This document shows positions 1 through 64,000 of a DNA stretch of 64,000 nt, in pieces. The number at the start of each line of letters is the position of its first letter. Position 1 is the stretch's first letter. Below the pieces are notes generated by a model, which was not told the origin of the DNA, did not search any database, and saw only the letters and a list, made by a program, of their open reading frames with translations. The translations under genes and the position numbers were made by a program. Source of the stretch: Flexibacter flexilis DSM 6793 (GTDB lineage Bacteria; Bacteroidota; Bacteroidia; Cytophagales; Flexibacteraceae); contig NZ_FOLE01000009.1 of NCBI RefSeq assembly GCF_900112255.1, positions 1-64,000 of the forward strand, in the 5' to 3' direction.

Positions 1-44
1 GGTACTGCGGTCACACGTGGGAGAGTAGGTAGCTGCCAACCTTA
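1..44 (+). rRNA. rrf: 5S ribosomal RNA, 3' end only
   Basis: The first bases match the 3' third of bacterial 5S rRNA: a GTGGGAGAGTAGG core followed by the closing arm CTGCCAACC. The gene begins before the window. A strong hairpin terminator follows within 10 nt, as expected for the end of an rRNA operon. The exact 3' nucleotide is approximate. Confidence 0.85.
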
Positions 45-52
45 TTAAGCAC

Positions 53-84
53 AGGGTCATCTTCACAAGAGATGACCCTCTTTG
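53..84 (+). terminator. rRNA operon terminator
   Basis: A perfect 10-bp stem (positions 53-62 with 70-79), a 7-nt loop, and a T-rich tail lie just downstream of the 5S rRNA end on the same strand. This is a standard intrinsic terminator. Confidence 0.8.
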
Positions 85-140
85 CTGTTTATACCTAATC
101 TAACTCAAATAAGGAATAGGGCAGAGAAAAAAATAACAAT

Positions 141-178
141 AAAAAAGGGTCTTGCAACAATGCAAGACCCTTTTCTTT
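141..178. terminator. Bidirectional hairpin terminator
   Basis: A perfect 14-bp stem (143-156 with 161-174) with a 4-nt loop has an A-run on the left and a T-run on the right, so it can stop transcription from both sides. On the minus strand it follows the htpG stub and was probably that gene's own terminator. On the plus strand it backs up the rRNA terminator. Confidence 0.8.
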
Positions 179-204
179 TGATTTGATTACCAATTATCTT
201 TCAA

Positions 205-345
205 TTAGTTCAGCAGGCTGACGCTGCGTTCGATAAACTCGGCTAAGGCTTGCCCTTTTAACTCGTTCTGGGATAGCAAAGCCAAATCGTACGCATGACG
301 GATTAGTTTGGTCTTGGGGTGGCGGGAGATGTATTTTTGGCCTAT
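205..345 (-). pseudogene. htpG: 3' remnant of htpG (Hsp90 C-terminus)
   Basis: Reading the minus strand, 46 codons before a TAA at 205-207 encode the C-terminal end of the Hsp90-family chaperone HtpG. The stretch includes the segments 'KLIRHAYDLALLSQNELKG' and 'LAEFIERSVSLLN', typical of the last helices of bacterial HtpG. An in-frame TAA at 346-348 closes the frame upstream and no start codon precedes it, so this is only the 3' stub of a gene normally over 600 codons. Its terminator (141-178) is kept. Sequence between the stub and position 600 resembles no gene. The recognition comes from memory of the family, without a search. An intact htpG probably lies elsewhere, but that is inference. 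Confidence 0.75.
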
Positions 346-348
346 TTA

Positions 349-616
349 GATGTTTACTTTTGTATAAATTGATTGCTTTATTATATAAAACGTAGTGTGG
401 CACTTTCAGTCTTTATGCAATCAAAACTACTTGACTTTGATATTGGTTTGAAGGTTAATCTTAGTAGCTATCTATTTGAATTAGATTTCATCTAAAAATA
501 AGCCATTTTTGGTTTTGTAAAAGTTGAATTTAGGTTGTCTGCTAAGGTTTATATCTAATTATTGTAAAACGTTAGCATGATTCCAATAGGTCTAAATAGT
601 TTATCGGTTTGTACAT
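349..616. other. AT-rich gap with no recognised gene
   Basis: AT-rich, non-coding sequence between the htpG stub and the terminator at 617. Neither strand shows a credible start, reading frame or RNA fold. It may be the degraded remainder of whatever replaced the rest of htpG. Confidence 0.5.
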
Positions 617-650
617 AAAAAAGGCGTTGAGATTTCTCAACGCCTTTTTT
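617..650. terminator. Terminator of the large T9SS protein gene
   Basis: A 16-bp perfect stem (617-632 with 635-650) has an A6 run and a T6 run on its two sides. It lies 16 nt beyond the minus-strand stop codon of the 1603-residue protein and serves as its terminator. The symmetry allows function in both directions. Confidence 0.85.
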
Positions 651-666
651 ATTGATAAAAGAAATA

Positions 667-3600
667 TTAGTGTTGAACGATAATACGTTTAACTGCTAAT
701 CCTTTATTTGTATTGATTTGTAACAAGTAAGAGCCTGTAGCCAAGTTAGATAAGTCTATGGTGCTTACCGTTTCGGTGGCGTATCCTGTCCAAACTTTTT
801 TACCTTGTAAATTCGTAACAGAAACAGAAGCTTCTCCTGTTATTTGTGAGAGATCTACTGTAAATAAACCTGAACTTGGATTGGGATATACTTCAATAGC
901 CTTGGCCAATCCTGTATTAGGTTTTGTACCAACTACAGCTATGTGCTCTACTTTCACATAATCTAAGCCGATGTTATTACCATAACCACTGTAAGCATCA
1001 AATGCGAATCTTACATTTTGGCCTTGATATGCAGCTAAATCAATACTGAATATTGACCAACGTGGCAAGATATGAGGCACATAACGACGCACCGCTAATA
1101 TTGGTGCTTCCGAATAAGATTGTCCTGCATTTGTAGAAACACGTACTGACAGGCTATCCGTTCTGTCATTGTAGCTACTGTCTTGTGACATGGCAAATAC
1201 CAAACGTAGCGTATCGTTGGCCGCTACTGAAGGTAATGCGAAACATGGAGTTGCTAAGCGAGCTTCTAAACCTTTCGAAAAGCTATAAGAGTTGAAGTAT
1301 GCTATTGAACCAGATACAGGACTTATTGAAGGGTTCGTCATGCTAGAAACAAATGACCAGTTGCCTGTAGATGTACCGCTACCTGTGCCTGTTGTTAGCA
1401 TCTGACTACTCCAGCCATTAGGCAATGTATTTGTAAATTCCTCTACGTATGGAAGAGTTGTTACCGAGCCAAAATGATTGATAGTATAACCTTTTATGGT
1501 ATCGTTGGCATGTGTAAGTGTTTCTGTTGCCAAATCGGTATAAGCAGTGATACTGTAAACTGCCGTTGCCGTTAAATCTACTGGCATAGCAAATTCAATA
1601 GTGTCTATTTGACCTACTGCTAAAGACTTGTTGAATGTTTCGTTGGCAGAAACGCTACCTGCTGTTTGGCCATTTACAGTCCAAGACATCATAAAGCCTG
1701 CATTAAAGCTACTTTGTGCTACTGTACCGATATTTTGTACTGTGATTTTTACTTTTTCTGTTGCGGAGAAATCACAGCCATTAGGTTTGGTTGGTGCTAT
1801 TACAGCCACAGCTTTTAGGTCATTTGCTTCTTGTATGAAGATTTCCAAATCATCTATGTGCAAATCATAATCATTAGCGTTGTCAACTGTACCATCGGTT
1901 GCTAATAGGGCAACAATTACTTCTTGTCCCGCATAGGCCGCTAGGCTGTATTGTTTGGTTTGAACGGCAAAGCCTAAATTGTCGGCAGCTGTAATGTTGG
2001 CAAGTGTTTGCCATGAAAAACCACAGTTTGTAGAAATCATTACTTTTAAGCTATCATCTGTGCCCGTCATGTTATCTGCGTCAGCAGATGTACTGGCAAA
2101 ATTGGTAATAGCGGTATTAAAACGAATAGCAGATGTCGGTGTTGCAATAACCTTTGGGCCTACAATCCAATCGCGGTGTGAAGTAGAGAAAAGATTTACT
2201 TTAGCTGTTTTTCCTCCAAATAAAGCTGTTTGTGTACTTGAAATCCAATTAGAAGTTGTTCCTGTTGGTGTTGTTTGGCCAGTAGCCTCTGTGTACAATC
2301 CATTTGTAACAGTATTAAGGTTTTCTCCATCAAAAGTTTCAAATGTCAGAACAGGCAATGGCAATGCCACTGGTGCTACAATTACTTTATTCAAAACGAC
2401 CGAAGAGTCATTGCCTGAAACCGTTGTAGGTTCGCCATTAGCTTTCACAAAGCCGCGCAAACGATAAGTACCAACTTCTGTTAAGTTAAGCCCATCACTT
2501 ACAGTTACATCTAACGTTTGACCGATTGCCAAAGCACCTTCATTTAATGTTGTCTGTAATACACTATGTACACCAGAAGGGCTTGTAATAGCAAGGCCTA
2601 CCACGTCATTAGAAAAGTTACGTGTTACACCGCCAAGGTTTTTGATTTGCACTACGGCTGTAAGATTTTCGCCTCCACAGCCCAATGCTTTAGGGGAAAC
2701 GATAACAGTTGAAGCCAAATCCAGATCAAGCGATATGTATATTTCCAAATCATCTATGTGTAGATCGTAGTCGTTATTGTTACTAATAGTTCCGTCTGTA
2801 GCAAAAAGTGCTACCATGATATTCTGACCTGCATATGCTGCCAAGCTGTATTGTTTGGTTTGAACAGCAAAGCCTAAGTTGTCGGCGGCTGTAATGCTGG
2901 CAAGTCTTTGCCACGAAAGACCACAGTTCGTTGAAACCATTACATTTAAACTATCATCCGTACCTGTCATACCATCAGCATCAGCACTAGTAGAATTATA
3001 ATTCGTAATAGCTGTACGGAAACGTACAAACGTATTTGCATCTGGTGTTACTTTTGGCCCAATAATCCATTCACGACGTGTACTAGAGTAAAGATTTACT
3101 TTAGCTGTTTTTCCACCAAACAAAGTTGGTTGATTATACGAAAGCCAGTTTGAAGTACTGCCACTTGGTGTTTGGCCAGAAGCTTCAGTGTAAAGTCCAT
3201 TAGTGATTGTGCTAAGGTTGCTTCCATCAAACGTTTCGAAGGTTACGACAGGTAATGACAATGCTACAGGGGCAGTAATGATTTTGTTTACTACCGTAGC
3301 CGAGTCGTTTGAGGTTGTACCTGTAGATTCGCCAGCAGCTTTTGCAAAAGCACGTAAACGATATGTTCCTACGTCGCTAAGCTCAATGCCAGATGCTAAT
3401 GTTACGTCCATTGTAGCATTAACGTCTAAAAAGCCAGTATTTAATACAGTACGAACTACTTGGTGTGCTCCCGTAGGATTTGTAACAAAAATACCTACAG
3501 TGTCATTGGCAAAAGTACGAGTTGCACTACCAAAGTTTTTGATCGTAACAATAACAGGAACATTTGTTCCGCCACAACCAATGTTTTTGGGTGAAACTAA

Positions 3601-5478
3601 AACAGTAGCACCTAGGTCATTAGCAGCTACGGTCGTGGCAAATGCAAAGAATGGGTTGTTGGCTACCGCAAAACCAGCATTTGTTGTGCGTGTACCTGAA
3701 GTAAGTGAACCCGCCGAAGAAGAAGCCGAAACTTCAGCCCAAGCACCAGAAGCTGTTGAGGCTTGTGCTACACGGATATTACCTACACCACCTGTCATAT
3801 TGTCGTCTGCACCATAGCTAAATGTAACTGTTGCCGTTGCTGCTAAAGTAGCTGTAGAGCCTAATTTATATACGCGAGCACCAAGTACGCTTGTAAGTGG
3901 GGTGATCACAGCACCTGTTGGAGCAGTAGTTAAAATTTGCGCATAATACACATCATTAGTGCCGCTAATGCTATTAAATACTACGGGGCGGTACTGACCA
4001 CCAGAGCCTAATGGAAAGGTGCGTGTTACAGATGATGTGTTAACTACTAAACTAATAGCACCTTCTATATAAGAAGATGAACTTCCTGAAGGAAGTGTAG
4101 CTGTATTGCTTAAAAGTTTTAAGGTGTCATCAGCATTCTCAACTTTCAAATAACCACTGCTTAAGGTAAGTGGCGAAGTTGATTTGAGGTGTAAAGATGC
4201 TGGCAATGAAACGGTAGAAGACGGACGTTCGATGGTTAAAGCATTAATATAACCATTTATTAATTCTGAACCAGCCGTAATATTAGGTTCAGTAACAGTC
4301 GATGTAATTGCGCTATAGTTAACATTGTATGTGGCCGCTGCTGGAACATTAATGTTGCCAACGAAAGCACCGTGCATTCTGCGTAAAGTAACAGTGTTAG
4401 GAGACGTTACACCCGCAATCGTGATTGTATTATCTAATGTTAAGTTGTCGTATGTCATTACATTACCTGCAGACAATGTAAATCCTATTGTAGCGGCTAT
4501 TGGGCGAGTAATAAGGAAAACCCCATTTGCACCAGTGTTATTTACCACTATCTGACGAAAAACAGCCACGCCATTTACACCTTCGTATGTACCAGTTCCA
4601 TCCAACATTTGGGTTTGGGTTCCATTAAAGTAGAGATTTGTGCTACCGCGTGTAAAGTTTGCATAGCCATTGTTGGTTAGATTTTTTCCTACATAAACAT
4701 TACGAGTAGATGTTCCATTGCCATAAGCCAATAGCGTGTCCATATTGTTAACAACTAGATTGCCTGTTACGGTTAGTGTGCGTGAAAGCGTTCCCGAAAA
4801 ACGCAATACAGAGCGAGTGTCAGCAGCATTAGTACCAATTTCTAGATTGGCAACCGTTGCGTCAACATCTATTAATACTTTTGAACCATCGGCAATCAGT
4901 ACGCTGTCTTGTTCTGTAGGTAATACACCTCCAAGCCAAGTATTAGTGCTGCTCCAGTTGCCGCCATTAGGCGTAGATACAATTTTGCTAGGAGGAGGAA
5001 GCTCTGTAACACACACAGTAAAATTACCGCTTCCTGAACCCGTAGAATAATGATAAACACGGAAATAGTATGTTTGACCTACTACCCAGTCTGTACGCTT
5101 GATAAACTCAGTACCTCCGTTACCTGTAGCATCTTTACAGGTAAGCGCAGCAGATCCACAAGCTCCTGAAAAAACCTCAACAACAGCATCAAAAGAGCTA
5201 GAGCCAACTACTGTAATTTGTTGTCCTGAAGTAGTAGGAACAAAAGAAAACCATACATCATCGTCAGATTCACTGGAACTGCTACAAACCGATTGCGGAG
5301 GCAAAGATGCTGTTGCATTGGTTGATGATGCGGCTGTAGGTGTACATACAATGCTAGGGGTGAGGGGGAATGCTCCTGCACAATTATCATTGTTGGGTTG
5401 TTGTGCCAGTGCCATTGTAGGCAATGCTCCGAACGCCAATAATTGAAGACAAAGCCTCGTAATTGTTCGTTTCATCAT
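667..5478 (-). CDS. Large secreted T9SS-sorted adhesin-like protein
   Basis: This 1603-residue protein is exported and probably attached to the cell surface. Residues 1-25 form a signal peptide ending in 'MALA'. Residues about 70-155 resemble a pre-peptidase C-terminal/beta-sandwich domain ('DDVWFSFVP', then 'YYFRVYHY'). Residues about 170-600 are beta-rich and begin with a G8-like segment ('NWSSTNTWLGGVLPT'). Two copies of a 300-residue unit follow (about 612-1212), each ending in a MAM/cleaved-adhesin-like fold marked by 'DYDLHIDDLEI'. A third, diverged unit precedes a type A sorting domain from about residue 1527 ('VYPNPSSGLFTVDLS' to 'GLAVKRIIVQH'). That domain directs export by the type IX system and is normally cleaved. 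The ligand is unknown. The gene stands alone between its own terminator and a divergent GH97 gene. Confidence 0.9.
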   Translation of the reverse strand: MMKRTITRLCLQLLAFGALPTMALAQQPNNDNCAGAFPLTPSIVCTPTAASSTNATASLPPQSVCSSSSESDDDVWFSFVPTTSGQQITVVGSSSFDAVVEVFSGACGSAALTCKDATGNGGTEFIKRTDWVVGQTYYFRVYHYSTGSGSGNFTVCVTELPPPSKIVSTPNGGNWSSTNTWLGGVLPTEQDSVLIADGSKVLIDVDATVANLEIGTNAADTRSVLRFSGTLSRTLTVTGNLVVNNMDTLLAYGNGTSTRNVYVGKNLTNNGYANFTRGSTNLYFNGTQTQMLDGTGTYEGVNGVAVFRQIVVNNTGANGVFLITRPIAATIGFTLSAGNVMTYDNLTLDNTITIAGVTSPNTVTLRRMHGAFVGNINVPAAATYNVNYSAITSTVTEPNITAGSELINGYINALTIERPSSTVSLPASLHLKSTSPLTLSSGYLKVENADDTLKLLSNTATLPSGSSSSYIEGAISLVVNTSSVTRTFPLGSGGQYRPVVFNSISGTNDVYYAQILTTAPTGAVITPLTSVLGARVYKLGSTATLAATATVTFSYGADDNMTGGVGNIRVAQASTASGAWAEVSASSSAGSLTSGTRTTNAGFAVANNPFFAFATTVAANDLGATVLVSPKNIGCGGTNVPVIVTIKNFGSATRTFANDTVGIFVTNPTGAHQVVRTVLNTGFLDVNATMDVTLASGIELSDVGTYRLRAFAKAAGESTGTTSNDSATVVNKIITAPVALSLPVVTFETFDGSNLSTITNGLYTEASGQTPSGSTSNWLSYNQPTLFGGKTAKVNLYSSTRREWIIGPKVTPDANTFVRFRTAITNYNSTSADADGMTGTDDSLNVMVSTNCGLSWQRLASITAADNLGFAVQTKQYSLAAYAGQNIMVALFATDGTISNNNDYDLHIDDLEIYISLDLDLASTVIVSPKALGCGGENLTAVVQIKNLGGVTRNFSNDVVGLAITSPSGVHSVLQTTLNEGALAIGQTLDVTVSDGLNLTEVGTYRLRGFVKANGEPTTVSGNDSSVVLNKVIVAPVALPLPVLTFETFDGENLNTVTNGLYTEATGQTTPTGTTSNWISSTQTALFGGKTAKVNLFSTSHRDWIVGPKVIATPTSAIRFNTAITNFASTSADADNMTGTDDSLKVMISTNCGFSWQTLANITAADNLGFAVQTKQYSLAAYAGQEVIVALLATDGTVDNANDYDLHIDDLEIFIQEANDLKAVAVIAPTKPNGCDFSATEKVKITVQNIGTVAQSSFNAGFMMSWTVNGQTAGSVSANETFNKSLAVGQIDTIEFAMPVDLTATAVYSITAYTDLATETLTHANDTIKGYTINHFGSVTTLPYVEEFTNTLPNGWSSQMLTTGTGSGTSTGNWSFVSSMTNPSISPVSGSIAYFNSYSFSKGLEARLATPCFALPSVAANDTLRLVFAMSQDSSYNDRTDSLSVRVSTNAGQSYSEAPILAVRRYVPHILPRWSIFSIDLAAYQGQNVRFAFDAYSGYGNNIGLDYVKVEHIAVVGTKPNTGLAKAIEVYPNPSSGLFTVDLSQITGEASVSVTNLQGKKVWTGYATETVSTIDLSNLATGSYLLQINTNKGLAVKRIIVQH
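1841..3640 (-). repeat. Two tandem 900-bp in-frame repeats
   Basis: Units 1841-2740 and 2741-3640 align with a period of exactly 900 bp (300 codons). Long stretches are nearly identical, for example those around 1841 and 2741 and those around 1940 and 2840. Each unit encodes a CARDB/Ig-like segment ('VSPK..GCGG') followed by a MAM-like adhesin domain. The high nucleotide similarity points to a fairly recent duplication or to gene conversion. Unit edges are set by the period and could be shifted. Confidence 0.8.
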
Positions 5479-7931
<2,453 letters not shown>

Positions 7932-7960
7932 TCGACTGAAAATCAAAATTTAAAATAAAC

Positions 7961-8004
7961 AAAACGAGGCTATAACTCAAGCGGTTGTAGCCTCGTTTTG
8001 TTTG
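7961..8004 (+). terminator. Terminator after the GH97 gene
   Basis: A 16-bp stem (7961-7976 with 7984-7999) with one G-T pair, followed by TTTTGTTT, lies 30 nt after the GH97 stop codon. Confidence 0.8.
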
Positions 8005-8118
8005 GCGTTCAAAATTTATTCCTATATTGAACTTTTTATTTGTTTTTAGTCTTTTATGATAAAACAAGCTAATCGACTTGAAACTAAATTTATATAAAAT
8101 CTTTAATTCATTATTCTC

Positions 8119-8439
8119 ATGGGAAAAGCAATAGAAATTACTGACGCAAACTTCGAATCAATCATTGCATCAGATAAGCCAGTTTTGGTGGATTTTTGGG
8201 CTGAATGGTGCGGTCCTTGCCGCATGATTGCGCCAATCGTAGAAGAGTTGGCTGGCGAATACGAAGGCAAAGCCGTAATCGGCAAATTGAACGTGGACGA
8301 AAATCCTAACGTTGCCGTACAATTCGGTATCCGTAGTATCCCAACGCTACTTGTTTTCAAAGATGGCAAGATAGTGGACAAACAAGTTGGTGCAGTAGCA
8401 AAAGGCGTATTAGCTGGCAAAATTTCTGCCCAATTCTAA
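8119..8439 (+). CDS. trxA: Thioredoxin
   Basis: A 106-residue cytoplasmic thioredoxin that reduces disulfides in client proteins with electrons from thioredoxin reductase. The active site is 'WCGPC' with C31 and C34. The cis-proline is P75 in 'SIPTL', and D25 is the usual buried aspartate. Length and domain match classical Trx1 and no signal peptide is present. The gene is monocistronic, with a terminator before it and a weak hairpin after it. Assignment is firm; which of several thioredoxins it represents cannot be told. Confidence 0.95.
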   Translation: MGKAIEITDANFESIIASDKPVLVDFWAEWCGPCRMIAPIVEELAGEYEGKAVIGKLNVDENPNVAVQFGIRSIPTLLVFKDGKIVDKQVGAVAKGVLAGKISAQF

Positions 8440-8478
8440 TAAAATAACATTCTGGATTCAGAAAAATTTTTATCTTGC

Positions 8479-8515
8479 AAAGCCTGTCCGTTGTGGTCAG
8501 GCTTTTGCCGTTTAA
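8479..8515 (+). terminator. Weak hairpin after trxA
   Basis: An 8-bp stem (8479-8486 with 8498-8505) with a partly paired inner part lies 40 nt after the trxA stop. The T-tract is short and interrupted, so termination may be leaky into the esterase gene. Confidence 0.45.
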
Positions 8516-8520
8516 TTTGA

Positions 8521-9375
8521 GTGCCTATGCCCAAACATTTATCTAATCATTTAGTCCCAGAATTGGCGGCTGTACAAGGGTCGGCCATTGAGCAATGGGT
8601 AATTAAATCGTTTCATTCTGCTGTTCAGCACAAAGATTACACTGTGCGCATTTTTTTGCCGCTCGGCTACCACGACAGCAACGCGCATTACAAAGTGCTT
8701 TATGCCAACGACGGGCAAGACATGGAAGCCATCAAGCTGGCCGCAACACTGGAAAACCTCCAAAATGCTGGCCAAACCAATCCGCTTATTGTGGTGGCCA
8801 TTGATGCCAACGAACGCATTTTGGACTATGGAACTGCCGAAATTTTGGATTTTGCCAACAGAGGCCGCAAAGCCAAAAAGTATATTTCTTTTATTTTGGA
8901 AGAACTAATGCCCTACATCAACAGCCATTACAGAACCTTGCAAGGAGCTGAAAATGCGGCGTTTATGGGCTTTTCATTGGGCGGACTCTCGGCCATAGAC
9001 ATCGTGTGGCATTATCCGCATTTGTTCGGAAAAGTCGGCGTTTTTTCGGGTTCGTTTTGGTGGCGCAGACGCGATATTGGCAAAGGATATGTGCCCGCCG
9101 ACCGCATCATGCAAGCCCAAATCCGTGAAAGTCAGGCAAAAAAAGAAGGGTTACGTTTTTGGTTGCAAACAGGCACCAACGACGAAACCAACGACCGCGA
9201 CGGCGACGGCATCATTGATTCTATTGGCGATACGTTGGATTTGATACACGAACTAAAAGCCAAAGGCTACACCGACCGCGACATCGAATACGTGGAAGTA
9301 CAAGGCGGAGAGCATAACCAACAGACTTGGGGCGAGATTATGCCCGATTTCCTGAAATGGGCTTTTGGGCGTTAG
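8521..9375 (+). CDS. Esterase D-family alpha/beta hydrolase
   Basis: A 284-residue alpha/beta hydrolase of the putative esterase family that includes esterase D, antigen 85 and enterochelin esterase. The nucleophile is the serine in 'FMGFSLGGLS'. Likely triad partners are an aspartate in 'TGTNDETNDRDGDG' and the histidine in 'GGEHNQQTW'. No signal peptide is visible, so it is probably cytoplasmic. The substrate is unknown. Translation starts either at GTG 8521 or at ATG 8527 two codons later; the ATG is the more usual choice. Its last codons overlap the promoter of the following methyltransferase operon. Confidence 0.85.
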   Translation: MPMPKHLSNHLVPELAAVQGSAIEQWVIKSFHSAVQHKDYTVRIFLPLGYHDSNAHYKVLYANDGQDMEAIKLAATLENLQNAGQTNPLIVVAIDANERILDYGTAEILDFANRGRKAKKYISFILEELMPYINSHYRTLQGAENAAFMGFSLGGLSAIDIVWHYPHLFGKVGVFSGSFWWRRRDIGKGYVPADRIMQAQIRESQAKKEGLRFWLQTGTNDETNDRDGDGIIDSIGDTLDLIHELKAKGYTDRDIEYVEVQGGEHNQQTWGEIMPDFLKWAFGR

Positions 9376-9397
9376 TGGAAATTTATTCTTAAATTTG
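9364..9397 (+). promoter_or_regulatory. Promoter of the methyltransferase-DUF262-HEPN operon
   Basis: TTTG at 9364-9367 and TAAATTTG at 9390-9397, 22 nt apart, match the Bacteroidota -33/-7 consensus. The -33 box lies inside the 3' end of the esterase gene. Expected initiation near 9403 leaves almost no leader before ATG 9406. Confidence 0.6.
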
Positions 9398-9405
9398 CGG
9401 TGTAG

Positions 9406-10476
9406 ATGATGACAAATATGTTAAATAACACTGTTGTAATAGATTTATTTTGCGGAATTGGTGGCTTATCACATGGTTTTGTGAAAGAAGATTTTAAGGT
9501 TGTTGCAGGAATAGACATTGATAAGTCTTGCAAGTATCCTTTTGAGGCAAATAATAATTCCGTTTTTATTTTAAAAAGTGTCTCAGATATTTCAAAAAAG
9601 GATATTGCTCCTTTATTTGAAAAAGCTGAATGTAAAATATTAGTAGGTTGCGCCCCATGTCAGCCATTTTCCTCTTATACTTTTAAAGATGAAGAAAAAA
9701 AAGATAACGAGAAATGGAGTTTATTATATGATTTTGCGAGAATAGTTAGAGAAACTCAACCTGATATAGTTTCAATGGAGAATGTATCTCAACTAATAAA
9801 CTTCAAAAAAGCTCCAGTTTTTGAGGATTTTCTTAATTCTTTAAAAGAGTTAGGCTATTTTGTGCATTACGAAGTGGTAAACTGTCCTGATTATGGTATT
9901 CCTCAGAAAAGAAAGCGACTTGTTTTATTAGCATCAAGGCTTGGTAAAATTCAATTAATTCCCAAAACTCACACTAAAAAAACGTACGTTACTGTTAAAG
10001 ATGCCATAGGACAGCTTCCTGCAATTCAGGACGGAGAGGCATATAAAAATGATAAATTACATTATGCAAGAAAACTAACGCCTCTCAATAAAGAAAGAAT
10101 TGAGAAAACGCCTTATGGTGGCAGTTGGAAAGACTGGCCTAATGATTTAAAGTTGGAATGCCATAAAAAGGATTCGGGGAAGTCTTATCCAAGTGTATAT
10201 GGGCGAATGAAATGGGAAGAGCCTGCTCCAACCATGACAACGCATTGTATTGGCTATGGCAATGGTAGATTTGGGCATCCTGAACAACATAGAGCAATTT
10301 CTTTAAGAGAGGCTTCGCTGCTTCAAACATTTCCAATTGACTATAAGTTTTTTGATGAAAAACAGCAAAACTTCTCTTCGGTAGCCATTGCAAGACAAAT
10401 TGGAAATGCTGTTCCTGTTAAATTAGGAGAAGTAATTGCCAAAAGCATTAAAGAACATCTAAAAAATATAGCATGA
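9406..10476 (+). CDS. DNA cytosine-5 methyltransferase
   Basis: A 356-residue C5-cytosine DNA methyltransferase that transfers a methyl group from S-adenosylmethionine. Conserved motifs appear in order: I 'DLFCGIGGLSHGF', IV 'GCAPCQPFS' with catalytic C85, VI 'SMENV', VIII 'QKRKRLVLLAS', a short target-recognition region, then IX and X ending '[14 protein letters not shown]'. All core parts are present and it looks active. The target site cannot be read from sequence. It is the first gene of a tight operon: its stop overlaps the next start (ATGA). The three genes are clearly richer in AT and in AAA/AAT/TTT codons than their neighbours, a sign of transfer. ATG 9406 is very close to the predicted transcription start; ATG 9418 is an alternative. 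Confidence 0.95.
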   Translation: MMTNMLNNTVVIDLFCGIGGLSHGFVKEDFKVVAGIDIDKSCKYPFEANNNSVFILKSVSDISKKDIAPLFEKAECKILVGCAPCQPFSSYTFKDEEKKDNEKWSLLYDFARIVRETQPDIVSMENVSQLINFKKAPVFEDFLNSLKELGYFVHYEVVNCPDYGIPQKRKRLVLLASRLGKIQLIPKTHTKKTYVTVKDAIGQLPAIQDGEAYKNDKLHYARKLTPLNKERIEKTPYGGSWKDWPNDLKLECHKKDSGKSYPSVYGRMKWEEPAPTMTTHCIGYGNGRFGHPEQHRAISLREASLLQTFPIDYKFFDEKQQNFSSVAIARQIGNAVPVKLGEVIAKSIKEHLKNIA

Positions 10477-11588
10477 AAACCTTAGAAGAATCAGAAAAAG
10501 CAGAAGAACAAATCAAGGACGTTCAGGCAGACTATAATTATAGATTTGCAGATTATTCTATTGGCGAACTTCTCAAAAAATTTGTACCTAAAGGGCAAAA
10601 ACCAAATTTTGAAGATGACGCTATTTCGGGGCTTTATGTACCTATTTATCAACGTGATTTTGTTTGGCCAGAAAACATGAAATCTCGATTTATTGAATCG
10701 CTTTTGATGGGTGTTCCTATACAGCCATTGTTTGCTTTTGAGTTAGATGAAGATGGAAATTTAGAGTTATTAGATGGCGTTCAAAGGCTTTCATCTGTAA
10801 AGTCATTTGTTGATAATGAGCTTGTTTTGTCAGATTTAGAAGCGTTAGATACGTTAAATGGATTTTCTTTTAGTGACCTAAATTCAGCACGAAAACGTAA
10901 ATTTTTGAATATACAACTCAAGCTCTATATAATTGATGATAACACAACTGAAGGTGTTCGGGCAGATATTTTTAGGCGTGTAAATGAAGGAGGTAAAAGA
11001 TTAGAACCCGCAGAAATTAGAAAAGGTAAATTTTTAGACAATAAATTTTATGAATTTATTCTAAAAATGGCAGATTCCCCTGAATTTGGCGCACTTTTCA
11101 GTTCTACAAAAGATAGTAAAAAACTAAGAGGAGAAAAAGAAGAATTAATCACGCGCTTTTTTGCTTTTTCTAATAATTATCAAAATTTTGTTCATTCTGT
11201 TAAAGGTTTTTTAGATGATTATATTATAAATGTAGGGCAAACATTTGACCAGCAACAAGAACAAATAATGCAAGATGAACTATTTAGAACATTAGATTTT
11301 GTGCAAAAAAATATACCAAATGGATTTAGAAAATCACAAAATTCTAAATCTATACCTCGTGTTCGTTTTGAGGCTATATCCATTGGTACTAATTTAGCTT
11401 TAAGGGAAAATCCACAATTATTGTTTGCTAAACCAGTGAATACAAAGTGGATAAACTCCAATGAGTTTAAAATACAAACCACTTCTGATGCTGCCAACAA
11501 TAAATCTAAAGTTATTGGAAGAATTGATTTTGTAAAAAATTGTCTGCTTGGCATTCAAGATTTAAACAAACTTACTTACAATGATTAG
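10473..11588 (+). CDS. DUF262 (ParB-like/GmrS-type) protein
   Basis: A 371-residue protein with an N-terminal DUF262 domain, related to ParB/sulfiredoxin-like NTPase-nucleases and to the GmrS part of type IV restriction enzymes. Visible features are 'VPIYQRDFVWPENM' and the nucleotide-binding motif 'LLDGVQRLSS' at residues 100-107. The motif is usually DGQQR; here the third position is valine (V103). The C-terminal half is helical, and no DUF1524/HNH nuclease motif could be found, unlike full GmrSD fusions. It overlaps the upstream methyltransferase by 4 nt and the downstream HEPN gene by 8 nt, so the three are translationally coupled. Likely role: sensing or nicking DNA according to methylation (inference). 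Confidence 0.85.
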   Translation: MKTLEESEKAEEQIKDVQADYNYRFADYSIGELLKKFVPKGQKPNFEDDAISGLYVPIYQRDFVWPENMKSRFIESLLMGVPIQPLFAFELDEDGNLELLDGVQRLSSVKSFVDNELVLSDLEALDTLNGFSFSDLNSARKRKFLNIQLKLYIIDDNTTEGVRADIFRRVNEGGKRLEPAEIRKGKFLDNKFYEFILKMADSPEFGALFSSTKDSKKLRGEKEELITRFFAFSNNYQNFVHSVKGFLDDYIINVGQTFDQQQEQIMQDELFRTLDFVQKNIPNGFRKSQNSKSIPRVRFEAISIGTNLALRENPQLLFAKPVNTKWINSNEFKIQTTSDAANNKSKVIGRIDFVKNCLLGIQDLNKLTYND

Positions 11589-12282
11589 AGATGAATTTAA
11601 TACAAGAAAAGCAGAAATAGACTCATATTACGAGATATTGAGAATAATTGAATTAGAAAGCCCTAATATTTCTGCTTATAACCTCAATGAAGGTATAACA
11701 ACATCATTGCCAATAAACAGCGAGAAAATATGCGCATTACGTTCTACGGCATATTTGCTTCTGTACAATTTAATCGAATCAACCGTCTATAACTCTATTG
11801 TTTCAATATTTGACAGTATTAGCGATGACCATTTAAAGTACTTTGATGTTATTAATGAAGTACAAAAATATTGGCTAAATCAACTTTATAAACACGATGA
11901 CAAAAAAAAGAAAGAAGCGATTATTGAAACAATAATGAATATTGCTATTCAGATTCAAAATGACACAATATCATTAGTATCAAATGAAATAAGCTATGGA
12001 GGGTCTTTGGATGCACGAACAATCCAAAATACAGCCCAGTCTATGAATATTGAAATAAAATACATTCATCAAATGTATAATGCAAGTACTCATGGTACAG
12101 CCTTATCTAATATTAAACAAAAACGTAATTGGTTGGCTCATGGAGAAAAATCATTTACAGATGTAGGCAGACAATGTTCCACTACAGAATTAACTGATGC
12201 AAAAGATAGAGTGTATGAATACTTAGACGCATTTATTACATCAGTAGAAAAATACATAAACGACAAAAAATACAAAAAATAA
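11581..12282 (+). CDS. MAE_28990/MAE_18760-like HEPN nuclease
   Basis: A 233-residue, mostly helical protein of the MAE_28990/MAE_18760-like HEPN group. The HEPN catalytic pattern RxxxxH is present near the C-terminus, R182 to H187, in 'KQKRNWLAHGEKSF'. HEPN proteins of this kind are metal-independent ribonucleases found in defence operons, and this group is known to sit beside DUF262 genes and DNA methyltransferases. An RNase role, for example growth arrest on infection, is inferred. The start overlaps the DUF262 stop by 8 nt. The AT-rich codon use is the same as in the two upstream genes. Confidence 0.85.
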   Translation: MIRDEFNTRKAEIDSYYEILRIIELESPNISAYNLNEGITTSLPINSEKICALRSTAYLLLYNLIESTVYNSIVSIFDSISDDHLKYFDVINEVQKYWLNQLYKHDDKKKKEAIIETIMNIAIQIQNDTISLVSNEISYGGSLDARTIQNTAQSMNIEIKYIHQMYNASTHGTALSNIKQKRNWLAHGEKSFTDVGRQCSTTELTDAKDRVYEYLDAFITSVEKYINDKKYKK

Positions 12283-12300
12283 TTACCTCATACACAAAGC

Positions 12301-12340
12301 AAAAGCGACTGTAACTTATTAGTTTACAGTCGCTTTTGTT
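12301..12340. terminator. Shared terminator of the HEPN operon and rpsB
   Basis: A 14-bp perfect stem (12301-12314 with 12324-12337), with A-run and T-run flanks, lies between two convergent genes: 19 nt after the HEPN stop and 28 nt after the rpsB stop. It can serve both. It shows that rpsB transcription now ends here instead of continuing into tsf. Confidence 0.8.
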
Positions 12341-12364
12341 ATTTTGGTAAGAACTCAAAATCAA

Positions 12365-13150
12365 TTATTCTTCGTCTTGAGCAGCAGCTTTTGGAGCTTC
12401 TGACGTTTCGTTGATTTTTGCTTCTTCGTCTTCACGAGTTTTGTCTTCGTCGCGTTCACGTTTGCGCTCCATCAAGCCTTCTTCGATAGCTTGGCCGATT
12501 GCTTTAGTGATAAGGGCGATAGATTTGAAAGCATCGTCGTTAGCAGGGATAGCGAACTCAACCGCAGTTGGGTCAGAGTTTGTATCTACCATTGCAAACA
12601 CAGGAATACCAAGTTTGTGAGCTTCCGCGATAGCGATGTGTTCTCTCTTAATATCCACTACGAAAAGAGCTGAAGGCAAACGGTTTAGGTCAGTTACACC
12701 GCCTAAGATGCGCTCCAATTTCTCTTTTTCACGAGCGATAGTAAGTTTTTCTTTTTTCGCAAGACTCTTGTAAGCCTCTTCTTTCATCAAACGCTCGATG
12801 TTAGAGAGTTTTTTCAAGGATTTGCGAATTGTTACGAAGTTAGTAAGCATACCACCCAACCAACGTTCTGTAACGTAAGGCATTTTAAGGCGACGAGCTT
12901 CTTCCGAAACAAATTCTTTTGCTTGTTTTTTAGTAGCAACGAACATCACTTTGCGACCAGAACGCACGATGCCTTTGATAGCTGCTGTAGCTTCGTCAAG
13001 GCTTGTAAGCGTTTTGTTAAGGTCAATAATGTGGATACCGTTACGCTCCATGAAGATATAAGGAGCCATTTTAGGGTTCCACTTGCGGGTGAGGTGGCCG
13101 AAGTGTACACCAGCATCCAACAAATCTTTATATTCTATTTTTTGAGCCAT
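12365..13150 (-). CDS. rpsB: Ribosomal protein S2
   Basis: A 261-residue small-subunit ribosomal protein S2, with the classical N-terminal block '[17 protein letters not shown]' and '[14 protein letters not shown]'. The C-terminal tail from about residue 225 is highly charged, rich in E, K and D, as in other Bacteroidota. It is the last gene of the rplM-rpsI-rpsB transcription unit. In most Bacteroidota tsf (EF-Ts) follows directly. Here the gene is followed by a terminator and the convergent defence-like operon, and no tsf is in the window. The 100-nt gap to rpsI may carry a leader, but no known fold was recognised. Confidence 0.97.
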
Positions 13151-13250
13151 TTTTTTTGTAAATCTTTGAGATGATTAAAGGTTGTAGGCAACGCTTCAGG
13201 CAGCTAATTTTTCGGAAAAAGAAGCCGACAGCAACGCGCCAAAACAAATA

Positions 13251-13637
13251 TTAACGCTTGCTGAATTGGAATCTGCGACGTGCTTTGCGACGACCGTATT
13301 TCTTGCGTTCCACCATGCGAGGGTCGCGAGTAAGGAAACCTTCCGCTTTAAGAGCAGGACGGAAATCCGCGCTGATTTCGCACAATGCACGAGAGATAGC
13401 CAAACGAACTGCTTCAGCTTGGCCAGCGATACCACCACCTTTTACGTTTACTTTTACGTCGTATTTAGCTAATTCGCCAGATACCGCAAATGGTTGGTTT
13501 ACAATTGTTTGCAGAATTTCAGAAGGAAAATATTCTTTAATATCACGTTTGTTTACAGTGATGGCACCACTGCCAGCAGACAAATAAATGCGTGCTACTG
13601 CTGTTTTTCTTCTTCCTAATGTGTTTACAACTTCCAT
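13251..13637 (-). CDS. rpsI: Ribosomal protein S9
   Basis: A 128-residue small-subunit ribosomal protein S9. The N-terminal '[12 protein letters not shown]' and the basic C-terminal tail '[14 protein letters not shown]' that reaches the P-site tRNA are both present. It lies 15 nt downstream of rplM in the usual bacterial pair, with rpsB next. Length and order are normal. Confidence 0.97.
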
Positions 13638-13652
13638 TGACTTGAGAGGGGA

Positions 13653-14096
13653 TTAAAGTTTAATCTCTTTAGGTTGTTGAGCAGCGTGTGGATGCTCAGC
13701 ACCTTCATAAACATACAACTTGGTGAAAAGGCGGCGACCCAAACGGTTTTTAGGCAACATACCTCTTACAGCGTGTTCGATGATAATCGCTGACGATTTT
13801 GCTTTAAGCTGGCGAGGGGTTGCTTCGCGTTGTCCGCCTGGATAACCAGTATGCGAGATATACACTTTGTCGTCCCATTTCTTACCAGTAAGCTTGATTT
13901 TGTCAGCGTTAATAACGATTACATAATCACCGCAATCAACGTGAGGGGTGTAATTTACTTTGTGTTTACCCCGAATCATTTTGGCAACTTCACTTGCCAA
14001 ACGACCCAAAACAGCGGCTTCGGCGTCAACAATCACCCACTGCTTGTCAGCAGTTGCGTCGTTGGCCGATACAGTTTTGTAACTTAATGCGTCCAC
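13653..14096 (-). CDS. rplM: Ribosomal protein L13
   Basis: A 147-residue large-subunit ribosomal protein L13, an early assembly protein. The family blocks 'WVIVDAEAAVLGRLAS' and 'HAVRGMLPKNRLGR' are clear. It is the first gene of the rplM-rpsI-rpsB unit. A near-consensus Bacteroidota promoter lies 62 nt upstream of the start. L13 can act as repressor of its own operon in other bacteria; no operator is evident here. Confidence 0.97.
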   Translation of the reverse strand: MDALSYKTVSANDATADKQWVIVDAEAAVLGRLASEVAKMIRGKHKVNYTPHVDCGDYVIVINADKIKLTGKKWDDKVYISHTGYPGGQREATPRQLKAKSSAIIIEHAVRGMLPKNRLGRRLFTKLYVYEGAEHPHAAQQPKEIKL

Positions 14097-14157
14097 TTTT
14101 TTACTTGGCTTAATTTATGGTTAAATAATTTATCTATCCTTTTTCACAAAAGGACTG

Positions 14158-14187
14158 CAAAGGTACACATTTTTTCTTTCTACCAAA
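14158..14187 (-). promoter_or_regulatory. Promoter of rplM-rpsI-rpsB
   Basis: Reading the minus strand, TTTG (14184-14187) is followed after 18 nt by TACCTTTG (14158-14165), a full match to the Bacteroidota housekeeping promoter. The leader to rplM is about 55 nt. Confidence 0.75.
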
Positions 14188-14383
14188 TTTTTATTCCCAA
14201 AAACCCAAAAATATTTTTGCATGAAACATTCTCCATCAATACTTTACCGCCCCGACACGCTCCCGCACCTGCTATCAGGTCATTTCGCCTTACGCCCCTT
14301 TTCCCCTCGCCTGCTGCTTTTTTTCTATAACTTTGTTTTTTTGAACAAATAAGCTCAATTGCAACATTCCTTAATGTATTGGC

Positions 14384-15769
14384 ATGGAAAATCAAATCCC
14401 GAACATAACTCCGAACACCGACTTACCAACAGATGACCTTTACAATCGCGGTTATATGAATGGTTTGCTCAAAGTGCAACAAGAACACTACAAAGAATAT
14501 ATACAAGAAAAAGAACGAAGCAAACAATATACCGTAGAGCGCGAAATTCTCGAACAAAAAATAGTTGAGAAAAAAAGTGCCTACGCGGTGTGGCGCGAGA
14601 AAACGCTTTTGTTTCGAAATCAAATCATTGACAATGAGCAGATAATCGAAACCGAACAAAAAAGTTACAAACGCGTTCAGGCCGATTTTGCTACGTTGGG
14701 GCAAGCCATCGACGCGGGCGAAAAAGAAAAAAACAGCCTGATTGCACCGTATAGCTGGATTCCTGCCGTGCTGTATTTGTTGGCGGGTATCGTATTTATT
14801 AGCTCGGATATTTCTATCACACATGATATTGTGTCGTGGGGGTTGGACATGGGCGGCATCGAATCTTGGATTTTTGCCGTCGGGTTGGCCGCACTCGCTT
14901 TCCTGATAAAACCCGCCATTGACCGCATCGTCGAAAAGCCGTACCGCACGGGACAAGGCATCCGCACCAATCACGGCGTTTTGGTGGCTTTGTGCGTGGT
15001 GGCCATGATTACACTTGGCATTTTGGGCTATTTTCGCGGCGAAGCCGACAAACTCAAAAACACCAAACGCGATTTGGTAAGCCAAAAAAATAAAATTCAG
15101 GAACAACAAAGCCGCGAACCAGACCAAGCCGTGCGCCTACGCATGAACAAAGAAATTGAGCGCATAGACCAAGAAATCGCCGCGCACCAAAACGCCCTGA
15201 CCAACAACTGGGCGCGTGTTACTTCGTTTATTTTGAGCAGTATTTTATTTGCTTTTGCGGGGGCGGTTTGTTTGGGAATTGCTTTTCCTGCACTTGATAT
15301 TTTGTATAAAAAACAGTTGGTGTTGCCGAAACTTTTGCGCAAAAAGCAAGCACAATTGGCCGAAGAACGCCAAAAATTACAGGCCAGTGAGCAGCAAATC
15401 GCGCAAGCACAAGCCCAAATCCAACGCGCCAAAGTGGAGTTGGAACTGCTGCCTTCGGCGCAAGATTTGACGAAAGAATTAGAAGACTTGGACGCGTCTT
15501 ACGAGCAACTTTTGAGCGACATTTACACCAGCGAAATCGCCTCGCAAACAGCCTATTATGCAGACGGTTACGAACACGGCCATTCGGCAGAATTAGACAG
15601 ACGAATTTCTCATTCAGCCTCCGAGTTGGAAAATAAAATGCTAAAAAATATCTTGGCTACACAAAATACAGTCGAGAAAAAAACAGCGTCGGAAGCCAGC
15701 CGTTTGAGGCCTTATCAGCTTTTGCGCCAGCACATCACCGACGAGTTTAAGCGCAAAAACAAAGAATAA
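14384..15769 (+). CDS. Four-TM coiled-coil protein upstream of porX
   Basis: Family not recognised. The 461-residue product has four predicted membrane helices (about 122-140, 158-176, 198-217 and 278-303) separated and flanked by long charged coiled coils (about 30-118, 220-275 and 308-375). No signal peptide or enzymatic motif is visible. The layout suggests a cytoplasmic-membrane scaffold or mechanical element. It lies 96 nt upstream of porX on the same strand, with no terminator between, so co-transcription is possible. Its codon use matches the core genes around it. The start ATG gives an acidic, proline-containing N-terminus ('ENQIPNITPNTDLPTDD'). Confidence 0.75.
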   Translation: MENQIPNITPNTDLPTDDLYNRGYMNGLLKVQQEHYKEYIQEKERSKQYTVEREILEQKIVEKKSAYAVWREKTLLFRNQIIDNEQIIETEQKSYKRVQADFATLGQAIDAGEKEKNSLIAPYSWIPAVLYLLAGIVFISSDISITHDIVSWGLDMGGIESWIFAVGLAALAFLIKPAIDRIVEKPYRTGQGIRTNHGVLVALCVVAMITLGILGYFRGEADKLKNTKRDLVSQKNKIQEQQSREPDQAVRLRMNKEIERIDQEIAAHQNALTNNWARVTSFILSSILFAFAGAVCLGIAFPALDILYKKQLVLPKLLRKKQAQLAEERQKLQASEQQIAQAQAQIQRAKVELELLPSAQDLTKELEDLDASYEQLLSDIYTSEIASQTAYYADGYEHGHSAELDRRISHSASELENKMLKNILATQNTVEKKTASEASRLRPYQLLRQHITDEFKRKNKE

Positions 15770-15865
15770 TTCATTCAAAATAAAACATTACAGAGAGCCG
15801 TTAGTTTACTGAAAAGCTAATTTTCTCGAAAATAAATACAAACATTCACTTTAGCTTCTATCCTT

Positions 15866-17434
15866 ATGCAACAGTACAATATTTTGTGGGCAGACGATGA
15901 GATAGACCTTCTCAAACCGCATATTCTTTTCCTTAAAAATAAAAACTGCGACATCACGCCTGTAACCAGCGGCTCGGACGCATTGGAAAAATGTCAAGAA
16001 AACAACTACGACATTGTTTTCTTAGATGAAAATATGCCAGGCATGACGGGTTTGGAAACGCTCTCGCAAATCAAGGCAATGTGGCCGCATTTGCCTGTGG
16101 TGATGATTACCAAAAGCGAGGAAGAACACATCATGGAAGATGCTATCGGGGCAAAAATTGCGGATTATCTCATTAAGCCCATCAACCCGAACCAAATTTT
16201 GCTTTCGCTCAAAAAAATATTGGATAACAAAAGGCTCGTAACCGAAAAAACCAACTTGAGCTATCAGCAAGATTTTAGGCAGTTGGCCATGGCCTACAAC
16301 GACCGCATCGGGCATGAGGAATGGGCAGATATTTATAAAAAACTCGTTTTCTGGGAGTTAGAAATTGACAATACCGAAAACAAAAGTATGTCGGAAGTTA
16401 TCGTGATGCAAAAAGACGAGGCAAACTCCAATTTTGCGCGTTTCGTAACCGACAACTACGAAGAATGGCTCAACGACCCAGACGCAGAACGCCCTGTAAT
16501 GTCGCATCAAATTATGCGCAAAAAAGTGTTTCCGATGCTGGCAGACACCAAAGATACTTCGCCTGTTTTCTTTATTTTGATAGATAATTTGCGCTACGAC
16601 CAATGGCGCATTTTGCAACCGATTTTGCAGGAATATTTCTTGATAGAAGAAGAAAGTTCGTACTATTCGATTTTGCCAACGGCAACGGCTTACGCCCGTA
16701 ACGCGATTTTTGCGGGACAAATGCCTTCGGAAATCGAACGCCAATATCCAAACCTTTGGGTTGGCGACGACGAGGAAGAAGGCAAGAACAACCACGAAGA
16801 CGAACTTTTGGGCAAACAATTGGCAAAGAACAAGTTAGGACACGTCAAGTTTTCGTATCATAAAATCCTGACTACGGCGCAAGGCCGCGATTTGGCCGAC
16901 AAAATCCCGAATTTGTTTCACAACCAGTTTAACGCCATTGTGTATAACTTTGTGGATATGCTTTCGCACGCACGCACGGACACGGCCATGATTCGGGAGT
17001 TAGCCCCTGACGAGTCGGCGTATCGTTCGCTTACGCAGTCGTGGTTTTTGCATTCGCCATTGCTGGATATTCTCAAGAAAATAGCCGAGAAAAAAGGCCG
17101 CGTTGTGATTACCACCGACCACGGCACTATCCGCGTGAAACGTCCGTTCAAAATCGTGGGCGACAAAAGCGTGAACACTAATTTGCGTTACAAACAAGGC
17201 AAAAATTTAGGTTTCGACTCGACCAACGGCGTATTTGTGGCACGCAAACCCGAACGTTTATTTTTGCCCAAACCCAATGTTTCGACGGCCTACGTGTTCA
17301 CTACGCAAGATTATTTCTTTGCCTACCCCAACAATTTTAACTATTACGTGAACTATTACAAAGACACGTTCCAGCATGGCGGCATTTCGTTAGAAGAAAT
17401 GATTTTGCCATTTATCGTGCTTTCTTCCAAATAA
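15866..17434 (+). CDS. porX: PorX-type response regulator with PglZ phosphatase domain
   Basis: A 522-residue regulator made of an N-terminal receiver domain (1-120) and a C-terminal PglZ/alkaline-phosphatase-fold domain (about 200-520). The receiver has acidic residues D10, D11 and phosphoacceptor D54 in 'IVFLDENMPG', with K102-type 'DYLIKPI'. In the PglZ domain, 'LIDNLRYDQW' and 'ITTDHGTIR' supply metal ligands, and the threonine of 'ILPTATAYARN' is the expected nucleophile. PorX homologues act with the kinase PorY and an ECF sigma factor to control T9SS genes and hydrolyse nucleotides such as oligoadenylates. That role is inferred from the family. Length and architecture match. A hairpin follows the stop. 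Confidence 0.93.
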   Translation: MQQYNILWADDEIDLLKPHILFLKNKNCDITPVTSGSDALEKCQENNYDIVFLDENMPGMTGLETLSQIKAMWPHLPVVMITKSEEEHIMEDAIGAKIADYLIKPINPNQILLSLKKILDNKRLVTEKTNLSYQQDFRQLAMAYNDRIGHEEWADIYKKLVFWELEIDNTENKSMSEVIVMQKDEANSNFARFVTDNYEEWLNDPDAERPVMSHQIMRKKVFPMLADTKDTSPVFFILIDNLRYDQWRILQPILQEYFLIEEESSYYSILPTATAYARNAIFAGQMPSEIERQYPNLWVGDDEEEGKNNHEDELLGKQLAKNKLGHVKFSYHKILTTAQGRDLADKIPNLFHNQFNAIVYNFVDMLSHARTDTAMIRELAPDESAYRSLTQSWFLHSPLLDILKKIAEKKGRVVITTDHGTIRVKRPFKIVGDKSVNTNLRYKQGKNLGFDSTNGVFVARKPERLFLPKPNVSTAYVFTTQDYFFAYPNNFNYYVNYYKDTFQHGGISLEEMILPFIVLSSK

Positions 17435-17442
17435 AAAATAGG

Positions 17443-17485
17443 TTTCCAACGCTGCTTTTGCCCGAAAGTAGCGTTGGAAATTTAA
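17443..17485 (+). terminator. Hairpin after porX
   Basis: A near-perfect stem (17443-17458 with 17465-17480) lies directly after the porX stop. The tail TTTAAT is short, so this may be an attenuating or RNA-stabilising hairpin instead of a strong terminator. Confidence 0.6.
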
Positions 17486-17566
17486 TAGCGTAGAGCCTTG
17501 ATTATCATTTTTTTAGGTAAAAAATAAATACTTGCCAATATATTTTTATTCCTGATTTGGCTTTCG

Positions 17567-17574
17567 TACCTTTG
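17567..17574 (+). promoter_or_regulatory. -7 element upstream of the pseudouridine synthase gene
   Basis: TACCTTTG at 17567-17574 fits the Bacteroidota -7 consensus exactly. No TTTG lies at the proper distance upstream, only a T-run near 17543. The resulting leader of about 175 nt is unusually long and contains a small stem (CTTGT...ACAAG at about 17580-17597). Confidence 0.5.
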
Positions 17575-17753
17575 CGCCCCTTGTATCTAACACAAGTCCT
17601 TTGTGATAGGCCGACAGAATCTTTTGCGCATCATCTTTTTTTCTTCTGTATTTTTCTGAACCAACAATCGAAGTAAGGCTGTGTGTAAAGGTGTTCGCAA
17701 AAGCACTTTGAGCCGACTCGCTTGGTTTTATTTTGTAAATATTAAAAAACACA

Positions 17754-19610
17754 ATGAATAGAAATTCAAATCGTTCATTTGGAAAGTCCTCACAACGTTC
17801 CAAATCTGATAACGATACTTCAAAATCAGCACCGCGCTTGCGCAAACCTGCTGACAATAATTTCCGTGGCCGTGAGGGCCAGTCGGAGTTCAAGAAATCA
17901 AACCGCGACTTTTCGGGCAATAATGACCGTTTTGAGAAAAAAGAAGGCGGCTTCCGCAGCCGTGAGGCTTCATCGTCTCGCCCAGATTTCAAAAAATCTT
18001 CTGGCCGCGATTTCTCCTCAGATAGAGGCAATCGTTTTGAGAAAAAAGAAGGCGGTTTCCGTAGCCGCGAAGAGTCTTCATCTCGTCCTGACTTCAAAAA
18101 ATCTTCTGGCCGCGATTTCTCCTCAGATAGAGGCAATCGTTTCGAGAAAAAAGAAGGTGGCTTCCGCAGCCGCGAAAATTCTTCATCTCGTCCTGACTTC
18201 AAAAAATCTTCTGATCGCGATTTCTCGTCGGACAAAGGCGGACGTTTTGAGAAAAAAGAAGGTGGCTTCCGTAGCCGCGAAAATTCTTCTTCTCGTTCAG
18301 ACTTCAAAAAATCTTCTGACCGCGATTTTTCGTCGGACAGAGGTGGACGTTTTGATAAAAAAGAAGGTGGTTTCCGCAGCCGCGAAAATTCTTCGTTCCG
18401 TTCAGACTTCAAAAAATCTTCGGACCGCGACTTCTCGTCGGACAGAGGCGGACGTTTTGATAAAAAAGAAGGTGGTTTCCGCAGCCGCGAAAATTCTTCA
18501 TCTCGTCCTGACTTCAAAAAATCTTCTGACCGCGATTTTTCGTCGGACAGAGGCGGACGTTTTGATAAAAAAGAAGGCGGTTTCCGCAGCCGCGAAAATT
18601 CTTCATCTCGTCCTGACTTCAAAAAATCTTCTGACCGCGATTTTTCATCGGACAAAGGCGGCAACAGAGAAGGTGGTTATTTTGAAAGAAAAGAAGCCAA
18701 TGCTCGTAGCCGCGCAGAAGCTGCACGCCCTAAATTCAAAAGCAGAGGCGGTCGCAACAACTTTTCAGAAGACAAATCAGATAAATTTGTTAATAAATAT
18801 GCACGTCGTAACAATGATTATGATCAAGATGGCCCACCGTCTTACGACTTCAAACATTACGAAAAGCACCACAAAAACGAACCTGATCGCAGCATAGAAC
18901 AAGGCATTCGCCTGAACCGTTATATTGCAAATTCGGGTGTTTGTTCGCGCCGCGATGCCGACAAATTGATTCACGATGGTCTTATTTCTGTTAATGGCAC
19001 TGTCGTTACGGAGATGGGTTTTCGCGTGCAACCAACCGACGTAGTGAAATACGGAAAAAAAAAATTAAGTCGTGAAAAGAATGTTTATGTGCTTTTGAAC
19101 AAGCCGAAAGATTTCATAACGACTACCGACGACCCTGAAGAGCGCAAAACAGTCATGCAGTTGGTGGCTTCGGCTTGCGAGGAACGCATTTACCCAGTGG
19201 GTCGCCTCGACCGCAACACAACGGGTTTGCTTTTACTTACCAACGACGGCGAGTTGGCCGACAAACTTTCGCACCCATCCCAAAAAATTACCAAAATTTA
19301 TCAGGTAGATTTGGACAAACCGCTTACCGAAGAAGATTATGAAAAAATCATGGCGGGTTTGGAATTGGAAGATGGTACAGCGCAAGTGGACGAATTGGAA
19401 ATCCTTTCGCCAGATCGTAGCATTTTGGGAATTGCCATTCATATTGGCCGTAACCGTATCGTTAGACGTATTTTCGAACATTTGGGTTATGACGTTGTTC
19501 GCCTCGACCGCGTAATGTACGCAGGCCTTGACAAGAAAAATTTGTCGCGCGGACACTGGCGTTATCTCACTGAAAAAGAAGTGATTAACCTCAAATATTT
19601 CTTAAAATAA
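17754..19610 (+). CDS. RsuA/RluB-family pseudouridine synthase with repeat extension
   Basis: A 618-residue protein. The C-terminal 235 residues are an RsuA/RluB-type rRNA pseudouridine synthase: an S4 RNA-binding domain from about 384 ('IRLNRYIANSGVCSRRDAD') and a catalytic domain with D486 in 'GRLDRNTTGLLLLTNDG'. It converts a uridine in rRNA to pseudouridine, by family most likely in 23S rRNA. The first 380 residues are disordered and rich in R, S, K, D, G and F, with seven 35-residue repeats ('KKEGGFRSRE', 'SSRPDFKKSS', 'RDFSSDRGG'). Arg/Ser- and Phe/Gly-rich tails of this kind bind RNA or phase-separate, so a role in RNA capture is plausible. Many Bacteroidota homologues carry charged N-terminal extensions, but copy number varies. 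Confidence 0.9.
   Translation: MNRNSNRSFGKSSQRSKSDNDTSKSAPRLRKPADNNFRGREGQSEFKKSNRDFSGNNDRFEKKEGGFRSREASSSRPDFKKSSGRDFSSDRGNRFEKKEGGFRSREESSSRPDFKKSSGRDFSSDRGNRFEKKEGGFRSRENSSSRPDFKKSSDRDFSSDKGGRFEKKEGGFRSRENSSSRSDFKKSSDRDFSSDRGGRFDKKEGGFRSRENSSFRSDFKKSSDRDFSSDRGGRFDKKEGGFRSRENSSSRPDFKKSSDRDFSSDRGGRFDKKEGGFRSRENSSSRPDFKKSSDRDFSSDKGGNREGGYFERKEANARSRAEAARPKFKSRGGRNNFSEDKSDKFVNKYARRNNDYDQDGPPSYDFKHYEKHHKNEPDRSIEQGIRLNRYIANSGVCSRRDADKLIHDGLISVNGTVVTEMGFRVQPTDVVKYGKKKLSREKNVYVLLNKPKDFITTTDDPEERKTVMQLVASACEERIYPVGRLDRNTTGLLLLTNDGELADKLSHPSQKITKIYQVDLDKPLTEEDYEKIMAGLELEDGTAQVDELEILSPDRSILGIAIHIGRNRIVRRIFEHLGYDVVRLDRVMYAGLDKKNLSRGHWRYLTEKEVINLKYFLK
17928..18662 (+). repeat. Seven tandem 105-bp repeats inside the pseudouridine synthase gene
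   Basis: Copies begin at 17928, 18033, 18138, 18243, 18348, 18453 and 18558, a strict 105-bp period (35 codons). Copies are highly similar, and the last three are nearly identical, which indicates recent expansion by slippage or unequal crossover. The array stays in frame and should vary in copy number between strains. Confidence 0.95.
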
Positions 19611-19633
19611 TTCTTGTTAATTGGTAAAACAAG

Positions 19634-19678
19634 AAAGGCGGTTGAGTCAGGATAATTCCAGATTCAGCCGCCTTTAAT
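19634..19678. terminator. Terminator after the pseudouridine synthase gene
   Basis: A stem of about 15 bp with G-T pairs (19634-19648 with 19661-19675) is followed by a T-rich tail, 24 nt after the stop. It also lies downstream of the minus-strand glycosyltransferase stub. Confidence 0.75.
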
Positions 19679-19701
19679 TTTTATATTATTCAACTAAAAA
19701 A

Positions 19702-19797
19702 CTAACTCAGCACTTCGGCATAAGCTCGTAACACATTATACGCGGCGTGTTTCCAGCTTAATTGTAACGATATTTCTCCTCCACTTTTTTGTATAAG
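19702..19797 (-). pseudogene. Possible 3' remnant of a glycosyltransferase
   Basis: On the minus strand an open frame of about 31 codons ends at a TAG (19702-19704). Its end reads 'LQLSWKHAAYNVLRAYAEVLS', resembling the conserved last helix of GT4-type glycosyltransferases, where a 'SW..AA...L..Y' pattern ends the protein. There is no start codon and the frame closes upstream, so only the 3' stub of a former gene remains, next to a terminator. The match is short and from memory; chance cannot be excluded. The rest of the gap to the sucC promoter (19802-20020) shows nothing. Confidence 0.45.
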
Positions 19798-20020
19798 TAG
19801 TCTTATCTATATCACAATACATCAACAGTAAATCCTTGGATAAGTAAAAATATAATAACGTTGTGCAAACGTTAGCTTTTTTGCGTTTATTTGTATAAAA
19901 GCTCTACTAGAATAAAAAGCAACAGTTCTGCATTAGTTGTGTTAAAACCTTGAATTAGAATCAAATAAATATTTTTCTATTGAGAAATAGCACAAAAAAA
20001 GGAATGCCTGACAAAAGTCT

Positions 20021-20051
20021 TTTGAAACTAATCACAAATACATTACTTTCG
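20021..20051 (+). promoter_or_regulatory. Promoter of sucC
   Basis: TTTG at 20021-20024 and TACTTTCG at 20044-20051 are 19 nt apart. This is the Bacteroidota arrangement with one deviation (C for the T before the final G). The start codon lies 20 nt downstream, giving a very short leader. Confidence 0.65.
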
Positions 20052-20070
20052 TGCCAAACCCCTAATAATT

Positions 20071-21282
20071 ATGAACATTCACGAATATCAAGCCAAAGCT
20101 ATTCTTAAAAAGTATGGCGTTCGCGTGCAAGAAGGCGTTGTAGCTGATACGCCAGAACAAGCAACAGCCGCCGCCAAACAACTAAATGCCGAAACAGGCA
20201 CAACATGGTATGTGATTAAAGCGCAAATCCATGCTGGCGGTCGCGGTAAAGGTAAAATCAATGAAACAGGCTCAAACGGTGTAGTTTTGGCTAAAAGCCT
20301 TGAAGATGTAGCTCCTAAAGCAGCTGCTATTTTGGGTGGTGTGTTGGTAACGCACCAAACTGGCGCAGAAGGCAAAAAAGTAAACAAAGTGCTTGTGGCA
20401 CAAGATGTTTACTATCCAGGTGCTTCTGCCCCAAAGGAATACTATGTTAGTATTTTGCTTGACCGTGCTTCTGGCCACAACGTAATCATGGCAAGTACAG
20501 AAGGTGGTATGGACATCGAAGAAGTAGCGGAACATACTCCTGAAAAAATCTTCAAAGAGTGGATTGACCCATTGGTAGGTTTGCAAGCATTCCAAACACG
20601 CAAAATTGCGTTTGCTTTGGGTCTGAGCGGCAACGCCTTCAAAGAGATGGTGAAATTCCTACACGCTCTTTACAATGCTTACGTAGATACAGATTCATCT
20701 ATGTTCGAAATCAACCCAGTGTTGAAAACTTCTGACGACAAAATTTTGGCCGTAGATGCGAAAGTAAATCTTGACGACAACGCTTTGTACCGTCACCCTG
20801 ATTTGGCAGAGCTTCGCGACATTACGGAAGAAGATCCATTGGAAGTAGAAGCTGGTGAAAACCACCTTAACTACGTGAAATTGGATGGTAACGTAGGTTG
20901 TATGGTAAACGGCGCAGGCTTGGCAATGGCTACAATGGACGTTATTAAATTGGCTGGTGGCGAACCTGCTAACTTCTTGGACGTAGGTGGCGGGGCTAAC
21001 GCTAAAACAGTAGAAGCTGGTTTCCGTATCATTTTGAAAGATCCTAACGTAAAAGCTATCCTTATCAACGTGTTCGGTGGTATCGTTCGTTGCGACCGCG
21101 TGGCTAATGGTGTGGTTGAGGCTTACAAAAACATCGGAGATATTAAAGTGCCAATTATCGTTCGTTTGCAAGGTACTAACGCTGAAGAAGGCGCACGTAT
21201 CATCGACGAGTCTGGTCTTAAAGTATTCTCGGCTGTATTGTTGAAAGACGCAGCTCAAAAAGTAAAAGAAGTATTAGCTTAA
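20071..21282 (+). CDS. sucC: Succinyl-CoA synthetase beta subunit
   Basis: A 403-residue beta subunit of the ADP- or GDP-forming succinate-CoA ligase of the citric acid cycle. It starts with the invariant 'MNIHEYQAKAILKKYGV'. ATP-grasp residues 'IHAGGRGKGKI', 'FEINPVL' and the C-terminal 'DVGGGANAKTVEAGFRIIL' with 'INVFGGIVRCDRVANG' are all visible. The partner sucD is not adjacent; the gene stands alone with its own promoter and terminator, as is common in Bacteroidota. Length is normal. Confidence 0.97.
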   Translation: MNIHEYQAKAILKKYGVRVQEGVVADTPEQATAAAKQLNAETGTTWYVIKAQIHAGGRGKGKINETGSNGVVLAKSLEDVAPKAAAILGGVLVTHQTGAEGKKVNKVLVAQDVYYPGASAPKEYYVSILLDRASGHNVIMASTEGGMDIEEVAEHTPEKIFKEWIDPLVGLQAFQTRKIAFALGLSGNAFKEMVKFLHALYNAYVDTDSSMFEINPVLKTSDDKILAVDAKVNLDDNALYRHPDLAELRDITEEDPLEVEAGENHLNYVKLDGNVGCMVNGAGLAMATMDVIKLAGGEPANFLDVGGGANAKTVEAGFRIILKDPNVKAILINVFGGIVRCDRVANGVVEAYKNIGDIKVPIIVRLQGTNAEEGARIIDESGLKVFSAVLLKDAAQKVKEVLA

Positions 21283-21312
21283 TCGCTGTATCAATACTTT
21301 TATTAAAAAAAT

Positions 21313-21352
21313 AAAAACGCTTCAGACCTCACAGTTTGAAGCGTTTTTTGTT
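21313..21352 (+). terminator. Terminator of sucC
   Basis: A 15-bp stem (21313-21327 with 21334-21348) with a T6 tail lies 31 nt after the stop. Confidence 0.85.
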
Positions 21353-21423
21353 GATAATCATAGCAGATACAAAAAAGCTTTGTTATTAACAAACAAACAC
21401 GTTTCCAAAAAAATGTAGTAAGA

Positions 21424-21454
21424 TTTGGAATTTTGCTTAACTTTTTTATTTTTG
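21424..21454 (+). promoter_or_regulatory. Promoter of the DUF2795 gene
   Basis: TTTG at 21424-21427 and TATTTTTG at 21447-21454, 19 nt apart, are a full consensus match. The leader is about 100 nt. Confidence 0.7.
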
Positions 21455-21561
21455 CAGGGCATCGGATAGTAAAACATTAAATTTTTATGGGCTTTCCGCA
21501 AAAAATCCAGAAAACGCTCCGGTGTAGCAAACATTTTGTGTAACAATAAAGAAAAAGAACT

Positions 21562-21783
21562 ATGTACTGGACACTCGAATTGGCTTCTTACTTAGAAGAT
21601 GCACCTTGGCCAGCCACGAAAGACGAATTGATTGACTATGCCATTCGTTCTGGTGCGCCTTCGGAGGTGGTAGAGAATTTGCAAGAGTTGGAAGATGAAG
21701 GACAGCCTTACGAAAGTATCGAGGAAATTTGGCCTGACTATCCTACCAAAGACGACTTCTTTTTTAACGAAGACGAATATTAA
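21562..21783 (+). CDS. DUF2795 family small acidic protein
   Basis: A 73-residue, very acidic cytoplasmic protein that matches the DUF2795 family common in Bacteroidota ('LASYLEDAPWPATKDELID' and 'AIRSGAPSEVVENLQEL'). The fold is a short helical bundle; the molecular role is unknown, although it is widely conserved and often highly expressed. It has its own strong promoter and terminator. The name rests on the sequence pattern only. Confidence 0.85.
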   Translation: MYWTLELASYLEDAPWPATKDELIDYAIRSGAPSEVVENLQELEDEGQPYESIEEIWPDYPTKDDFFFNEDEY

Positions 21784-21787
21784 AAAA

Positions 21788-21836
21788 AAAATGGCTACAA
21801 GACGCTGGTATCCAGTATTTTGTAGCCATTTATCTT
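21788..21836 (+). terminator. Terminator of the DUF2795 gene
   Basis: A stem (21788-21800 with 21820-21832) encloses a second small stem (CTGG...CCAG), with T-rich sequence after it. It lies directly after the stop and also downstream of the convergent DUF4421 gene. Confidence 0.7.
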
Positions 21837-21850
21837 TTGTGGAGTAGTCA

Positions 21851-22873
21851 TTAAAACCGCACTCCCATAAAGAAACGCAAGTTGCTTAACTCGCCACCTA
21901 ATACCAATTTATCAACTTGTGTAGTTTTGCGGTCGAGCAAATAAGATACACCTGTAAAGAAACGCCTGTCGTTGTAACCAGCCGCAAAACGTGTGTAAAG
22001 TCGGCCAATACCCCGTACGCCGCGTTTGTCCTCTATGGCTGTTTGATATTTTTGAGCTTGTACGCCAAAGCCGCCCAACACTGTCCCCGACACATACCAA
22101 CGCCGCCAGACAAACGTATGTCCGTAGCCGCCCAGTATCGAAAAGTCGATGAATCGCCCGCCCAAAAATGTCTCTGATTCCCGAAATTTGGTAGAGTCTG
22201 CTGCATATGGAATCAAGTTAGAATCCGCTTCAATGGAATAGTTGGAAGCTCCCGCCATCAGCATCACCGAACCCGCGCTGCGGCATTGGTGGCGCGTTTG
22301 CCTGAATGCCGACTGATACGAAAACTTGCGATAATTCAGGATATAATAAAAGTTAAGTGCCTGATTGGTAACCTTGATGTCGTCGCGCTGCGGATACACG
22401 TTGCCTTTTTCCCATGTTTTGTTAAAATCTTGTGGGTTGTTCAGATAGAAACCTTTATAGTTTTGTGAAACCAAATCTATGCCGAATTGTTGGGCGTATA
22501 AATTGAGCTGAAAGTCACGCAAATAGGTGCTTCCATACAGCGACAAATCTTCTTTGTTGTCTTTCTTGAACGTAAAAAAAGAGTATTCCAAACCAATGCC
22601 CGAATACAAAACCCCAAAATTTAAGTTGTTGTTTACGTTGGGATTGTAACGCGCCACCGCCGTATTTCTTTTATTTCTTAGATAAAAAGAAAGATACTTG
22701 CGCGAAATGGCCGTGTAAGTCATTAGCTTACGCGGATAGAGTGTAATATAATTGGTGTCAATGTCTGGGCGAATGATTTTGTTAATCAGGCGCATTTGTG
22801 CTTGTGCCTGATTTTCTATCAAACAATTGATTATCAACAAAAGAAACGTTACACTAAAAACTTTTTTTTGCAT
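21851..22873 (-). CDS. DUF4421 family outer-membrane-like protein
   Basis: A 340-residue exported protein of the DUF4421 type. The start chosen is the ATG at 22873 ('MQKKVFSVTFLLLII'), which gives a signal peptide ending 'NQAQAQ'; the frame is open 41 codons further upstream but would run into truA. The mature part is rich in alternating aromatic and polar residues ('FYYILNYRKFSYQSAFRQ') and ends in F ('LRFFMGVRF'), as in outer-membrane beta barrels. Function is unknown. It is the last gene of fmt-truA-DUF4421, 13 nt after truA. Confidence 0.75.
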   Translation of the reverse strand: MQKKVFSVTFLLLIINCLIENQAQAQMRLINKIIRPDIDTNYITLYPRKLMTYTAISRKYLSFYLRNKRNTAVARYNPNVNNNLNFGVLYSGIGLEYSFFTFKKDNKEDLSLYGSTYLRDFQLNLYAQQFGIDLVSQNYKGFYLNNPQDFNKTWEKGNVYPQRDDIKVTNQALNFYYILNYRKFSYQSAFRQTRHQCRSAGSVMLMAGASNYSIEADSNLIPYAADSTKFRESETFLGGRFIDFSILGGYGHTFVWRRWYVSGTVLGGFGVQAQKYQTAIEDKRGVRGIGRLYTRFAAGYNDRRFFTGVSYLLDRKTTQVDKLVLGGELSNLRFFMGVRF

Positions 22874-22886
22874 TACAACCAAACAA

Positions 22887-23642
22887 CTATATTTTAAGAA
22901 CTTCTGTTGGATAAACCACCTCCGATAAAAATAAACCTTCGGGCGGTGCGCTGCGACCTGCTTTATTGCGGTTGCGGGACAAAATGATTTGTTCAAATTC
23001 TTCTACGCTCATTCGTCCCACGCCTACTTCCAGCAATGTGCCGACGATGGCGCGCACCATGCCGCGCAAAAACCGATTGGCCGAGATGTGAAACACCAAA
23101 CTATGCGCGTCGGGCTGTTGCCACTGCGCTCGCGTGATGTGACACAAAAAGTTATTTACTTCTGTCTTGACCTTACTAAACGCCTCAAAGTCTTGATGCT
23201 GAAGTAATACGGCGGCGGCTTCGTTCATTTTCTTCACCTCGACAGGCCGCGTGAAGCAATAACGCTCATTTGGGAGAAATGGTATTTTGCGCGTGCAAAT
23301 ATGATACTGATAGCTTCTGGAAATAGCATCAAAACGTGCATGTGCCGTGTCGGCCACCAGCCAAAGGCCATTGGCGGCGATGTCGGGCGGCAAAATGGCG
23401 TTGAGTTGATAGACAAAGCGGCTGGGGTCGGCGATAACTATCGGGATGTCGAAATGTACAAGCTGTTGCAAGGCATGAACACCCGTATCCGTGCGGCCAC
23501 TGCCCAGCGTTTCGACACGCTCGCAGCGCAGCAATTTGCCTAAGGCCAATTCTAATACCTCTTGTACGGTTCGGGCGTTCTCTTGTTTTTGCCAGCCATG
23601 ATAATTTGTGCCTTTGTAGGCTACATCAATGAAATATCGCAA
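22887..23642 (-). CDS. truA: tRNA pseudouridine(38-40) synthase
   Basis: A 251-residue TruA that isomerises uridines 38-40 in the tRNA anticodon arm. Catalytic D52 lies in 'GSGRTDTGVHA', and the N-terminal 'IDVAYKGTNYHGWQKQ' is typical. Length is normal. It lies between fmt (47 nt upstream) and the DUF4421 gene (13 nt downstream) and is probably co-transcribed with both. Confidence 0.95.
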   Translation of the reverse strand: MRYFIDVAYKGTNYHGWQKQENARTVQEVLELALGKLLRCERVETLGSGRTDTGVHALQQLVHFDIPIVIADPSRFVYQLNAILPPDIAANGLWLVADTAHARFDAISRSYQYHICTRKIPFLPNERYCFTRPVEVKKMNEAAAVLLQHQDFEAFSKVKTEVNNFLCHITRAQWQQPDAHSLVFHISANRFLRGMVRAIVGTLLEVGVGRMSVEEFEQIILSRNRNKAGRSAPPEGLFLSEVVYPTEVLKI

Positions 23643-23689
23643 AATAATGGGGTTAGAAAATGGAAAATAGCTGTTTGGTTGGGCGTAAT

Positions 23690-24634
23690 TTATTCCATAA
23701 CAGTTCCTTCGGCGATTTTGTTGCCGCGTAGAAACTCCGCAATGTTCATTCGCTTTTTACCTTCAGTTTGTAACTCTTCAATCGCTAACAAACCTTTGGC
23801 CGTACCGACGTGCAAAAAGGTTTTGTGGTCGGTAAAAAGCTGCCCAACGGCGGCATTTACATCTGTATCAACCAAATTAGTTTTGAAGACTTTGCAAGAT
23901 TTACCATTAAGTAAAGTCCAAGCGGCAGGGTAGGGACTTAGGCCGCGTACAAAGTTGTGGATTTGCTCGGCAGTTTGCTCAAAGTTGATGCGACAGGTCT
24001 CCTTAAAGATTTTGGGAGCGGCTTTAAGCGGTGCATCAAAGACTTGTGGCGTTGGTTGCACGGCGTTGGCTTCGATGGCTTGCACGGTACGCAACACAAG
24101 GCCTGCACCTTTGTGCATGAGTCGCTCGTACAGCGTGCCGACGTTGTCGGTGGGTAAAATGTTTTCGGTTTCTTTGAGAATAATGTCGCCTGTGTCTATC
24201 TCGTGTTGCAAGAAAAATGTCGTAATGCCTGTTTGTGTTTCGCCATTGATGATTGCCCAGTTAATGGGGGCTGCGCCTCTGTATTGCGGCAACAAAGATG
24301 CGTGCAAATTGAATGTTCCTAACCGTGGCATATTCCAAACGGCTTCTGGCAACATACGGAAGGCTACCACAATTTGCAAATCGGCTTCGTAGCTACGCAA
24401 CGTTTCCAAAAACGCGGGGTCTTTGAGCTTTTCGGGTTGCAAAACTGGTATGTTGTGGGTGAGTGCCGCCGCCTTCACTGGAGAGTGTGCCAGTTGCAGG
24501 CCGCGCCCTGCGGGTTTGTCGGGGGAGGTAATCACAGCCACGACGTTGTAGCCGTTTTCTACCAAAATATCTAAACAAGGAACGGCAAATTCGGGCGTTC
24601 CCATAAAAATGATTCTAAGATTTTTGTTGTTCAT
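23690..24634 (-). CDS. fmt: Methionyl-tRNA formyltransferase
   Basis: A 314-residue Fmt that formylates initiator Met-tRNA using 10-formyltetrahydrofolate. Key blocks are 'RIIFMGTPEFAVPCL', the catalytic-site 'FNLHASLLPQYRGAAPINW' with N, H and D residues ('EIDTGDII'), and the C-terminal OB-fold domain. I chose ATG 24634 ('MNNKNLRII'); an ATG three codons upstream at 24643 is equally open. It is the first gene of an fmt-truA-DUF4421 unit. Confidence 0.95.
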   Translation of the reverse strand: MNNKNLRIIFMGTPEFAVPCLDILVENGYNVVAVITSPDKPAGRGLQLAHSPVKAAALTHNIPVLQPEKLKDPAFLETLRSYEADLQIVVAFRMLPEAVWNMPRLGTFNLHASLLPQYRGAAPINWAIINGETQTGITTFFLQHEIDTGDIILKETENILPTDNVGTLYERLMHKGAGLVLRTVQAIEANAVQPTPQVFDAPLKAAPKIFKETCRINFEQTAEQIHNFVRGLSPYPAAWTLLNGKSCKVFKTNLVDTDVNAAVGQLFTDHKTFLHVGTAKGLLAIEELQTEGKKRMNIAEFLRGNKIAEGTVME

Positions 24635-24811
24635 GCCCAGCAAAATAAAAACTAATGTGGATTGTGGGGCGTAAAATTAGTGAAAGAATGTGGTTTTAGG
24701 GTAAATAAAAATAGAGTAGGGGGCACGCAAATATTCATATGTAACGCGGAACGTATTTTTGATTAAACGCGATACTATAAAAGTAATAAACATTAAATGC
24801 ATTTTTTGTGG

Positions 24812-24819
24812 TATTTTTG
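24812..24819 (+). promoter_or_regulatory. -7 element upstream of the carbonic anhydrase gene
   Basis: TATTTTTG fits the Bacteroidota -7 consensus, 69 nt upstream of the start codon. No TTTG is found 19-23 nt further upstream, so the -33 element is weak. Confidence 0.45.
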
Positions 24820-24888
24820 ACCTGCAAGGGCGGCGCAAAAACGTAAGACCGCATCTATTACTTTTTTCAACCTAAAACATTTAAAATC

Positions 24889-25437
24889 ATGGCTTTAATT
24901 AAATCTGTGAAAGGCGTAAAGCCACAGTTTGGTAAAGATTGTTTCTTGGCCGACAATGCCACTGTAGTCGGAGACGTGCAAATGGGCGACCAATGTAGCG
25001 TTTGGTTTAATGCCGTTGTGCGTGGCGATGTGCACAGTATTCGCATCGGCGACCGCACCAATATACAGGACGGCGCAGTAATTCACTGCACGTACCAAAA
25101 AGCTGCGACAATCATTGGTAGTAATGTTTCCATTGCGCACAATGCTATCGTTCATGGCTGTACCATCGACGATAACGTACTTATTGGAATGGGTGCTATC
25201 GTCATGGACAATGCTCACGTACAAAGTGGTGCTATTGTGGCGGCTGGTGCAGTAGTTTTGCAAAATACGGTAGTAGAACGCGGTTGGATATATGCTGGTG
25301 CTCCTGCTCAAAAAGTGAAACCTGTTTCGTCGGAAATGGCCGAAGTGTTTCCGCGCACGGCCAACAACTATATTATGTATGCCAAATGGTTTGAGGAAGG
25401 CGAAAATCTTTCACAAGAAGATTTGATACGCCCCTAA
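24889..25437 (+). CDS. Gamma-carbonic anhydrase family protein
   Basis: A 182-residue left-handed beta-helix protein of the gamma-carbonic anhydrase/YrdA/PaaY group. Hexapeptide-repeat turns run through residues 15-145. The three metal histidines of the family are seen in 'AVIHCTYQ' and 'SIAHNAIVHGC'. It probably forms a zinc or iron trimer; real carbonic anhydrase activity is not certain because many members lack the proton-shuttle glutamates. It is followed 42 nt later by an HMG-CoA lyase-like gene, possibly in the same transcript. Confidence 0.9.
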   Translation: MALIKSVKGVKPQFGKDCFLADNATVVGDVQMGDQCSVWFNAVVRGDVHSIRIGDRTNIQDGAVIHCTYQKAATIIGSNVSIAHNAIVHGCTIDDNVLIGMGAIVMDNAHVQSGAIVAAGAVVLQNTVVERGWIYAGAPAQKVKPVSSEMAEVFPRTANNYIMYAKWFEEGENLSQEDLIRP

Positions 25438-25479
25438 ATCACGGCGATAATTGCCCATTAACACACCAAATTTCTTTAT

Positions 25480-26334
25480 ATGTCCAATCAAGTTTTTATT
25501 ACCGAATGCCCGCGTGATGCCATGCAAGGGCTACACGACTTTGTGCCCACAGAGCAGAAAATCAATTATTTAAACAAACTTTTGAAGGTTGGTTTTCCTG
25601 TTTTGGATTTTGGAAGTTTTGTGTCGGCCAAAGCCATTCCGCAACTGCGCGATACCGCCGAGGTGTTAGCGGGTTTGGAACTAAATCTGTGTACCAAACT
25701 GCTGGCTATTGTGGCCAACGTGCGCGGCGCGAAAGAGGCGGCAGCTTTTGAACAAATTTCATTTCTGGGTTTTCCGCTTTCGGTGTCCGAAACGTTCCAG
25801 ATGCGCAACACCAACAAAACCATTGCGCAAGCCCTGACGGAAGTGGCTGAAATACAACAGATTTGTCAAGAGACTGGCAAACAACTGATTGTGTATTTGT
25901 CTATGAGTTTCGGCAATCCTTACGGCGAAGCGTACAGCGTGGCGCAAGTGGCGGCTTTGTCAGAAAAGTTGGTGCAAATGGGAATTTCTACGATTGCTCT
26001 TTCGGATACGATTGGCGTTTCGCAACCCGAAAATATTAGTCCGCTTTTCGAGCAACTCACTGCCCAATATCCGCAAACTATTTTTTCGGCGCATTTGCAT
26101 TCTACACCGCACACGGCACAAGAGAAAATCGCTGCGGCTTACGCGGCTGGTTGTCGGCATTTCGACGGGGCAATACGTGGGTTCGGCGGCTGCCCAATGG
26201 CCAAAGACGACCTGACGGGCAACGTAGCCACCGAACAACTTATTTCGTTTTTTGAAAGTAAAAATATTGATTTACAATTAGATAAAGCTGCTTTCGGCGA
26301 AGCCTTTGCTTTTTCTTCGCAAATATTTGGTTAG
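25480..26334 (+). CDS. Hydroxymethylglutaryl-CoA lyase-like enzyme
   Basis: A 284-residue TIM-barrel enzyme of the HMG-CoA lyase family (cleavage of HMG-CoA to acetoacetate and acetyl-CoA, as in leucine breakdown). 'TECPRDAMQGL' supplies the family Arg and Asp, 'SAHLHSTPHT' supplies metal-binding histidines, and the signature 'IRGFGGCPMAKDD' holds the catalytic cysteine. Length is slightly short but complete. Its stop overlaps that of the convergent NlpC/P60 gene by 4 nt. Related enzymes of the DRE-TIM group cannot be fully ruled out. Confidence 0.85.
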   Translation: MSNQVFITECPRDAMQGLHDFVPTEQKINYLNKLLKVGFPVLDFGSFVSAKAIPQLRDTAEVLAGLELNLCTKLLAIVANVRGAKEAAAFEQISFLGFPLSVSETFQMRNTNKTIAQALTEVAEIQQICQETGKQLIVYLSMSFGNPYGEAYSVAQVAALSEKLVQMGISTIALSDTIGVSQPENISPLFEQLTAQYPQTIFSAHLHSTPHTAQEKIAAAYAAGCRHFDGAIRGFGGCPMAKDDLTGNVATEQLISFFESKNIDLQLDKAAFGEAFAFSSQIFG

Positions 26335-27293
26335 TCCAACACCGAGCGCACGAACAGCACTTGGCGCGACCAATAGCCCGCATCGAGGCGGTTGGTAGCC
26401 ACGCCGCGCGTAACCGAATGAATCACTTCGGGGGTTTGGCCTTTGTCGGAAATAATCATGCCCACGTGTCGGATGTGATAAGTGTTATCCGCGCCACGTT
26501 CTCCAAAAAATACCCAATCTCCCTTTTGGGCTTCTTGCAATGGCACTTCTTTTCCGAGTTGTGCCATTTCTTTTGTGCCATGAATAAAATCGTAACCAAA
26601 ATTACGCATCACGTAGAGCAGCAACCCCGAACAATCAAAACCCGTTTTGGGGGTTTCGCCCGTCCAATGATACCGCGCACCAACCAATTTTTTAGCAACT
26701 TGTACCACGTCTTGGCGGTTGGGCTGTTGGGTTGGTACAACCCAAAGTGGCAGATTTGGACTAATAACACTGCTATCTTTGGCCGCGGACAGGCTTTGAG
26801 TGATGGCGGTTTTGGGTACGGACGGATACAAAATTGCGTACTGGGGCGTAGTGTCGGCAAACAACCGAATCGCCATTTGCGCGTAACGCTTGGCTTCGGG
26901 CAAGTTGTTAGCAGCCATAGACTTACTGACATTTTCTTGCAAAAAACGACTCACAGCCACCATAAAAACAGTGTCGGCACTGCCCAGCAGCGTATGGGTT
27001 TGGTCTTTGGTTTGTACCACGAACAAGGCTTTCATGCACTCGTTAGCCGCGTCGGGGTACTGTTGGCGCAAATCGCGGTCGGGGCTTTGGGCAATAGCAA
27101 AATAGGCTTTGGCTTTATAGAAATGTGGCACGGCGGCACGCGGATATTTGCGGGCGGCTTTTTGGCTCTTGCAAATTAGTTTTTCGTAGCGTTGCTGTGT
27201 GTAGAGTTTTTCTAACTTCTCAAAAGACTGACCAACAGCCAATACAGGCAACAAAAGCAGCAGTAACAGGGTCATTTTCATGGCGATCATCAA
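26331..27293 (-). CDS. NlpC/P60 cell-wall peptidase
   Basis: A 320-residue exported protein. A signal peptide ('TLLLLLLLPVLAVGQ') is followed by a helical, TPR-like region (about 24-190) and a C-terminal NlpC/P60 domain (about 200-320). The catalytic cysteine is in 'TGFDCSGLLLYV' and the histidine in 'YHIRHVGMII'; a further polar residue lies in 'VIHSVTRG'. Such enzymes cut D-Glu-mDAP-type links in peptidoglycan. Several ATGs stand close together at the start (27293, 27290, 27281, 27275); all keep the signal peptide. Confidence 0.9.
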   Translation of the reverse strand: MMIAMKMTLLLLLLLPVLAVGQSFEKLEKLYTQQRYEKLICKSQKAARKYPRAAVPHFYKAKAYFAIAQSPDRDLRQQYPDAANECMKALFVVQTKDQTHTLLGSADTVFMVAVSRFLQENVSKSMAANNLPEAKRYAQMAIRLFADTTPQYAILYPSVPKTAITQSLSAAKDSSVISPNLPLWVVPTQQPNRQDVVQVAKKLVGARYHWTGETPKTGFDCSGLLLYVMRNFGYDFIHGTKEMAQLGKEVPLQEAQKGDWVFFGERGADNTYHIRHVGMIISDKGQTPEVIHSVTRGVATNRLDAGYWSRQVLFVRSVLD

Positions 27294-27435
27294 ATTTTAA
27301 GTGAGGTAGTTTCTTTGTTTTTGATGAATGATTACCGCCGCTGCAAAAGGTCTCCTAATTATTTTGAAAGAAAATTGTTTTTATGAATTATTTCGCAAAT
27401 TATTGGTGCTAATAATCAACTTTTTATAGGCCATC

Positions 27436-27897
27436 ATGCAACCCAACGACAAACTCCGTTTTCCTATCGGGACATTTGCCAAACCCGACACCATCACATC
27501 CGCACAACTCGCCACTTGGATAGAAGAGATTGCTTCTTTTCCTGAGAGGCTGCGTAAAGAAGTATTGCAGCTTTCTGATAGCCAACTGGATACGCCATAC
27601 CGCCCCGAAGGCTGGACGTTGCGCCAAGTGGTACATCATTGCGCCGACAGCCACCTGAACAGCTATATTCGTTTTAAATTGAGCCTTACGGAAGAAAACC
27701 CCACTATTAAGCCTTACGAAGAGCAACTTTGGGCGGCACTGCTCCAAAGCCTTGACGAACAACAACTTTTGCGCACTTTTTTTCACCCAAAATATGAAAA
27801 AACATATTCCCTAAATGAAGCAATTGGGCTTTATGCTTGGCACGGGAATCATCATTTAGCACACATTACCACGCTAAAAGCACAAAAAGACTGGTAA
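27436..27897 (+). CDS. DinB/YfiT-like metal-dependent hydrolase
   Basis: A 153-residue four-helix-bundle protein of the DinB/YfiT group, putative metal-dependent hydrolases that include bacillithiol transferases. The three metal histidines are in 'QVVHHCADSHLNS' and 'WHGNHHLAHITTLK'. Family members of this type are usually about 170-180 residues; the segment 'AALLQSLDEQQLLRTFFHP' seems to lack some 15-20 residues between helices, perhaps through recombination between two similar LLxSL stretches. Whether it is still active is unclear. The gene stands alone. Confidence 0.85.
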   Translation: MQPNDKLRFPIGTFAKPDTITSAQLATWIEEIASFPERLRKEVLQLSDSQLDTPYRPEGWTLRQVVHHCADSHLNSYIRFKLSLTEENPTIKPYEEQLWAALLQSLDEQQLLRTFFHPKYEKTYSLNEAIGLYAWHGNHHLAHITTLKAQKDW

Positions 27898-28033
27898 TTT
27901 GATTAAATCTTCACTAAACCTACTCTCTTTTGATGACTCTAAGCAAAAAATAGAAAGTGTATGTCTATAACTACATATTGTACAACATAGACAACGTTTT
28001 GAACGTTTTTAGCGCGTAAATCATCAAAGAAGA

Positions 28034-30370
28034 ATGACCTATTTCATACGTTTACTGATATTCTCCAACTTATTTTGGCTATTTACCAATGAGCTTTTTG
28101 CTCAAAATATTGTAGTTCGTGGCCGCATAAAAGATGCACAGAACAATGAGCCACTCATTGGCGCGACAGTTTTTGCTCCTTCGCTTCAAAAAGGCACAAG
28201 TGCTGATATTTCAGGAAATTATATACTTGAAATAGCTGCTGCCGATACGCTTACTTTGTTGTTTTCGTATGTGGGCTACACGACCAGCCGCAAAACGATT
28301 TCTGCTACAAAAAATCAAACTATAAACGTTGCGCTTGCCTCACAAACTACGCTGCAAGAGGTGGTAGTTACGGAACAAAAATCCTACAAAGAGCAAATCC
28401 AATCTACGCAAATGAGCGTAACCAGTATTGATATGCGCGAAGCGAAACTCTTGCCTGCGCTGTTTGGGGAAGTGGATATTCTCAAAACACTGCAACTCAA
28501 ACCTGGCGTAAAGTCGGGCGGGGAGGGCACAAGCGGCATTTATGTACGTGGCGGTGGTGCAGACCAAAACCTGATGCTTCTGGACGATGCGCCCGTTTAT
28601 AACGCCTCGCACTTATTTGGTTTTTTTAGCGTGTTCAATAGCGATGCCGTCAAAGGACTGGATTTGTACAAAGGCGGCTTTCCGTCGCAATATGGCGGCA
28701 GACTCTCGTCGGTGGTGGACGTGAAACTTCGTGAAGGCAACCAAGAAAAATATTCGGCTACGGGCGGCATTGGGCTTATTTCGTCGCGCCTTTTGGTCGA
28801 AGGGCCTATTCAAAAAAACAAATCGGCTTTTATTGTATCGGCTCGGCGCACGTATTTCGATACGTTTACGCGCCGTTACAACGATTCTCAAAAAAGCAAG
28901 CCTGATTATCAGCCAATTCCAGATTATTATTTCTATGACCTTAATGCCAAACTGAATTACGAGTTAGGCGACAAAGACCGTTTGTTTTTCAGCGGCTACT
29001 ATGGCCGCGACGTTTTTCATTACAATCAAAATCGTTTTACAGTTAATTTTGATTGGGGAAATACGGCCTCTTCCTTGCGTTGGAATCACGTGTTTTCGCC
29101 GCATCTATTTGCTAATACTTCGTTGGTGTATGCGGGTTATAACTACGGTATTCACAACGATTTCAGCGGTTTTAAATTTAGTTTGGGTTCGGGCGTAAAA
29201 GATTATACCCTCAAAACAAACTTCAATTATACGGGTTACGAAAAACATAACATTCAGTTTGGGGCAGAAGCAACGCACCATGTTTTTGACATTGGCCGCG
29301 CCAGTGGAGCGAGTTCGGACGGAGAATTTTCGTTCAGTGTGGGCGAGCAGCTCACTGCCCGCGAATACGGCATTTATGTTTCAGATGACTATACCATCAA
29401 TCCGCGTTGGCAACTCAATGGCGGTGTGCGCCTTTCGGGCATGGAACGCAGCGGCGAGTACATGGGAGGCGTAGAACCGCGTATTTCGGCGCGTTATATG
29501 CTCGACGAAAATAGCTCTCTCAAACTCGGTTATTCGCGTATGTATCAGTACCTTAACTTGGTTTCAAGTTCGGGTTCGTCCTTGCCCACAGATTTGTGGT
29601 ATCCGTCGGGAGGGCGCACGCGTCCGCAAAATGCCGACCAGTTGGCCGCCTCGTATAGCACTACGTTTTTGGACGGAAAATTGCTGTTTACCAACGAAGT
29701 GTATTACAAACAAATGCGTAATCAAGTCGATTTTAAAGACGGTTCAAACCTGTTCATTAACAGCCAATTGGACACAACTTTTGTGTTTGGGAAAGGTTCG
29801 GCCTACGGCACAGAATTTTATTTGGAAAAGAAAAACGGCAGACTTACAGGGTGGATTGGTTATACGTTGGCGTGGGCTTGGCGGCAGTTCGACGAAATTA
29901 GTCAGGGGCAAAAATTCCATCCGCGTTATGACCGTCGCCACGACATTTCGGTCGTAGTGATGTATCAGATTAGCAAGCGTTTGAGCCTGAGTGCTTCGTG
30001 GATTTATAACACTGGCAATGCCATTACGCTGCCTAAAGGCCGCTATTATTACCAAGACATCAACGGCACGACCTCGCCCGTACCGGGAATTCAGCTTGTG
30101 CCTGATTATGGTGCGTTGCGCAACACGTTCCGAATGCCTGCGTATCATCGCATGGATGTGGGATTGGTGCTAAAAACGCATCCGCGTTGGGGCGAGGCCG
30201 ACTGGACATTTAGCATTTATAACTTGTACAGCCGCATGAATCCGTATTTTATTTACTTCGAGACGGTAACAGAAAACCCCGACGGTACAGGCCAAATCAA
30301 AGGCATTCAGGCCAAACAAGTTTCCTTGTTCCCGATTATACCGTCCGTAACCTATAATTTTAAGTTCTAG
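28034..30370 (+). CDS. TonB-dependent receptor with carboxypeptidase-like N-domain
   Basis: A 778-residue outer-membrane receptor. A signal peptide (1-23, ending 'ELFAQ') is followed by a carboxypeptidase-regulatory-like domain (about 25-110, 'VVRGRIKDAQNNEPLIGAT'), the plug ('GGEGTSGIYVRGGGADQN', 'LFGFFSVFNSDAVKG') and a 22-strand barrel ending 'PSVTYNFKF'. It imports an unknown ligand using energy from TonB-ExbBD. No SusD-like lipoprotein is adjacent, so it is not a SusCD glycan importer; a siderophore, vitamin or peptide ligand is possible. The protein is full length. Confidence 0.93.
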   Translation: MTYFIRLLIFSNLFWLFTNELFAQNIVVRGRIKDAQNNEPLIGATVFAPSLQKGTSADISGNYILEIAAADTLTLLFSYVGYTTSRKTISATKNQTINVALASQTTLQEVVVTEQKSYKEQIQSTQMSVTSIDMREAKLLPALFGEVDILKTLQLKPGVKSGGEGTSGIYVRGGGADQNLMLLDDAPVYNASHLFGFFSVFNSDAVKGLDLYKGGFPSQYGGRLSSVVDVKLREGNQEKYSATGGIGLISSRLLVEGPIQKNKSAFIVSARRTYFDTFTRRYNDSQKSKPDYQPIPDYYFYDLNAKLNYELGDKDRLFFSGYYGRDVFHYNQNRFTVNFDWGNTASSLRWNHVFSPHLFANTSLVYAGYNYGIHNDFSGFKFSLGSGVKDYTLKTNFNYTGYEKHNIQFGAEATHHVFDIGRASGASSDGEFSFSVGEQLTAREYGIYVSDDYTINPRWQLNGGVRLSGMERSGEYMGGVEPRISARYMLDENSSLKLGYSRMYQYLNLVSSSGSSLPTDLWYPSGGRTRPQNADQLAASYSTTFLDGKLLFTNEVYYKQMRNQVDFKDGSNLFINSQLDTTFVFGKGSAYGTEFYLEKKNGRLTGWIGYTLAWAWRQFDEISQGQKFHPRYDRRHDISVVVMYQISKRLSLSASWIYNTGNAITLPKGRYYYQDINGTTSPVPGIQLVPDYGALRNTFRMPAYHRMDVGLVLKTHPRWGEADWTFSIYNLYSRMNPYFIYFETVTENPDGTGQIKGIQAKQVSLFPIIPSVTYNFKF

Positions 30371-30834
30371 AAGCAGAAAATATGTTGAGTGATTTAGAGA
30401 GGAAAATCATCAGATACAGAGTATGTTATGGGCGGGTTTGCAATTCCAAAAAAATATTTCAGGGATGTAGTTACTTTTGCTATGCTTATTGATTATTATA
30501 TATTCTTTAATTGTCTGATAGGTAGATAACATCAATAACATATCAAACTTTCATAATATCTTACAAGCATTTTTAGTAACATTTGTTATGCTTTATTGCG
30601 CAAGAACAAATTAATACCCTATTGCATGCGGAGTGTTTGGTAAAATAATATGTTACTTTTGAAATAAAATAAGTTGTATTGGGCCAATTTTTTAAAAAAA
30701 TAAATAATTCTGGTGTTTTATTGATTATATGGCTTGTTTGTTATAAATAGCAATGTATATAAATCTAATATATTATTCTGTTTATTGAATCATTTTGCTG
30801 ATTTAAACGTACATTAGTAAAAAAACATTTTAAT
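30371..30834. other. AT-rich gap with extra promoter-like elements
   Basis: The 526-bp gap between the receptor and the STAS-like gene holds no recognised gene. Besides the promoter at 30835, two further TACTTTTG boxes occur at 30472-30479 and 30654-30661 without a well-spaced -33 box. No terminator hairpin was recognised after the receptor gene. Confidence 0.45.
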
Positions 30835-30869
30835 TTTGTATATAATTTTTTTACACTATTGTAACTTTG
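30835..30869 (+). promoter_or_regulatory. Promoter of the STAS-like gene
   Basis: TTTG at 30835-30838 and TAACTTTG at 30862-30869 are 23 nt apart, at the long end of the accepted spacing. Transcription would begin about 20 nt before the start codon. Confidence 0.6.
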
Positions 30870-30896
30870 TGATAACAAACAACAACAACGTAAAAT

Positions 30897-31313
30897 ATGG
30901 CAATTATATTTAAAGAAACATACTTGACAATAGAAAAGAACGAGCGTGAACCTTTTGCTCGTTTGGTTTGGTCGGGTGATTTGACAAATGAACAATATAA
31001 GAAAGGTTGGCAAGCGGCTTTGAAAGCGATGCAGGATTTGGATTTGCGTAAAGCCATTAACGATCAACGCGCGTTGGGCAATGTGAGTATGGAGGCCTAT
31101 GCGTGGATGACAACAGTATTTTTTCCAGCAGCCCTCAAGCAGCTTGGGCGTTTGGATATGGCAATTTTGCCTTCCAAAAAGTTGTTCACTAAACTTTCCG
31201 CGCAAAATATGCAGAATAAAATGTCTGCGATTGATATGAATTTCAATAAAGAATACTTTCTGGAATTAGCCGAAGCAGAAACTTGGCTTGCCAATACTTC
31301 TGAAATTGCATAA
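30897..31313 (+). CDS. STAS/SpoIIAA-like small protein
   Basis: A 138-residue cytoplasmic protein that resembles the SpoIIAA/STAS-like proteins common in Cytophagia. It begins with alternating strands ('IIFKETYLTIEKNE', 'FARLVWSGDLTNEQYKKGW'), contains a helix-rich middle with 'KAINDQRALGNVSMEAY', and ends in a helix. The absence of a signal peptide and the fold pattern are seen in the sequence; the family name is tentative and the role unknown. It is flanked by its own promoter and a long perfect terminator shared with phaB. Confidence 0.55.
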   Translation: MAIIFKETYLTIEKNEREPFARLVWSGDLTNEQYKKGWQAALKAMQDLDLRKAINDQRALGNVSMEAYAWMTTVFFPAALKQLGRLDMAILPSKKLFTKLSAQNMQNKMSAIDMNFNKEYFLELAEAETWLANTSEIA

Positions 31314-31318
31314 TACTA

Positions 31319-31370
31319 AACATACGAAAAGGACTTTCTTTTAATTAAGAAAGTCCTTTTCGTATGTTTA
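31319..31370. terminator. Shared terminator, 20-bp perfect stem
   Basis: A perfect palindromic stem of about 20 bp (around 31320-31339 with 31348-31367), including the runs GAAAAGGACTTTCTT and its complement, sits between two convergent genes. It can stop transcription of both. The stem is the longest of the window. Confidence 0.8.
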
Positions 31371-31383
31371 TCGCGATTAAATA

Positions 31384-32136
31384 TTAGGCTACGTGTTGAC
31401 CACCATTGATGGCGTAATTCGCACCAGTAATAAAACTTGCTTTGTCGGAAGCCAAAAACGACACCAAATGCGCTACCTCTTCCGTACCTCCCAAACGCCC
31501 CAACGGAATTTGTGCCACGATTTGATTGCGAATCTCTTCTTTTACGGCCATTACCATGTCCGTCCCGATGTAACCAGGTGAAATAGTGTTTACGGTAATG
31601 CCTTTTTGCGCTACTTCCATCGCCAATGTTTTGGTAAAGCCGTGCATACCCGCTTTCGCTGCCGAATAGTTGGCTTGGCCGAACTGTCCGCGTTGGCCGT
31701 TTACGGACGAAATATTGATAATTCGCCCAAAATTGCGTTTTATCATGCTTTCGATTACGTGGCGCGAACAATTAAATACGCTGGTTAGGTTTGTGCCAAT
31801 TACATCGTCCCACATTTCTTTGGTCATTTTGTGGAAAGCGCGGTCGCGCGTAATACCCGCATTATTCACCAAAATATCCACAGGTCCTACTTTTTCCTCG
31901 ATGGCCGCAATCATGCGTCCGCAAGAATCAAAATCCGATACGTCGGCCTGAAAAAGCTCAATGTCATAACCTTCGGCTTTCATTTGGGCTTTCCATTCGT
32001 CAGCTTTGGTTTGGCTGCGATAGCTGCCTACTACGGTATAACCGTCGTCATACAATTTTTTGCACATGGCCGTACCCAAGCCACCCGTTGCACCTGTTAC
32101 TAAAGCTACTCTTTTTGTGTTCGGTTCGTTTGTCAT
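31384..32136 (-). CDS. phaB: Acetoacetyl-CoA reductase-like short-chain dehydrogenase
   Basis: A 250-residue short-chain dehydrogenase of the PhaB/FabG group. The Rossmann motif is 'VTGATGGLGTAMCKKL', the catalytic block is 'NISSVNGQRGQFGQANYSAAK' split across Ser, Tyr and Lys, and 'NNAGITRD' is present. The sequence 'GQFGQANYSAAKAGMHGFT' is typical of acetoacetyl-CoA reductases of polyhydroxybutyrate synthesis, which use NADPH to make 3-hydroxybutyryl-CoA. phaA and phaC are not in the window, so a FabG-type role remains possible. The gene is monocistronic. Confidence 0.8.
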   Translation of the reverse strand: MTNEPNTKRVALVTGATGGLGTAMCKKLYDDGYTVVGSYRSQTKADEWKAQMKAEGYDIELFQADVSDFDSCGRMIAAIEEKVGPVDILVNNAGITRDRAFHKMTKEMWDDVIGTNLTSVFNCSRHVIESMIKRNFGRIINISSVNGQRGQFGQANYSAAKAGMHGFTKTLAMEVAQKGITVNTISPGYIGTDMVMAVKEEIRNQIVAQIPLGRLGGTEEVAHLVSFLASDKASFITGANYAINGGQHVA

Positions 32137-32464
32137 AATGAAGAAATGGTGTAATAACTGTAATTGTTTTGTGTTATAGAGATGATGTGTTTTGTTAGCA
32201 ACCGAATCTTGTAGAAAGTAACCTACATGGATTCTGCTTTTAAGTTATGGTATTTATTTTGAATAAATAAATATTTTTACTAAAAAAAATAAAATATAAT
32301 ATTGGGTTTTTATCAGTCAAATATAACAATACACAGAAGCACTAATTGCGACAACATCGTTCTCAATCGAATCAAATCGCTGGGAGAAACCTTCCTGCCA
32401 GATATTTAGTTATTTTTGCAGAAGCTCATATTTTTGGCTCATCAAATCAAAAACGCCAGTTGTC
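32137..32464. promoter_or_regulatory. Divergent region between phaB and mfd
   Basis: This 328-bp AT-rich gap must hold both promoters. For mfd, TATTTTTG at 32412-32419 fits the -7 consensus, 45 nt before the start. For phaB, TATATTTG on the minus strand (32318-32325) fits, giving a leader of about 175 nt. Neither has a well-placed TTTG at -33. No gene was seen. Confidence 0.4.
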
Positions 32465-35400
32465 GTGAAGGTTAGAGATTTTATCAAATTATATCAGAAT
32501 GAAGCCCTGTTGCAAACGCTTGCTACTCGTTTGCGTGCGCAGGATTCGTCTCGCATTCAGTTGAAAGGGCTTATAGGCAGTGCCGACGCTATTTATGCAG
32601 CTGCGCTGTATATGTCCGACGAAAAAAGTAATCATTTGTTCGTACTGCCCGATAAAGACGAGGCCGCCTTTTTTGTGCAAGACCTCCAACAGCTTTTGGA
32701 GCACCATCGCAATATTTTATATTTCCCGTATTCCTACAAAAAGCCGTATCAGTTTTTGGACGTGGAAAATGCCAATATCGTGGAACGCTCCGAGACGCTA
32801 AGCCGCCTAAACACGCCCGACGATAAAGGCTTTCTGATGGTTACTTACCCAGAGGCTTTGTCCGAAAAAGTGATAAATAAACGTTCTTTATTGGATAACA
32901 CTTTTACCATACGCGTAGGCGACACACTCGACCTGAATTTTTTAGCGGAAGTGTTGGCGGATTACGATTTCGAGCGAAGTGATTTTGCTTACGAGGCTGG
33001 CCAATACGCTATTCGCGGCGGTATCGTGGATATTTTTTCGTATTCGGGAGAATTGCCGTACCGTATTGAGCTTTTCGGCGACGAAATAGAAAGCATTCGG
33101 ACGTTTAATCCTGAAACACAACTTTCCGTAGAGCCGCGCCAACATTTGAGCATTGTGCCAAACGTCCAAACGCGACTTTTGCAGGAAACGCGCGAATCGT
33201 TTTTGGGCTTTTTGCCCCAAAATACTGTGCTTTGGTTCAAAGACGTAGTGCATACGATAGACGTAATTGATAAATATTTTGAACGTGCGACGGCAGCTTT
33301 TGAGCAAATCGTGGCCAGCAGTGGCAGCGACAAAGTAGCCATGCAACCCAGCGATTTATTTGATTCGGGAAAGGATTTTAAAGACGCACTCAAGGTCAAA
33401 ACTGTCGTAGAATTTGGTTCGAGGTTTCATTTTAAGAATGCCGAGAAATTGACTTTTTCCATGAAACCACAACCATCTTTTAACAAAGATTTTAAGTTGT
33501 TGGCCAATACTTTAGCGCAGCATCAAAGTAAAGATTTTGTCAATGTTATTTGTTCGGACACGCCCAAGCAGCTCGAACGCCTCCAAACTATTTTTGAGGA
33601 ATTGGACAAAGACCTCAAGTTTCAGCCCTTGTATTTGTCGCTGCGGCAAGGTTTTGAAGACGAAAATTCGCGGTTGGTTTGCTACACCGACCACCAGATT
33701 TTTGACCGCTACCACCGCGTAAAAGGCAAAGACAAATTTTCCAAATCCAAAGCCCTGACTCTGAAAGAACTCAAAAGTTTGCAGGCTGGCGACTACGTTA
33801 CGCACATAGATTACGGCGTTGGGCGTTTTGTGGGGCTGGAAAGAATAGACATCGGAGGCCGCGCACAAGAAGCCGTGCGGTTGCTGTATCGCGACGACGA
33901 TTATTTGTTTGTGAGTATCCACTCGCTACACAAAATCTCGAAATATAGCGGTAGAGAAGGCACGCCACCGCAAATCAGCAAGCTGGGAACGGGAGAATGG
34001 GAAGCCAAAAAATCGAAGGTTAAGAAAAAAGTAAAAGACATTGCCAAAGACCTGATTCAGCTATACGCCAAACGCAAGGCCGCCCCTGGCATGGCTTATA
34101 CTAAAGATGGTTTTATGCAAATAGAGCTGGAATCCTCGTTTTTGTACGAAGATACGCCCGACCAAGCCAAAGCCACCGCCGACGTAAAAGCCGACATGGA
34201 GCAACCGCACCCAATGGACAGGCTCGTTTGTGGTGATGTGGGTTTTGGGAAAACGGAAGTAGCCGTAAGAGCCGCGTTTAAGGCCGCCGCCGACGGTAAG
34301 CAAGTGGCGGTACTTGTGCCTACTACGATTTTGGCCATGCAGCATTACAAGACTTTCAAAGAGCGTTTGCACAAATTTCCCGTAACGGTGGAATATGTAA
34401 ACCGCTTCAAATCAGATAAAGAAATTAAGGAAACCCTTAAAAAAGTAACAGAAGGAAAAGTTGATATTCTGATTGGTACACATCGCTTAGTGAGTGCCGA
34501 TGTCAAATTCAAGGATTTGGGTTTGATGATTATTGATGAAGAACAAAAATTTGGCGTGAAAGTAAAGGACAAGCTCAAGGAGATGCGCGTAAACGTGGAC
34601 AGCCTAACGCTGACGGCTACGCCGATTCCGCGAACCTTGAATTTTTCGTTGTTGGGTGCACGCGACTTGTCGATTATTGCCACGCCGCCACCCAATCGCC
34701 AACCCGTAACCACCGAAGTACACGTTTTTGATGAGCTTTTTATTCGCGATGCGCTGCATTATGAGCTAAAACGCGGCGGCCAAGTATTTTTTGTGCATAA
34801 TCGCGTGGGCGACATTGAGGAAGTGGCCAATAATTTGTTAAAACTCGTGCCTGATGCACGCATTGGCGTAGCACACGGGCAAATGGACGGTTCGCGCCTC
34901 GAAAATGTGATGCTCAAATTTATTGAAGGCGAATACGATATTTTGGTTTCGACCAATATCATCGAATCGGGTTTGGATATTCCCAATGCCAACACCATCA
35001 TTATCAACCGTGCGCACATGTACGGTATGTCGGATTTGCACCAAATGCGCGGACGTGTGGGGCGAAGCAACAAGAAAGCGTATTGTTATTTGCTCACGCC
35101 TGCCATGTCGTTGCTAAGCACCGATGCGCGGAAGCGTTTGCAGACTTTAGAAGAATTTTCGGAGTTGGGCGATGGCTTTAAAGTGGCCATGCGCGATTTG
35201 GATATTCGGGGCGCAGGCGATTTGTTGGGCAGCGAGCAAAGCGGCTTTATTACAGATTTGGGATTTGATGCCTATCACAAAATCTTGGACGAAGCCGTAC
35301 AAGAACTTAAGGAAACCGAATTTGCAGACCTTTTCAAAACTGAAATTTCGCTCAAGCCGTTGGTGCGAGATTGCGTGATAGAAACCGACTTGGAAATTTT

Positions 35401-35839
35401 GATTCCCGAACAATACGTGAACAGCATTTCGGAGCGTTTGAGTCTTTATTCCAAACTCGACGACATTAAAGACGAACAGGCTTTGGCGGAATTTGAAACC
35501 ATGCTTACTGACCGTTTCGGGCCATTGCCGCCGACGGTGAAAGACCTTATCCAAACGGTGCGTTTGCGCTGGTTGGCCGAAAAAATTGGGTTTGAAAAAT
35601 TGGTGATTAAGGAAACAACCATGCGCGGCCACATTCTGAACGACGAAACCCGCGCCGATTATTTCCAATCCGATGCGTTTGGCAAACTCATTACCTACAT
35701 ACAAATGAATGCCCGCACGTGCCGCCTGAAAGAGTCGGGCAAAAAAGTAGTAACCACTTTCGAGCAAGTGCGCGGCGTGCAGCAAGCTATTCGTATTTTG
35801 CGCGAAGCGGCAGGCGAGCCACAGCCGACAAGTGTATAA
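32465..35839 (+). CDS. mfd: Transcription-repair coupling factor
   Basis: A 1124-residue Mfd that releases RNA polymerase stalled at DNA damage and recruits UvrA. An N-terminal UvrB-like module (about 1-450, 'DYDFERSDFAYEAGQYAIRG') is followed by the RNA-polymerase-binding domain (about 470-540, 'GDYVTHIDYGVGRFVGLE'), a RecG-type helicase with Walker A K596 in 'GDVGFGKTEVAVRA' and DEEQ box 'MIIDEEQKFGV', the TRG region and the C-terminal autoinhibitory domain. Length is normal. Translation seems to begin at GTG 32465 ('VKVRDFIKLYQ' read with initiator Met), since no ATG lies near. uvrB lies 25 kb away in this window. Confidence 0.96.
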   Translation: MKVRDFIKLYQNEALLQTLATRLRAQDSSRIQLKGLIGSADAIYAAALYMSDEKSNHLFVLPDKDEAAFFVQDLQQLLEHHRNILYFPYSYKKPYQFLDVENANIVERSETLSRLNTPDDKGFLMVTYPEALSEKVINKRSLLDNTFTIRVGDTLDLNFLAEVLADYDFERSDFAYEAGQYAIRGGIVDIFSYSGELPYRIELFGDEIESIRTFNPETQLSVEPRQHLSIVPNVQTRLLQETRESFLGFLPQNTVLWFKDVVHTIDVIDKYFERATAAFEQIVASSGSDKVAMQPSDLFDSGKDFKDALKVKTVVEFGSRFHFKNAEKLTFSMKPQPSFNKDFKLLANTLAQHQSKDFVNVICSDTPKQLERLQTIFEELDKDLKFQPLYLSLRQGFEDENSRLVCYTDHQIFDRYHRVKGKDKFSKSKALTLKELKSLQAGDYVTHIDYGVGRFVGLERIDIGGRAQEAVRLLYRDDDYLFVSIHSLHKISKYSGREGTPPQISKLGTGEWEAKKSKVKKKVKDIAKDLIQLYAKRKAAPGMAYTKDGFMQIELESSFLYEDTPDQAKATADVKADMEQPHPMDRLVCGDVGFGKTEVAVRAAFKAAADGKQVAVLVPTTILAMQHYKTFKERLHKFPVTVEYVNRFKSDKEIKETLKKVTEGKVDILIGTHRLVSADVKFKDLGLMIIDEEQKFGVKVKDKLKEMRVNVDSLTLTATPIPRTLNFSLLGARDLSIIATPPPNRQPVTTEVHVFDELFIRDALHYELKRGGQVFFVHNRVGDIEEVANNLLKLVPDARIGVAHGQMDGSRLENVMLKFIEGEYDILVSTNIIESGLDIPNANTIIINRAHMYGMSDLHQMRGRVGRSNKKAYCYLLTPAMSLLSTDARKRLQTLEEFSELGDGFKVAMRDLDIRGAGDLLGSEQSGFITDLGFDAYHKILDEAVQELKETEFADLFKTEISLKPLVRDCVIETDLEILIPEQYVNSISERLSLYSKLDDIKDEQALAEFETMLTDRFGPLPPTVKDLIQTVRLRWLAEKIGFEKLVIKETTMRGHILNDETRADYFQSDAFGKLITYIQMNARTCRLKESGKKVVTTFEQVRGVQQAIRILREAAGEPQPTSV

Positions 35840-35858
35840 AATGATGATTTTCAACAAC

Positions 35859-35897
35859 AAAGAAGCCTACCACACACGCGGTAGGCTTCTTTGGTTT
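35859..35897 (+). terminator. Terminator of mfd
   Basis: A 12-bp perfect stem (35859-35870 with 35881-35892) with a 10-nt loop and T-rich tail lies 19 nt after the mfd stop. It also lies downstream of the convergent small secreted protein gene. Confidence 0.8.
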
Positions 35898-35909
35898 TAT
35901 ATGAAATAA

Positions 35910-36269
35910 TTACTGAATTACTAATTCGCGGGAAAAAACCTCATCGCGGCGACTTAACACTACTTTGTAAGTGCCTTTTTCTAATTTTTCGAGAGGATAA
36001 TGTTTAATAACCGAACCCAAATTGCTAATATTTTCGGATACGACAGCATTACCGTTGCCATCTTCGATGCGGAATTTTACAGCATTGTTGTCGGCTTTTT
36101 TCATCATAACGACCAACTCATTTTTTACAGATGGGTACATTCCCACAGTAAAAGAAGTGTTGTTGTTTACAGCATTTTCTGTACGTACTACGGCATTTCC
36201 TTCAGCCTTTACGATGGCTGGACTTGCTATAACCAGACTGGCAGCAAAAATTAAAGCAGAGAATTTCAT
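35910..36269 (-). CDS. Small secreted beta-sandwich protein (DUF3244-like)
   Basis: A 119-residue exported protein. ATG 36269 is chosen because it gives a clean signal peptide ('MKFSALIFAASLVIASPA'), while the open frame upstream is AT-rich and non-coding in character. The mature part ('GMYPSVKNELVVMMKKADN', 'LEKLEKGTYKVVLS', 'VFSRELVIQ') resembles a short Ig-like strand pattern such as DUF3244 or a sorting-domain-like C-terminus. It may be a periplasmic or surface protein. Function is not known. Confidence 0.7.
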   Translation of the reverse strand: MKFSALIFAASLVIASPAIVKAEGNAVVRTENAVNNNTSFTVGMYPSVKNELVVMMKKADNNAVKFRIEDGNGNAVVSENISNLGSVIKHYPLEKLEKGTYKVVLSRRDEVFSRELVIQ

Positions 36270-36570
36270 TTTGTTGATGATTATAATGTGATGATGATTT
36301 ATTATTAAAACATTGTATATCAAATATTTGAGATAACAGCTATTTTGTTGATGCAAACTTATTGTCTCGCTGAAAATCTTACAAATGAATGCGGTTGATT
36401 GAACAAAAAGCTACATAAGCGGCCTGTAAAACAGTTGAGTTGTATAAAGGCTTTAACTATTAACAGAAATTTTTTAATCTTTGCTAACCCAAATGCTTCC
36501 CAATTCGTATATAGGAGTGTATTGGTTTCTTTTTTATAAATTTAATTTGTTTTTGATTAAAATATCTAAT

Positions 36571-37572
36571 ATGCGTCGTTCATTTCCTCTGATACTTGCG
36601 GCTGTTGGGCTGTGTTTTTCTTGCGAACAAAAACCAAAATCAAGTAGTACTACAGAAACGCCTGTGGCCAAACCAGCACTGAATAAAGCACCTGATTTTA
36701 ATGCAGATTCGGCTTTTGTTCAGGTGAAAAACCAAGTAGATTTTGGGCCTCGCGTACCAAGCACAACCGCGCACAAAAAATGTGGTAACTACCTGACAGT
36801 CAAACTAAAACAATATGGTGCAGAAGTAATAGAGCAGCCTTTTACGGCACAAACTTTTGACGGGAAATCGCACGCTTGCCGCAACATTATTGGGGTGATT
36901 AATCCGCAAGCTACCAAACGCATTTTGCTGGCCGCGCACTGGGATACGCGCCCTTTTGCAGACCAAGACGCGAAAGACCAAGATAAACCCATCGACGGAG
37001 CTAACGACGGCGGCAGTGGGGTAGGAGTGTTGCTTGAATTGGCCAGAACGATTCAGGCCGCGCAGCAAAAACCAAATGTTGGCATAGATATTGTGTTATT
37101 TGATGCCGAGGATTATGGCGAAACAGAGGGCTATCAGCCAAAGCCTAACGAAGAGGCGGGACAATGGTGGTGCATTGGTTCGCGTTATTGGGCAAATAAT
37201 CCACACAAACAAGGTTATGCTGCGTATTTCGGGGTGCTACTGGATATGGTCGGCAACAAAAATGCGAAATTTGCCAAAGAAGGTGCTTCGATGGAATTTG
37301 CGCCGTCGGTTGTCAATCAGGTTTGGGAAGTAGGGCAGCAATTAGGCTATACGCAATTTAATAACTCGGTAGTGGAAGCCATTACAGATGACCATATTGC
37401 AGTGAACCGCATTGCCAAAATTAATATGATAGATATTATCGAATATGACGAAACAGATGGCGCGTATTTTAGCAACACTTGGCATACACACAATGATAAT
37501 ATCAATAATATAGATAAACAGACACTTAAGTCCGTAGGGCAGACACTTACGCAGGTGCTGTATCAGCAATAA
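36571..37572 (+). CDS. M28 family lipoprotein (glutaminyl cyclase-like)
   Basis: A 333-residue exported zinc enzyme of the M28 family, close in pattern to bacterial glutaminyl-peptide cyclases. ATG 36571 ('MRRSFPLILAAVGLCFSC') gives a lipoprotein-type signal, with C18 the likely lipidated residue. Metal ligands are visible as 'LAAHWDTRPF', 'DGANDGGSG', 'DAEDYGETEG', 'LLDMVGNK' and 'WHTHNDNINN'. If a cyclase, it would convert N-terminal Gln of exported proteins to pyroglutamate, a common step in Bacteroidota. Aminopeptidase activity is an alternative. The following YfiR-like gene lies 38 nt downstream. Confidence 0.85.
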   Translation: MRRSFPLILAAVGLCFSCEQKPKSSSTTETPVAKPALNKAPDFNADSAFVQVKNQVDFGPRVPSTTAHKKCGNYLTVKLKQYGAEVIEQPFTAQTFDGKSHACRNIIGVINPQATKRILLAAHWDTRPFADQDAKDQDKPIDGANDGGSGVGVLLELARTIQAAQQKPNVGIDIVLFDAEDYGETEGYQPKPNEEAGQWWCIGSRYWANNPHKQGYAAYFGVLLDMVGNKNAKFAKEGASMEFAPSVVNQVWEVGQQLGYTQFNNSVVEAITDDHIAVNRIAKINMIDIIEYDETDGAYFSNTWHTHNDNINNIDKQTLKSVGQTLTQVLYQQ

Positions 37573-37610
37573 AAATAAAATTAGGTTTCTCTCTATAACA
37601 CTATTTTATT

Positions 37611-38141
37611 ATGAAATACAAACTACTGCTCTTTTGGTTGATTAGCTTTTGGATAGGGCAACAGCCGTGTATGGCACAACAAGAATTGGATTATCGTTTG
37701 GCTTCGTTGTTTATTTACAATTTTACCAATTATATCCAATGGCCTGAGCCTGTACACAGCCAACCAGATTTTGTGATTGGGGTGGTCGGTAGTCAGAAAG
37801 CCACTAAAGCCCTGACGGAAATGGCGAAAGTAAAAAAAGCCAACCGCGTAAAACCTATTGTGGTACACCAAATTACAAACCTGAAAGAAATAGGGCGTTG
37901 TAACTTGGTGCTGCTGACCCATGAAGAGACTGCTAAATTTAAAGATGTGTTGGCTGCGGTAGGCGAACACCCTATTTTGTTGGTTACGGAAAAGCAAGGC
38001 TTGGCCGAAAAAGGCGCAGCTATCAATTTGTTTTTGGAAAATGGAAACAAAACAAGGTTTGAGCTGAATAAGCATGTAACCGACAAGCATGGTTTTAAAG
38101 TTTCTACGCAGCTAATAGATTTGGCTGTTGTAGTAAAATAA
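37611..38141 (+). CDS. YfiR family periplasmic protein
   Basis: A 176-residue protein with a signal peptide (1-22, ending 'CMAQ') and a YfiR/DUF4154 domain: 'RLASLFIYNFTNYIQWPE' near the N-terminus, 'FVIGVVGSQKATKALTEMA' and 'AAINLFLENGNKTRFELN'. In Pseudomonas, YfiR is a periplasmic repressor of a diguanylate cyclase; in Bacteroidota such proteins stand near signalling genes, but none is adjacent here. It probably shares a transcript with the M28 gene. Confidence 0.85.
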   Translation: MKYKLLLFWLISFWIGQQPCMAQQELDYRLASLFIYNFTNYIQWPEPVHSQPDFVIGVVGSQKATKALTEMAKVKKANRVKPIVVHQITNLKEIGRCNLVLLTHEETAKFKDVLAAVGEHPILLVTEKQGLAEKGAAINLFLENGNKTRFELNKHVTDKHGFKVSTQLIDLAVVVK

Positions 38142-38242
38142 ATGATTATTGGCAAAAATACTTTTGTATATCTTCACTAAAAAAGCTTGTTTTATTTTGA
38201 ATAATTTCTTTCAGAAAAAATTCATTTTCACCAATAAAATGC

Positions 38243-38285
38243 AAACCGCCTCAAAAGGAACTGACTTCTGAGGCGGTTTTTTATT
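38243..38285 (+). terminator. Terminator after the YfiR-like gene
   Basis: A 15-bp stem with one mismatch (38243-38257 with 38265-38279) and a T5 tail. It closes the M28-YfiR unit just before the decayed restriction-modification locus. Confidence 0.8.
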
Positions 38286-38301
38286 TTATCATAAAAGAAA
38301 A

Positions 38302-38328
38302 TTGTTTGACTAAAAAATAGTATATTTG
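38302..38328 (+). promoter_or_regulatory. Promoter of the methyltransferase remnant
   Basis: TATATTTG at 38321-38328 matches the -7 consensus. TTG at 38302-38304 lies 16 nt upstream, slightly closer than usual. It precedes the remnant's start codon by 30 nt, so the dead gene may still be transcribed. Confidence 0.5.
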
Positions 38329-38358
38329 TAACCATGTATAAGGTTTTGTAATGTGGTT

Positions 38359-38839
38359 ATGACTAAATTTTTAACATTAGCTGAAGCCGCCGAATTATTG
38401 GGAAAAAATAAAAACCCTCCGCCGTTGGGATAGAGAGGGTAAACTAACAGCCGTAAGAGTGTCCTCCAAAGGTTATTGGCGCGATTTGCCCATAGAAATC
38501 CAAAAATCGTTTATGGGCGGTAGTTTTTATTTGGGTGGCGGCAAAACAGGTATGGCCAGAAGAATTGGTTGGGACGAACCTTGTCTTGCTTTAACGTGTA
38601 GCCCAGCGCAGAAACAAACGGAGCGTTGTCGTCCAGACGAAACGCGTCCGTTTACGGTTCGAGAATATGCCCGAATCCAAACTTTTCCCGACGATTGGAT
38701 TTTTGAAGGCTCTTTAGCGCAACAATACAAACAAATAGGAAATGCTGTTCCCGTTAATTTGGGTCGCGAAGTAGGATACTCGATTGTTAGATTTTTAAAT
38801 CAATATTATAGTTTATCAAAATCTAAATCGTATTCATAA
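38359..38839 (+). pseudogene. Decayed HTH-C5 DNA methyltransferase
   Basis: The ATG at 38359 begins a MerR/excisionase-type helix-turn-helix ('[17 protein letters not shown]'). At an A-run near 38409-38413 the frame shifts; the next frame continues with '[18 protein letters not shown]'. That is joined directly at about 38465 to '[18 protein letters not shown]', which belongs to the C-terminal third of a C5-cytosine methyltransferase, followed by '[12 protein letters not shown]' and motif X '[13 protein letters not shown]'. Motifs I to VIII, including the SAM site and catalytic PCQ, are missing, so a large internal deletion (roughly 250 codons, inferred from family size) has occurred. The gene cannot methylate DNA. 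It runs tail to tail into the endonuclease remnant, with 34 nt overlap. Confidence 0.85.
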
Positions 38840-39521
38840 TTTTCGAATGTTATTTGGTCTAAAATACTACGTTTGGTCGATTCGGTTTCAGATGAAATTT
38901 CATCTAAAGCCGAATTTTCTTTTATAACATTTTGACTGTCAATAGATTTCAAGTAGTCGCTTATTGCCAATGGCAATGCTTTGTAAAGCGGGAAAAAGGC
39001 ATCTTCTTGGCCTGAAAGCAACGCGTAAAATTGGTCTCCAGATATTTTATAAACACGGCTATGACTGTATTCTTTGCCGTTGATTTCTCCGTGCCACAGC
39101 TCACAAAAACTACTTTTTGCTAAAATCTGAACCCAATAACACTTTGCTTTTTTGTAGTCATTGGCGTAGCGCGAAAGTTTTTGAAATAGAGCTTCTGCTT
39201 CACTACTTTTGCTTTAATATCAAAACCACTCAACTGACCAACCTCAAAACCCTTGATTCCGCCTAAAATTTGTTCGTGAAACGTGCCTATGGAATTGTTG
39301 ATGGATTTGTCTATTTGCCTTAAAATCTCAGACTCAATCAGCAGTTCTTCACTCATATTGTTAAAATGAGCATCAAAAGTCAGCTTAATGGTATCAATTT
39401 TATTGGCATAAAAACTTTTCTTAGAAAGATTGTTTTTGGCCTTAAGATATGATTTATGAAGGTTGGCAACACAATTCAAAAAATGCTCATCCGAAACAAA
39501 GTTCACGTATTTATTGGCCAT
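38806..39521 (-). pseudogene. Decayed Eco47II-like restriction endonuclease
   Basis: From ATG 39521 the minus strand encodes an Eco47II/Sau96I-type endonuclease: 'FVSDEHFLNCVANLHKSY', 'RQIDKSINNSIGTFHEQIL', 'GGIKGFEVGQLSGFDIKAK'. At about 39203-39209 the frame breaks; the next frame resumes with 'SSEAEALFQKLSRYANDYK' and reads to the true end at 38806. In intact relatives the segment right after GFDIKA carries the PD-(D/E)xK catalytic core (a D...(D/E)IKNKHNT pattern, from memory of the family). That segment is absent here, so an out-of-frame deletion of about 50 nt has removed the active site. The rest of the protein is intact and well conserved, so the loss looks recent. Confidence 0.8.
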
Positions 39522-39604
39522 AACTCTTTGGTATTTTAGGTCTAATTTTTCGGCTAAGTTATTGTTTTATTTGAAATTAATCTTTTCTTACTTCCCCAAT
39601 CAAA

Positions 39605-39650
39605 ATAAAAAACACCCCTCAGAAGTCGATTTTGAGGGGTGTTTTATTTT
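39605..39650. terminator. Bidirectional terminator
   Basis: A stem (about 39607-39620 with 39634-39645) with A-rich left and T-rich right flanks lies between the endonuclease start and the stop of the CBS gene. It probably ends transcription of the minus-strand CBS-hydrolase unit. Confidence 0.75.
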
Positions 39651-39655
39651 ATGGA

Positions 39656-40321
39656 TTAAATATTGAGGAATCGGAATAATAAATCAAGCCGTTCGCTGTC
39701 AAGGTCAGGCATTTGGCTTTGGTGGTACTGCTCGGCAATGATGTAACCAAACCGCTCCAGCGTAGCAATCACACGCGACAAATCAGGCTGATTTATTTTG
39801 AGTGTTACCCGAATCTTGGCCATGTCGTCTTCGTCCGTGTCCACAGTGGCATTCAGCACTTTAGCGTTATTGGATTCTACCAATCGGCTAATTTCGGCCA
39901 GCGAATAATCTCTTTCGTACAGCGAAAGCACCAACACGCCGCCATTTTGCTGCATACTGTAGCCTGCCGAAAGATGCGCTACCAAGTCCATCGTAGTGGC
40001 ACAGCCCAAATAATGTTCTTCTTTGTCCACGACGGCAACCACGCGCGACTTGTATTGTGCCGAAGTACGCAACAAATCATAATAATGTTGCTGCTGAAAC
40101 ACAAACGCCCTTTGTCCTTCTAATTCCAACGCCGAGAGTTTGATATTTGGATTGGGTACATTGAAAAGGCCGTCTTCCGACACAATTCCCACAAACGTGT
40201 CATTGTCAATGACTGGTAGATACATGATGCCGATTTCTTCCATCTGATGCAAAGCTCTTGCGACTGTATCGGTTGTTTGTAGTGCTGGTATGTTAGGGTT
40301 TATAAGTGTTTCAGCAGTCAT
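39656..40321 (-). CDS. CBS domain protein with ACT-like C-terminus
   Basis: A 221-residue cytoplasmic protein. Two CBS repeats (about 1-60 and 70-125; 'MYLPVIDNDTFVGIVSEDG', 'VVAVVDKEEHYLGC') are followed by an ACT-like region (about 130-200; 'GGVLVLSLYERDYSLAEIS'). CBS pairs bind adenosine nucleotides and regulate a partner. Such genes often stand before NAD kinase or pdxJ genes in Bacteroidota; here the partner is an alpha/beta hydrolase 12 nt upstream. Function is unknown. Confidence 0.8.
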   Translation of the reverse strand: MTAETLINPNIPALQTTDTVARALHQMEEIGIMYLPVIDNDTFVGIVSEDGLFNVPNPNIKLSALELEGQRAFVFQQQHYYDLLRTSAQYKSRVVAVVDKEEHYLGCATTMDLVAHLSAGYSMQQNGGVLVLSLYERDYSLAEISRLVESNNAKVLNATVDTDEDDMAKIRVTLKINQPDLSRVIATLERFGYIIAEQYHQSQMPDLDSERLDLLFRFLNI

Positions 40322-40333
40322 AGTTTTATCGAA

Positions 40334-41089
40334 TTAAGTGGCGGACAAGAAATTGTCCAATATTTCATTAAATTCTTTGGGGTGTTCCATCATTGGCACG
40401 TGGCAGCATTTGTCTATAAAGTGCAGTTCCGAATTTGGAATCAAGCGGTTAAACTCATGTGCTACCATTGTTGGCGTAATCGTGTCGTTGAGTCCCCAAA
40501 CGAGCAAGGTTGGTACTTTAATATCCGAAATCAAATCGGCCATGTTATTGCGTTGGGCAGATTTGGCAATGGCCACAATGCGCATACATTTCGGAATACT
40601 TTTCGTTATTTCAAAAACCTCTGTTACCAGCTCTTCGGTGGCAGTGGCAGGGTCATAAAACGTATAAGCAACTCTTTCTTTGATGTACTCGTAAGAGCCG
40701 CGTTTCGGATAAGAGCCGCCCATCGAGTCTTCAAAAAGCCCCGAACTTCCCGTCAACACCAAACGCTTCACGTTGGTCTGATTGCGAAGCGTATAAGCTA
40801 AGCCAATATGTCCGCCCAACGAGTTGCCCAAAAGCGTTACATCTTTTAGTTGTTTGAAAGCCACAAAGCCTTCTATAAATTCGCAAAGCCCTTCTATCCC
40901 TGCCGACGTGAGCGGCATATCATAAATAGGCATCATGGGGATTACAACTCTATAATTTTTGGAAAAATGATGTACTACATCTTGCCAGTTGCTCAACGCT
41001 CCAAACAGCCCATGCAATAGCAATAGTGTCTCTCCTTTTCCTTCGTCTATGAAAACAAAATCTCCGTCAGTTTTTACTGTTAGCGTCAT
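40334..41089 (-). CDS. Alpha/beta-fold hydrolase
   Basis: A 251-residue cytoplasmic alpha/beta hydrolase. The oxyanion block is 'LLLLHGLFGALSNW', the nucleophile serine is in 'TLLGNSLGGHIGL', the acid is likely the Asp of 'VWGLNDTITP' and the histidine that of 'KCCHVPMMEHP'. No substrate can be named. It shares an operon with the CBS-domain gene (12-nt gap), for which it is the first gene. Confidence 0.88.
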   Translation of the reverse strand: MTLTVKTDGDFVFIDEGKGETLLLLHGLFGALSNWQDVVHHFSKNYRVVIPMMPIYDMPLTSAGIEGLCEFIEGFVAFKQLKDVTLLGNSLGGHIGLAYTLRNQTNVKRLVLTGSSGLFEDSMGGSYPKRGSYEYIKERVAYTFYDPATATEELVTEVFEITKSIPKCMRIVAIAKSAQRNNMADLISDIKVPTLLVWGLNDTITPTMVAHEFNRLIPNSELHFIDKCCHVPMMEHPKEFNEILDNFLSAT

Positions 41090-41432
41090 AATCTTTGTTT
41101 AATCTGTTTTTTTCAATTTTTACGCGTGTAAAGTTAAATCTATATTTCTACCAAAAAATCTTTTTAAATAATAGTTGTAAGGATTTTGGCTAAAAAGTTA
41201 ATTTATAATTCTCTAAATCAATGCGCTATTAAAATGTAAAATAAGCATTATTCTGCAGTTTTACTATCATATCTTCAAACATATTTCTGACAAAAATCGT
41301 GCTACAAGTGTAGCACCTATCGCAAAATACTTGTTAGATAGCGTATTTTGCTCGACGTACAATACTTTCCGCTCGACCAAACCAAGAATGCCCGTATATT
41401 TGGCCGCCTATTTTTTGGAAAATTATTTGTTT
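41090..41432. promoter_or_regulatory. Divergent region with two inverted repeats upstream of bioA
   Basis: The 343-bp AT-rich gap holds promoters for the hydrolase and bioA. Two inverted repeats stand close together: GTGCTAC/GTAGCAC (41299-41305 with 41310-41316, 4-nt loop) and GCAAAATAC/GTATTTTGC (41322-41330 with 41343-41351, 12-nt spacing). They could be operators or RNA hairpins in the bioA leader. They do not match the known BirA operator pattern. Confidence 0.5.
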
Positions 41433-42752
41433 ATGGAAAAATCCAATGCCGCCGCACTCTTGGCACAAGACGCGCAAGCCGTGTGGCATCCTTTTACGCC
41501 TTTGGTGGGAAGTGCGCAGCCGCTTTTGGTTACGCACGCACAAGGCGCATATCTTTACACTTCGGACGGTCGTCAGATTATAGATGCGATTGGTTCTTGG
41601 TGGGTCAATCTGCACGGCCACAGCCACCCGCACATTGCGCAAGCAGTGGCGCGCCAAGCCACCCAACTCGAACATGTTATTTTTGCGGGCTTCACACACG
41701 AGCCTGCTATTTCGTTGGCTACAAGGCTTTTGGAGGTGTTACCAACCAACCAAAAAAAGATTTTTTATTCGGATAATGGCAGTACTTCCATTGAAGTTTC
41801 GCTCAAAATGGCCATGCAATATTGGTACAACCAAGAAGGCGAAAACACGCGCCGCCGCAAGGTTGTAGCCTTAGAAGGCGCGTATCACGGCGACACTTTC
41901 GGGGCGATGTCGGTGGGCGAACGCAGCCCTTTCAACGCGCCTTTTGCGCCGTTTTTGTTCGATGTGCATTTCTTGCCAGTGCCTTATACGCCCGACGTTT
42001 TTAGCGCAGCGGATGCCACCGACACGCAAGCGTGCTTGCAGGCTTTTACCGAATTAGTCCAAACGCAGGAAGTGGCCGCTTTCATTTTTGAGCCGCTTTT
42101 GCAAGGCACGGCAGGCATGAAAATGTTTTCGCGCGATTTGCTCAACGAGCTTTTGGCCATTGCCAAAAAACATGACGTTTTGTGTATCGCCGACGAAATT
42201 ATGACAGGTTTTGGGCGCACGGGCAAACTTTTTGCCTGCGAATATCTGGACGTTGCTCCCGACATGATGTGTCTTTCCAAAGGCTTGACGGGTGGCGCGT
42301 TGCCGCTTGGCATTACCACCTGCACCGAAAAAATAATGGAAGCGTACCGCAGTTACGATTTGCTCAAAACCTTCTTTCACGGGCATTCGTTTACGGCTAA
42401 TCCGTTGGCTTGCGCCGCCGCCAATGCCAGTTTGGATTTGTTGCTTGCTCCCGAATCGGTGGCAAATAGGGCGCGAATTGCGGCCAAACATCGTGCTTTT
42501 GCTGAGAGAATTAGCACTAAATCTTTTGTGCGACAAGTGCGTGCGTTGGGTGTGGTGTTGGCCGTTGAGTTTGAAACCCAAACCCAAACGTCGTATGTGA
42601 ACGAGGCCAGACATTATTTGTATCAATATTTCTTAGACCAAGATATTTTGCTGCGGCCTTTGGGCAATATTGTCTATATTCTGCCACCTTATATTATTTC
42701 TGACGAAGATTTGGAAAAAGTATATCAGGCCATTGAGCAAATAAAATTATAA
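41433..42752 (+). CDS. bioA: Adenosylmethionine-8-amino-7-oxononanoate aminotransferase
   Basis: A 439-residue PLP enzyme of biotin synthesis (7-keto-8-aminopelargonate to 7,8-diaminopelargonate, with S-adenosylmethionine as amino donor). Early 'DAQAVWHPFTPL' and 'DAIGSWWVNLHGHSHPHI' are diagnostic of BioA, 'YSDNGSTSIEVSLKMA' binds phosphate, and K283 in 'CLSKGLTGGALPLG' is the PLP lysine. I start at ATG 41433 ('MEKSNAAALLAQ'), which fits the family N-terminus; an in-frame ATG at 41331 would add 34 residues without homology. Other biotin genes are not adjacent. An M28 peptidase gene follows after 3 nt. Confidence 0.93.
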   Translation: MEKSNAAALLAQDAQAVWHPFTPLVGSAQPLLVTHAQGAYLYTSDGRQIIDAIGSWWVNLHGHSHPHIAQAVARQATQLEHVIFAGFTHEPAISLATRLLEVLPTNQKKIFYSDNGSTSIEVSLKMAMQYWYNQEGENTRRRKVVALEGAYHGDTFGAMSVGERSPFNAPFAPFLFDVHFLPVPYTPDVFSAADATDTQACLQAFTELVQTQEVAAFIFEPLLQGTAGMKMFSRDLLNELLAIAKKHDVLCIADEIMTGFGRTGKLFACEYLDVAPDMMCLSKGLTGGALPLGITTCTEKIMEAYRSYDLLKTFFHGHSFTANPLACAAANASLDLLLAPESVANRARIAAKHRAFAERISTKSFVRQVRALGVVLAVEFETQTQTSYVNEARHYLYQYFLDQDILLRPLGNIVYILPPYIISDEDLEKVYQAIEQIKL

Positions 42753-42755
42753 GCG

Positions 42756-44033
42756 ATGAAAAAATATGTCGGTTGGTTTACGGTGTTGTGTTGGCTGTGT
42801 TGGGACGAACCCGCCACGGCGCAAAACATGCAGCGCGTGCGCCAAAATTTGGATACATTGTGTTCGGCGGCTTTCGGTGGGCGCGGCTACGTGCAACACG
42901 CCGACAGCGTTGCGGCGCAGTGGTTGGCCAAGCAATTTTCTGTTTTGGGACTTAAGCCTTTGCCACAACAATCGTCTTATTTTCAGCGATTTGAGTTAAG
43001 TGTAAATACTTTTCCGCAGCCCATCAAATTGCAAATTGGTCGCCGCAAATTCCGAATTGGCGAGGATTTTATTATGCACGAGGCCAGCGGCAGCAGCTAT
43101 TTTTCTAAACTAAAACTTTGCCGTCTAGATACGCTTTGGCTCAAAGAAGGCGCGGCGCAAACCGATTTTTTACAAAAAGATTGGACAAAAACAGCGTTTT
43201 GGTTTGGCTCGGCTACGGCCAAATTGTTGCTCAAACAAAAGCCCGATGTTTTACAAAAATTCAAGCAAGCAGGCGCGTGGTTGGAGGTTACGGACGGAAA
43301 ACTAACGGCCAGCATCGCCAAAGAAGCCAACCGACCGCCACATTTCAAATTCAAACGTGCGCTTTTCGACAGCACAGCCCGCACGCTTCGTTTGGAGGTT
43401 TTTGCTGAACAAATCCCTCATTATCAGACACAAAACGTAGTGGGTTATGTGCGAGGCACGGCGCAGCCCGACAGTTTTTTGTTGGTGTCGGCGCATTACG
43501 ACCACTTGGGAACGATGGGTAAAACGGCACTTTTTGCAGGCGCAAACGACAACGCAAGCGGTACCACGTTTTTGTTGGAAATGGCTGCGCATTATGCCCA
43601 AAATCCGCCGAAGTACAGCATTGTTTTTGTGGCGTTTGCTGCCGAAGAAGCGGGTTTGTTGGGTTCAAAATTTTTTGTAGAAAATCCGCTTGTACCGCTT
43701 TCGCGCCTTAAATTTGTCCTGAATCTGGATTTGTTAGGCACTGGCGACGAGGGAATTACGGTAGTGAATGGCAGCGTGTTTACGCGTGCGTTTGAGCGAT
43801 TGCAGCAGATTAATGACCAACGACATTTGCTCAAACAAATAAAAGCGCGTGGCCGTGCGGCCAATTCTGACCATTATTGGTTTTCGGAAAAAGGCGTACC
43901 TGCGTTTTTTGTCTATACGATGGGCGGCACAGCGGCTTACCACGACGTACACGACACTGCCACGCAACTGCCCCTTACGGCCTACCGCGAAGTGTTTGGG
44001 TTGCTTACGGAATTTTTGGATACTGTGCCATAA
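42756..44033 (+). CDS. Exported M28 family metallopeptidase
   Basis: A 425-residue periplasmic or secreted zinc peptidase. A signal peptide ('MKKYVGWFTVLCWLCWDEP', ending 'ATAQ') precedes a prodomain-like beta region with a PA-type insert, then an M28 catalytic domain (about 230-425). Ligands are seen in 'LLVSAHYDHLG', 'FAGANDNASGT', 'AFAAEEAGLLGS', 'LNLDLLGTGDEG' and 'AAYHDVHDT'. The gene begins 3 nt after bioA and is probably co-transcribed, although the functions are unrelated. It is a distant paralogue of the M28 lipoprotein at 36.6 kb. Confidence 0.9.
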   Translation: MKKYVGWFTVLCWLCWDEPATAQNMQRVRQNLDTLCSAAFGGRGYVQHADSVAAQWLAKQFSVLGLKPLPQQSSYFQRFELSVNTFPQPIKLQIGRRKFRIGEDFIMHEASGSSYFSKLKLCRLDTLWLKEGAAQTDFLQKDWTKTAFWFGSATAKLLLKQKPDVLQKFKQAGAWLEVTDGKLTASIAKEANRPPHFKFKRALFDSTARTLRLEVFAEQIPHYQTQNVVGYVRGTAQPDSFLLVSAHYDHLGTMGKTALFAGANDNASGTTFLLEMAAHYAQNPPKYSIVFVAFAAEEAGLLGSKFFVENPLVPLSRLKFVLNLDLLGTGDEGITVVNGSVFTRAFERLQQINDQRHLLKQIKARGRAANSDHYWFSEKGVPAFFVYTMGGTAAYHDVHDTATQLPLTAYREVFGLLTEFLDTVP

Positions 44034-44066
44034 TTAATTGATTGTTAGTGAAATAATAAAAAGGCA

Positions 44067-45095
44067 ATGGATAATTATTATCAGATATTGGGAGTAGATA
44101 TGCGTGCCACACCCGACGAAATAAAGTCGGCGTATAAGCGTATGGCCATGCAGTATCACCCCGACCGTCATCAGGGCAGCAAATTTCACGAAGAATATTT
44201 CAAACAAATTGTAGAGGCTTACCAAACGCTTTCTGACCCTGCGGCGCGTAATCGCTACGACATGAAACTGTTTTACAGGGCCGTAACCGATGCCGTGAAG
44301 CCGCCGCCGCGTCCGTATGGCACGGCGCACGAATACGGGCAAGCCGCGCACAACCGTTATAGACCCGCCACGCCCGACGAGGAAAAAGCCGAAACAGGCT
44401 GGGGATTGCAAAAAGTAGCCATTGCGCTGCTGGTGGTGGTGAGTTTGGTGATGTTGGGGTATTGGTGCGTGCAGTTGTATGGCCGCTATCAGGCCGAAAA
44501 AGCCTACAAAGCGGGTGATATTGTCGCCGCGCTCGGATATGATGCCACGTTTGCACCCGCCAATTTTGCGAAAGCCCAACAACTTTTGGCCAAAAGGCAA
44601 CCATCGGAAGCAATGCCGTATTTTGATGCGGCCATTCAGCACGCCGACCGCACGCAACCGAATTATTACAGAGGTCGTGCGCTGTGTTATGTGAAATTAC
44701 GCCAATACGAACAGGCTACCAGCGATTTACAAACGGTTTTGCGCGTAGCTCCCCAAAACGATACGGCTTTATATGAGTTGGCCGACTTGCAGGTTTTTGT
44801 ACAAAATCGTCCCGATTTGGCCTTGCCCAATTTGGATAAATTGCTCAAAATGAAGCCACTGTATTACGATGCACTTTTTGCCAAAGGCTATGCTTTGTTG
44901 CAAATGCAACGCTACGACTCAGCCAATTTTTATTTAGAAAAAGCCAGAGAAGCCAACAATACGCAAGCAGAAGTGTTTTATTATCAGGGTTTTGTGAAAA
45001 AAGCTTTAGGCGATACGGCACAAGCACGTGCGGCATGGCAGCAAGCCGCCGCCTTGGGTTTTCCTGAAAGTCGGATTCCGAAGAAAATTTATTAA
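44067..45095 (+). CDS. J-domain protein with TPR repeats
   Basis: A 342-residue membrane-anchored co-chaperone. The N-terminal J domain (about 3-70) has the HPD motif at 31-33 ('MQYHPDRHQG'), needed to stimulate DnaK ATPase. A single membrane helix follows at about 115-133 ('VAIALLVVVSLVMLGYW'). The C-terminal half contains about five TPR-like helices ('AMPYFDAAIQHADRT', 'QATSDLQTVLRVAPQN'). The topology implies a cytoplasmic J domain and periplasmic TPRs. It lies 33 nt after the M28 gene. Clients are unknown. Confidence 0.88.
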   Translation: MDNYYQILGVDMRATPDEIKSAYKRMAMQYHPDRHQGSKFHEEYFKQIVEAYQTLSDPAARNRYDMKLFYRAVTDAVKPPPRPYGTAHEYGQAAHNRYRPATPDEEKAETGWGLQKVAIALLVVVSLVMLGYWCVQLYGRYQAEKAYKAGDIVAALGYDATFAPANFAKAQQLLAKRQPSEAMPYFDAAIQHADRTQPNYYRGRALCYVKLRQYEQATSDLQTVLRVAPQNDTALYELADLQVFVQNRPDLALPNLDKLLKMKPLYYDALFAKGYALLQMQRYDSANFYLEKAREANNTQAEVFYYQGFVKKALGDTAQARAAWQQAAALGFPESRIPKKIY

Positions 45096-45264
45096 TATTC
45101 TTGATAAGTTGGTGGCTTCTTCCAAAATAAAGGCTTTTCATTTTATATGATAAATGGTGCGATTATTTTTCTATTTTTACAAAGAGTTATTCTAAATGGT
45201 GCATGATTATTTACAAGAAAAGTCTAAATACCTTCAATTAAACAACATATTATTAAATCAACAC

Positions 45265-46125
45265 ATGATTATTTTCAAGAAACTGCAATTAAAAAAAAAT
45301 GCAAAAATAGTGGCCGTATTGGGTTCGGCTGTGGCATTGGCTTCGGCGGGGATTCTTTCCAATAATGGGCGAGCGGGTTACACAGGTGCACCAAATGAGA
45401 GTAATTGCAGAAGCTGCCATGGGAGTTTTGCACTCAATGCAACTGGTGGATCCGTAACGCTTACCAGCGAACCAGCCATGACCAACAACCAATATGTAGC
45501 AGGCACCAGTTATACTATGACCGTAACCGTAGCCCGTACGGGTAGCTCTGTTTTTGGTTTGGGTGTAGAGGTATTGAATGCATCTAATACCAATGCGGGT
45601 ACATTGGCTGTCAGCAATAGCACTGAAACACAGCTCAAAACTTCGGGAACACGTTCCAATATCATTCACAAACTCAATGGTGGTTTGGTGAGTAATTCTA
45701 AAGCTTTTTCATTCAAATGGACAGCCCCCGCCAGTGGTGCCGCTACGTTTTATGTGGCCACAGTAGCAGGTAACAACAACGGTAGCGACAATGGGGATTA
45801 TGTTTATACCACCAGCTTGGCATTAACGGCAGCACCAGCCACCAGCATCAAAACCTTAGATAAAGAAAGTTTGAAACTTGCTATTTACCCAACGCCCGCC
45901 CAAAGCCAGTTGAGTGTAAATTATGAGCTACAAGAATCGGCTCACGTAAAAGCCAAGTTAGTTTCGCTACAAGGTGCGGCAGTGGCTATGCTTTTGGACG
46001 AAAAACAAAATGCAGGTGCTCAAAAAATGAATTTTGAAATTCCTGCGACCGTGGCGGCAGGTACTTATTTGTTACACTTGTCTATAGACGACAAATCCGT
46101 AGTACAAAAAGTAGTGATACAGTAA
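45265..46125 (+). CDS. Choice-of-anchor V protein with CxxCH and T9SS sorting domain
   Basis: A 286-residue exported protein. ATG 45265 ('MIIFKKLQLKKNAKIVAVL') gives the signal peptide; the ATG 23 codons upstream lacks one. The mature protein starts with 'GYTGAPNESNCRSCHGSF', whose CRSCH is a potential c-type haem site. A Reelin/choice-of-anchor V-type beta-sandwich (about 60-195) follows, ending in a T9SS type A sorting domain from about 210 ('LAIYPTPAQSQLSVNYEL' to 'DDKSVVQKVVIQ'). Family members with CxxCH occur in Bacteroidota; haem attachment is not proven. A terminator follows. Confidence 0.85.
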   Translation: MIIFKKLQLKKNAKIVAVLGSAVALASAGILSNNGRAGYTGAPNESNCRSCHGSFALNATGGSVTLTSEPAMTNNQYVAGTSYTMTVTVARTGSSVFGLGVEVLNASNTNAGTLAVSNSTETQLKTSGTRSNIIHKLNGGLVSNSKAFSFKWTAPASGAATFYVATVAGNNNGSDNGDYVYTTSLALTAAPATSIKTLDKESLKLAIYPTPAQSQLSVNYELQESAHVKAKLVSLQGAAVAMLLDEKQNAGAQKMNFEIPATVAAGTYLLHLSIDDKSVVQKVVIQ

Positions 46126-46140
46126 AAAGTACGTTTTAAA

Positions 46141-46182
46141 AACAAAAAAGCACCTTGCAAAATGCTGGTGCTTTTTTGTTAA
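46141..46182. terminator. Terminator between the T9SS protein gene and the tRNA cluster
   Basis: A 14-bp perfect stem (46141-46154 with 46167-46180), with A- and T-runs at its edges, serves the plus-strand T9SS gene and the minus-strand tRNA operon. Confidence 0.85.
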
Positions 46183-46192
46183 GACTAAGGAG

Positions 46193-46266
<74 letters not shown>

Positions 46267-46283
46267 GAAGATTTTTGAAGTAG

Positions 46284-46367
46284 TGCCCAGAAGGAGACTC
46301 GAACTCCTATGACCATACAGTCACCACCCCCTCAAGATGGCGTGTCTACCAATTTCACCACCTGGGC
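46284..46367 (-). tRNA. tRNA-Leu (anticodon GAG)
   Basis: An 84-nt class II tRNA with long variable arm. Acceptor GCCCAGG with TCTGGGC (one G-T), anticodon loop TTGAGGG (anticodon GAG), T-arm GGAGTTCGAGTCTCC. CCA is not encoded. Confidence 0.95.
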
Positions 46368-46375
46368 TTTAGGTA

Positions 46376-46411
46376 AAAAGGCTTCTGCGCAAAAGTACAG
46401 AAGCCTCTTTC
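46376..46411 (-). terminator. Hairpin between tRNA-Lys and tRNA-Leu
   Basis: A 9-bp stem (AGGCTTCTG, 46379-46387, with CAGAAGCCT, 46398-46406, plus-strand view) with T-rich ends lies between the two tRNA genes. Its loop on the minus strand carries TACTTTTG, a -7-like element. It may be a partial terminator, a processing signal or an internal promoter. Confidence 0.5.
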
Positions 46412-46415
46412 TTGG

Positions 46416-46488
46416 TGATTCAGCTGGGATTCGAACCCAGGACCCTTACATTAAAAGTGTAATGCTCTACCAGCTGAGCTACTGAATC
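46416..46488 (-). tRNA. tRNA-Lys (anticodon UUU)
   Basis: A 73-nt cloverleaf: acceptor GATTCAG with CTGAATC, anticodon stem TTACA/TGTAA with loop CTTTTAA (anticodon TTT), T-arm CTGGGTTCGAATCCCAG. The next three bases are CCA, so unlike its neighbours the end appears to be encoded (to 46413). It is the first gene of the tRNA operon. Confidence 0.95.
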
Positions 46489-46495
46489 TTTTTAT

Positions 46496-46503
46496 TATAT
46501 TTG
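46496..46503 (+). promoter_or_regulatory. -7 element for the SH3-like protein gene
   Basis: TATATTTG on the plus strand matches the -7 consensus and lies 57 nt before the start codon, immediately next to the tRNA-Lys 5' end. Its -33 region would fall inside the tRNA gene and has no TTTG. Confidence 0.4.
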
Positions 46504-46535
46504 CGTTTCAGAGTTTGTTTCCCTTAATTGCGATG

Positions 46536-46566
46536 CAAAGGTACGGTTAATATTTAATTATGCAAA
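46536..46566 (-). promoter_or_regulatory. Promoter of the tRNA Lys-Leu-Arg operon
   Basis: On the minus strand, TTTG (46563-46566) and TACCTTTG (46536-46543), 19 nt apart, are a perfect Bacteroidota promoter. The -33 region lies across the first codons of the divergent gene that starts at 46560. Confidence 0.75.
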
Positions 46567-47294
46567 AGTTAGCACAAAAAAAATTTACTTTTTTTTTATT
46601 TATCATTTTTTTTCTCGGTCAAAATGCTTATAGTCAGGACTTTTACCAAAAAATAAATTTTGCAGATTCTTTGTTCGCAAAGCAGCAATACGGAAAAGCC
46701 TACACGATTTACGACTCGTTGTTGTCCCAAAAGCATCTTTACACAAACCAAATGTTATTAAAAATGGCTTTCGTTAAAGAAAAAAATAACGAAATTCCGA
46801 AGGCTCTTTACCTGCTCAACTTATACTATGAGTATAATCCTTCGCCATTTGTAGAACGCAAAATCACGGAACTGGCCAAGCGTAATGAATATAGCGGTTA
46901 TCAGTTCGGAGAATTTGAGTTTATTTTCATGCTTTATCGCAAATATTTCGATTATGTATTGGCGGCGATTTTGCTGTTTTGCGTGCTTCCGTTTTCGACC
47001 ATTATCAAAAACAAACTCCGCAACGAGCCACTTACCTACAAACCAATGGTGTTCATTGTGCTGCTGTGCATTGTGTATTATGGAATCAATTACGCCAAAA
47101 TTTACCGCTACGCAATCGTAATGAACCAACACACCTATTTGATGGCTGCGCCTTCGGCGGCGGCATCAGTACAGGAAATCATCGGCGACGGCCACCGTTT
47201 GCCCATCGAAGCCGAAACTGATATGTGGTACGAGGTGAAATGGAACGACAAAGTCGCGTACGTGAACAAAAATAACGTGGAGGTGCTGCAATAA
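46560..47294 (+). CDS. Membrane protein with TPR-like and SH3-like regions
   Basis: A 244-residue exported/membrane protein. A signal peptide ('FTFFLFIIFFLGQNAYS') is followed by a TPR-like helical region (about 27-105), two membrane helices (about 126-146 'YVLAAILLFCVLPFS', about 162-180 'MVFIVLLCIVYYGIN') and a C-terminal SH3b-type segment ('MAAPSAAASVQEIIGDG', 'MWYEVKWNDKVAYVN'). The arrangement resembles the tetratricopeptide/SH3 proteins of aerotolerance (Bat) loci, though no bat gene is near. The role is unknown. The stop overlaps the mnmD start (TAATG). Confidence 0.75.
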   Translation: MQKLAQKKFTFFLFIIFFLGQNAYSQDFYQKINFADSLFAKQQYGKAYTIYDSLLSQKHLYTNQMLLKMAFVKEKNNEIPKALYLLNLYYEYNPSPFVERKITELAKRNEYSGYQFGEFEFIFMLYRKYFDYVLAAILLFCVLPFSTIIKNKLRNEPLTYKPMVFIVLLCIVYYGINYAKIYRYAIVMNQHTYLMAAPSAAASVQEIIGDGHRLPIEAETDMWYEVKWNDKVAYVNKNNVEVLQ

Positions 47295-47968
47295 TGAATT
47301 TGGAAATTGTAACTACGGCCGACGGCTCTACGACGCTCTACAACCCCGAACTAAACGAACATTATCACTCGCAACGCGGGGCACAGGGCGAATCCGAGCA
47401 CGTATATATTCAGGCTGGACTCAGGCCATTGTTAGAAGCAGGTCAAAAGCATATCAAAATACTGGAAATCGGGACAGGAACGGGGCTAAACGTATTGCTA
47501 ACACTGCGCGAGGCGGCAGCCAATCCAAGCGTACAAATCGAATATCATACCTTAGAACCGTTTCCTTTGTCGGCGGACGTGGCGGCGGGTTTGCATTTTC
47601 CGTTGCTCGACGAGGCTCCCGAATTAGTGCCGATTTTGCCAATCATTCACAAGCATTGGAACAATAAAAAACTATTGCCCAACTACGACGTACATAAATA
47701 CTATGTCGGGTTGCTGGATTTTGCGGCTTGCCAAAACTTTGATTTGGTTTATTTCAGTGCCTTTGGCCCTAAAAAACAACCTGATTTGTGGACAATTGAG
47801 GTTTTTACACATTTGCGTACCTTACTGAAACCTAATGCCTGTTTGGTTACTTACGCCTCGCAAGGCCAAGCCCGCCGCAATATGCAAGCCGCTGGTTTTG
47901 AGGTTTTTAAGTTAAAAGGAGCTTTGGGTAAAAATGAAATGATACGGGCTTTTGCCAAAGCATTATAG
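47294..47968 (+). CDS. mnmD: tRNA mnm5(s2)U34 methyltransferase (MnmD)
   Basis: A 224-residue SAM-dependent methyltransferase equal to the N-terminal half of MnmC, which makes the final methylation of the wobble uridine in tRNAs for Lys, Glu, Gln and others. The SAM motif is 'ILEIGTGTGLNVLLTL'; the typical 'DxFxPxKxPxLW' block appears as 'YFSAFGPKKQPDLWT'. Its first D is replaced here by S, which is unusual. The FAD half of MnmC is absent, as in other MnmD proteins. It is coupled to the upstream SH3-like gene by a 1-nt overlap. Confidence 0.88.
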   Translation: MNLEIVTTADGSTTLYNPELNEHYHSQRGAQGESEHVYIQAGLRPLLEAGQKHIKILEIGTGTGLNVLLTLREAAANPSVQIEYHTLEPFPLSADVAAGLHFPLLDEAPELVPILPIIHKHWNNKKLLPNYDVHKYYVGLLDFAACQNFDLVYFSAFGPKKQPDLWTIEVFTHLRTLLKPNACLVTYASQGQARRNMQAAGFEVFKLKGALGKNEMIRAFAKAL

Positions 47969-48068
47969 CAATGGACTTTTAATAAACGCGCAAATTGTCA
48001 TAGCTTTGTAAGCAATAAACTATCACTTTATATTTTTACTTAATTTGATTAACAAAACACCTAACATT

Positions 48069-48284
48069 ATGCCTGCTAAAAAGAAAAAAACCGATAAAGA
48101 ACAAGAAGCAACTCCCCGCGTTCATCCTGATTTAGAGGGATTTAATATTACAATTAACTCATTCGGGGAGTTGCAGTCGTCGTTTGATATAGAAAAAATC
48201 AATCGTTTTTTGAACAAAAACGTAAAAGATAAAAAATTCAAAGGCCGCGAAGATATAGACGGCGTTCCGCCCGAATCTAAGTAG
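48069..48284 (+). CDS. Small conserved Bacteroidota protein
   Basis: A 71-residue basic then acidic cytoplasmic protein. I use ATG 48069 ('MPAKKKKTDKEQE'); the ATG 8 codons upstream is less likely. The core 'HPDLEGFNITINSFGELQ' and 'FDIEKINRFLNKNVKDKK' looks like a conserved small protein seen in many Cytophagia, without an assigned function. Its stop overlaps the convergent inositol phosphatase gene by 8 nt. Confidence 0.7.
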   Translation: MPAKKKKTDKEQEATPRVHPDLEGFNITINSFGELQSSFDIEKINRFLNKNVKDKKFKGREDIDGVPPESK

Positions 48285-49110
48285 TTTTTACCCAAATTTT
48301 CTTGATGATGTCTAGCATTTCGGGTTGCGCTGCGCCGCCCGAAACGACATCTCCTTTAAACAAAAAATCTGCTTCACCTTCAAAACCCGTTACCGTACCA
48401 CCCGCCTCGCGCACAAGCAGCACGCCAGCGGCAATGTCCCAAGGTTTTAGGTTAAATTCAAAAAAACCTTCATTACGGCCACAAGCCACATACGCCAAAT
48501 CCGTAGCTGCCGAACCCAAACGGCGCAAACCACGTGTGCGTATCATAAACTCGCGCATGATGGCCAAATAATCGTCCAAACGCCCGAAATCATAATACGG
48601 AAATCCTGTAGCTAATAAACTGTTATCCAGATTATTGCCTGAAACACGTATCGGCGTGCCATTGCAATAAGCACCGCCGCCAGCCCACCCATAAAAACAT
48701 TCGTCGGCATTCACTTCATATACACAACCTACTACCAGTTGGCCGTCTTGCCATAGAGCCACACTCACCGCGTACACGGGTTGCGAATGAATAAAATTAG
48801 TCGTCCCGTCCAGCGGGTCAATTATCCAATACAAGCCCTTTGTAGGCGGATTTTGGCTATCAAACACAACTTCTGTGCCTTCTTCGGCAATAAAACCCAC
48901 TTCAGGCCAAAGGCTTTTCAGGCGCGTAACCAACAGCTTTTCGGTTTCTTTGTCCACATACGACACTAAATCGTGCAAACCTTTATGCTCCACGCGTGAG
49001 CGGTCGAAACTTTTGGCTTCGCGGCGAATAAATGCGCCTGCCTCTTTGCAAACTTCCGTGAGATTGTGGCAAATTGTTTCGAGCGGAAGCGAAGAAATAT
49101 GTTGTTCCAT
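48277..49110 (-). CDS. Inositol monophosphatase family protein
   Basis: A 277-residue magnesium-dependent phosphatase of the IMPase family. Metal-binding motifs are 'GFIAEEGTE', 'WIIDPLDGTTNFIHSQP' and 'KPWDIAAGVLLVREAGG'. It may act on inositol 1-phosphate, 3'-phosphoadenosine 5'-phosphate (CysQ-like) or fructose 1,6-bisphosphate; sequence alone does not decide. It is cytoplasmic, monocistronic, and divergent from the GH31 gene. Confidence 0.92.
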   Translation of the reverse strand: MEQHISSLPLETICHNLTEVCKEAGAFIRREAKSFDRSRVEHKGLHDLVSYVDKETEKLLVTRLKSLWPEVGFIAEEGTEVVFDSQNPPTKGLYWIIDPLDGTTNFIHSQPVYAVSVALWQDGQLVVGCVYEVNADECFYGWAGGGAYCNGTPIRVSGNNLDNSLLATGFPYYDFGRLDDYLAIMREFMIRTRGLRRLGSAATDLAYVACGRNEGFFEFNLKPWDIAAGVLLVREAGGTVTGFEGEADFLFKGDVVSGGAAQPEMLDIIKKIWVKTT

Positions 49111-49273
49111 ACTGATTTATAAAGAAATAATAAATTGAGCGAGGGCAGCAAGTTAGCCAAAAATCAGATGACCAGCGGGTTTTGCTTTTACGAGAGATTT
49201 TTGTTTACTTTCCCAAACCACTATACACTAATATTTTTTTTCAACAATTTAACCAATCAAAAACCCCGAAACA

Positions 49274-51862
49274 ATGCCGAAAACACCAAATTTCAACTGG
49301 CTTTCTGCGGCTGCATTCGCCTTCGTACTGGCTTCTTGCGGCCACGAAAGCAGCAAAGTAGAGCACCTTACTTTTGCCTCTGGCACAGATTCTTTGTTTG
49401 TGGAAGTCTTAGACGACGACCTTTTGCACGTCCAGTACAAATCAGCGCAAGCCGATAAGCAATCGGCCAAACTCGCTCCTTCCGACGTGATTTTCAAACG
49501 CGATTACAAAGGCGCAACCGCTTTCACCAAAACAGAAAACGGTTTTGAAACCAAAGATTTAAAAATCGAAATTAATCCTAAAACCTTAGCAATGAAGGTT
49601 TTGGATAAAACCAAAAACAACGTTGAGCTAACCACCTTCTCGCCACTAAATTTGAGCAGCGACACTTTGCGCGGATTAGTGGCGCACAAACCAACCGACG
49701 ATTTTAGGGCGTTTGGTTTGGGACAACAATTTTCCAAAGAAGGCTCTGTGGAGTTCAATTATAATGGCCGCAAGCGCGAAAGCGGGAAGTTTGGCAATGA
49801 AATGATGGGCTTCAATTGGGGCGCAAACGGTAATACGCAAATCCCTGTGTTGTATGCCCAAAACGGCGCGACTTACGAGAATTACGCTTTGTTTTTGGAT
49901 AATAAATTTAAGCAAACATGGGATTTTACGCCCAAAGAAGAATGGAACGTACAAATGTACGGCGGTGAAGTTTGCTTTTATTTTATGAGTGGCGCGGATT
50001 TGCTCGACTTGCGCAAAGATTACATGGAACTGACGGGCAATGCTTTAGTGCCGCCCAAAAAAATGTTTGGGTTGTGGGTATCTGAGTACGGCTACGACGA
50101 CTGGAAAGAACTGGAAAGCAAACTGGCCACCATGCGCGAAAACAAATTCCCGTTGGATGGCTTTGTGCTTGATTTGCAGTGGTTTGGCGGGATTGTGATG
50201 TGGAAAGACAGTACCAAAATGGGACGTTTGGCTTGGGATCCAGTACATTTCCCGAATCCAAAACAAAAACTTGATTCACTGGAAAAAGCCGACGGCGTGG
50301 GCGTAATGAACATCGAAGAAGTGTATGTGGGTCGTTTGTTGCCTGAATATGAGCAATACGCCAAAGAAGGCATTTTGGTAAAAGACAGTGCCAAAACGGA
50401 TTCTTATATTTTCAAAAAAGAATGGTGGGGCGCAGGCGGCATGATTGATTATACCAATCCGAAAGCAGGCGAATACATTCACCAAAACAAACGTTTGGCC
50501 TTTATCAATGACGGCGTGCTTGGCCACTGGACGGATTTGGGCGAACCCGAAAACTATCGCGCCAATGCCCAATATCACAGAGGTTCGCACAAAGAAGTAA
50601 GCAATCTTTGGAATTTTTATTGGATAGAAAGTATTTACAAAGGCTACACGCAAGCCAAGACCCCACAACGTCCGTTCATTATGTCGCGATCTGGATCAGC
50701 TGGTATTCAGCGATTTGGAGCGGCCATGTGGTCGGGTGATATTTCTTCGCGCCTTACGAGTTTGGCCGCGCACGCCGCCAACCAAGCCAATATGTCATTT
50801 TCGGGTATAGATTATTACGGCGCAGATTTGGGCGGCTTTCATCGCAATTTGGAAGGCAATGAGTCGATGGAAACCTACAAAAATATGTCGTTGGGAAGCC
50901 CGCTTGTCAATCCCAAAGCGGCGGCTATCCTGAAAGACCTTTATACGCGTTGGTATGCGTACGGAATGTTATTTGATATTCCAGGTCGTCCGCATGTTTC
51001 GAACGTGGACAGCAAAGAGCCAAGAGAAACTGCTCCAGACCGCGTGGGCGATATGGCCAGCAATTTGGCCAATACACGTATGCGTTATGAACTTGTACCT
51101 TACACGTATTCGTTGGCGCATAAGGCGCACCGCACCGCAGAGCCTGTTGTTCCGCCTTTGGTGCTGTATTACCAAACCGATAAAAATGTATTGAATTTGG
51201 GCGACCATAAACTCTTAGGCCGCGATTTGTTGGGCGTGATGAGCACGGAATATTTTGCCAAAGACCGTGACGTATATTTGCCTGCTGGCGCGTGGTACGA
51301 TTGGTACACAGGCGAACGCCTCGACAGCAAAGGCCAAACTTATGCAGACGTGCCGCTTTACCGCGATGGCGTGTTGCGTTTGCCGCTGTATGCGCGTGAA
51401 GGTGCGATTATCCCGATGGCCGTAGTTGATGAAAATACACTTAACGTTTTTGGCCGTACCAAAACAGGCAAAACGCATAACGAATTGGTTTTGAAAGTGT
51501 TCCCTTCGGAAAAAGCAACAGATTTTACGCTGTACGAAGACGATGGCAAAACGATTGATTATCAGAACAATAAAGTGCGTGAAGTGAAAATTTCGCAACA
51601 AAAAACAGCTTCAAGTTTAGAGGTGACCGTAGCGGCGGCTAAAGGAGCGTATTCACCCGACGAAAAGCGCAATACGATTCTGAAAGTCGTAAGTTCCGCG
51701 CCTAAAACAGTAACTTTGAACGGCAAGGCCTTGAACAAATTGGCTTCTGTACAGGCGTTGGAGGCAGCCGCCGAAGGTTGGGCTGCCGATGGCAAAACGA
51801 TTGTGGTAAAAACAGCCGCCACAGCCGTAAGCACGGCGCAAGCGTTTAAATGTTCGTTCTAA
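49274..51862 (+). CDS. GH31 family alpha-glycosidase lipoprotein
   Basis: An 862-residue surface or periplasmic lipoprotein. The signal ends in lipobox 'LASC' with C22. An N-terminal beta domain (about 30-250) is followed by a GH31 TIM barrel (about 255-620) and C-terminal beta domains. Catalytic aspartates are D421 in 'LGHWTDLGEPE' (nucleophile) and D489 in 'AMWSGDISSR' (acid/base). The family covers alpha-glucosidases, xylosidases and related enzymes; 'GVMNIEEVYVG' and the long 'WWGAGGMIDYTNPK' resemble glucosidase-type members, but specificity is open. It complements the GH97 enzyme at 5.8 kb in alpha-glucan use. Confidence 0.92.
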   Translation: MPKTPNFNWLSAAAFAFVLASCGHESSKVEHLTFASGTDSLFVEVLDDDLLHVQYKSAQADKQSAKLAPSDVIFKRDYKGATAFTKTENGFETKDLKIEINPKTLAMKVLDKTKNNVELTTFSPLNLSSDTLRGLVAHKPTDDFRAFGLGQQFSKEGSVEFNYNGRKRESGKFGNEMMGFNWGANGNTQIPVLYAQNGATYENYALFLDNKFKQTWDFTPKEEWNVQMYGGEVCFYFMSGADLLDLRKDYMELTGNALVPPKKMFGLWVSEYGYDDWKELESKLATMRENKFPLDGFVLDLQWFGGIVMWKDSTKMGRLAWDPVHFPNPKQKLDSLEKADGVGVMNIEEVYVGRLLPEYEQYAKEGILVKDSAKTDSYIFKKEWWGAGGMIDYTNPKAGEYIHQNKRLAFINDGVLGHWTDLGEPENYRANAQYHRGSHKEVSNLWNFYWIESIYKGYTQAKTPQRPFIMSRSGSAGIQRFGAAMWSGDISSRLTSLAAHAANQANMSFSGIDYYGADLGGFHRNLEGNESMETYKNMSLGSPLVNPKAAAILKDLYTRWYAYGMLFDIPGRPHVSNVDSKEPRETAPDRVGDMASNLANTRMRYELVPYTYSLAHKAHRTAEPVVPPLVLYYQTDKNVLNLGDHKLLGRDLLGVMSTEYFAKDRDVYLPAGAWYDWYTGERLDSKGQTYADVPLYRDGVLRLPLYAREGAIIPMAVVDENTLNVFGRTKTGKTHNELVLKVFPSEKATDFTLYEDDGKTIDYQNNKVREVKISQQKTASSLEVTVAAAKGAYSPDEKRNTILKVVSSAPKTVTLNGKALNKLASVQALEAAAEGWAADGKTIVVKTAATAVSTAQAFKCSF

Positions 51863-51882
51863 AAAAACAATTTCAAATTAAC

Positions 51883-51926
51883 AAAAAATGCTTCTAATTC
51901 AATGAGTTAGAAGCATTTTTTGTTGT
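51883..51926. terminator. Terminator of the GH31 gene
   Basis: A 15-bp stem (51883-51897 with 51907-51921) with an A6/T6 border lies 20 nt after the stop, between convergent GH31 and ilvE. Confidence 0.85.
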
Positions 51927-51939
51927 TTTTTAATCTTAA

Positions 51940-53007
51940 TTAGATTTTATAAACCCAATTATGCGTGTCGGCTACGCGGCTGTGCTTGATGTCGTCGAGT
52001 GCTTTACCCAAACGTTTTGACAAAACACGCGTTTCCATGGCAGGCAATTGGTAGTCTGTTCCTTCGTGATTGATAACGATAATAGGAGCAATTACGGCAG
52101 CCGTTCCCACGCCAAAGGCTTCGTTAAGCGTGCCATTTTTCGCGGCTTCGATTACTTCCGCTACCGATACGCGGCGTTCTTCCACAGGTATTCCCCATTC
52201 TTTAGCCAACGTAATAACGCTATTGCGCGTAATACCCGAAAGAATAGTAGCGTGCTCCAAACTTGGCGTAACTAATTTGTTATCAATTATAAACATCAGA
52301 TTCATTGTGCCCGATTCCTCAAAATATTTATGCTCTTTAGCATCAGTCCAGAGGAGTTGTTGGTAGCCTTCGGCCTGCGCAATTTTAGACGGATACAATG
52401 CAACTGCGTAGTTACCTGCTGTTTTGGCAAAACCCGTACCGCCTTCAGAAGCACGTGTGTAGTGTGTTTCTACACGCACGCGCAAAGGCTGGCTGTAATA
52501 CGCATCTACAGGGCTTGTGAAAATAATAAATTTATAGTTGTCAGAAGGGCGAATGCCTACATATTCGTCGGTGGCGAACATAAACGGACGTATGTACAAC
52601 GAACTTCCATCTTTGTTAGGAACCCACTTGGCATCGAGCTGCAAAAGTTGTTGTAGCCCACTCATGAAAATATCTTTCGGAATAGAAGGCATACAAAGGC
52701 GTTCTGCCGAATGATTCAAACGCTCCCAATTGGCTTCTGGCCTAAAGACGACTATTTCATTTTCGGTATTGCGATACGCTTTCATGCCCTCGAAGATCGC
52801 TTGGCCGTAATGCAATGCCGACATGGCAGGGCCAAAACTCAAAGGCTGGTAAGGCAATATTTGCAAATTGTGCCACTGTCCGTCGCTGTAATCGGCGATA
52901 AACATGTGGTCGGAAAAGGTTTTTCCGAATTTTAAGTCGCTGAAATCCACCTCGTTGATACGAGATTGGCTTATAGGCGTAATTTCAATGGGAAGAATAT
53001 CAGTCAT
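51940..53007 (-). CDS. ilvE: Branched-chain amino acid aminotransferase
   Basis: A 355-residue fold-type IV PLP enzyme that interconverts Leu, Ile and Val with their 2-oxo acids. Typical blocks are 'QPLSFGPAMSALHYGQAIF', 'LYIRPFMFATDEYVGI', the PLP lysine in 'YPSKIAQAEGYQQLLW' and 'EESGTMNLMFII', and 'SGITRNSVI'. Length fits the eukaryote-like (type II) form usual in Bacteroidota. The gene is monocistronic. Confidence 0.95.
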   Translation of the reverse strand: MTDILPIEITPISQSRINEVDFSDLKFGKTFSDHMFIADYSDGQWHNLQILPYQPLSFGPAMSALHYGQAIFEGMKAYRNTENEIVVFRPEANWERLNHSAERLCMPSIPKDIFMSGLQQLLQLDAKWVPNKDGSSLYIRPFMFATDEYVGIRPSDNYKFIIFTSPVDAYYSQPLRVRVETHYTRASEGGTGFAKTAGNYAVALYPSKIAQAEGYQQLLWTDAKEHKYFEESGTMNLMFIIDNKLVTPSLEHATILSGITRNSVITLAKEWGIPVEERRVSVAEVIEAAKNGTLNEAFGVGTAAVIAPIIVINHEGTDYQLPAMETRVLSKRLGKALDDIKHSRVADTHNWVYKI

Positions 53008-53296
53008 GACGCTTCACGTTAAAATAAATGAATATGATTTTAGGGTTACTTTGGGTGTATTGGTTGATTCGTGGTCACAAAAAGCCACTTATCGCGGCCA
53101 ATTTAGGGAGATTTTATACAACTCCAAAAAAACAGTTGAGTTGCCACCCATAGCAGATGTATAATATTAGGGAAATTACAGCGAAAATGTAGGTATTTGT
53201 AATAAAGGCTTCTTTTTTTAAGCAATAAAATCAAAAAACATTCTTTTTGTTGAAAAGTGAATCAAAAAAATAACGAGATGTTGTGTTTTTAGAAAA

Positions 53297-53650
53297 TTAC
53301 AATCCTAAACTTTCACGTGTTTTTTTGGGTAAAGATGCGGCAACTAATTCGTAAGAATGCTTGATAAGTTGTTGAAACAGTGCTGCCGAAAGTCTTCCGT
53401 CGGGGGTTACGGTGTTCCAATGTTTTTTGTTCATGTGAAAACCCGGCACAATGGCCGAATGTTGTTCGCGCAACTGCATAGCCCATTCGGGGTCACATTT
53501 GAGATTGACCCGAAACGGCGTGCTATCCAAGCCCGTTAGTGCAAATATTTTGCCGCCCACCCGAAAAGCCAACGTGTTTTCATCGAAAGGCAAATCTTCG
53601 GTTACGGCAGGCAACGACAAACAATATTGTCGGAAAGTTTCGATGTTCAT
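53297..53650 (-). CDS. MmcQ/YjbR family protein
   Basis: A 117-residue CyaY-like alpha/beta protein of the MmcQ/YjbR family, sometimes called DNA-binding, although the function is not firm. Family blocks 'CLSLPAVTEDLPFDENTLAF' and 'HMNKKHWNTV' are present. It is translationally coupled to the small membrane protein gene upstream (TAATG overlap of 1 nt). The gap between it and ilvE (53008-53296) shows no gene. Confidence 0.88.
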   Translation of the reverse strand: MNIETFRQYCLSLPAVTEDLPFDENTLAFRVGGKIFALTGLDSTPFRVNLKCDPEWAMQLREQHSAIVPGFHMNKKHWNTVTPDGRLSAALFQQLIKHSYELVAASLPKKTRESLGL

Positions 53651-53838
53651 TATCGTGCCAACACTTTGATAATGAAAAAGATAATACCAACCAAAAACAT
53701 CAGCATCGAAATCTTGTTGATGGTGTGCATCGTGCGCAAATTGAAATTGGTTTGGCGGTTAGGGTCTGGTTTACGGAAAAAATAACCAAACATTTCACCC
53801 AAAGCGAAATAATGTTTTATGGGTTTTCTCTCTTTCAT
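53650..53838 (-). CDS. Small membrane protein (DUF6728-like)
   Basis: A 62-residue protein with a basic N-terminal half ('HYFALGEMFGYFFRKPDPN', 'NLRTMHTINKIS') and one C-terminal membrane helix ('MLMFLVGIIFFIIKVL'). The pattern matches small single-TM proteins conserved in Bacteroidota (DUF6728-like, by memory). The function is unknown. Its stop overlaps the MmcQ/YjbR start by 1 nt, a sign that both are real genes. Confidence 0.75.
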   Translation of the reverse strand: MKERKPIKHYFALGEMFGYFFRKPDPNRQTNFNLRTMHTINKISMLMFLVGIIFFIIKVLAR

Positions 53839-53924
53839 GGCTCCTAATTGTTAGAGATTTTGAGTTGTTGTTATGCAAACGATTTTGGGCAATCAAATGG
53901 TTTCCTGCCCAAGCGTTTATTTTT

Positions 53925-55811
53925 TTAACTAAAAAATGAAGCCAACCTGTCCATGTCGCAAATGGCGATAATGGCTTTGCCGTCGGGCGTATAGTTGGGC
54001 ACAGAACACGCAAAAAGCTGCGTGATAAGGCTGTTCATTTCCACGTTGGTAAGTGGCGTACCTGTGCGCATGGCGGCTCGCTTGGCCAATGCGCGGGCAA
54101 GGGCTTCGCGGTGCGGCAAATTCAGGTCGTTGCGGTAGTTTTTGAACTGCTCCAAAAAGCTATCAAAAAGTTCGCGTTCGTTCACATTTTCGATGCCCGC
54201 AGGAATGCCCCGAATCACGATTACATTTTCCCCAAAAGACTCATACACAAAGCCTAATGCCTGTATTTCGTCTTGCATTTCCATTACCAAAGCGTAGTCG
54301 GCGGCGTGTAGGCCGAGTGTAGTCGGGAAAAGTGACTGTTGCGACGGTGCGCCGCTGTGCTTGAAACTTTCCAGATATTTTTCGTACAAAATACGTTCGT
54401 GCGCCGCTTGCTGGTCTATGAGCATGAGGCCAGATTTCACTTGCGACAAAATGTAACGGTTGTGCAACTGAAACGTAATTTTTTCTTCCGAACCACCCGC
54501 ATGATTTTTGCCCGTAGCCATAGCACTTGGCTTGTTGTTCAGGGCACTGCCAAACGTAATCGAAAGGTTTTCCACAGGGTTTTCTTCTTGCTCAAATCGA
54601 CTAATAAAACCTTCCGTGCCGCCGCCTTGTCTGGAACTTTGGTACAAAGATTCCCAGTGGCGTGTGTTGGCTTTTTGGCGTGCGTCGGTAGGCTGTTTAC
54701 TGCCGCCAAGCGAATAAGAATGACGATTCTCTACGCTTAATGCCTGCATGGTTTGCGGGTTTTCGATGTCGCCCAACATTCCTAAATTCACGTTTTTATC
54801 AAAATCCAACGAAGGCGTAAGGTTATAACTGCTAAACGCTTTGCGCACGGAAGCCATGAGCATGGCGTAAATGCCGCGTTCGTCGTCGAATTTGATTTCG
54901 GTTTTGGTTGGGTGAACGTTTATGTCGATGTGCTTGGGGTCTATGTCGATAAACAACGCGTAAAACGGGTGCGTTTCGGGCTGCAAAAGTCCCTCGAAAG
55001 CACTTACTACGGCATGATGCAAGTAGTTATTTTTGACAAAACGATTATTAACAAAAAAATACTGTTCGCCGCGCGTTTTCTTGGCCGATTCGGGTTTGCC
55101 CACATAGCCCGAAATTTTCAGGTGTGGCGTTTCCTCTTGGCACGGAGCTAATTGTTCTTTATAATTTGTTCCCAAAATCCCGATGATGCGTTGGCTCAAT
55201 TTGCTGGCCGCGAGGTTATACACTTCGCTGTCGTTTTGGTGAAGCGAAAACGCAATTTGCGGATTGGCCAATGCCACGCGGTTAAATTCCTCTAAAATAT
55301 TGCGCATTTCTACTGCATTGGATTTGAGGAAGTTGCGGCGTGCTGGCACATTGAAAAACAAGTTTTTGACCGAAATACTCGTGCCTATGGGCGTGGCCAC
55401 TAAGCTACTTTCTTTCAGTTCGGAAGCCTCAATGCGAATCAGTGCGCCCACTTCGTCGGTTTGGCGACGCGTGCGCATTTCCACTTGGGCTACGGCAGCG
55501 ATAGAAGCCATCGCTTCGCCGCGAAAACCTAAGGTGCGAATATTAAAAATATCGTCCGAAGTCCTGATTTTGGACGTGGCGTGCCGCTCAAAACACATTC
55601 GAGCGTCATTTTCGGACATTCCGCAGCCGTCGTCTATCACTTGTATCAGCGTACGACCTGCGTCTTTTACAATCAGTTTAATATGCGTACTGCCTGCATC
55701 AATGGCATTTTCCAGTAGTTCTTTCACTACGGAGGCAGGTCGTTGCACTACTTCCCCAGCCGCGATTTGGTTGGCGATGGCATCAGGCAACAAACGAATA
55801 ATATCTGACAT
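53925..55811 (-). CDS. mutL: DNA mismatch repair protein MutL
   Basis: A 628-residue MutL. The N-terminal GHKL ATPase has 'LENAIDAGSTHIKL', 'DDGCGM' and 'RTLGFRGEAMASIA'. A linker (about 330-430) leads to a C-terminal dimerisation domain (about 435-628) with the endonuclease signature 'DQQAAHERILYEKYLE' (DQHA-type, with Q for H). The usual zinc-binding CPHGRP-type end is not seen ('CSVPNYTPDGK' instead), so nicking activity should be regarded as uncertain. It follows gldG with a 36-nt gap and may be co-transcribed with gldFG. Confidence 0.95.
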   Translation of the reverse strand: MSDIIRLLPDAIANQIAAGEVVQRPASVVKELLENAIDAGSTHIKLIVKDAGRTLIQVIDDGCGMSENDARMCFERHATSKIRTSDDIFNIRTLGFRGEAMASIAAVAQVEMRTRRQTDEVGALIRIEASELKESSLVATPIGTSISVKNLFFNVPARRNFLKSNAVEMRNILEEFNRVALANPQIAFSLHQNDSEVYNLAASKLSQRIIGILGTNYKEQLAPCQEETPHLKISGYVGKPESAKKTRGEQYFFVNNRFVKNNYLHHAVVSAFEGLLQPETHPFYALFIDIDPKHIDINVHPTKTEIKFDDERGIYAMLMASVRKAFSSYNLTPSLDFDKNVNLGMLGDIENPQTMQALSVENRHSYSLGGSKQPTDARQKANTRHWESLYQSSRQGGGTEGFISRFEQEENPVENLSITFGSALNNKPSAMATGKNHAGGSEEKITFQLHNRYILSQVKSGLMLIDQQAAHERILYEKYLESFKHSGAPSQQSLFPTTLGLHAADYALVMEMQDEIQALGFVYESFGENVIVIRGIPAGIENVNERELFDSFLEQFKNYRNDLNLPHREALARALAKRAAMRTGTPLTNVEMNSLITQLFACSVPNYTPDGKAIIAICDMDRLASFFS

Positions 55812-55847
55812 AATTCTTTTTGTTTTAAAAGCCTATCGGATAGGCAC

Positions 55848-57521
55848 TTAGTTTCGGGTATATCGTCTTTTACGGCGATAGAAGCGGAGAAGCCCAAACA
55901 CGGCGACCACTAACGCAGGCAAAGCCATATTCAGGATTTGCCAATTAAGTTTTTCTTTTTCGATGCGCGGTTTGTCCAACGGACGCACTTGTATTTCTTT
56001 GGCTCTGGCCAAAATCACGCCGTCGTCGTCGAGCAAATACGACATGGCATTCATCAAAAATTCTTTGTTGCCAAATTGAACACCCGAAAAACGGTCGTAA
56101 CCCAACAAATAACGTTGGCCGTTTTTCGTAATTTCATTTTCGGCAATATCCCCATCAGAACAAACAATAATTTTAGAAGGTTTGTCTTCGGCTTTAAATT
56201 TTAGATTGCTTTGCGCCTCTGGCGGAAGTCGGTTGGTAAATAAAGACTGGAATTTTCCTTCCAACAAATAAGCAATCGGAATATCAGATTTTTGGTACTG
56301 TTCGGGCAAAGGTTTGAGGCGTGCCTCATTGAAACTCAAACGTACAGGCGCGGCAATAATTCGCGCATATTTTGAGCTAAGCAACAAAGGCGTTTTCTTG
56401 ATGCCTGCGGCCTTTACGGTGTCTATAGTGCTGGCAAATTTTGTATAAATCGCGTCCAGATTCTTCACAATTGGGCTATTGCCAAAGCTGCTAATCAGCG
56501 GGAAATAACGCCATTGCACCAGTTGCGTTTGGGGTTTGTCGCCCATGTAGCCCACCACCAGCGGAATATACGCAGAACTCAAATCCATTAACAAATCATT
56601 GTTTACGCGCACGCCGTAGCGGAACATCATGTCCGTTAGATTTACGTCGTTGCCTATCACCAGCGAGCCTTCTTGCTTGATGCTATCCATTTCCATCTGA
56701 ATTGGGTCTAACAAAAATAAGGCTTTTCCGCCACCAACAATAAATTGGTCTATCTTGAATTTGTCTGGTTCTAAAAATGCCGTGTCGGGTTTGGCCACAA
56801 TAATAGCATCATATCCACTCAAATCCAGTGTATTACGCAAATAAACAGGTTCTACTTGATAAAAATCTTTCAGAGCCATGCCAAAATCGTACATCTGTCT
56901 GCCGTTTAGCTCGCCGTTACCTTGCAGTACCGCAATACGTTTTTTGGACGGAGCAATTAATTTCTTGATAGCAGAAGCCAATTCGTATTCTACGCCTTCA
57001 GCAGATTGATTGAGGCGTTCGACGGCAGAGGCCGCCTGATTACCTTTGAGCAATGTTACGGCAGCTTCTTTTCCGCCATAACTGACGATAGCCCCTGGGA
57101 AAATGATTTTCTGTACGCGATTGTCTTCACCACCTTCGTAAAGATTGGTTGGTTGCAAACCTCTTTTCGCCAACTGATTGTACAGTTCTGTACGCGCTTT
57201 TTGGTCTGGGTCGGCACTTGGATTAATAAATTTGAACTGAATATTTTCACCGCCGTAAGCCCTAAATTCTTCCAGCGTCTCGCGAATGGAACTTTGCAAT
57301 ATTTTGAAAGCCGCAGGAAAATCACCTTCCAAATACACTTCCACATACACTACGTCATTGAGTTTGTTGAGTAATGTTTTGGTGGCTGGCGTAATGGTAT
57401 AGCGTTTGTCTTCGGTCAAATCCAGACGATAAAAAAACTGAGAACCTATAATATTGATAAAAACAATCGCTACGACAGCTAAGCCGTATTGTATCCAATC
57501 AGATGCTTTTTTACTTTTCAT
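55848..57521 (-). CDS. gldG: Gliding motility ABC transporter substrate-like subunit GldG
   Basis: A 557-residue membrane protein with an N-terminal helix (about 12-31 'YGLAVVAIVFINIIGSQFF') after which 'YRLDLTEDKRYTITPATK' is diagnostic of GldG, a long periplasmic ABC-type uncharacterised domain, and a second helix near the end ('ILNMALPALVVAVFGLL'). With GldF and the ATPase GldA it forms an ABC transporter needed for gliding in some Bacteroidota. gldF lies 54 nt upstream; gldA is not in the window. Confidence 0.94.
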   Translation of the reverse strand: MKSKKASDWIQYGLAVVAIVFINIIGSQFFYRLDLTEDKRYTITPATKTLLNKLNDVVYVEVYLEGDFPAAFKILQSSIRETLEEFRAYGGENIQFKFINPSADPDQKARTELYNQLAKRGLQPTNLYEGGEDNRVQKIIFPGAIVSYGGKEAAVTLLKGNQAASAVERLNQSAEGVEYELASAIKKLIAPSKKRIAVLQGNGELNGRQMYDFGMALKDFYQVEPVYLRNTLDLSGYDAIIVAKPDTAFLEPDKFKIDQFIVGGGKALFLLDPIQMEMDSIKQEGSLVIGNDVNLTDMMFRYGVRVNNDLLMDLSSAYIPLVVGYMGDKPQTQLVQWRYFPLISSFGNSPIVKNLDAIYTKFASTIDTVKAAGIKKTPLLLSSKYARIIAAPVRLSFNEARLKPLPEQYQKSDIPIAYLLEGKFQSLFTNRLPPEAQSNLKFKAEDKPSKIIVCSDGDIAENEITKNGQRYLLGYDRFSGVQFGNKEFLMNAMSYLLDDDGVILARAKEIQVRPLDKPRIEKEKLNWQILNMALPALVVAVFGLLRFYRRKRRYTRN

Positions 57522-57575
57522 TTATATATAAACGCTGATTATCAGTATTTTGTATTCAAAATAATAAATTTAATT

Positions 57576-58313
57576 TTACCATTTGCGGCTACCCAACACA
57601 AGGCGCGTAGAAAGCAACATAAAGCCAATAACGCTCAGGAAATACAACACGTTGCGCGTGTCTATTAGCCCTTTGCTCATGGCGTTGTAATGGTAAATAA
57701 TGCCCAATTTGCTCACCAATTGCCCCACAGGATTGCCTGAGAGCAAGCCTGCAACGCCGTCAAAACCTGCGTATAACATTCCGCACAATAAAAAGGCAAG
57801 GATAAAAGAAACGATTTGGTTTTCGCTAATGGCCGAAGCAAAAATCCCGATAGAACAGAACACCGCCGCCAACAGCACCAATCCAATATACGAACCTGTT
57901 ACACCTGCCGAATCTATATTGCCCGCAGGATTGCCCAGACGATAAATAGACAAATAATACACCAGCGTAGGCAAAAGCGCGAACACCGCCAAAAGCCAGC
58001 TTGCCAAATATTTACCCACAATAATTTGATAGTCGGTGAGCGGCTTGGTAAGCAAAAGCTCCATTGTGCCCGCCTTTTTTTCTTCGGCAAAAGAGCGCAT
58101 CGTAATGGCTGGAATCAAGAATAAAAAAACGACAGGTGCAGAAATGCCCATAGGCGAAAATAGGGCGGACATATCCGCAAAACCTGCGTCTAATACGTTG
58201 CTCGGAAACACCCACATCGGCAAGCCAATCAGCACCAAAAATACCGTGATGACCAAATACGCAATGAGAGAATTTAGAAAACCATTAAATTCTTTTCGCA
58301 GAATACTCAACAT
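57576..58313 (-). CDS. gldF: Gliding motility ABC transporter permease GldF
   Basis: A 245-residue ABC-2-type permease with six predicted membrane helices (about 14-36, 55-70, 100-123, 140-160, 165-185 and 222-240). The segment 'FLIPAITMRSFAEEKKAGTM' followed by 'LLTKPLTDYQIIVGKYLAS' is typical of ABC-2 permeases. The pair gldF-gldG is the usual order. It starts the transcription unit that includes gldG and possibly mutL. Confidence 0.94.
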   Translation of the reverse strand: MLSILRKEFNGFLNSLIAYLVITVFLVLIGLPMWVFPSNVLDAGFADMSALFSPMGISAPVVFLFLIPAITMRSFAEEKKAGTMELLLTKPLTDYQIIVGKYLASWLLAVFALLPTLVYYLSIYRLGNPAGNIDSAGVTGSYIGLVLLAAVFCSIGIFASAISENQIVSFILAFLLCGMLYAGFDGVAGLLSGNPVGQLVSKLGIIYHYNAMSKGLIDTRNVLYFLSVIGFMLLSTRLVLGSRKW

Positions 58314-58529
58314 AACTAATGGGTTTGTAATACAATTTTGTTTGGGCTGCGAAATTAGTAGGAATTATTGAAAAAACATTTCATTTGTGCGGATTCATGC
58401 AATCAAAGTAGGCGGGATCTGTTCTCTTTCTCTACTAAAATATTTTAAATTTCTGATGATATCCAGCATTAATTTCCAACATACTTTATCGCGGCTATTA
58501 AATTTACGATTATGGGGTATGGTGTATAT

Positions 58530-58566
58530 AAAAAAGGCCTTCCACCAAAAGCAGAAGACCTTTTTG
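58530..58566. terminator. Terminator of the choice-of-anchor I gene
   Basis: A stem of about 12 bp (58531-58542 with 58554-58565), with A-run and T-run edges, lies 25 nt after the minus-strand stop at 58591. Confidence 0.7.
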
Positions 58567-58590
58567 AGTACAGTAGAATGAAGTGGAGAA

Positions 58591-60114
58591 TTATTGTTTG
58601 TTGGCTTTATAAACTTTTACCAAACCGTCGTTTTCGCTGCTTACCACTACCAAACTTTGTTGGATTGGGCTTTTGGTGGCAGGAATAAACAACACACCTT
58701 CTGGCGCGTCGCCCGTCGGCAATATTTTGATGAATGAAGGCGCGGTTGGGTTGGTTACGTCGTAAATGGCTACGGCATCGGCTCTTTCCATGCCCACGAA
58801 AGCTACTTGCTTGCTGCCCACTTTGCCGATGGTAATGGCTTCTGGCTCAACGGATTTGTCGTCGCTGCGTGCATCGTCGTAAAGGCTGGCTTCTTTTACT
58901 TTTACGTCCAACTCGTTTTTGCTGTCAAATACTTGTTGGCCTGTGGCGGCGTTCCACACCGAAAACGAACGCGCTCCAAAACTATAAAGTGCATCAAAAT
59001 CGCCGTCGTTGTCTGTGTCGCCGAGCGTATTGGTGATGTTGAGGCGGCCTAATTTTGTTTGGTCTTTCAAGGTAGTGGCATCAGGGAAAGCCGTTGCGTC
59101 GAGTGTAAGCGTGGATACACGTTTTACTTCCGAAAAACCATCGTATTCGCGTGCATCGCCTTCGTTGGCTGTGAACAAATATTGTGTGCCGTTGTGCGTA
59201 AGATGTGCGATTGCATCAGGCATATAAGTACCGAAAACTTTCCATGTGGCAAACGAACCAACGGCATTGTCTTTGTCGCTTACGTCGATGGCGTTGGCTG
59301 TCTGTGAATAATCTTTGAAGCCCAAAGGCATGATTTTGGTGATAGAACCACCCGCCAAGTTTACTTCCGCAATGGCATTGTTTTCTTGAAGTGTTACCCA
59401 TGCTGTTTTAGAATCGTCGGAAACGGTAATATATTCTGGTTCAATGTCTTTGGTGAAATTTTTACCCACGCCAAAAATTCTGAAACCTTTGCTCGACAAC
59501 GCTGTTAGTTGGTCGGCAAAAGCAGCAAAATTAATGGTCGTTACAGCGTAATTATTTTCGGTGTTAATGATTGATACAGAGCCTTCTGGATCGTTGGTAT
59601 AGTCGGCGTTGGGTTCGCCTTCGTTGGCCGAAATAATGTATTTTCCGTCGGGGCTGTACGTTACCATATCAGGCAAAGCACCCACCGTAATCACTTTTTC
59701 TTCGGCGTAGGTTTGAGCATTGAACACTACAATTTTGCCCGCGTCTTGTTTGGTAGCCGACTCGATAGCCGCCGCCACTTTTCCGTTGTAAGCTGCCACG
59801 CTGTTCACGTAGCCGCCGTAGGTGGTTACGCTGATAGAATGAATCACGGAAATGCTGGAAGGATTAGCAAAATCAATGACATCAATTTTGTTAGTAGAGC
59901 CATTATTTACGGCAAAAAGACGCTTTGTTGTTGCGTCAAACGTCGTGATTTCGGCAGCACCTGCACCGCCCAAATTCAAGGATGCAATTTCCTGATAAGA
60001 GCCAATGTCCTCGTTTACAATAATTTCTGATGGACTGTTGTTGTCATCATCATTGTTACAACCAGTAAATGTAGCAACAGCCACCACCGAAAGGGTCAAT
60101 AAAACTTTTCTCAT
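58591..60114 (-). CDS. Choice-of-anchor I family lipoprotein
   Basis: A 507-residue lipoprotein with a seven-bladed beta-propeller-like body. ATG 60114 ('MRKVLLTLSVVAVATFTGC') gives the lipobox 'FTGC' with C19; an ATG 7 codons upstream is also open. Repeated blade motifs include 'TTKRLFAVNNGSTNKIDVI', 'VTYSPDGKYIISANEGEP', 'YLFTANEGDAREYDG' and 'PEGVLFIP'. The family ('choice-of-anchor I', related to mesenchyme-specific and phytase/phosphatase-like propellers) has no set function. It is abundant in phosphate-related loci of other bacteria, which is suggestive only. Confidence 0.88.
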   Translation of the reverse strand: MRKVLLTLSVVAVATFTGCNNDDDNNSPSEIIVNEDIGSYQEIASLNLGGAGAAEITTFDATTKRLFAVNNGSTNKIDVIDFANPSSISVIHSISVTTYGGYVNSVAAYNGKVAAAIESATKQDAGKIVVFNAQTYAEEKVITVGALPDMVTYSPDGKYIISANEGEPNADYTNDPEGSVSIINTENNYAVTTINFAAFADQLTALSSKGFRIFGVGKNFTKDIEPEYITVSDDSKTAWVTLQENNAIAEVNLAGGSITKIMPLGFKDYSQTANAIDVSDKDNAVGSFATWKVFGTYMPDAIAHLTHNGTQYLFTANEGDAREYDGFSEVKRVSTLTLDATAFPDATTLKDQTKLGRLNITNTLGDTDNDGDFDALYSFGARSFSVWNAATGQQVFDSKNELDVKVKEASLYDDARSDDKSVEPEAITIGKVGSKQVAFVGMERADAVAIYDVTNPTAPSFIKILPTGDAPEGVLFIPATKSPIQQSLVVVSSENDGLVKVYKANKQ

Positions 60115-60135
60115 AGCTCGTCTTTTTTGCCGCAA

Positions 60136-60438
60136 AACTATGAGCCTTTGATTATGATACGATTAGCCATTTATCAAGAAATAAGACAAAATACAGTACT
60201 GAATTTTATTCTTTAGTAAGCAAATAACCTTCAGGTAGTCAAAATATTATCATAAAAATAACAGTGTTATTGCTGCGGGTTAATATTGTTTAATAACAAA
60301 AGAGTTGCTTTGAAAAGAATAATCCTGACTGCGGGGCACTACTCTGTTATAAAATACGTTACATAATGGCTCGAAAATCAGGTTTTTGGTTTTCTTTTTG
60401 GCAAAAACAGCGATATTTGTGACTCAAGTCTTACGAAC
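60136..60438. promoter_or_regulatory. Divergent intergenic region
   Basis: A 303-bp AT-rich gap between the choice-of-anchor I and NifU-like genes. On the minus strand TAGTTTTG (60133-60140) fits the -7 consensus about 20 nt before the lipoprotein start. No other signal, fold or gene was seen. Confidence 0.4.
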
Positions 60439-60705
60439 ATGGATACTAATATTATAAATCAGGAAAATATAACGCAAAAAGTAGAAGCAGCTCTCGACTC
60501 TATTCGCCCGTATCTGGAAGCAGACGGCGGTAATGTGCGCGTGTTGGAAGTAACGCCCGAAGGTGTGGCACGTCTGGAAATGCTTGGTTCGTGTGGAGCT
60601 TGCCCCATGTCGCCTATGACCCTGAAAGCGGGTGTAGAAGAAGCCATCAAACGCGAAGTGCCCGAAATCGTCCGCGTAGAAGCCGTGAACGTTCCTGCTC
60701 TTTAG
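60439..60705 (+). CDS. NifU C-terminal-type Fe-S scaffold protein
   Basis: An 88-residue protein equal to the C-terminal NifU/Nfu domain, which carries and delivers Fe-S clusters. The ligand motif CxxC lies in 'LGSCGACPMSPMTLKAG', and 'PYLEADGGNVRVLEV' is typical of the family. Such stand-alone Nfu proteins assist maturation of Fe-S enzymes. It is monocistronic with a perfect terminator. Confidence 0.93.
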   Translation: MDTNIINQENITQKVEAALDSIRPYLEADGGNVRVLEVTPEGVARLEMLGSCGACPMSPMTLKAGVEEAIKREVPEIVRVEAVNVPAL

Positions 60706-60725
60706 TGATTGCAATTAATTGAAAT

Positions 60726-60765
60726 TCAACCCTTATAGACTTTGAAATCTATAAGGGTTGAAAAT
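60726..60765. terminator. Terminator between the nfu-like gene and uvrB
   Basis: A 14-bp perfect stem (60726-60739 with 60748-60761) lies between convergent genes, 21 nt after the nfu-like stop and 17 nt after the uvrB stop. Confidence 0.8.
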
Positions 60766-60777
60766 ACAATATACGCG

Positions 60778-62805
60778 TTATTGCCGCTTTTTGACCAATT
60801 CTTTGAGTGCGAAAAGCTCATCGCGCAGACGAGCCGCCTCAATGAAATCAAGGTCTTTGGCCGCTTTTTCCATTTGTTTTTGCGTGTTAGCCATTTGTTT
60901 TTCGAGGTCGGCTTTGCCCATGTGCGCAACTACTGGGTCAGCTACCACATTGCTCGGCTCGGCATCAAAAGCATACACTTTGCTATCTCGCTTAGAGTCT
61001 GCCACTTTGGTTTGTTGGATAATCGCTTCCGTAGATTTGAGAATCGTGCGCGGCGTAATGCCATGTTCGGCGTTATATTCTTCTTGCAAAGCGCGGCGGC
61101 GGTTGGTTTCGTCCATGGCTTTTTCCATCGAACCTGTAATGCGGTCAGCGTACATAATTACTTTGCCTTTGTCGTTACGTGCCGCGCGTCCCATCGTCTG
61201 GATAAGCGAACGCACATCACGCAAGAAGCCTTCTTTGTCCGCGTCCATAATTGCCACCAATGAAACTTCGGGCAAGTCCAAGCCTTCGCGCAGCAGGTTT
61301 ACTCCCACCAACACATCAAACACGCCCAAACGCAATTCGCGCAAAATTTCCACGCGATCCAGCGTCTTAACGTCGGAGTGAATGTATCGGGATTTAATGC
61401 CCACGCGGTCAAGGAATTTTTGCAACTCTTCGGCCATGCGTTTGGTCAGGGTCGTGATAAGTACACGCTCTTTTACCTTCACGCGCATTTCTATTTCTTC
61501 CAACAAATCATCTATTTGATGAGCCGTCGGGCGTACCTCAATAATGGGGTCAAGTAATCCCGTTGGGCGAATAATTTGCTCTACCACTACACCTTCAGAG
61601 GCTTTGAGTTCGTATTCGCTTGGCGTGGCCGTAACGTAAATGATTTGGTTAATCAATCCCTCAAACTCATTGAAAGTCAGTGGTCTATTGTCCATTGCGG
61701 ACGGAAGTCTGAATCCATATTCCACCAAATTCACTTTGCGGGAACGGTCGCCGCCCCACATGGCACGAATTTGCGGAACGGTTACGTGACTTTCGTCCAC
61801 GACCAACAAAAAATCATCGGGGAAATAATCCAGCAAACAGAAAGGTCTGTCGCCTACGTTGCGGCGGTCGAAGTAACGCGAATAATTTTCGATGCCCGAA
61901 CAGTAACCCAACTCTTTCATCATTTCAATATCAAATTCTGTGCGTTCGCGGATTCGTTCGGCCTCCACGTGGCGCAACTCTTTTTCAAACTGCTTGATTT
62001 GCAATTGCAAATCGTCCTGAATCTCGCCAATGGCCTGATGCAGCAACTCTTTACCCGTTACAAACAAGTTGGCGGGATAAATCGAAATCATGGGTTCGTC
62101 GGCAATTTTCAAGCCTGTTTCGGGGTCTATGCGTTGGATGGATTCTATTTCATCTCCCCAAAAAATAAAACGCAAAGCATGGTCGGCGTAGGCTGGAAAT
62201 ACTTCAACCGTATCGCCTTTTACCCTGAAATTTCCGCGTTTAAATTCGGCTTCCGTGCGGCTGTACAAAATATCCACGAGTCGGAACAACAACGTATTTC
62301 GGCTAATAATGTCGCCTTGCGCAAGGCGCACGATATTTTTTCCGAACTCGGTCGGGTTGCCGATACCATAAATACACGACACAGACGCAACTACAATCAC
62401 ATCGCTACGCCCCGACATGAGGGCGGCGGTAGCACTCAATCGCAATCTTTCTATCTCTTCGTTGATGGCCAAATCTTTTTCAATGTACGTGTTCGTAGTC
62501 GGCAAAAAAGCCTCTGGTTGGTAATAATCATAGTAGGAAATATAATATTCTACGGCATTTTCTGGAAAAAATTGCTTAAATTCGCCATATAACTGCGCAG
62601 CCAATGTTTTGTTATGGCTCAAAATGAGGGTTGGCTTGCCGTGTTTGGCGATAACATTGGCCACCGTGAATGTTTTGCCCGAACCCGTAACGCCCAAAAG
62701 GGTTTGGGATTTGTCGCCGCGTTCTAAACCTTCGACTAATTGCTCAATGGCTTTGGGTTGGTCGCCTTGCGGCGTGTAATCCGAAATAAGTTTGAAGCCT
62801 GACAT
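60778..62805 (-). CDS. uvrB: Excinuclease ABC subunit B
   Basis: A 675-residue UvrB, the damage-verifying helicase-like subunit of nucleotide excision repair. Walker A is 'LLGVTGSGKTFTVAN', the damage-probing beta-hairpin is 'YYISYYDYYQPEAFLP', helicase motif VI is 'QTMGRAARNDKGKVIMYAD', and a C-terminal UVR domain binds UvrC ('DFIEAARLRDELFALKE'). Length is normal. mfd is in the same window; uvrA and uvrC are not. Confidence 0.97.
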   Translation of the reverse strand: MSGFKLISDYTPQGDQPKAIEQLVEGLERGDKSQTLLGVTGSGKTFTVANVIAKHGKPTLILSHNKTLAAQLYGEFKQFFPENAVEYYISYYDYYQPEAFLPTTNTYIEKDLAINEEIERLRLSATAALMSGRSDVIVVASVSCIYGIGNPTEFGKNIVRLAQGDIISRNTLLFRLVDILYSRTEAEFKRGNFRVKGDTVEVFPAYADHALRFIFWGDEIESIQRIDPETGLKIADEPMISIYPANLFVTGKELLHQAIGEIQDDLQLQIKQFEKELRHVEAERIRERTEFDIEMMKELGYCSGIENYSRYFDRRNVGDRPFCLLDYFPDDFLLVVDESHVTVPQIRAMWGGDRSRKVNLVEYGFRLPSAMDNRPLTFNEFEGLINQIIYVTATPSEYELKASEGVVVEQIIRPTGLLDPIIEVRPTAHQIDDLLEEIEMRVKVKERVLITTLTKRMAEELQKFLDRVGIKSRYIHSDVKTLDRVEILRELRLGVFDVLVGVNLLREGLDLPEVSLVAIMDADKEGFLRDVRSLIQTMGRAARNDKGKVIMYADRITGSMEKAMDETNRRRALQEEYNAEHGITPRTILKSTEAIIQQTKVADSKRDSKVYAFDAEPSNVVADPVVAHMGKADLEKQMANTQKQMEKAAKDLDFIEAARLRDELFALKELVKKRQ

Positions 62806-62915
62806 ACAGAAATGGAAATGTGTTTGGTTGGGAAAGAAAAATTGCCGAATAATATTAACACTTTTGGTTGCATTGTAGTTTACTACGACACACGTTTATT
62901 TTTAAACACGCACTA

Positions 62916-64000
62916 ATGAACACTAAAAAAATTGCCATTATTGGCGCAGGCGTTGCGGGCATTGCCGCGGCTATTCGTTTGCGCACCAAAGGCCACGATG
63001 TAGAAGTATTTGAAGCCAACGATTATTTGGGTGGCAAACTCTCGCTACTGGAGCAAGACGGCTACCGCTTTGACGCTGGCCCTTCGCTGTTTACCATGCC
63101 CGAACTGGTAGAAGAGCTTTTTGCGTTAGCTGGCCGAAATATAGACGATTATTTTCATTACCAAAGACTTACAGAAGGTTGTCGCTATTTCTATGAAGAC
63201 GGAACGCGCATTGTTACGCCTACTTCCGCCCAAGATTTTGCGCAAGAAATCGCCAAACAGACAGGCGAACCCGCCGCCAATATTACCAGCTTTCTGAAAC
63301 GTAGTGCCAATTATTACGGTTTGGTTGGCGAATTGTTTTTGTACAAATCTATGCACAAAACCAGCACGTTTCTGAACTGGAAAGCCGCTAAAGCCATCGC
63401 CCAATTGCCGGCACTGGGCATTTTCAAGACCATGCACGAGGCCAACGCCACGCATTTCCGAAACCCTAAAGTAGTTCAGCTTTTCGACCGCTTCGCCACG
63501 TACAACGGCTCAAGCCCTTACCAAACGCCTGCCTTACTGAACATGATTCCGCATTTGGAACACAACAAAGGCGCGTTTTTGCCCAAAGGCGGCATGTATG
63601 CCATTACCGAAAGTTTGAGCCGCTTGGCCAAAGATTTGGGCGTAAAATTCCATTTGAAAAGTAGGGTAGAAAAAATCTTGACGCAGCAAGGCCGCACCGT
63701 CGGGCTGAAAGTAAATGGCCAAGAATTGCCGTTTGAGGCGGTGGTGAGCAATATGGACATGGTGGCCACTTATCGCAAATTATTAGCCCACGAACCCGCT
63801 CCCGAAAAACTTTTGAGCCAACCCAAATCCAGTTCGGCACTGATTTTTTATTGGGGAATAAATAAGCAATTTGAGCAATTAGGACTGCATAACATCTTGT
63901 TTAGCAGGGATTACGCCACAGAGTTTGACCATATTTTTAAACTAAAAACCATTTATGCCGACCCAACCGTTTACATCAACATTACCAGCAAGCACGAGCC
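62916..64000 (+). CDS. CrtI/CrtD-family carotenoid desaturase, 5' part
   Basis: The first 361 codons of a FAD-dependent carotenoid desaturase; the gene runs off the window end. The dinucleotide motif 'IIGAGVAGIAAAI' is followed by 'VEVFEANDYLGGKLSLLEQ' and 'FDAGPSLFTMPELVEELF', typical of the phytoene desaturase superfamily and close in pattern to the 1-hydroxycarotenoid 3,4-desaturase (CrtD) of Bacteroidota. Phytoene desaturase (CrtI) is the alternative; the C-terminal part and neighbours would decide. It implies pigment synthesis in this organism. The start is ATG 62916, 110 nt from the divergent uvrB. Confidence 0.88.
   Translation, partial: MNTKKIAIIGAGVAGIAAAIRLRTKGHDVEVFEANDYLGGKLSLLEQDGYRFDAGPSLFTMPELVEELFALAGRNIDDYFHYQRLTEGCRYFYEDGTRIVTPTSAQDFAQEIAKQTGEPAANITSFLKRSANYYGLVGELFLYKSMHKTSTFLNWKAAKAIAQLPALGIFKTMHEANATHFRNPKVVQLFDRFATYNGSSPYQTPALLNMIPHLEHNKGAFLPKGGMYAITESLSRLAKDLGVKFHLKSRVEKILTQQGRTVGLKVNGQELPFEAVVSNMDMVATYRKLLAHEPAPEKLLSQPKSSSALIFYWGINKQFEQLGLHNILFSRDYATEFDHIFKLKTIYADPTVYINITSKHE

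Follow-up and report, generated by a model that had tools for sequence, protein, structure and literature searches.

Organization of the locus

Within the 64,000-nucleotide stretch of Flexibacter flexilis DNA analysed here (the window), a 2.9 kb segment on the forward strand, positions 9406–12282, encodes a C5 DNA methyltransferase, a DUF262 protein and a HEPN protein (Table 1). The methyltransferase and DUF262 reading frames overlap by 4 bp, and those of DUF262 and HEPN by 8 bp. The GC content of the module is 0.318 as against 0.430 for the window, and none of 612 same-size segments is lower; the description of three overlapping AT-rich genes in the earlier note is thus borne out, with the module forming the GC minimum. 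This copy is chromosomal and lies between an esterase gene and a convergent rpsB, and the strong hairpin at the 3′ end of the operon is probably a bidirectional, terminator-like element. No cognate restriction endonuclease was found, with no further gene from 9375 to the end of rpsB at 12365, in agreement with the earlier statement that a conventional type II nuclease is missing. No other defence genes adjoin the trio in the window, and a search for flanking repeats around it as a sign of a mobile element gave nothing convincing. Insertion between rpsB and tsf was considered as a mark of recent arrival and set aside as uninformative, since several same-family relatives likewise lack tsf in the examined flank.

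Table 1. Features of the operon and its 3′ flank, in window coordinates
Feature	Position	Strand	Evidence
C5-cytosine DNA methyltransferase, 356 aa	9406–10476	+	PF00145 9.5e-73; PADLOC MTase_II 5.6e-99, DrmMII 3.9e-88
Catalytic PCQ motif, residues 84–86	9655–9663	+	Invariant in 23 aligned methyltransferases
Target-recognition region, residues 200–296, KTPYGGSW...GNGRFGHPEQ	10003–10293	+	Conservation above that of the catalytic half
DUF262/GmrSD_N protein (ParB/Srx-like), 371 aa, without DUF1524/HNH	10473–11588	+	PF03235 1.2e-24; PADLOC
QR motif, Q60 R61	10650–10655	+	Invariant in 33 aligned sequences
DGxQR NTP-pocket motif, D101–R105, here DGVQR	10773–10787	+	Invariant apart from the variable third position
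FxRxN motif, F167–N171	10971–10985	+	Invariant in 33 aligned sequences
HEPN protein, MAE_28990/MAE_18760 family, 233 aa	11581–12282	+	PF18737 4e-24, PF18735 8.7e-07
RxxxxH active-site motif, R182NWLAH187	12124–12141	+	No change of R or H in any aligned relative
Strong hairpin, 3′ end of operon, facing rpsB	12299–12340	+	-28.6 kcal/mol, z -7.3

The methyltransferase and its recognition region

All C5 motifs of the methyltransferase (DLFCGIGG, PCQ, ENV and GNAVP) are intact, which together with the strong DNA_methylase match agrees with its previous description as complete-looking, and the protein is 81–84% identical to its counterparts on four MAG contigs (L002–L005). Bacterial relatives and an archaeal one are 54–65% identical to the window protein in the target-recognition region, compared with 44–50% in the catalytic half, and this high conservation of the region holds in both domains of life and whatever the effector partner. 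The control methyltransferases were chosen by similarity and several of them share the recognition region, so that they form only a partial neutral control and the group with the conserved region extends beyond the subfamily. The unrelated methyltransferases of loci L034 and L124, which are paired with DUF262–HEPN, do not share it and are 20–22% identical in this region.

Conservation of the recognition region implies that one short cytosine site would be retained family-wide, with methylation itself predicted from homology. CCWGG, reportedly the target of a characterised DrmMII, and GCSGC, the site of the Z1-type CglI/NgoAVII systems, are candidate targets for the window enzyme. Genes for Vsr-type mismatch endonucleases, which are usual for m5C systems, occur near the methyltransferases of L030, L034, L059, L060, L066, L067, L109, L124 and L148.

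The DUF262 and HEPN proteins

The GmrSD_N match of the DUF262 protein is confined to residues 51–187. In PADLOC its best match is NsnA (1.9e-56), the DUF262 component of Menshen, and PD-T4-2_A matches over most of its length (2.6e-34). Residues Q60, R61, D101, G102, Q104, R105, F167, R169 and N171 are invariant among 33 aligned DUF262 proteins, while the third position of the DGxQR motif varies among V, S, T, L and Q. The earlier note had singled out DGVQR in place of DGQQR; given this variability the feature is ordinary, and the idea that it points to an altered NTPase was dismissed.

An AlphaFold2 model of the protein (pLDDT 89.7) resembles BrxU, SspE and ParB CTPases in structure comparison, and supports a ParB/GmrS-like NTPase fold with no nuclease half. 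No DUF1524 or HNH profile of Pfam matches the protein, and because the model contains no strand past residue 154 it offers no beta-beta-alpha His-Me finger. The idea that the C-terminal half conceals an HNH or another kind of nuclease was therefore rejected, this half having no Pfam match and being all-helical in the model, and the claim that the protein is without an HNH/DUF1524 half stands.

The HEPN_MAE_28990 profile (PF18737) covers the whole third protein with 86.4 bits against a gathering cut-off of 26.8. R182 and H187 are unchanged in two alignments of 26 and 40 sequences, so that the earlier assignment of an intact RxxxxH motif proves exact. The AlphaFold2 model (pLDDT 91.9) finds HI0074, HEPN-MNT toxins and Csm6 at the top of a VIA-align comparison, with Z scores of at most 7.8, a level that helical bundles also reach by chance; for a helical protein these neighbours are at most suggestive. 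No solved structure matching the protein by sequence was found, and a Foldseek search with the model gave no usable match. Its sole match in PADLOC, which has no model for such HEPN proteins, is a weak one to CARF-HEPN. By analogy with its family, the protein is probably an RNA-cutting enzyme.

Linkage of the three genes

Relatives were collected through similarity to HEPN or DUF262 and not through the methyltransferase. HEPN adjoins DUF262 in 80 of 80 relatives kept from viral contigs, with a median gap of 2 bp, and the same methyltransferase subfamily is present in 76 of these loci (73 full, 3 partial). The remaining four comprise L124, which has a divergent methyltransferase and vsr, and three loci without a methyltransferase, in all of which the available sequence ends at or just after HEPN. 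When the viral loci are reduced at 85% identity, 38 of 42 carry the subfamily. Among loci retrieved from genomes, plasmids and phages via HEPN or DUF262, the subfamily methyltransferase accompanies 21 of 27, as against none of nine in a divergent DUF262 branch (p 5e-05).

The four MAG contigs mentioned above have the same gene order as the window at 59–84% identity. Plasmids of Klebsiella, Rhodococcus, Rhizobium, Roseomonas, Polaromonas, Phaeobacter and Azospirillum carry the trio too, as do Moraxella and P2-like phages, and here the methyltransferase may precede, follow or converge on the DUF262–HEPN pair. Overall, the known carriers belong to Bacteroidota, Pseudomonadota and Actinomycetota and include chromosomes as well as plasmids and phages. 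The trio is a real module, linked across several bacterial phyla. The earlier note had staked its proposal on the genes recurring together in other genomes, and they do so widely. In two relatives DUF262 is split over two frames (L005, a Limnohabitans MAG, 4891–5997; L035, the Pedobacter plasmid pMWHK1, 4383–5512).

Partner exchange around the methyltransferase

The same methyltransferase subfamily also occurs beside GHKL/MORC-like ATPases (21 of 92 non-redundant subfamily members), Z1, helicases of DISARM and a protein like DruF of Druantia. On the methyltransferase tree the DUF262–HEPN label requires 16 changes, at least six of which are forced by well supported branches, and sister pairs with different partners include the Listeria locus L058 (GHKL) with L202 (DUF262–HEPN) and L148 (DUF262–HEPN) with L196 (GHKL). 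Distance correlations are 0.60 for DUF262–HEPN, 0.39 for methyltransferase–DUF262 and 0.32 for methyltransferase–HEPN. The simplest reading of these comparisons is that DUF262–HEPN would be one exchangeable effector and the methyltransferase the common mark. Partner exchange and the conserved recognition region together support methylation as a self mark and DUF262–HEPN as the restriction arm; the suggestion that methylation marks self gains from the pairing of the methyltransferase with alternative restriction machineries, as is expected of such a mark.

Pairs lacking the subfamily methyltransferase

DUF262–HEPN pairs without a nearby methyltransferase are found at L027 (an E. coli IncF plasmid), L035 (pMWHK1), L046 and L056. 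The pair of L027 (4489–6189), seen on E. coli IncF plasmids, lies between IS100/IS91 remnants, and host Dcm might have replaced the lost methyltransferase there. All nine loci of the divergent DUF262 branch lack the subfamily enzyme, and three of them have an N6/N4 methyltransferase directly upstream (L041, 4312–5610; L042, 4344–5654; L047, 8493–9785). In two of these enzymes the C terminus gives an SNase-like match, and L047 has the gene for an MjaI-type restriction endonuclease downstream.

In the P2-like phage 4B2 (L037) the methyltransferase is broken at an 8-G run within the PGGTW recognition motif (about 2358–2368, minus strand). Judged by match length, the run has 7 G and is in frame in two E. 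coli prophage copies, and has 6 G and is out of frame in one, the prophage of E. coli 2015C-4136CT1. DUF262 and HEPN are near-identical and apparently intact in all phage 4B2 and E. coli copies, including those with a frameshift. The frameshift may reflect a sequencing error or phase variation, or it may show that those hosts can do without the mark. Barring sequencing error, phase variation or protection by host Dcm, an intact DUF262–HEPN pair beside a frameshifted methyltransferase would be expected to be toxic were the mark essential, and this counts against the mechanism that we favour below.

Relation to known systems

The neighbourhood itself is not new, and the locus belongs to a known but uncharacterised kind. 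The table of HEPN families in Anantharaman et al. 2013 (PMC3710099) places the MAE_28990 HEPN ‘in operon with a ParB nuclease and DNA methylase genes’. The window shows this composition, with a HEPN protein of the same Pfam family, a ParB-fold protein and a DNA methylase in one operon, and the earlier remark that DUF262 and HEPN next to methylases were already known is thereby documented. The entry is a single table line, which does not give the methyltransferase subfamily, conservation, distribution or mechanism. RefSeq likewise annotates HEPN genes as ‘MAE_28990/MAE_18760 family HEPN-like nuclease’ beside genes for DUF262 and a DNA cytosine methyltransferase. In the literature searched for DUF262 with HEPN, nothing was found beyond Anantharaman et al. 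2013 and a review.

Among tested defence systems, PD-T4-2 (Vassallo et al. 2022) also combines DUF262 with HEPN and protects E. coli from T4. The window DUF262 matches PD-T4-2_A below its score for NsnA, and the window HEPN gives no match to the PADLOC models of PD-T4-2. Because no methyltransferase was found listed among the PD-T4-2 components, the methylase does not appear to be always needed. In Menshen (Millman et al. 2022) the partner of the DUF262 gene is a predicted OLD nuclease gene, whereas the neighbours in the window are the methyltransferase, HEPN, the esterase gene and rpsB. The type IV enzymes GmrSD, BrxU and SspE share the QR, DGxQR and FxxxN motifs with the window DUF262, but the latter lacks their DUF1524 His-Me nuclease and has HEPN and methyltransferase partners instead.

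The same methyltransferase subfamily, and with it this type of recognition region, is found in MORC/paraMORC restriction-modification operons and in DISARM, where the effector is a GHKL ATPase or a set of Drm helicases rather than DUF262–HEPN. The DISARM core proteins DrmA and DrmB are absent at the locus, where the methyltransferase alone resembles a DISARM component, DrmMII; compared with type II restriction-modification, the C5 methyltransferase is present but not its restriction endonuclease. Displacement of one effector by another has already been noted for MORC systems. The present analysis contributes the unusually conserved recognition region, the shared methyltransferase subfamily and the exchange of partners around it; no prior description of the latter two was found in the literature searched.

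Proposed mechanism and alternatives

On balance, we favour a restriction-modification-like defence module in which a methyl mark, a check by the DUF262 NTPase and RNA cleavage by HEPN act in sequence. The methyltransferase would methylate a conserved cytosine site, as its homology indicates, and so mark self DNA. The DUF262 protein, as a ParB/GmrS-type NTPase, would check incoming DNA and change state where the mark is missing, thereby releasing or activating HEPN, with which it would form a transferable unit. HEPN would then cut RNA through a dimeric RxxxxH site, as expected of its family, and stop either phage growth or the cell. Direct observation covers the tight linkage of the three genes, their invariant motifs and the way partners change around the methyltransferase; the sensing and activation steps, the cleavage of RNA and the role in defence are extrapolated from GmrSD-type sensors, the HEPN family and PD-T4-2. 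Set against this mechanism are the methyltransferase-free pairs, the recognition regions of L034 and L124, and a HEPN protein without a sequence, Foldseek or PADLOC match beyond the weak one described above. A broader version, which we hold tentatively and at somewhat less than even chances, is a restriction-modification system with a sensor-gated ribonuclease arm, within a group that swaps effectors around one fixed-target methyltransferase and its shared mark. This group would include DUF262–HEPN, MORC-like, Z1, DISARM and Druantia-like systems, that is, unrelated effectors reading one DNA mark.

Alternatively, DUF262 may itself be a nuclease of ParB/Srx fold and nick DNA that lacks the methyl mark, with HEPN as a back-up suicide RNase restrained in the manner of PrrC/EcoprrI. 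The ‘ParB nuclease’ label of the 2013 HEPN table and the PrrC-like role proposed in the same source for HEPN proteins of restriction-modification systems (PMC3710099), the ATP-controlled DNA-nicking ParB/Srx proteins cited in PMC12839542 and the ParB-like fold of our model are consistent with this. However, the conserved residues (Q60 R61, D101 G102 Q104 R105, F167 R169 N171) are those of the NTP pocket, the nuclease of active GmrSD relatives is a separate DUF1524 domain that is absent here, and HEPN, present in every one of the viral loci, is more constant than an optional back-up would be expected to be; we consider a DUF262 nuclease unlikely. There is a rather small chance that DUF262–HEPN answers modified phage DNA (e.g. 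glucosylated hmC) in the manner of type IV systems, the methyltransferase providing a linked mark to which DUF262 has to be indifferent. The DUF262 proteins GmrSD, BrxU, SspE and GrwAB sense modified DNA, PD-T4-2 acts on T4 with no methylase found listed among its components, and some pairs have no methyltransferase; yet the branch to which the window copy belongs nearly always keeps one methyltransferase subfamily, for which a modification-triggered nuclease has no evident need.

The occurrence of the operon on plasmids and prophages, the DUF262–HEPN pair being the most tightly co-evolving one and the HEPN-MNT toxins near the top of the VIA-align list would also fit a toxin-antitoxin-like addiction or guard module, with HEPN as toxin and DUF262 as antitoxin and with loss of methylation, through plasmid loss or phage inhibition, as trigger. 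This differs from the favoured explanation in the trigger alone, and the window copy is chromosomal, between the esterase gene and rpsB; we regard such a module as improbable.

If the restriction-modification-like mechanism is correct, the DNA methylation status would control a ribonuclease, joining the self mark of restriction-modification to the RNA cleavage of abortive infection. The conserved recognition region predicts that the same site is protected by many phage- and plasmid-borne systems. One methylome would then inform systems with quite different effectors, and a single phage-borne methyltransferase could shield its phage from all of them.

Other features of the window

A response regulator fused to a PglZ domain is encoded at 15866–17434. 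The type IX secretion regulator PorX has the same fusion, and the PglZ domain here is no sign of BREX. A 105-bp tandem repeat in seven copies (91% matches) lies at 17928–18661, where it encodes a low-complexity extension at the N terminus of an S4-domain pseudouridine synthase.
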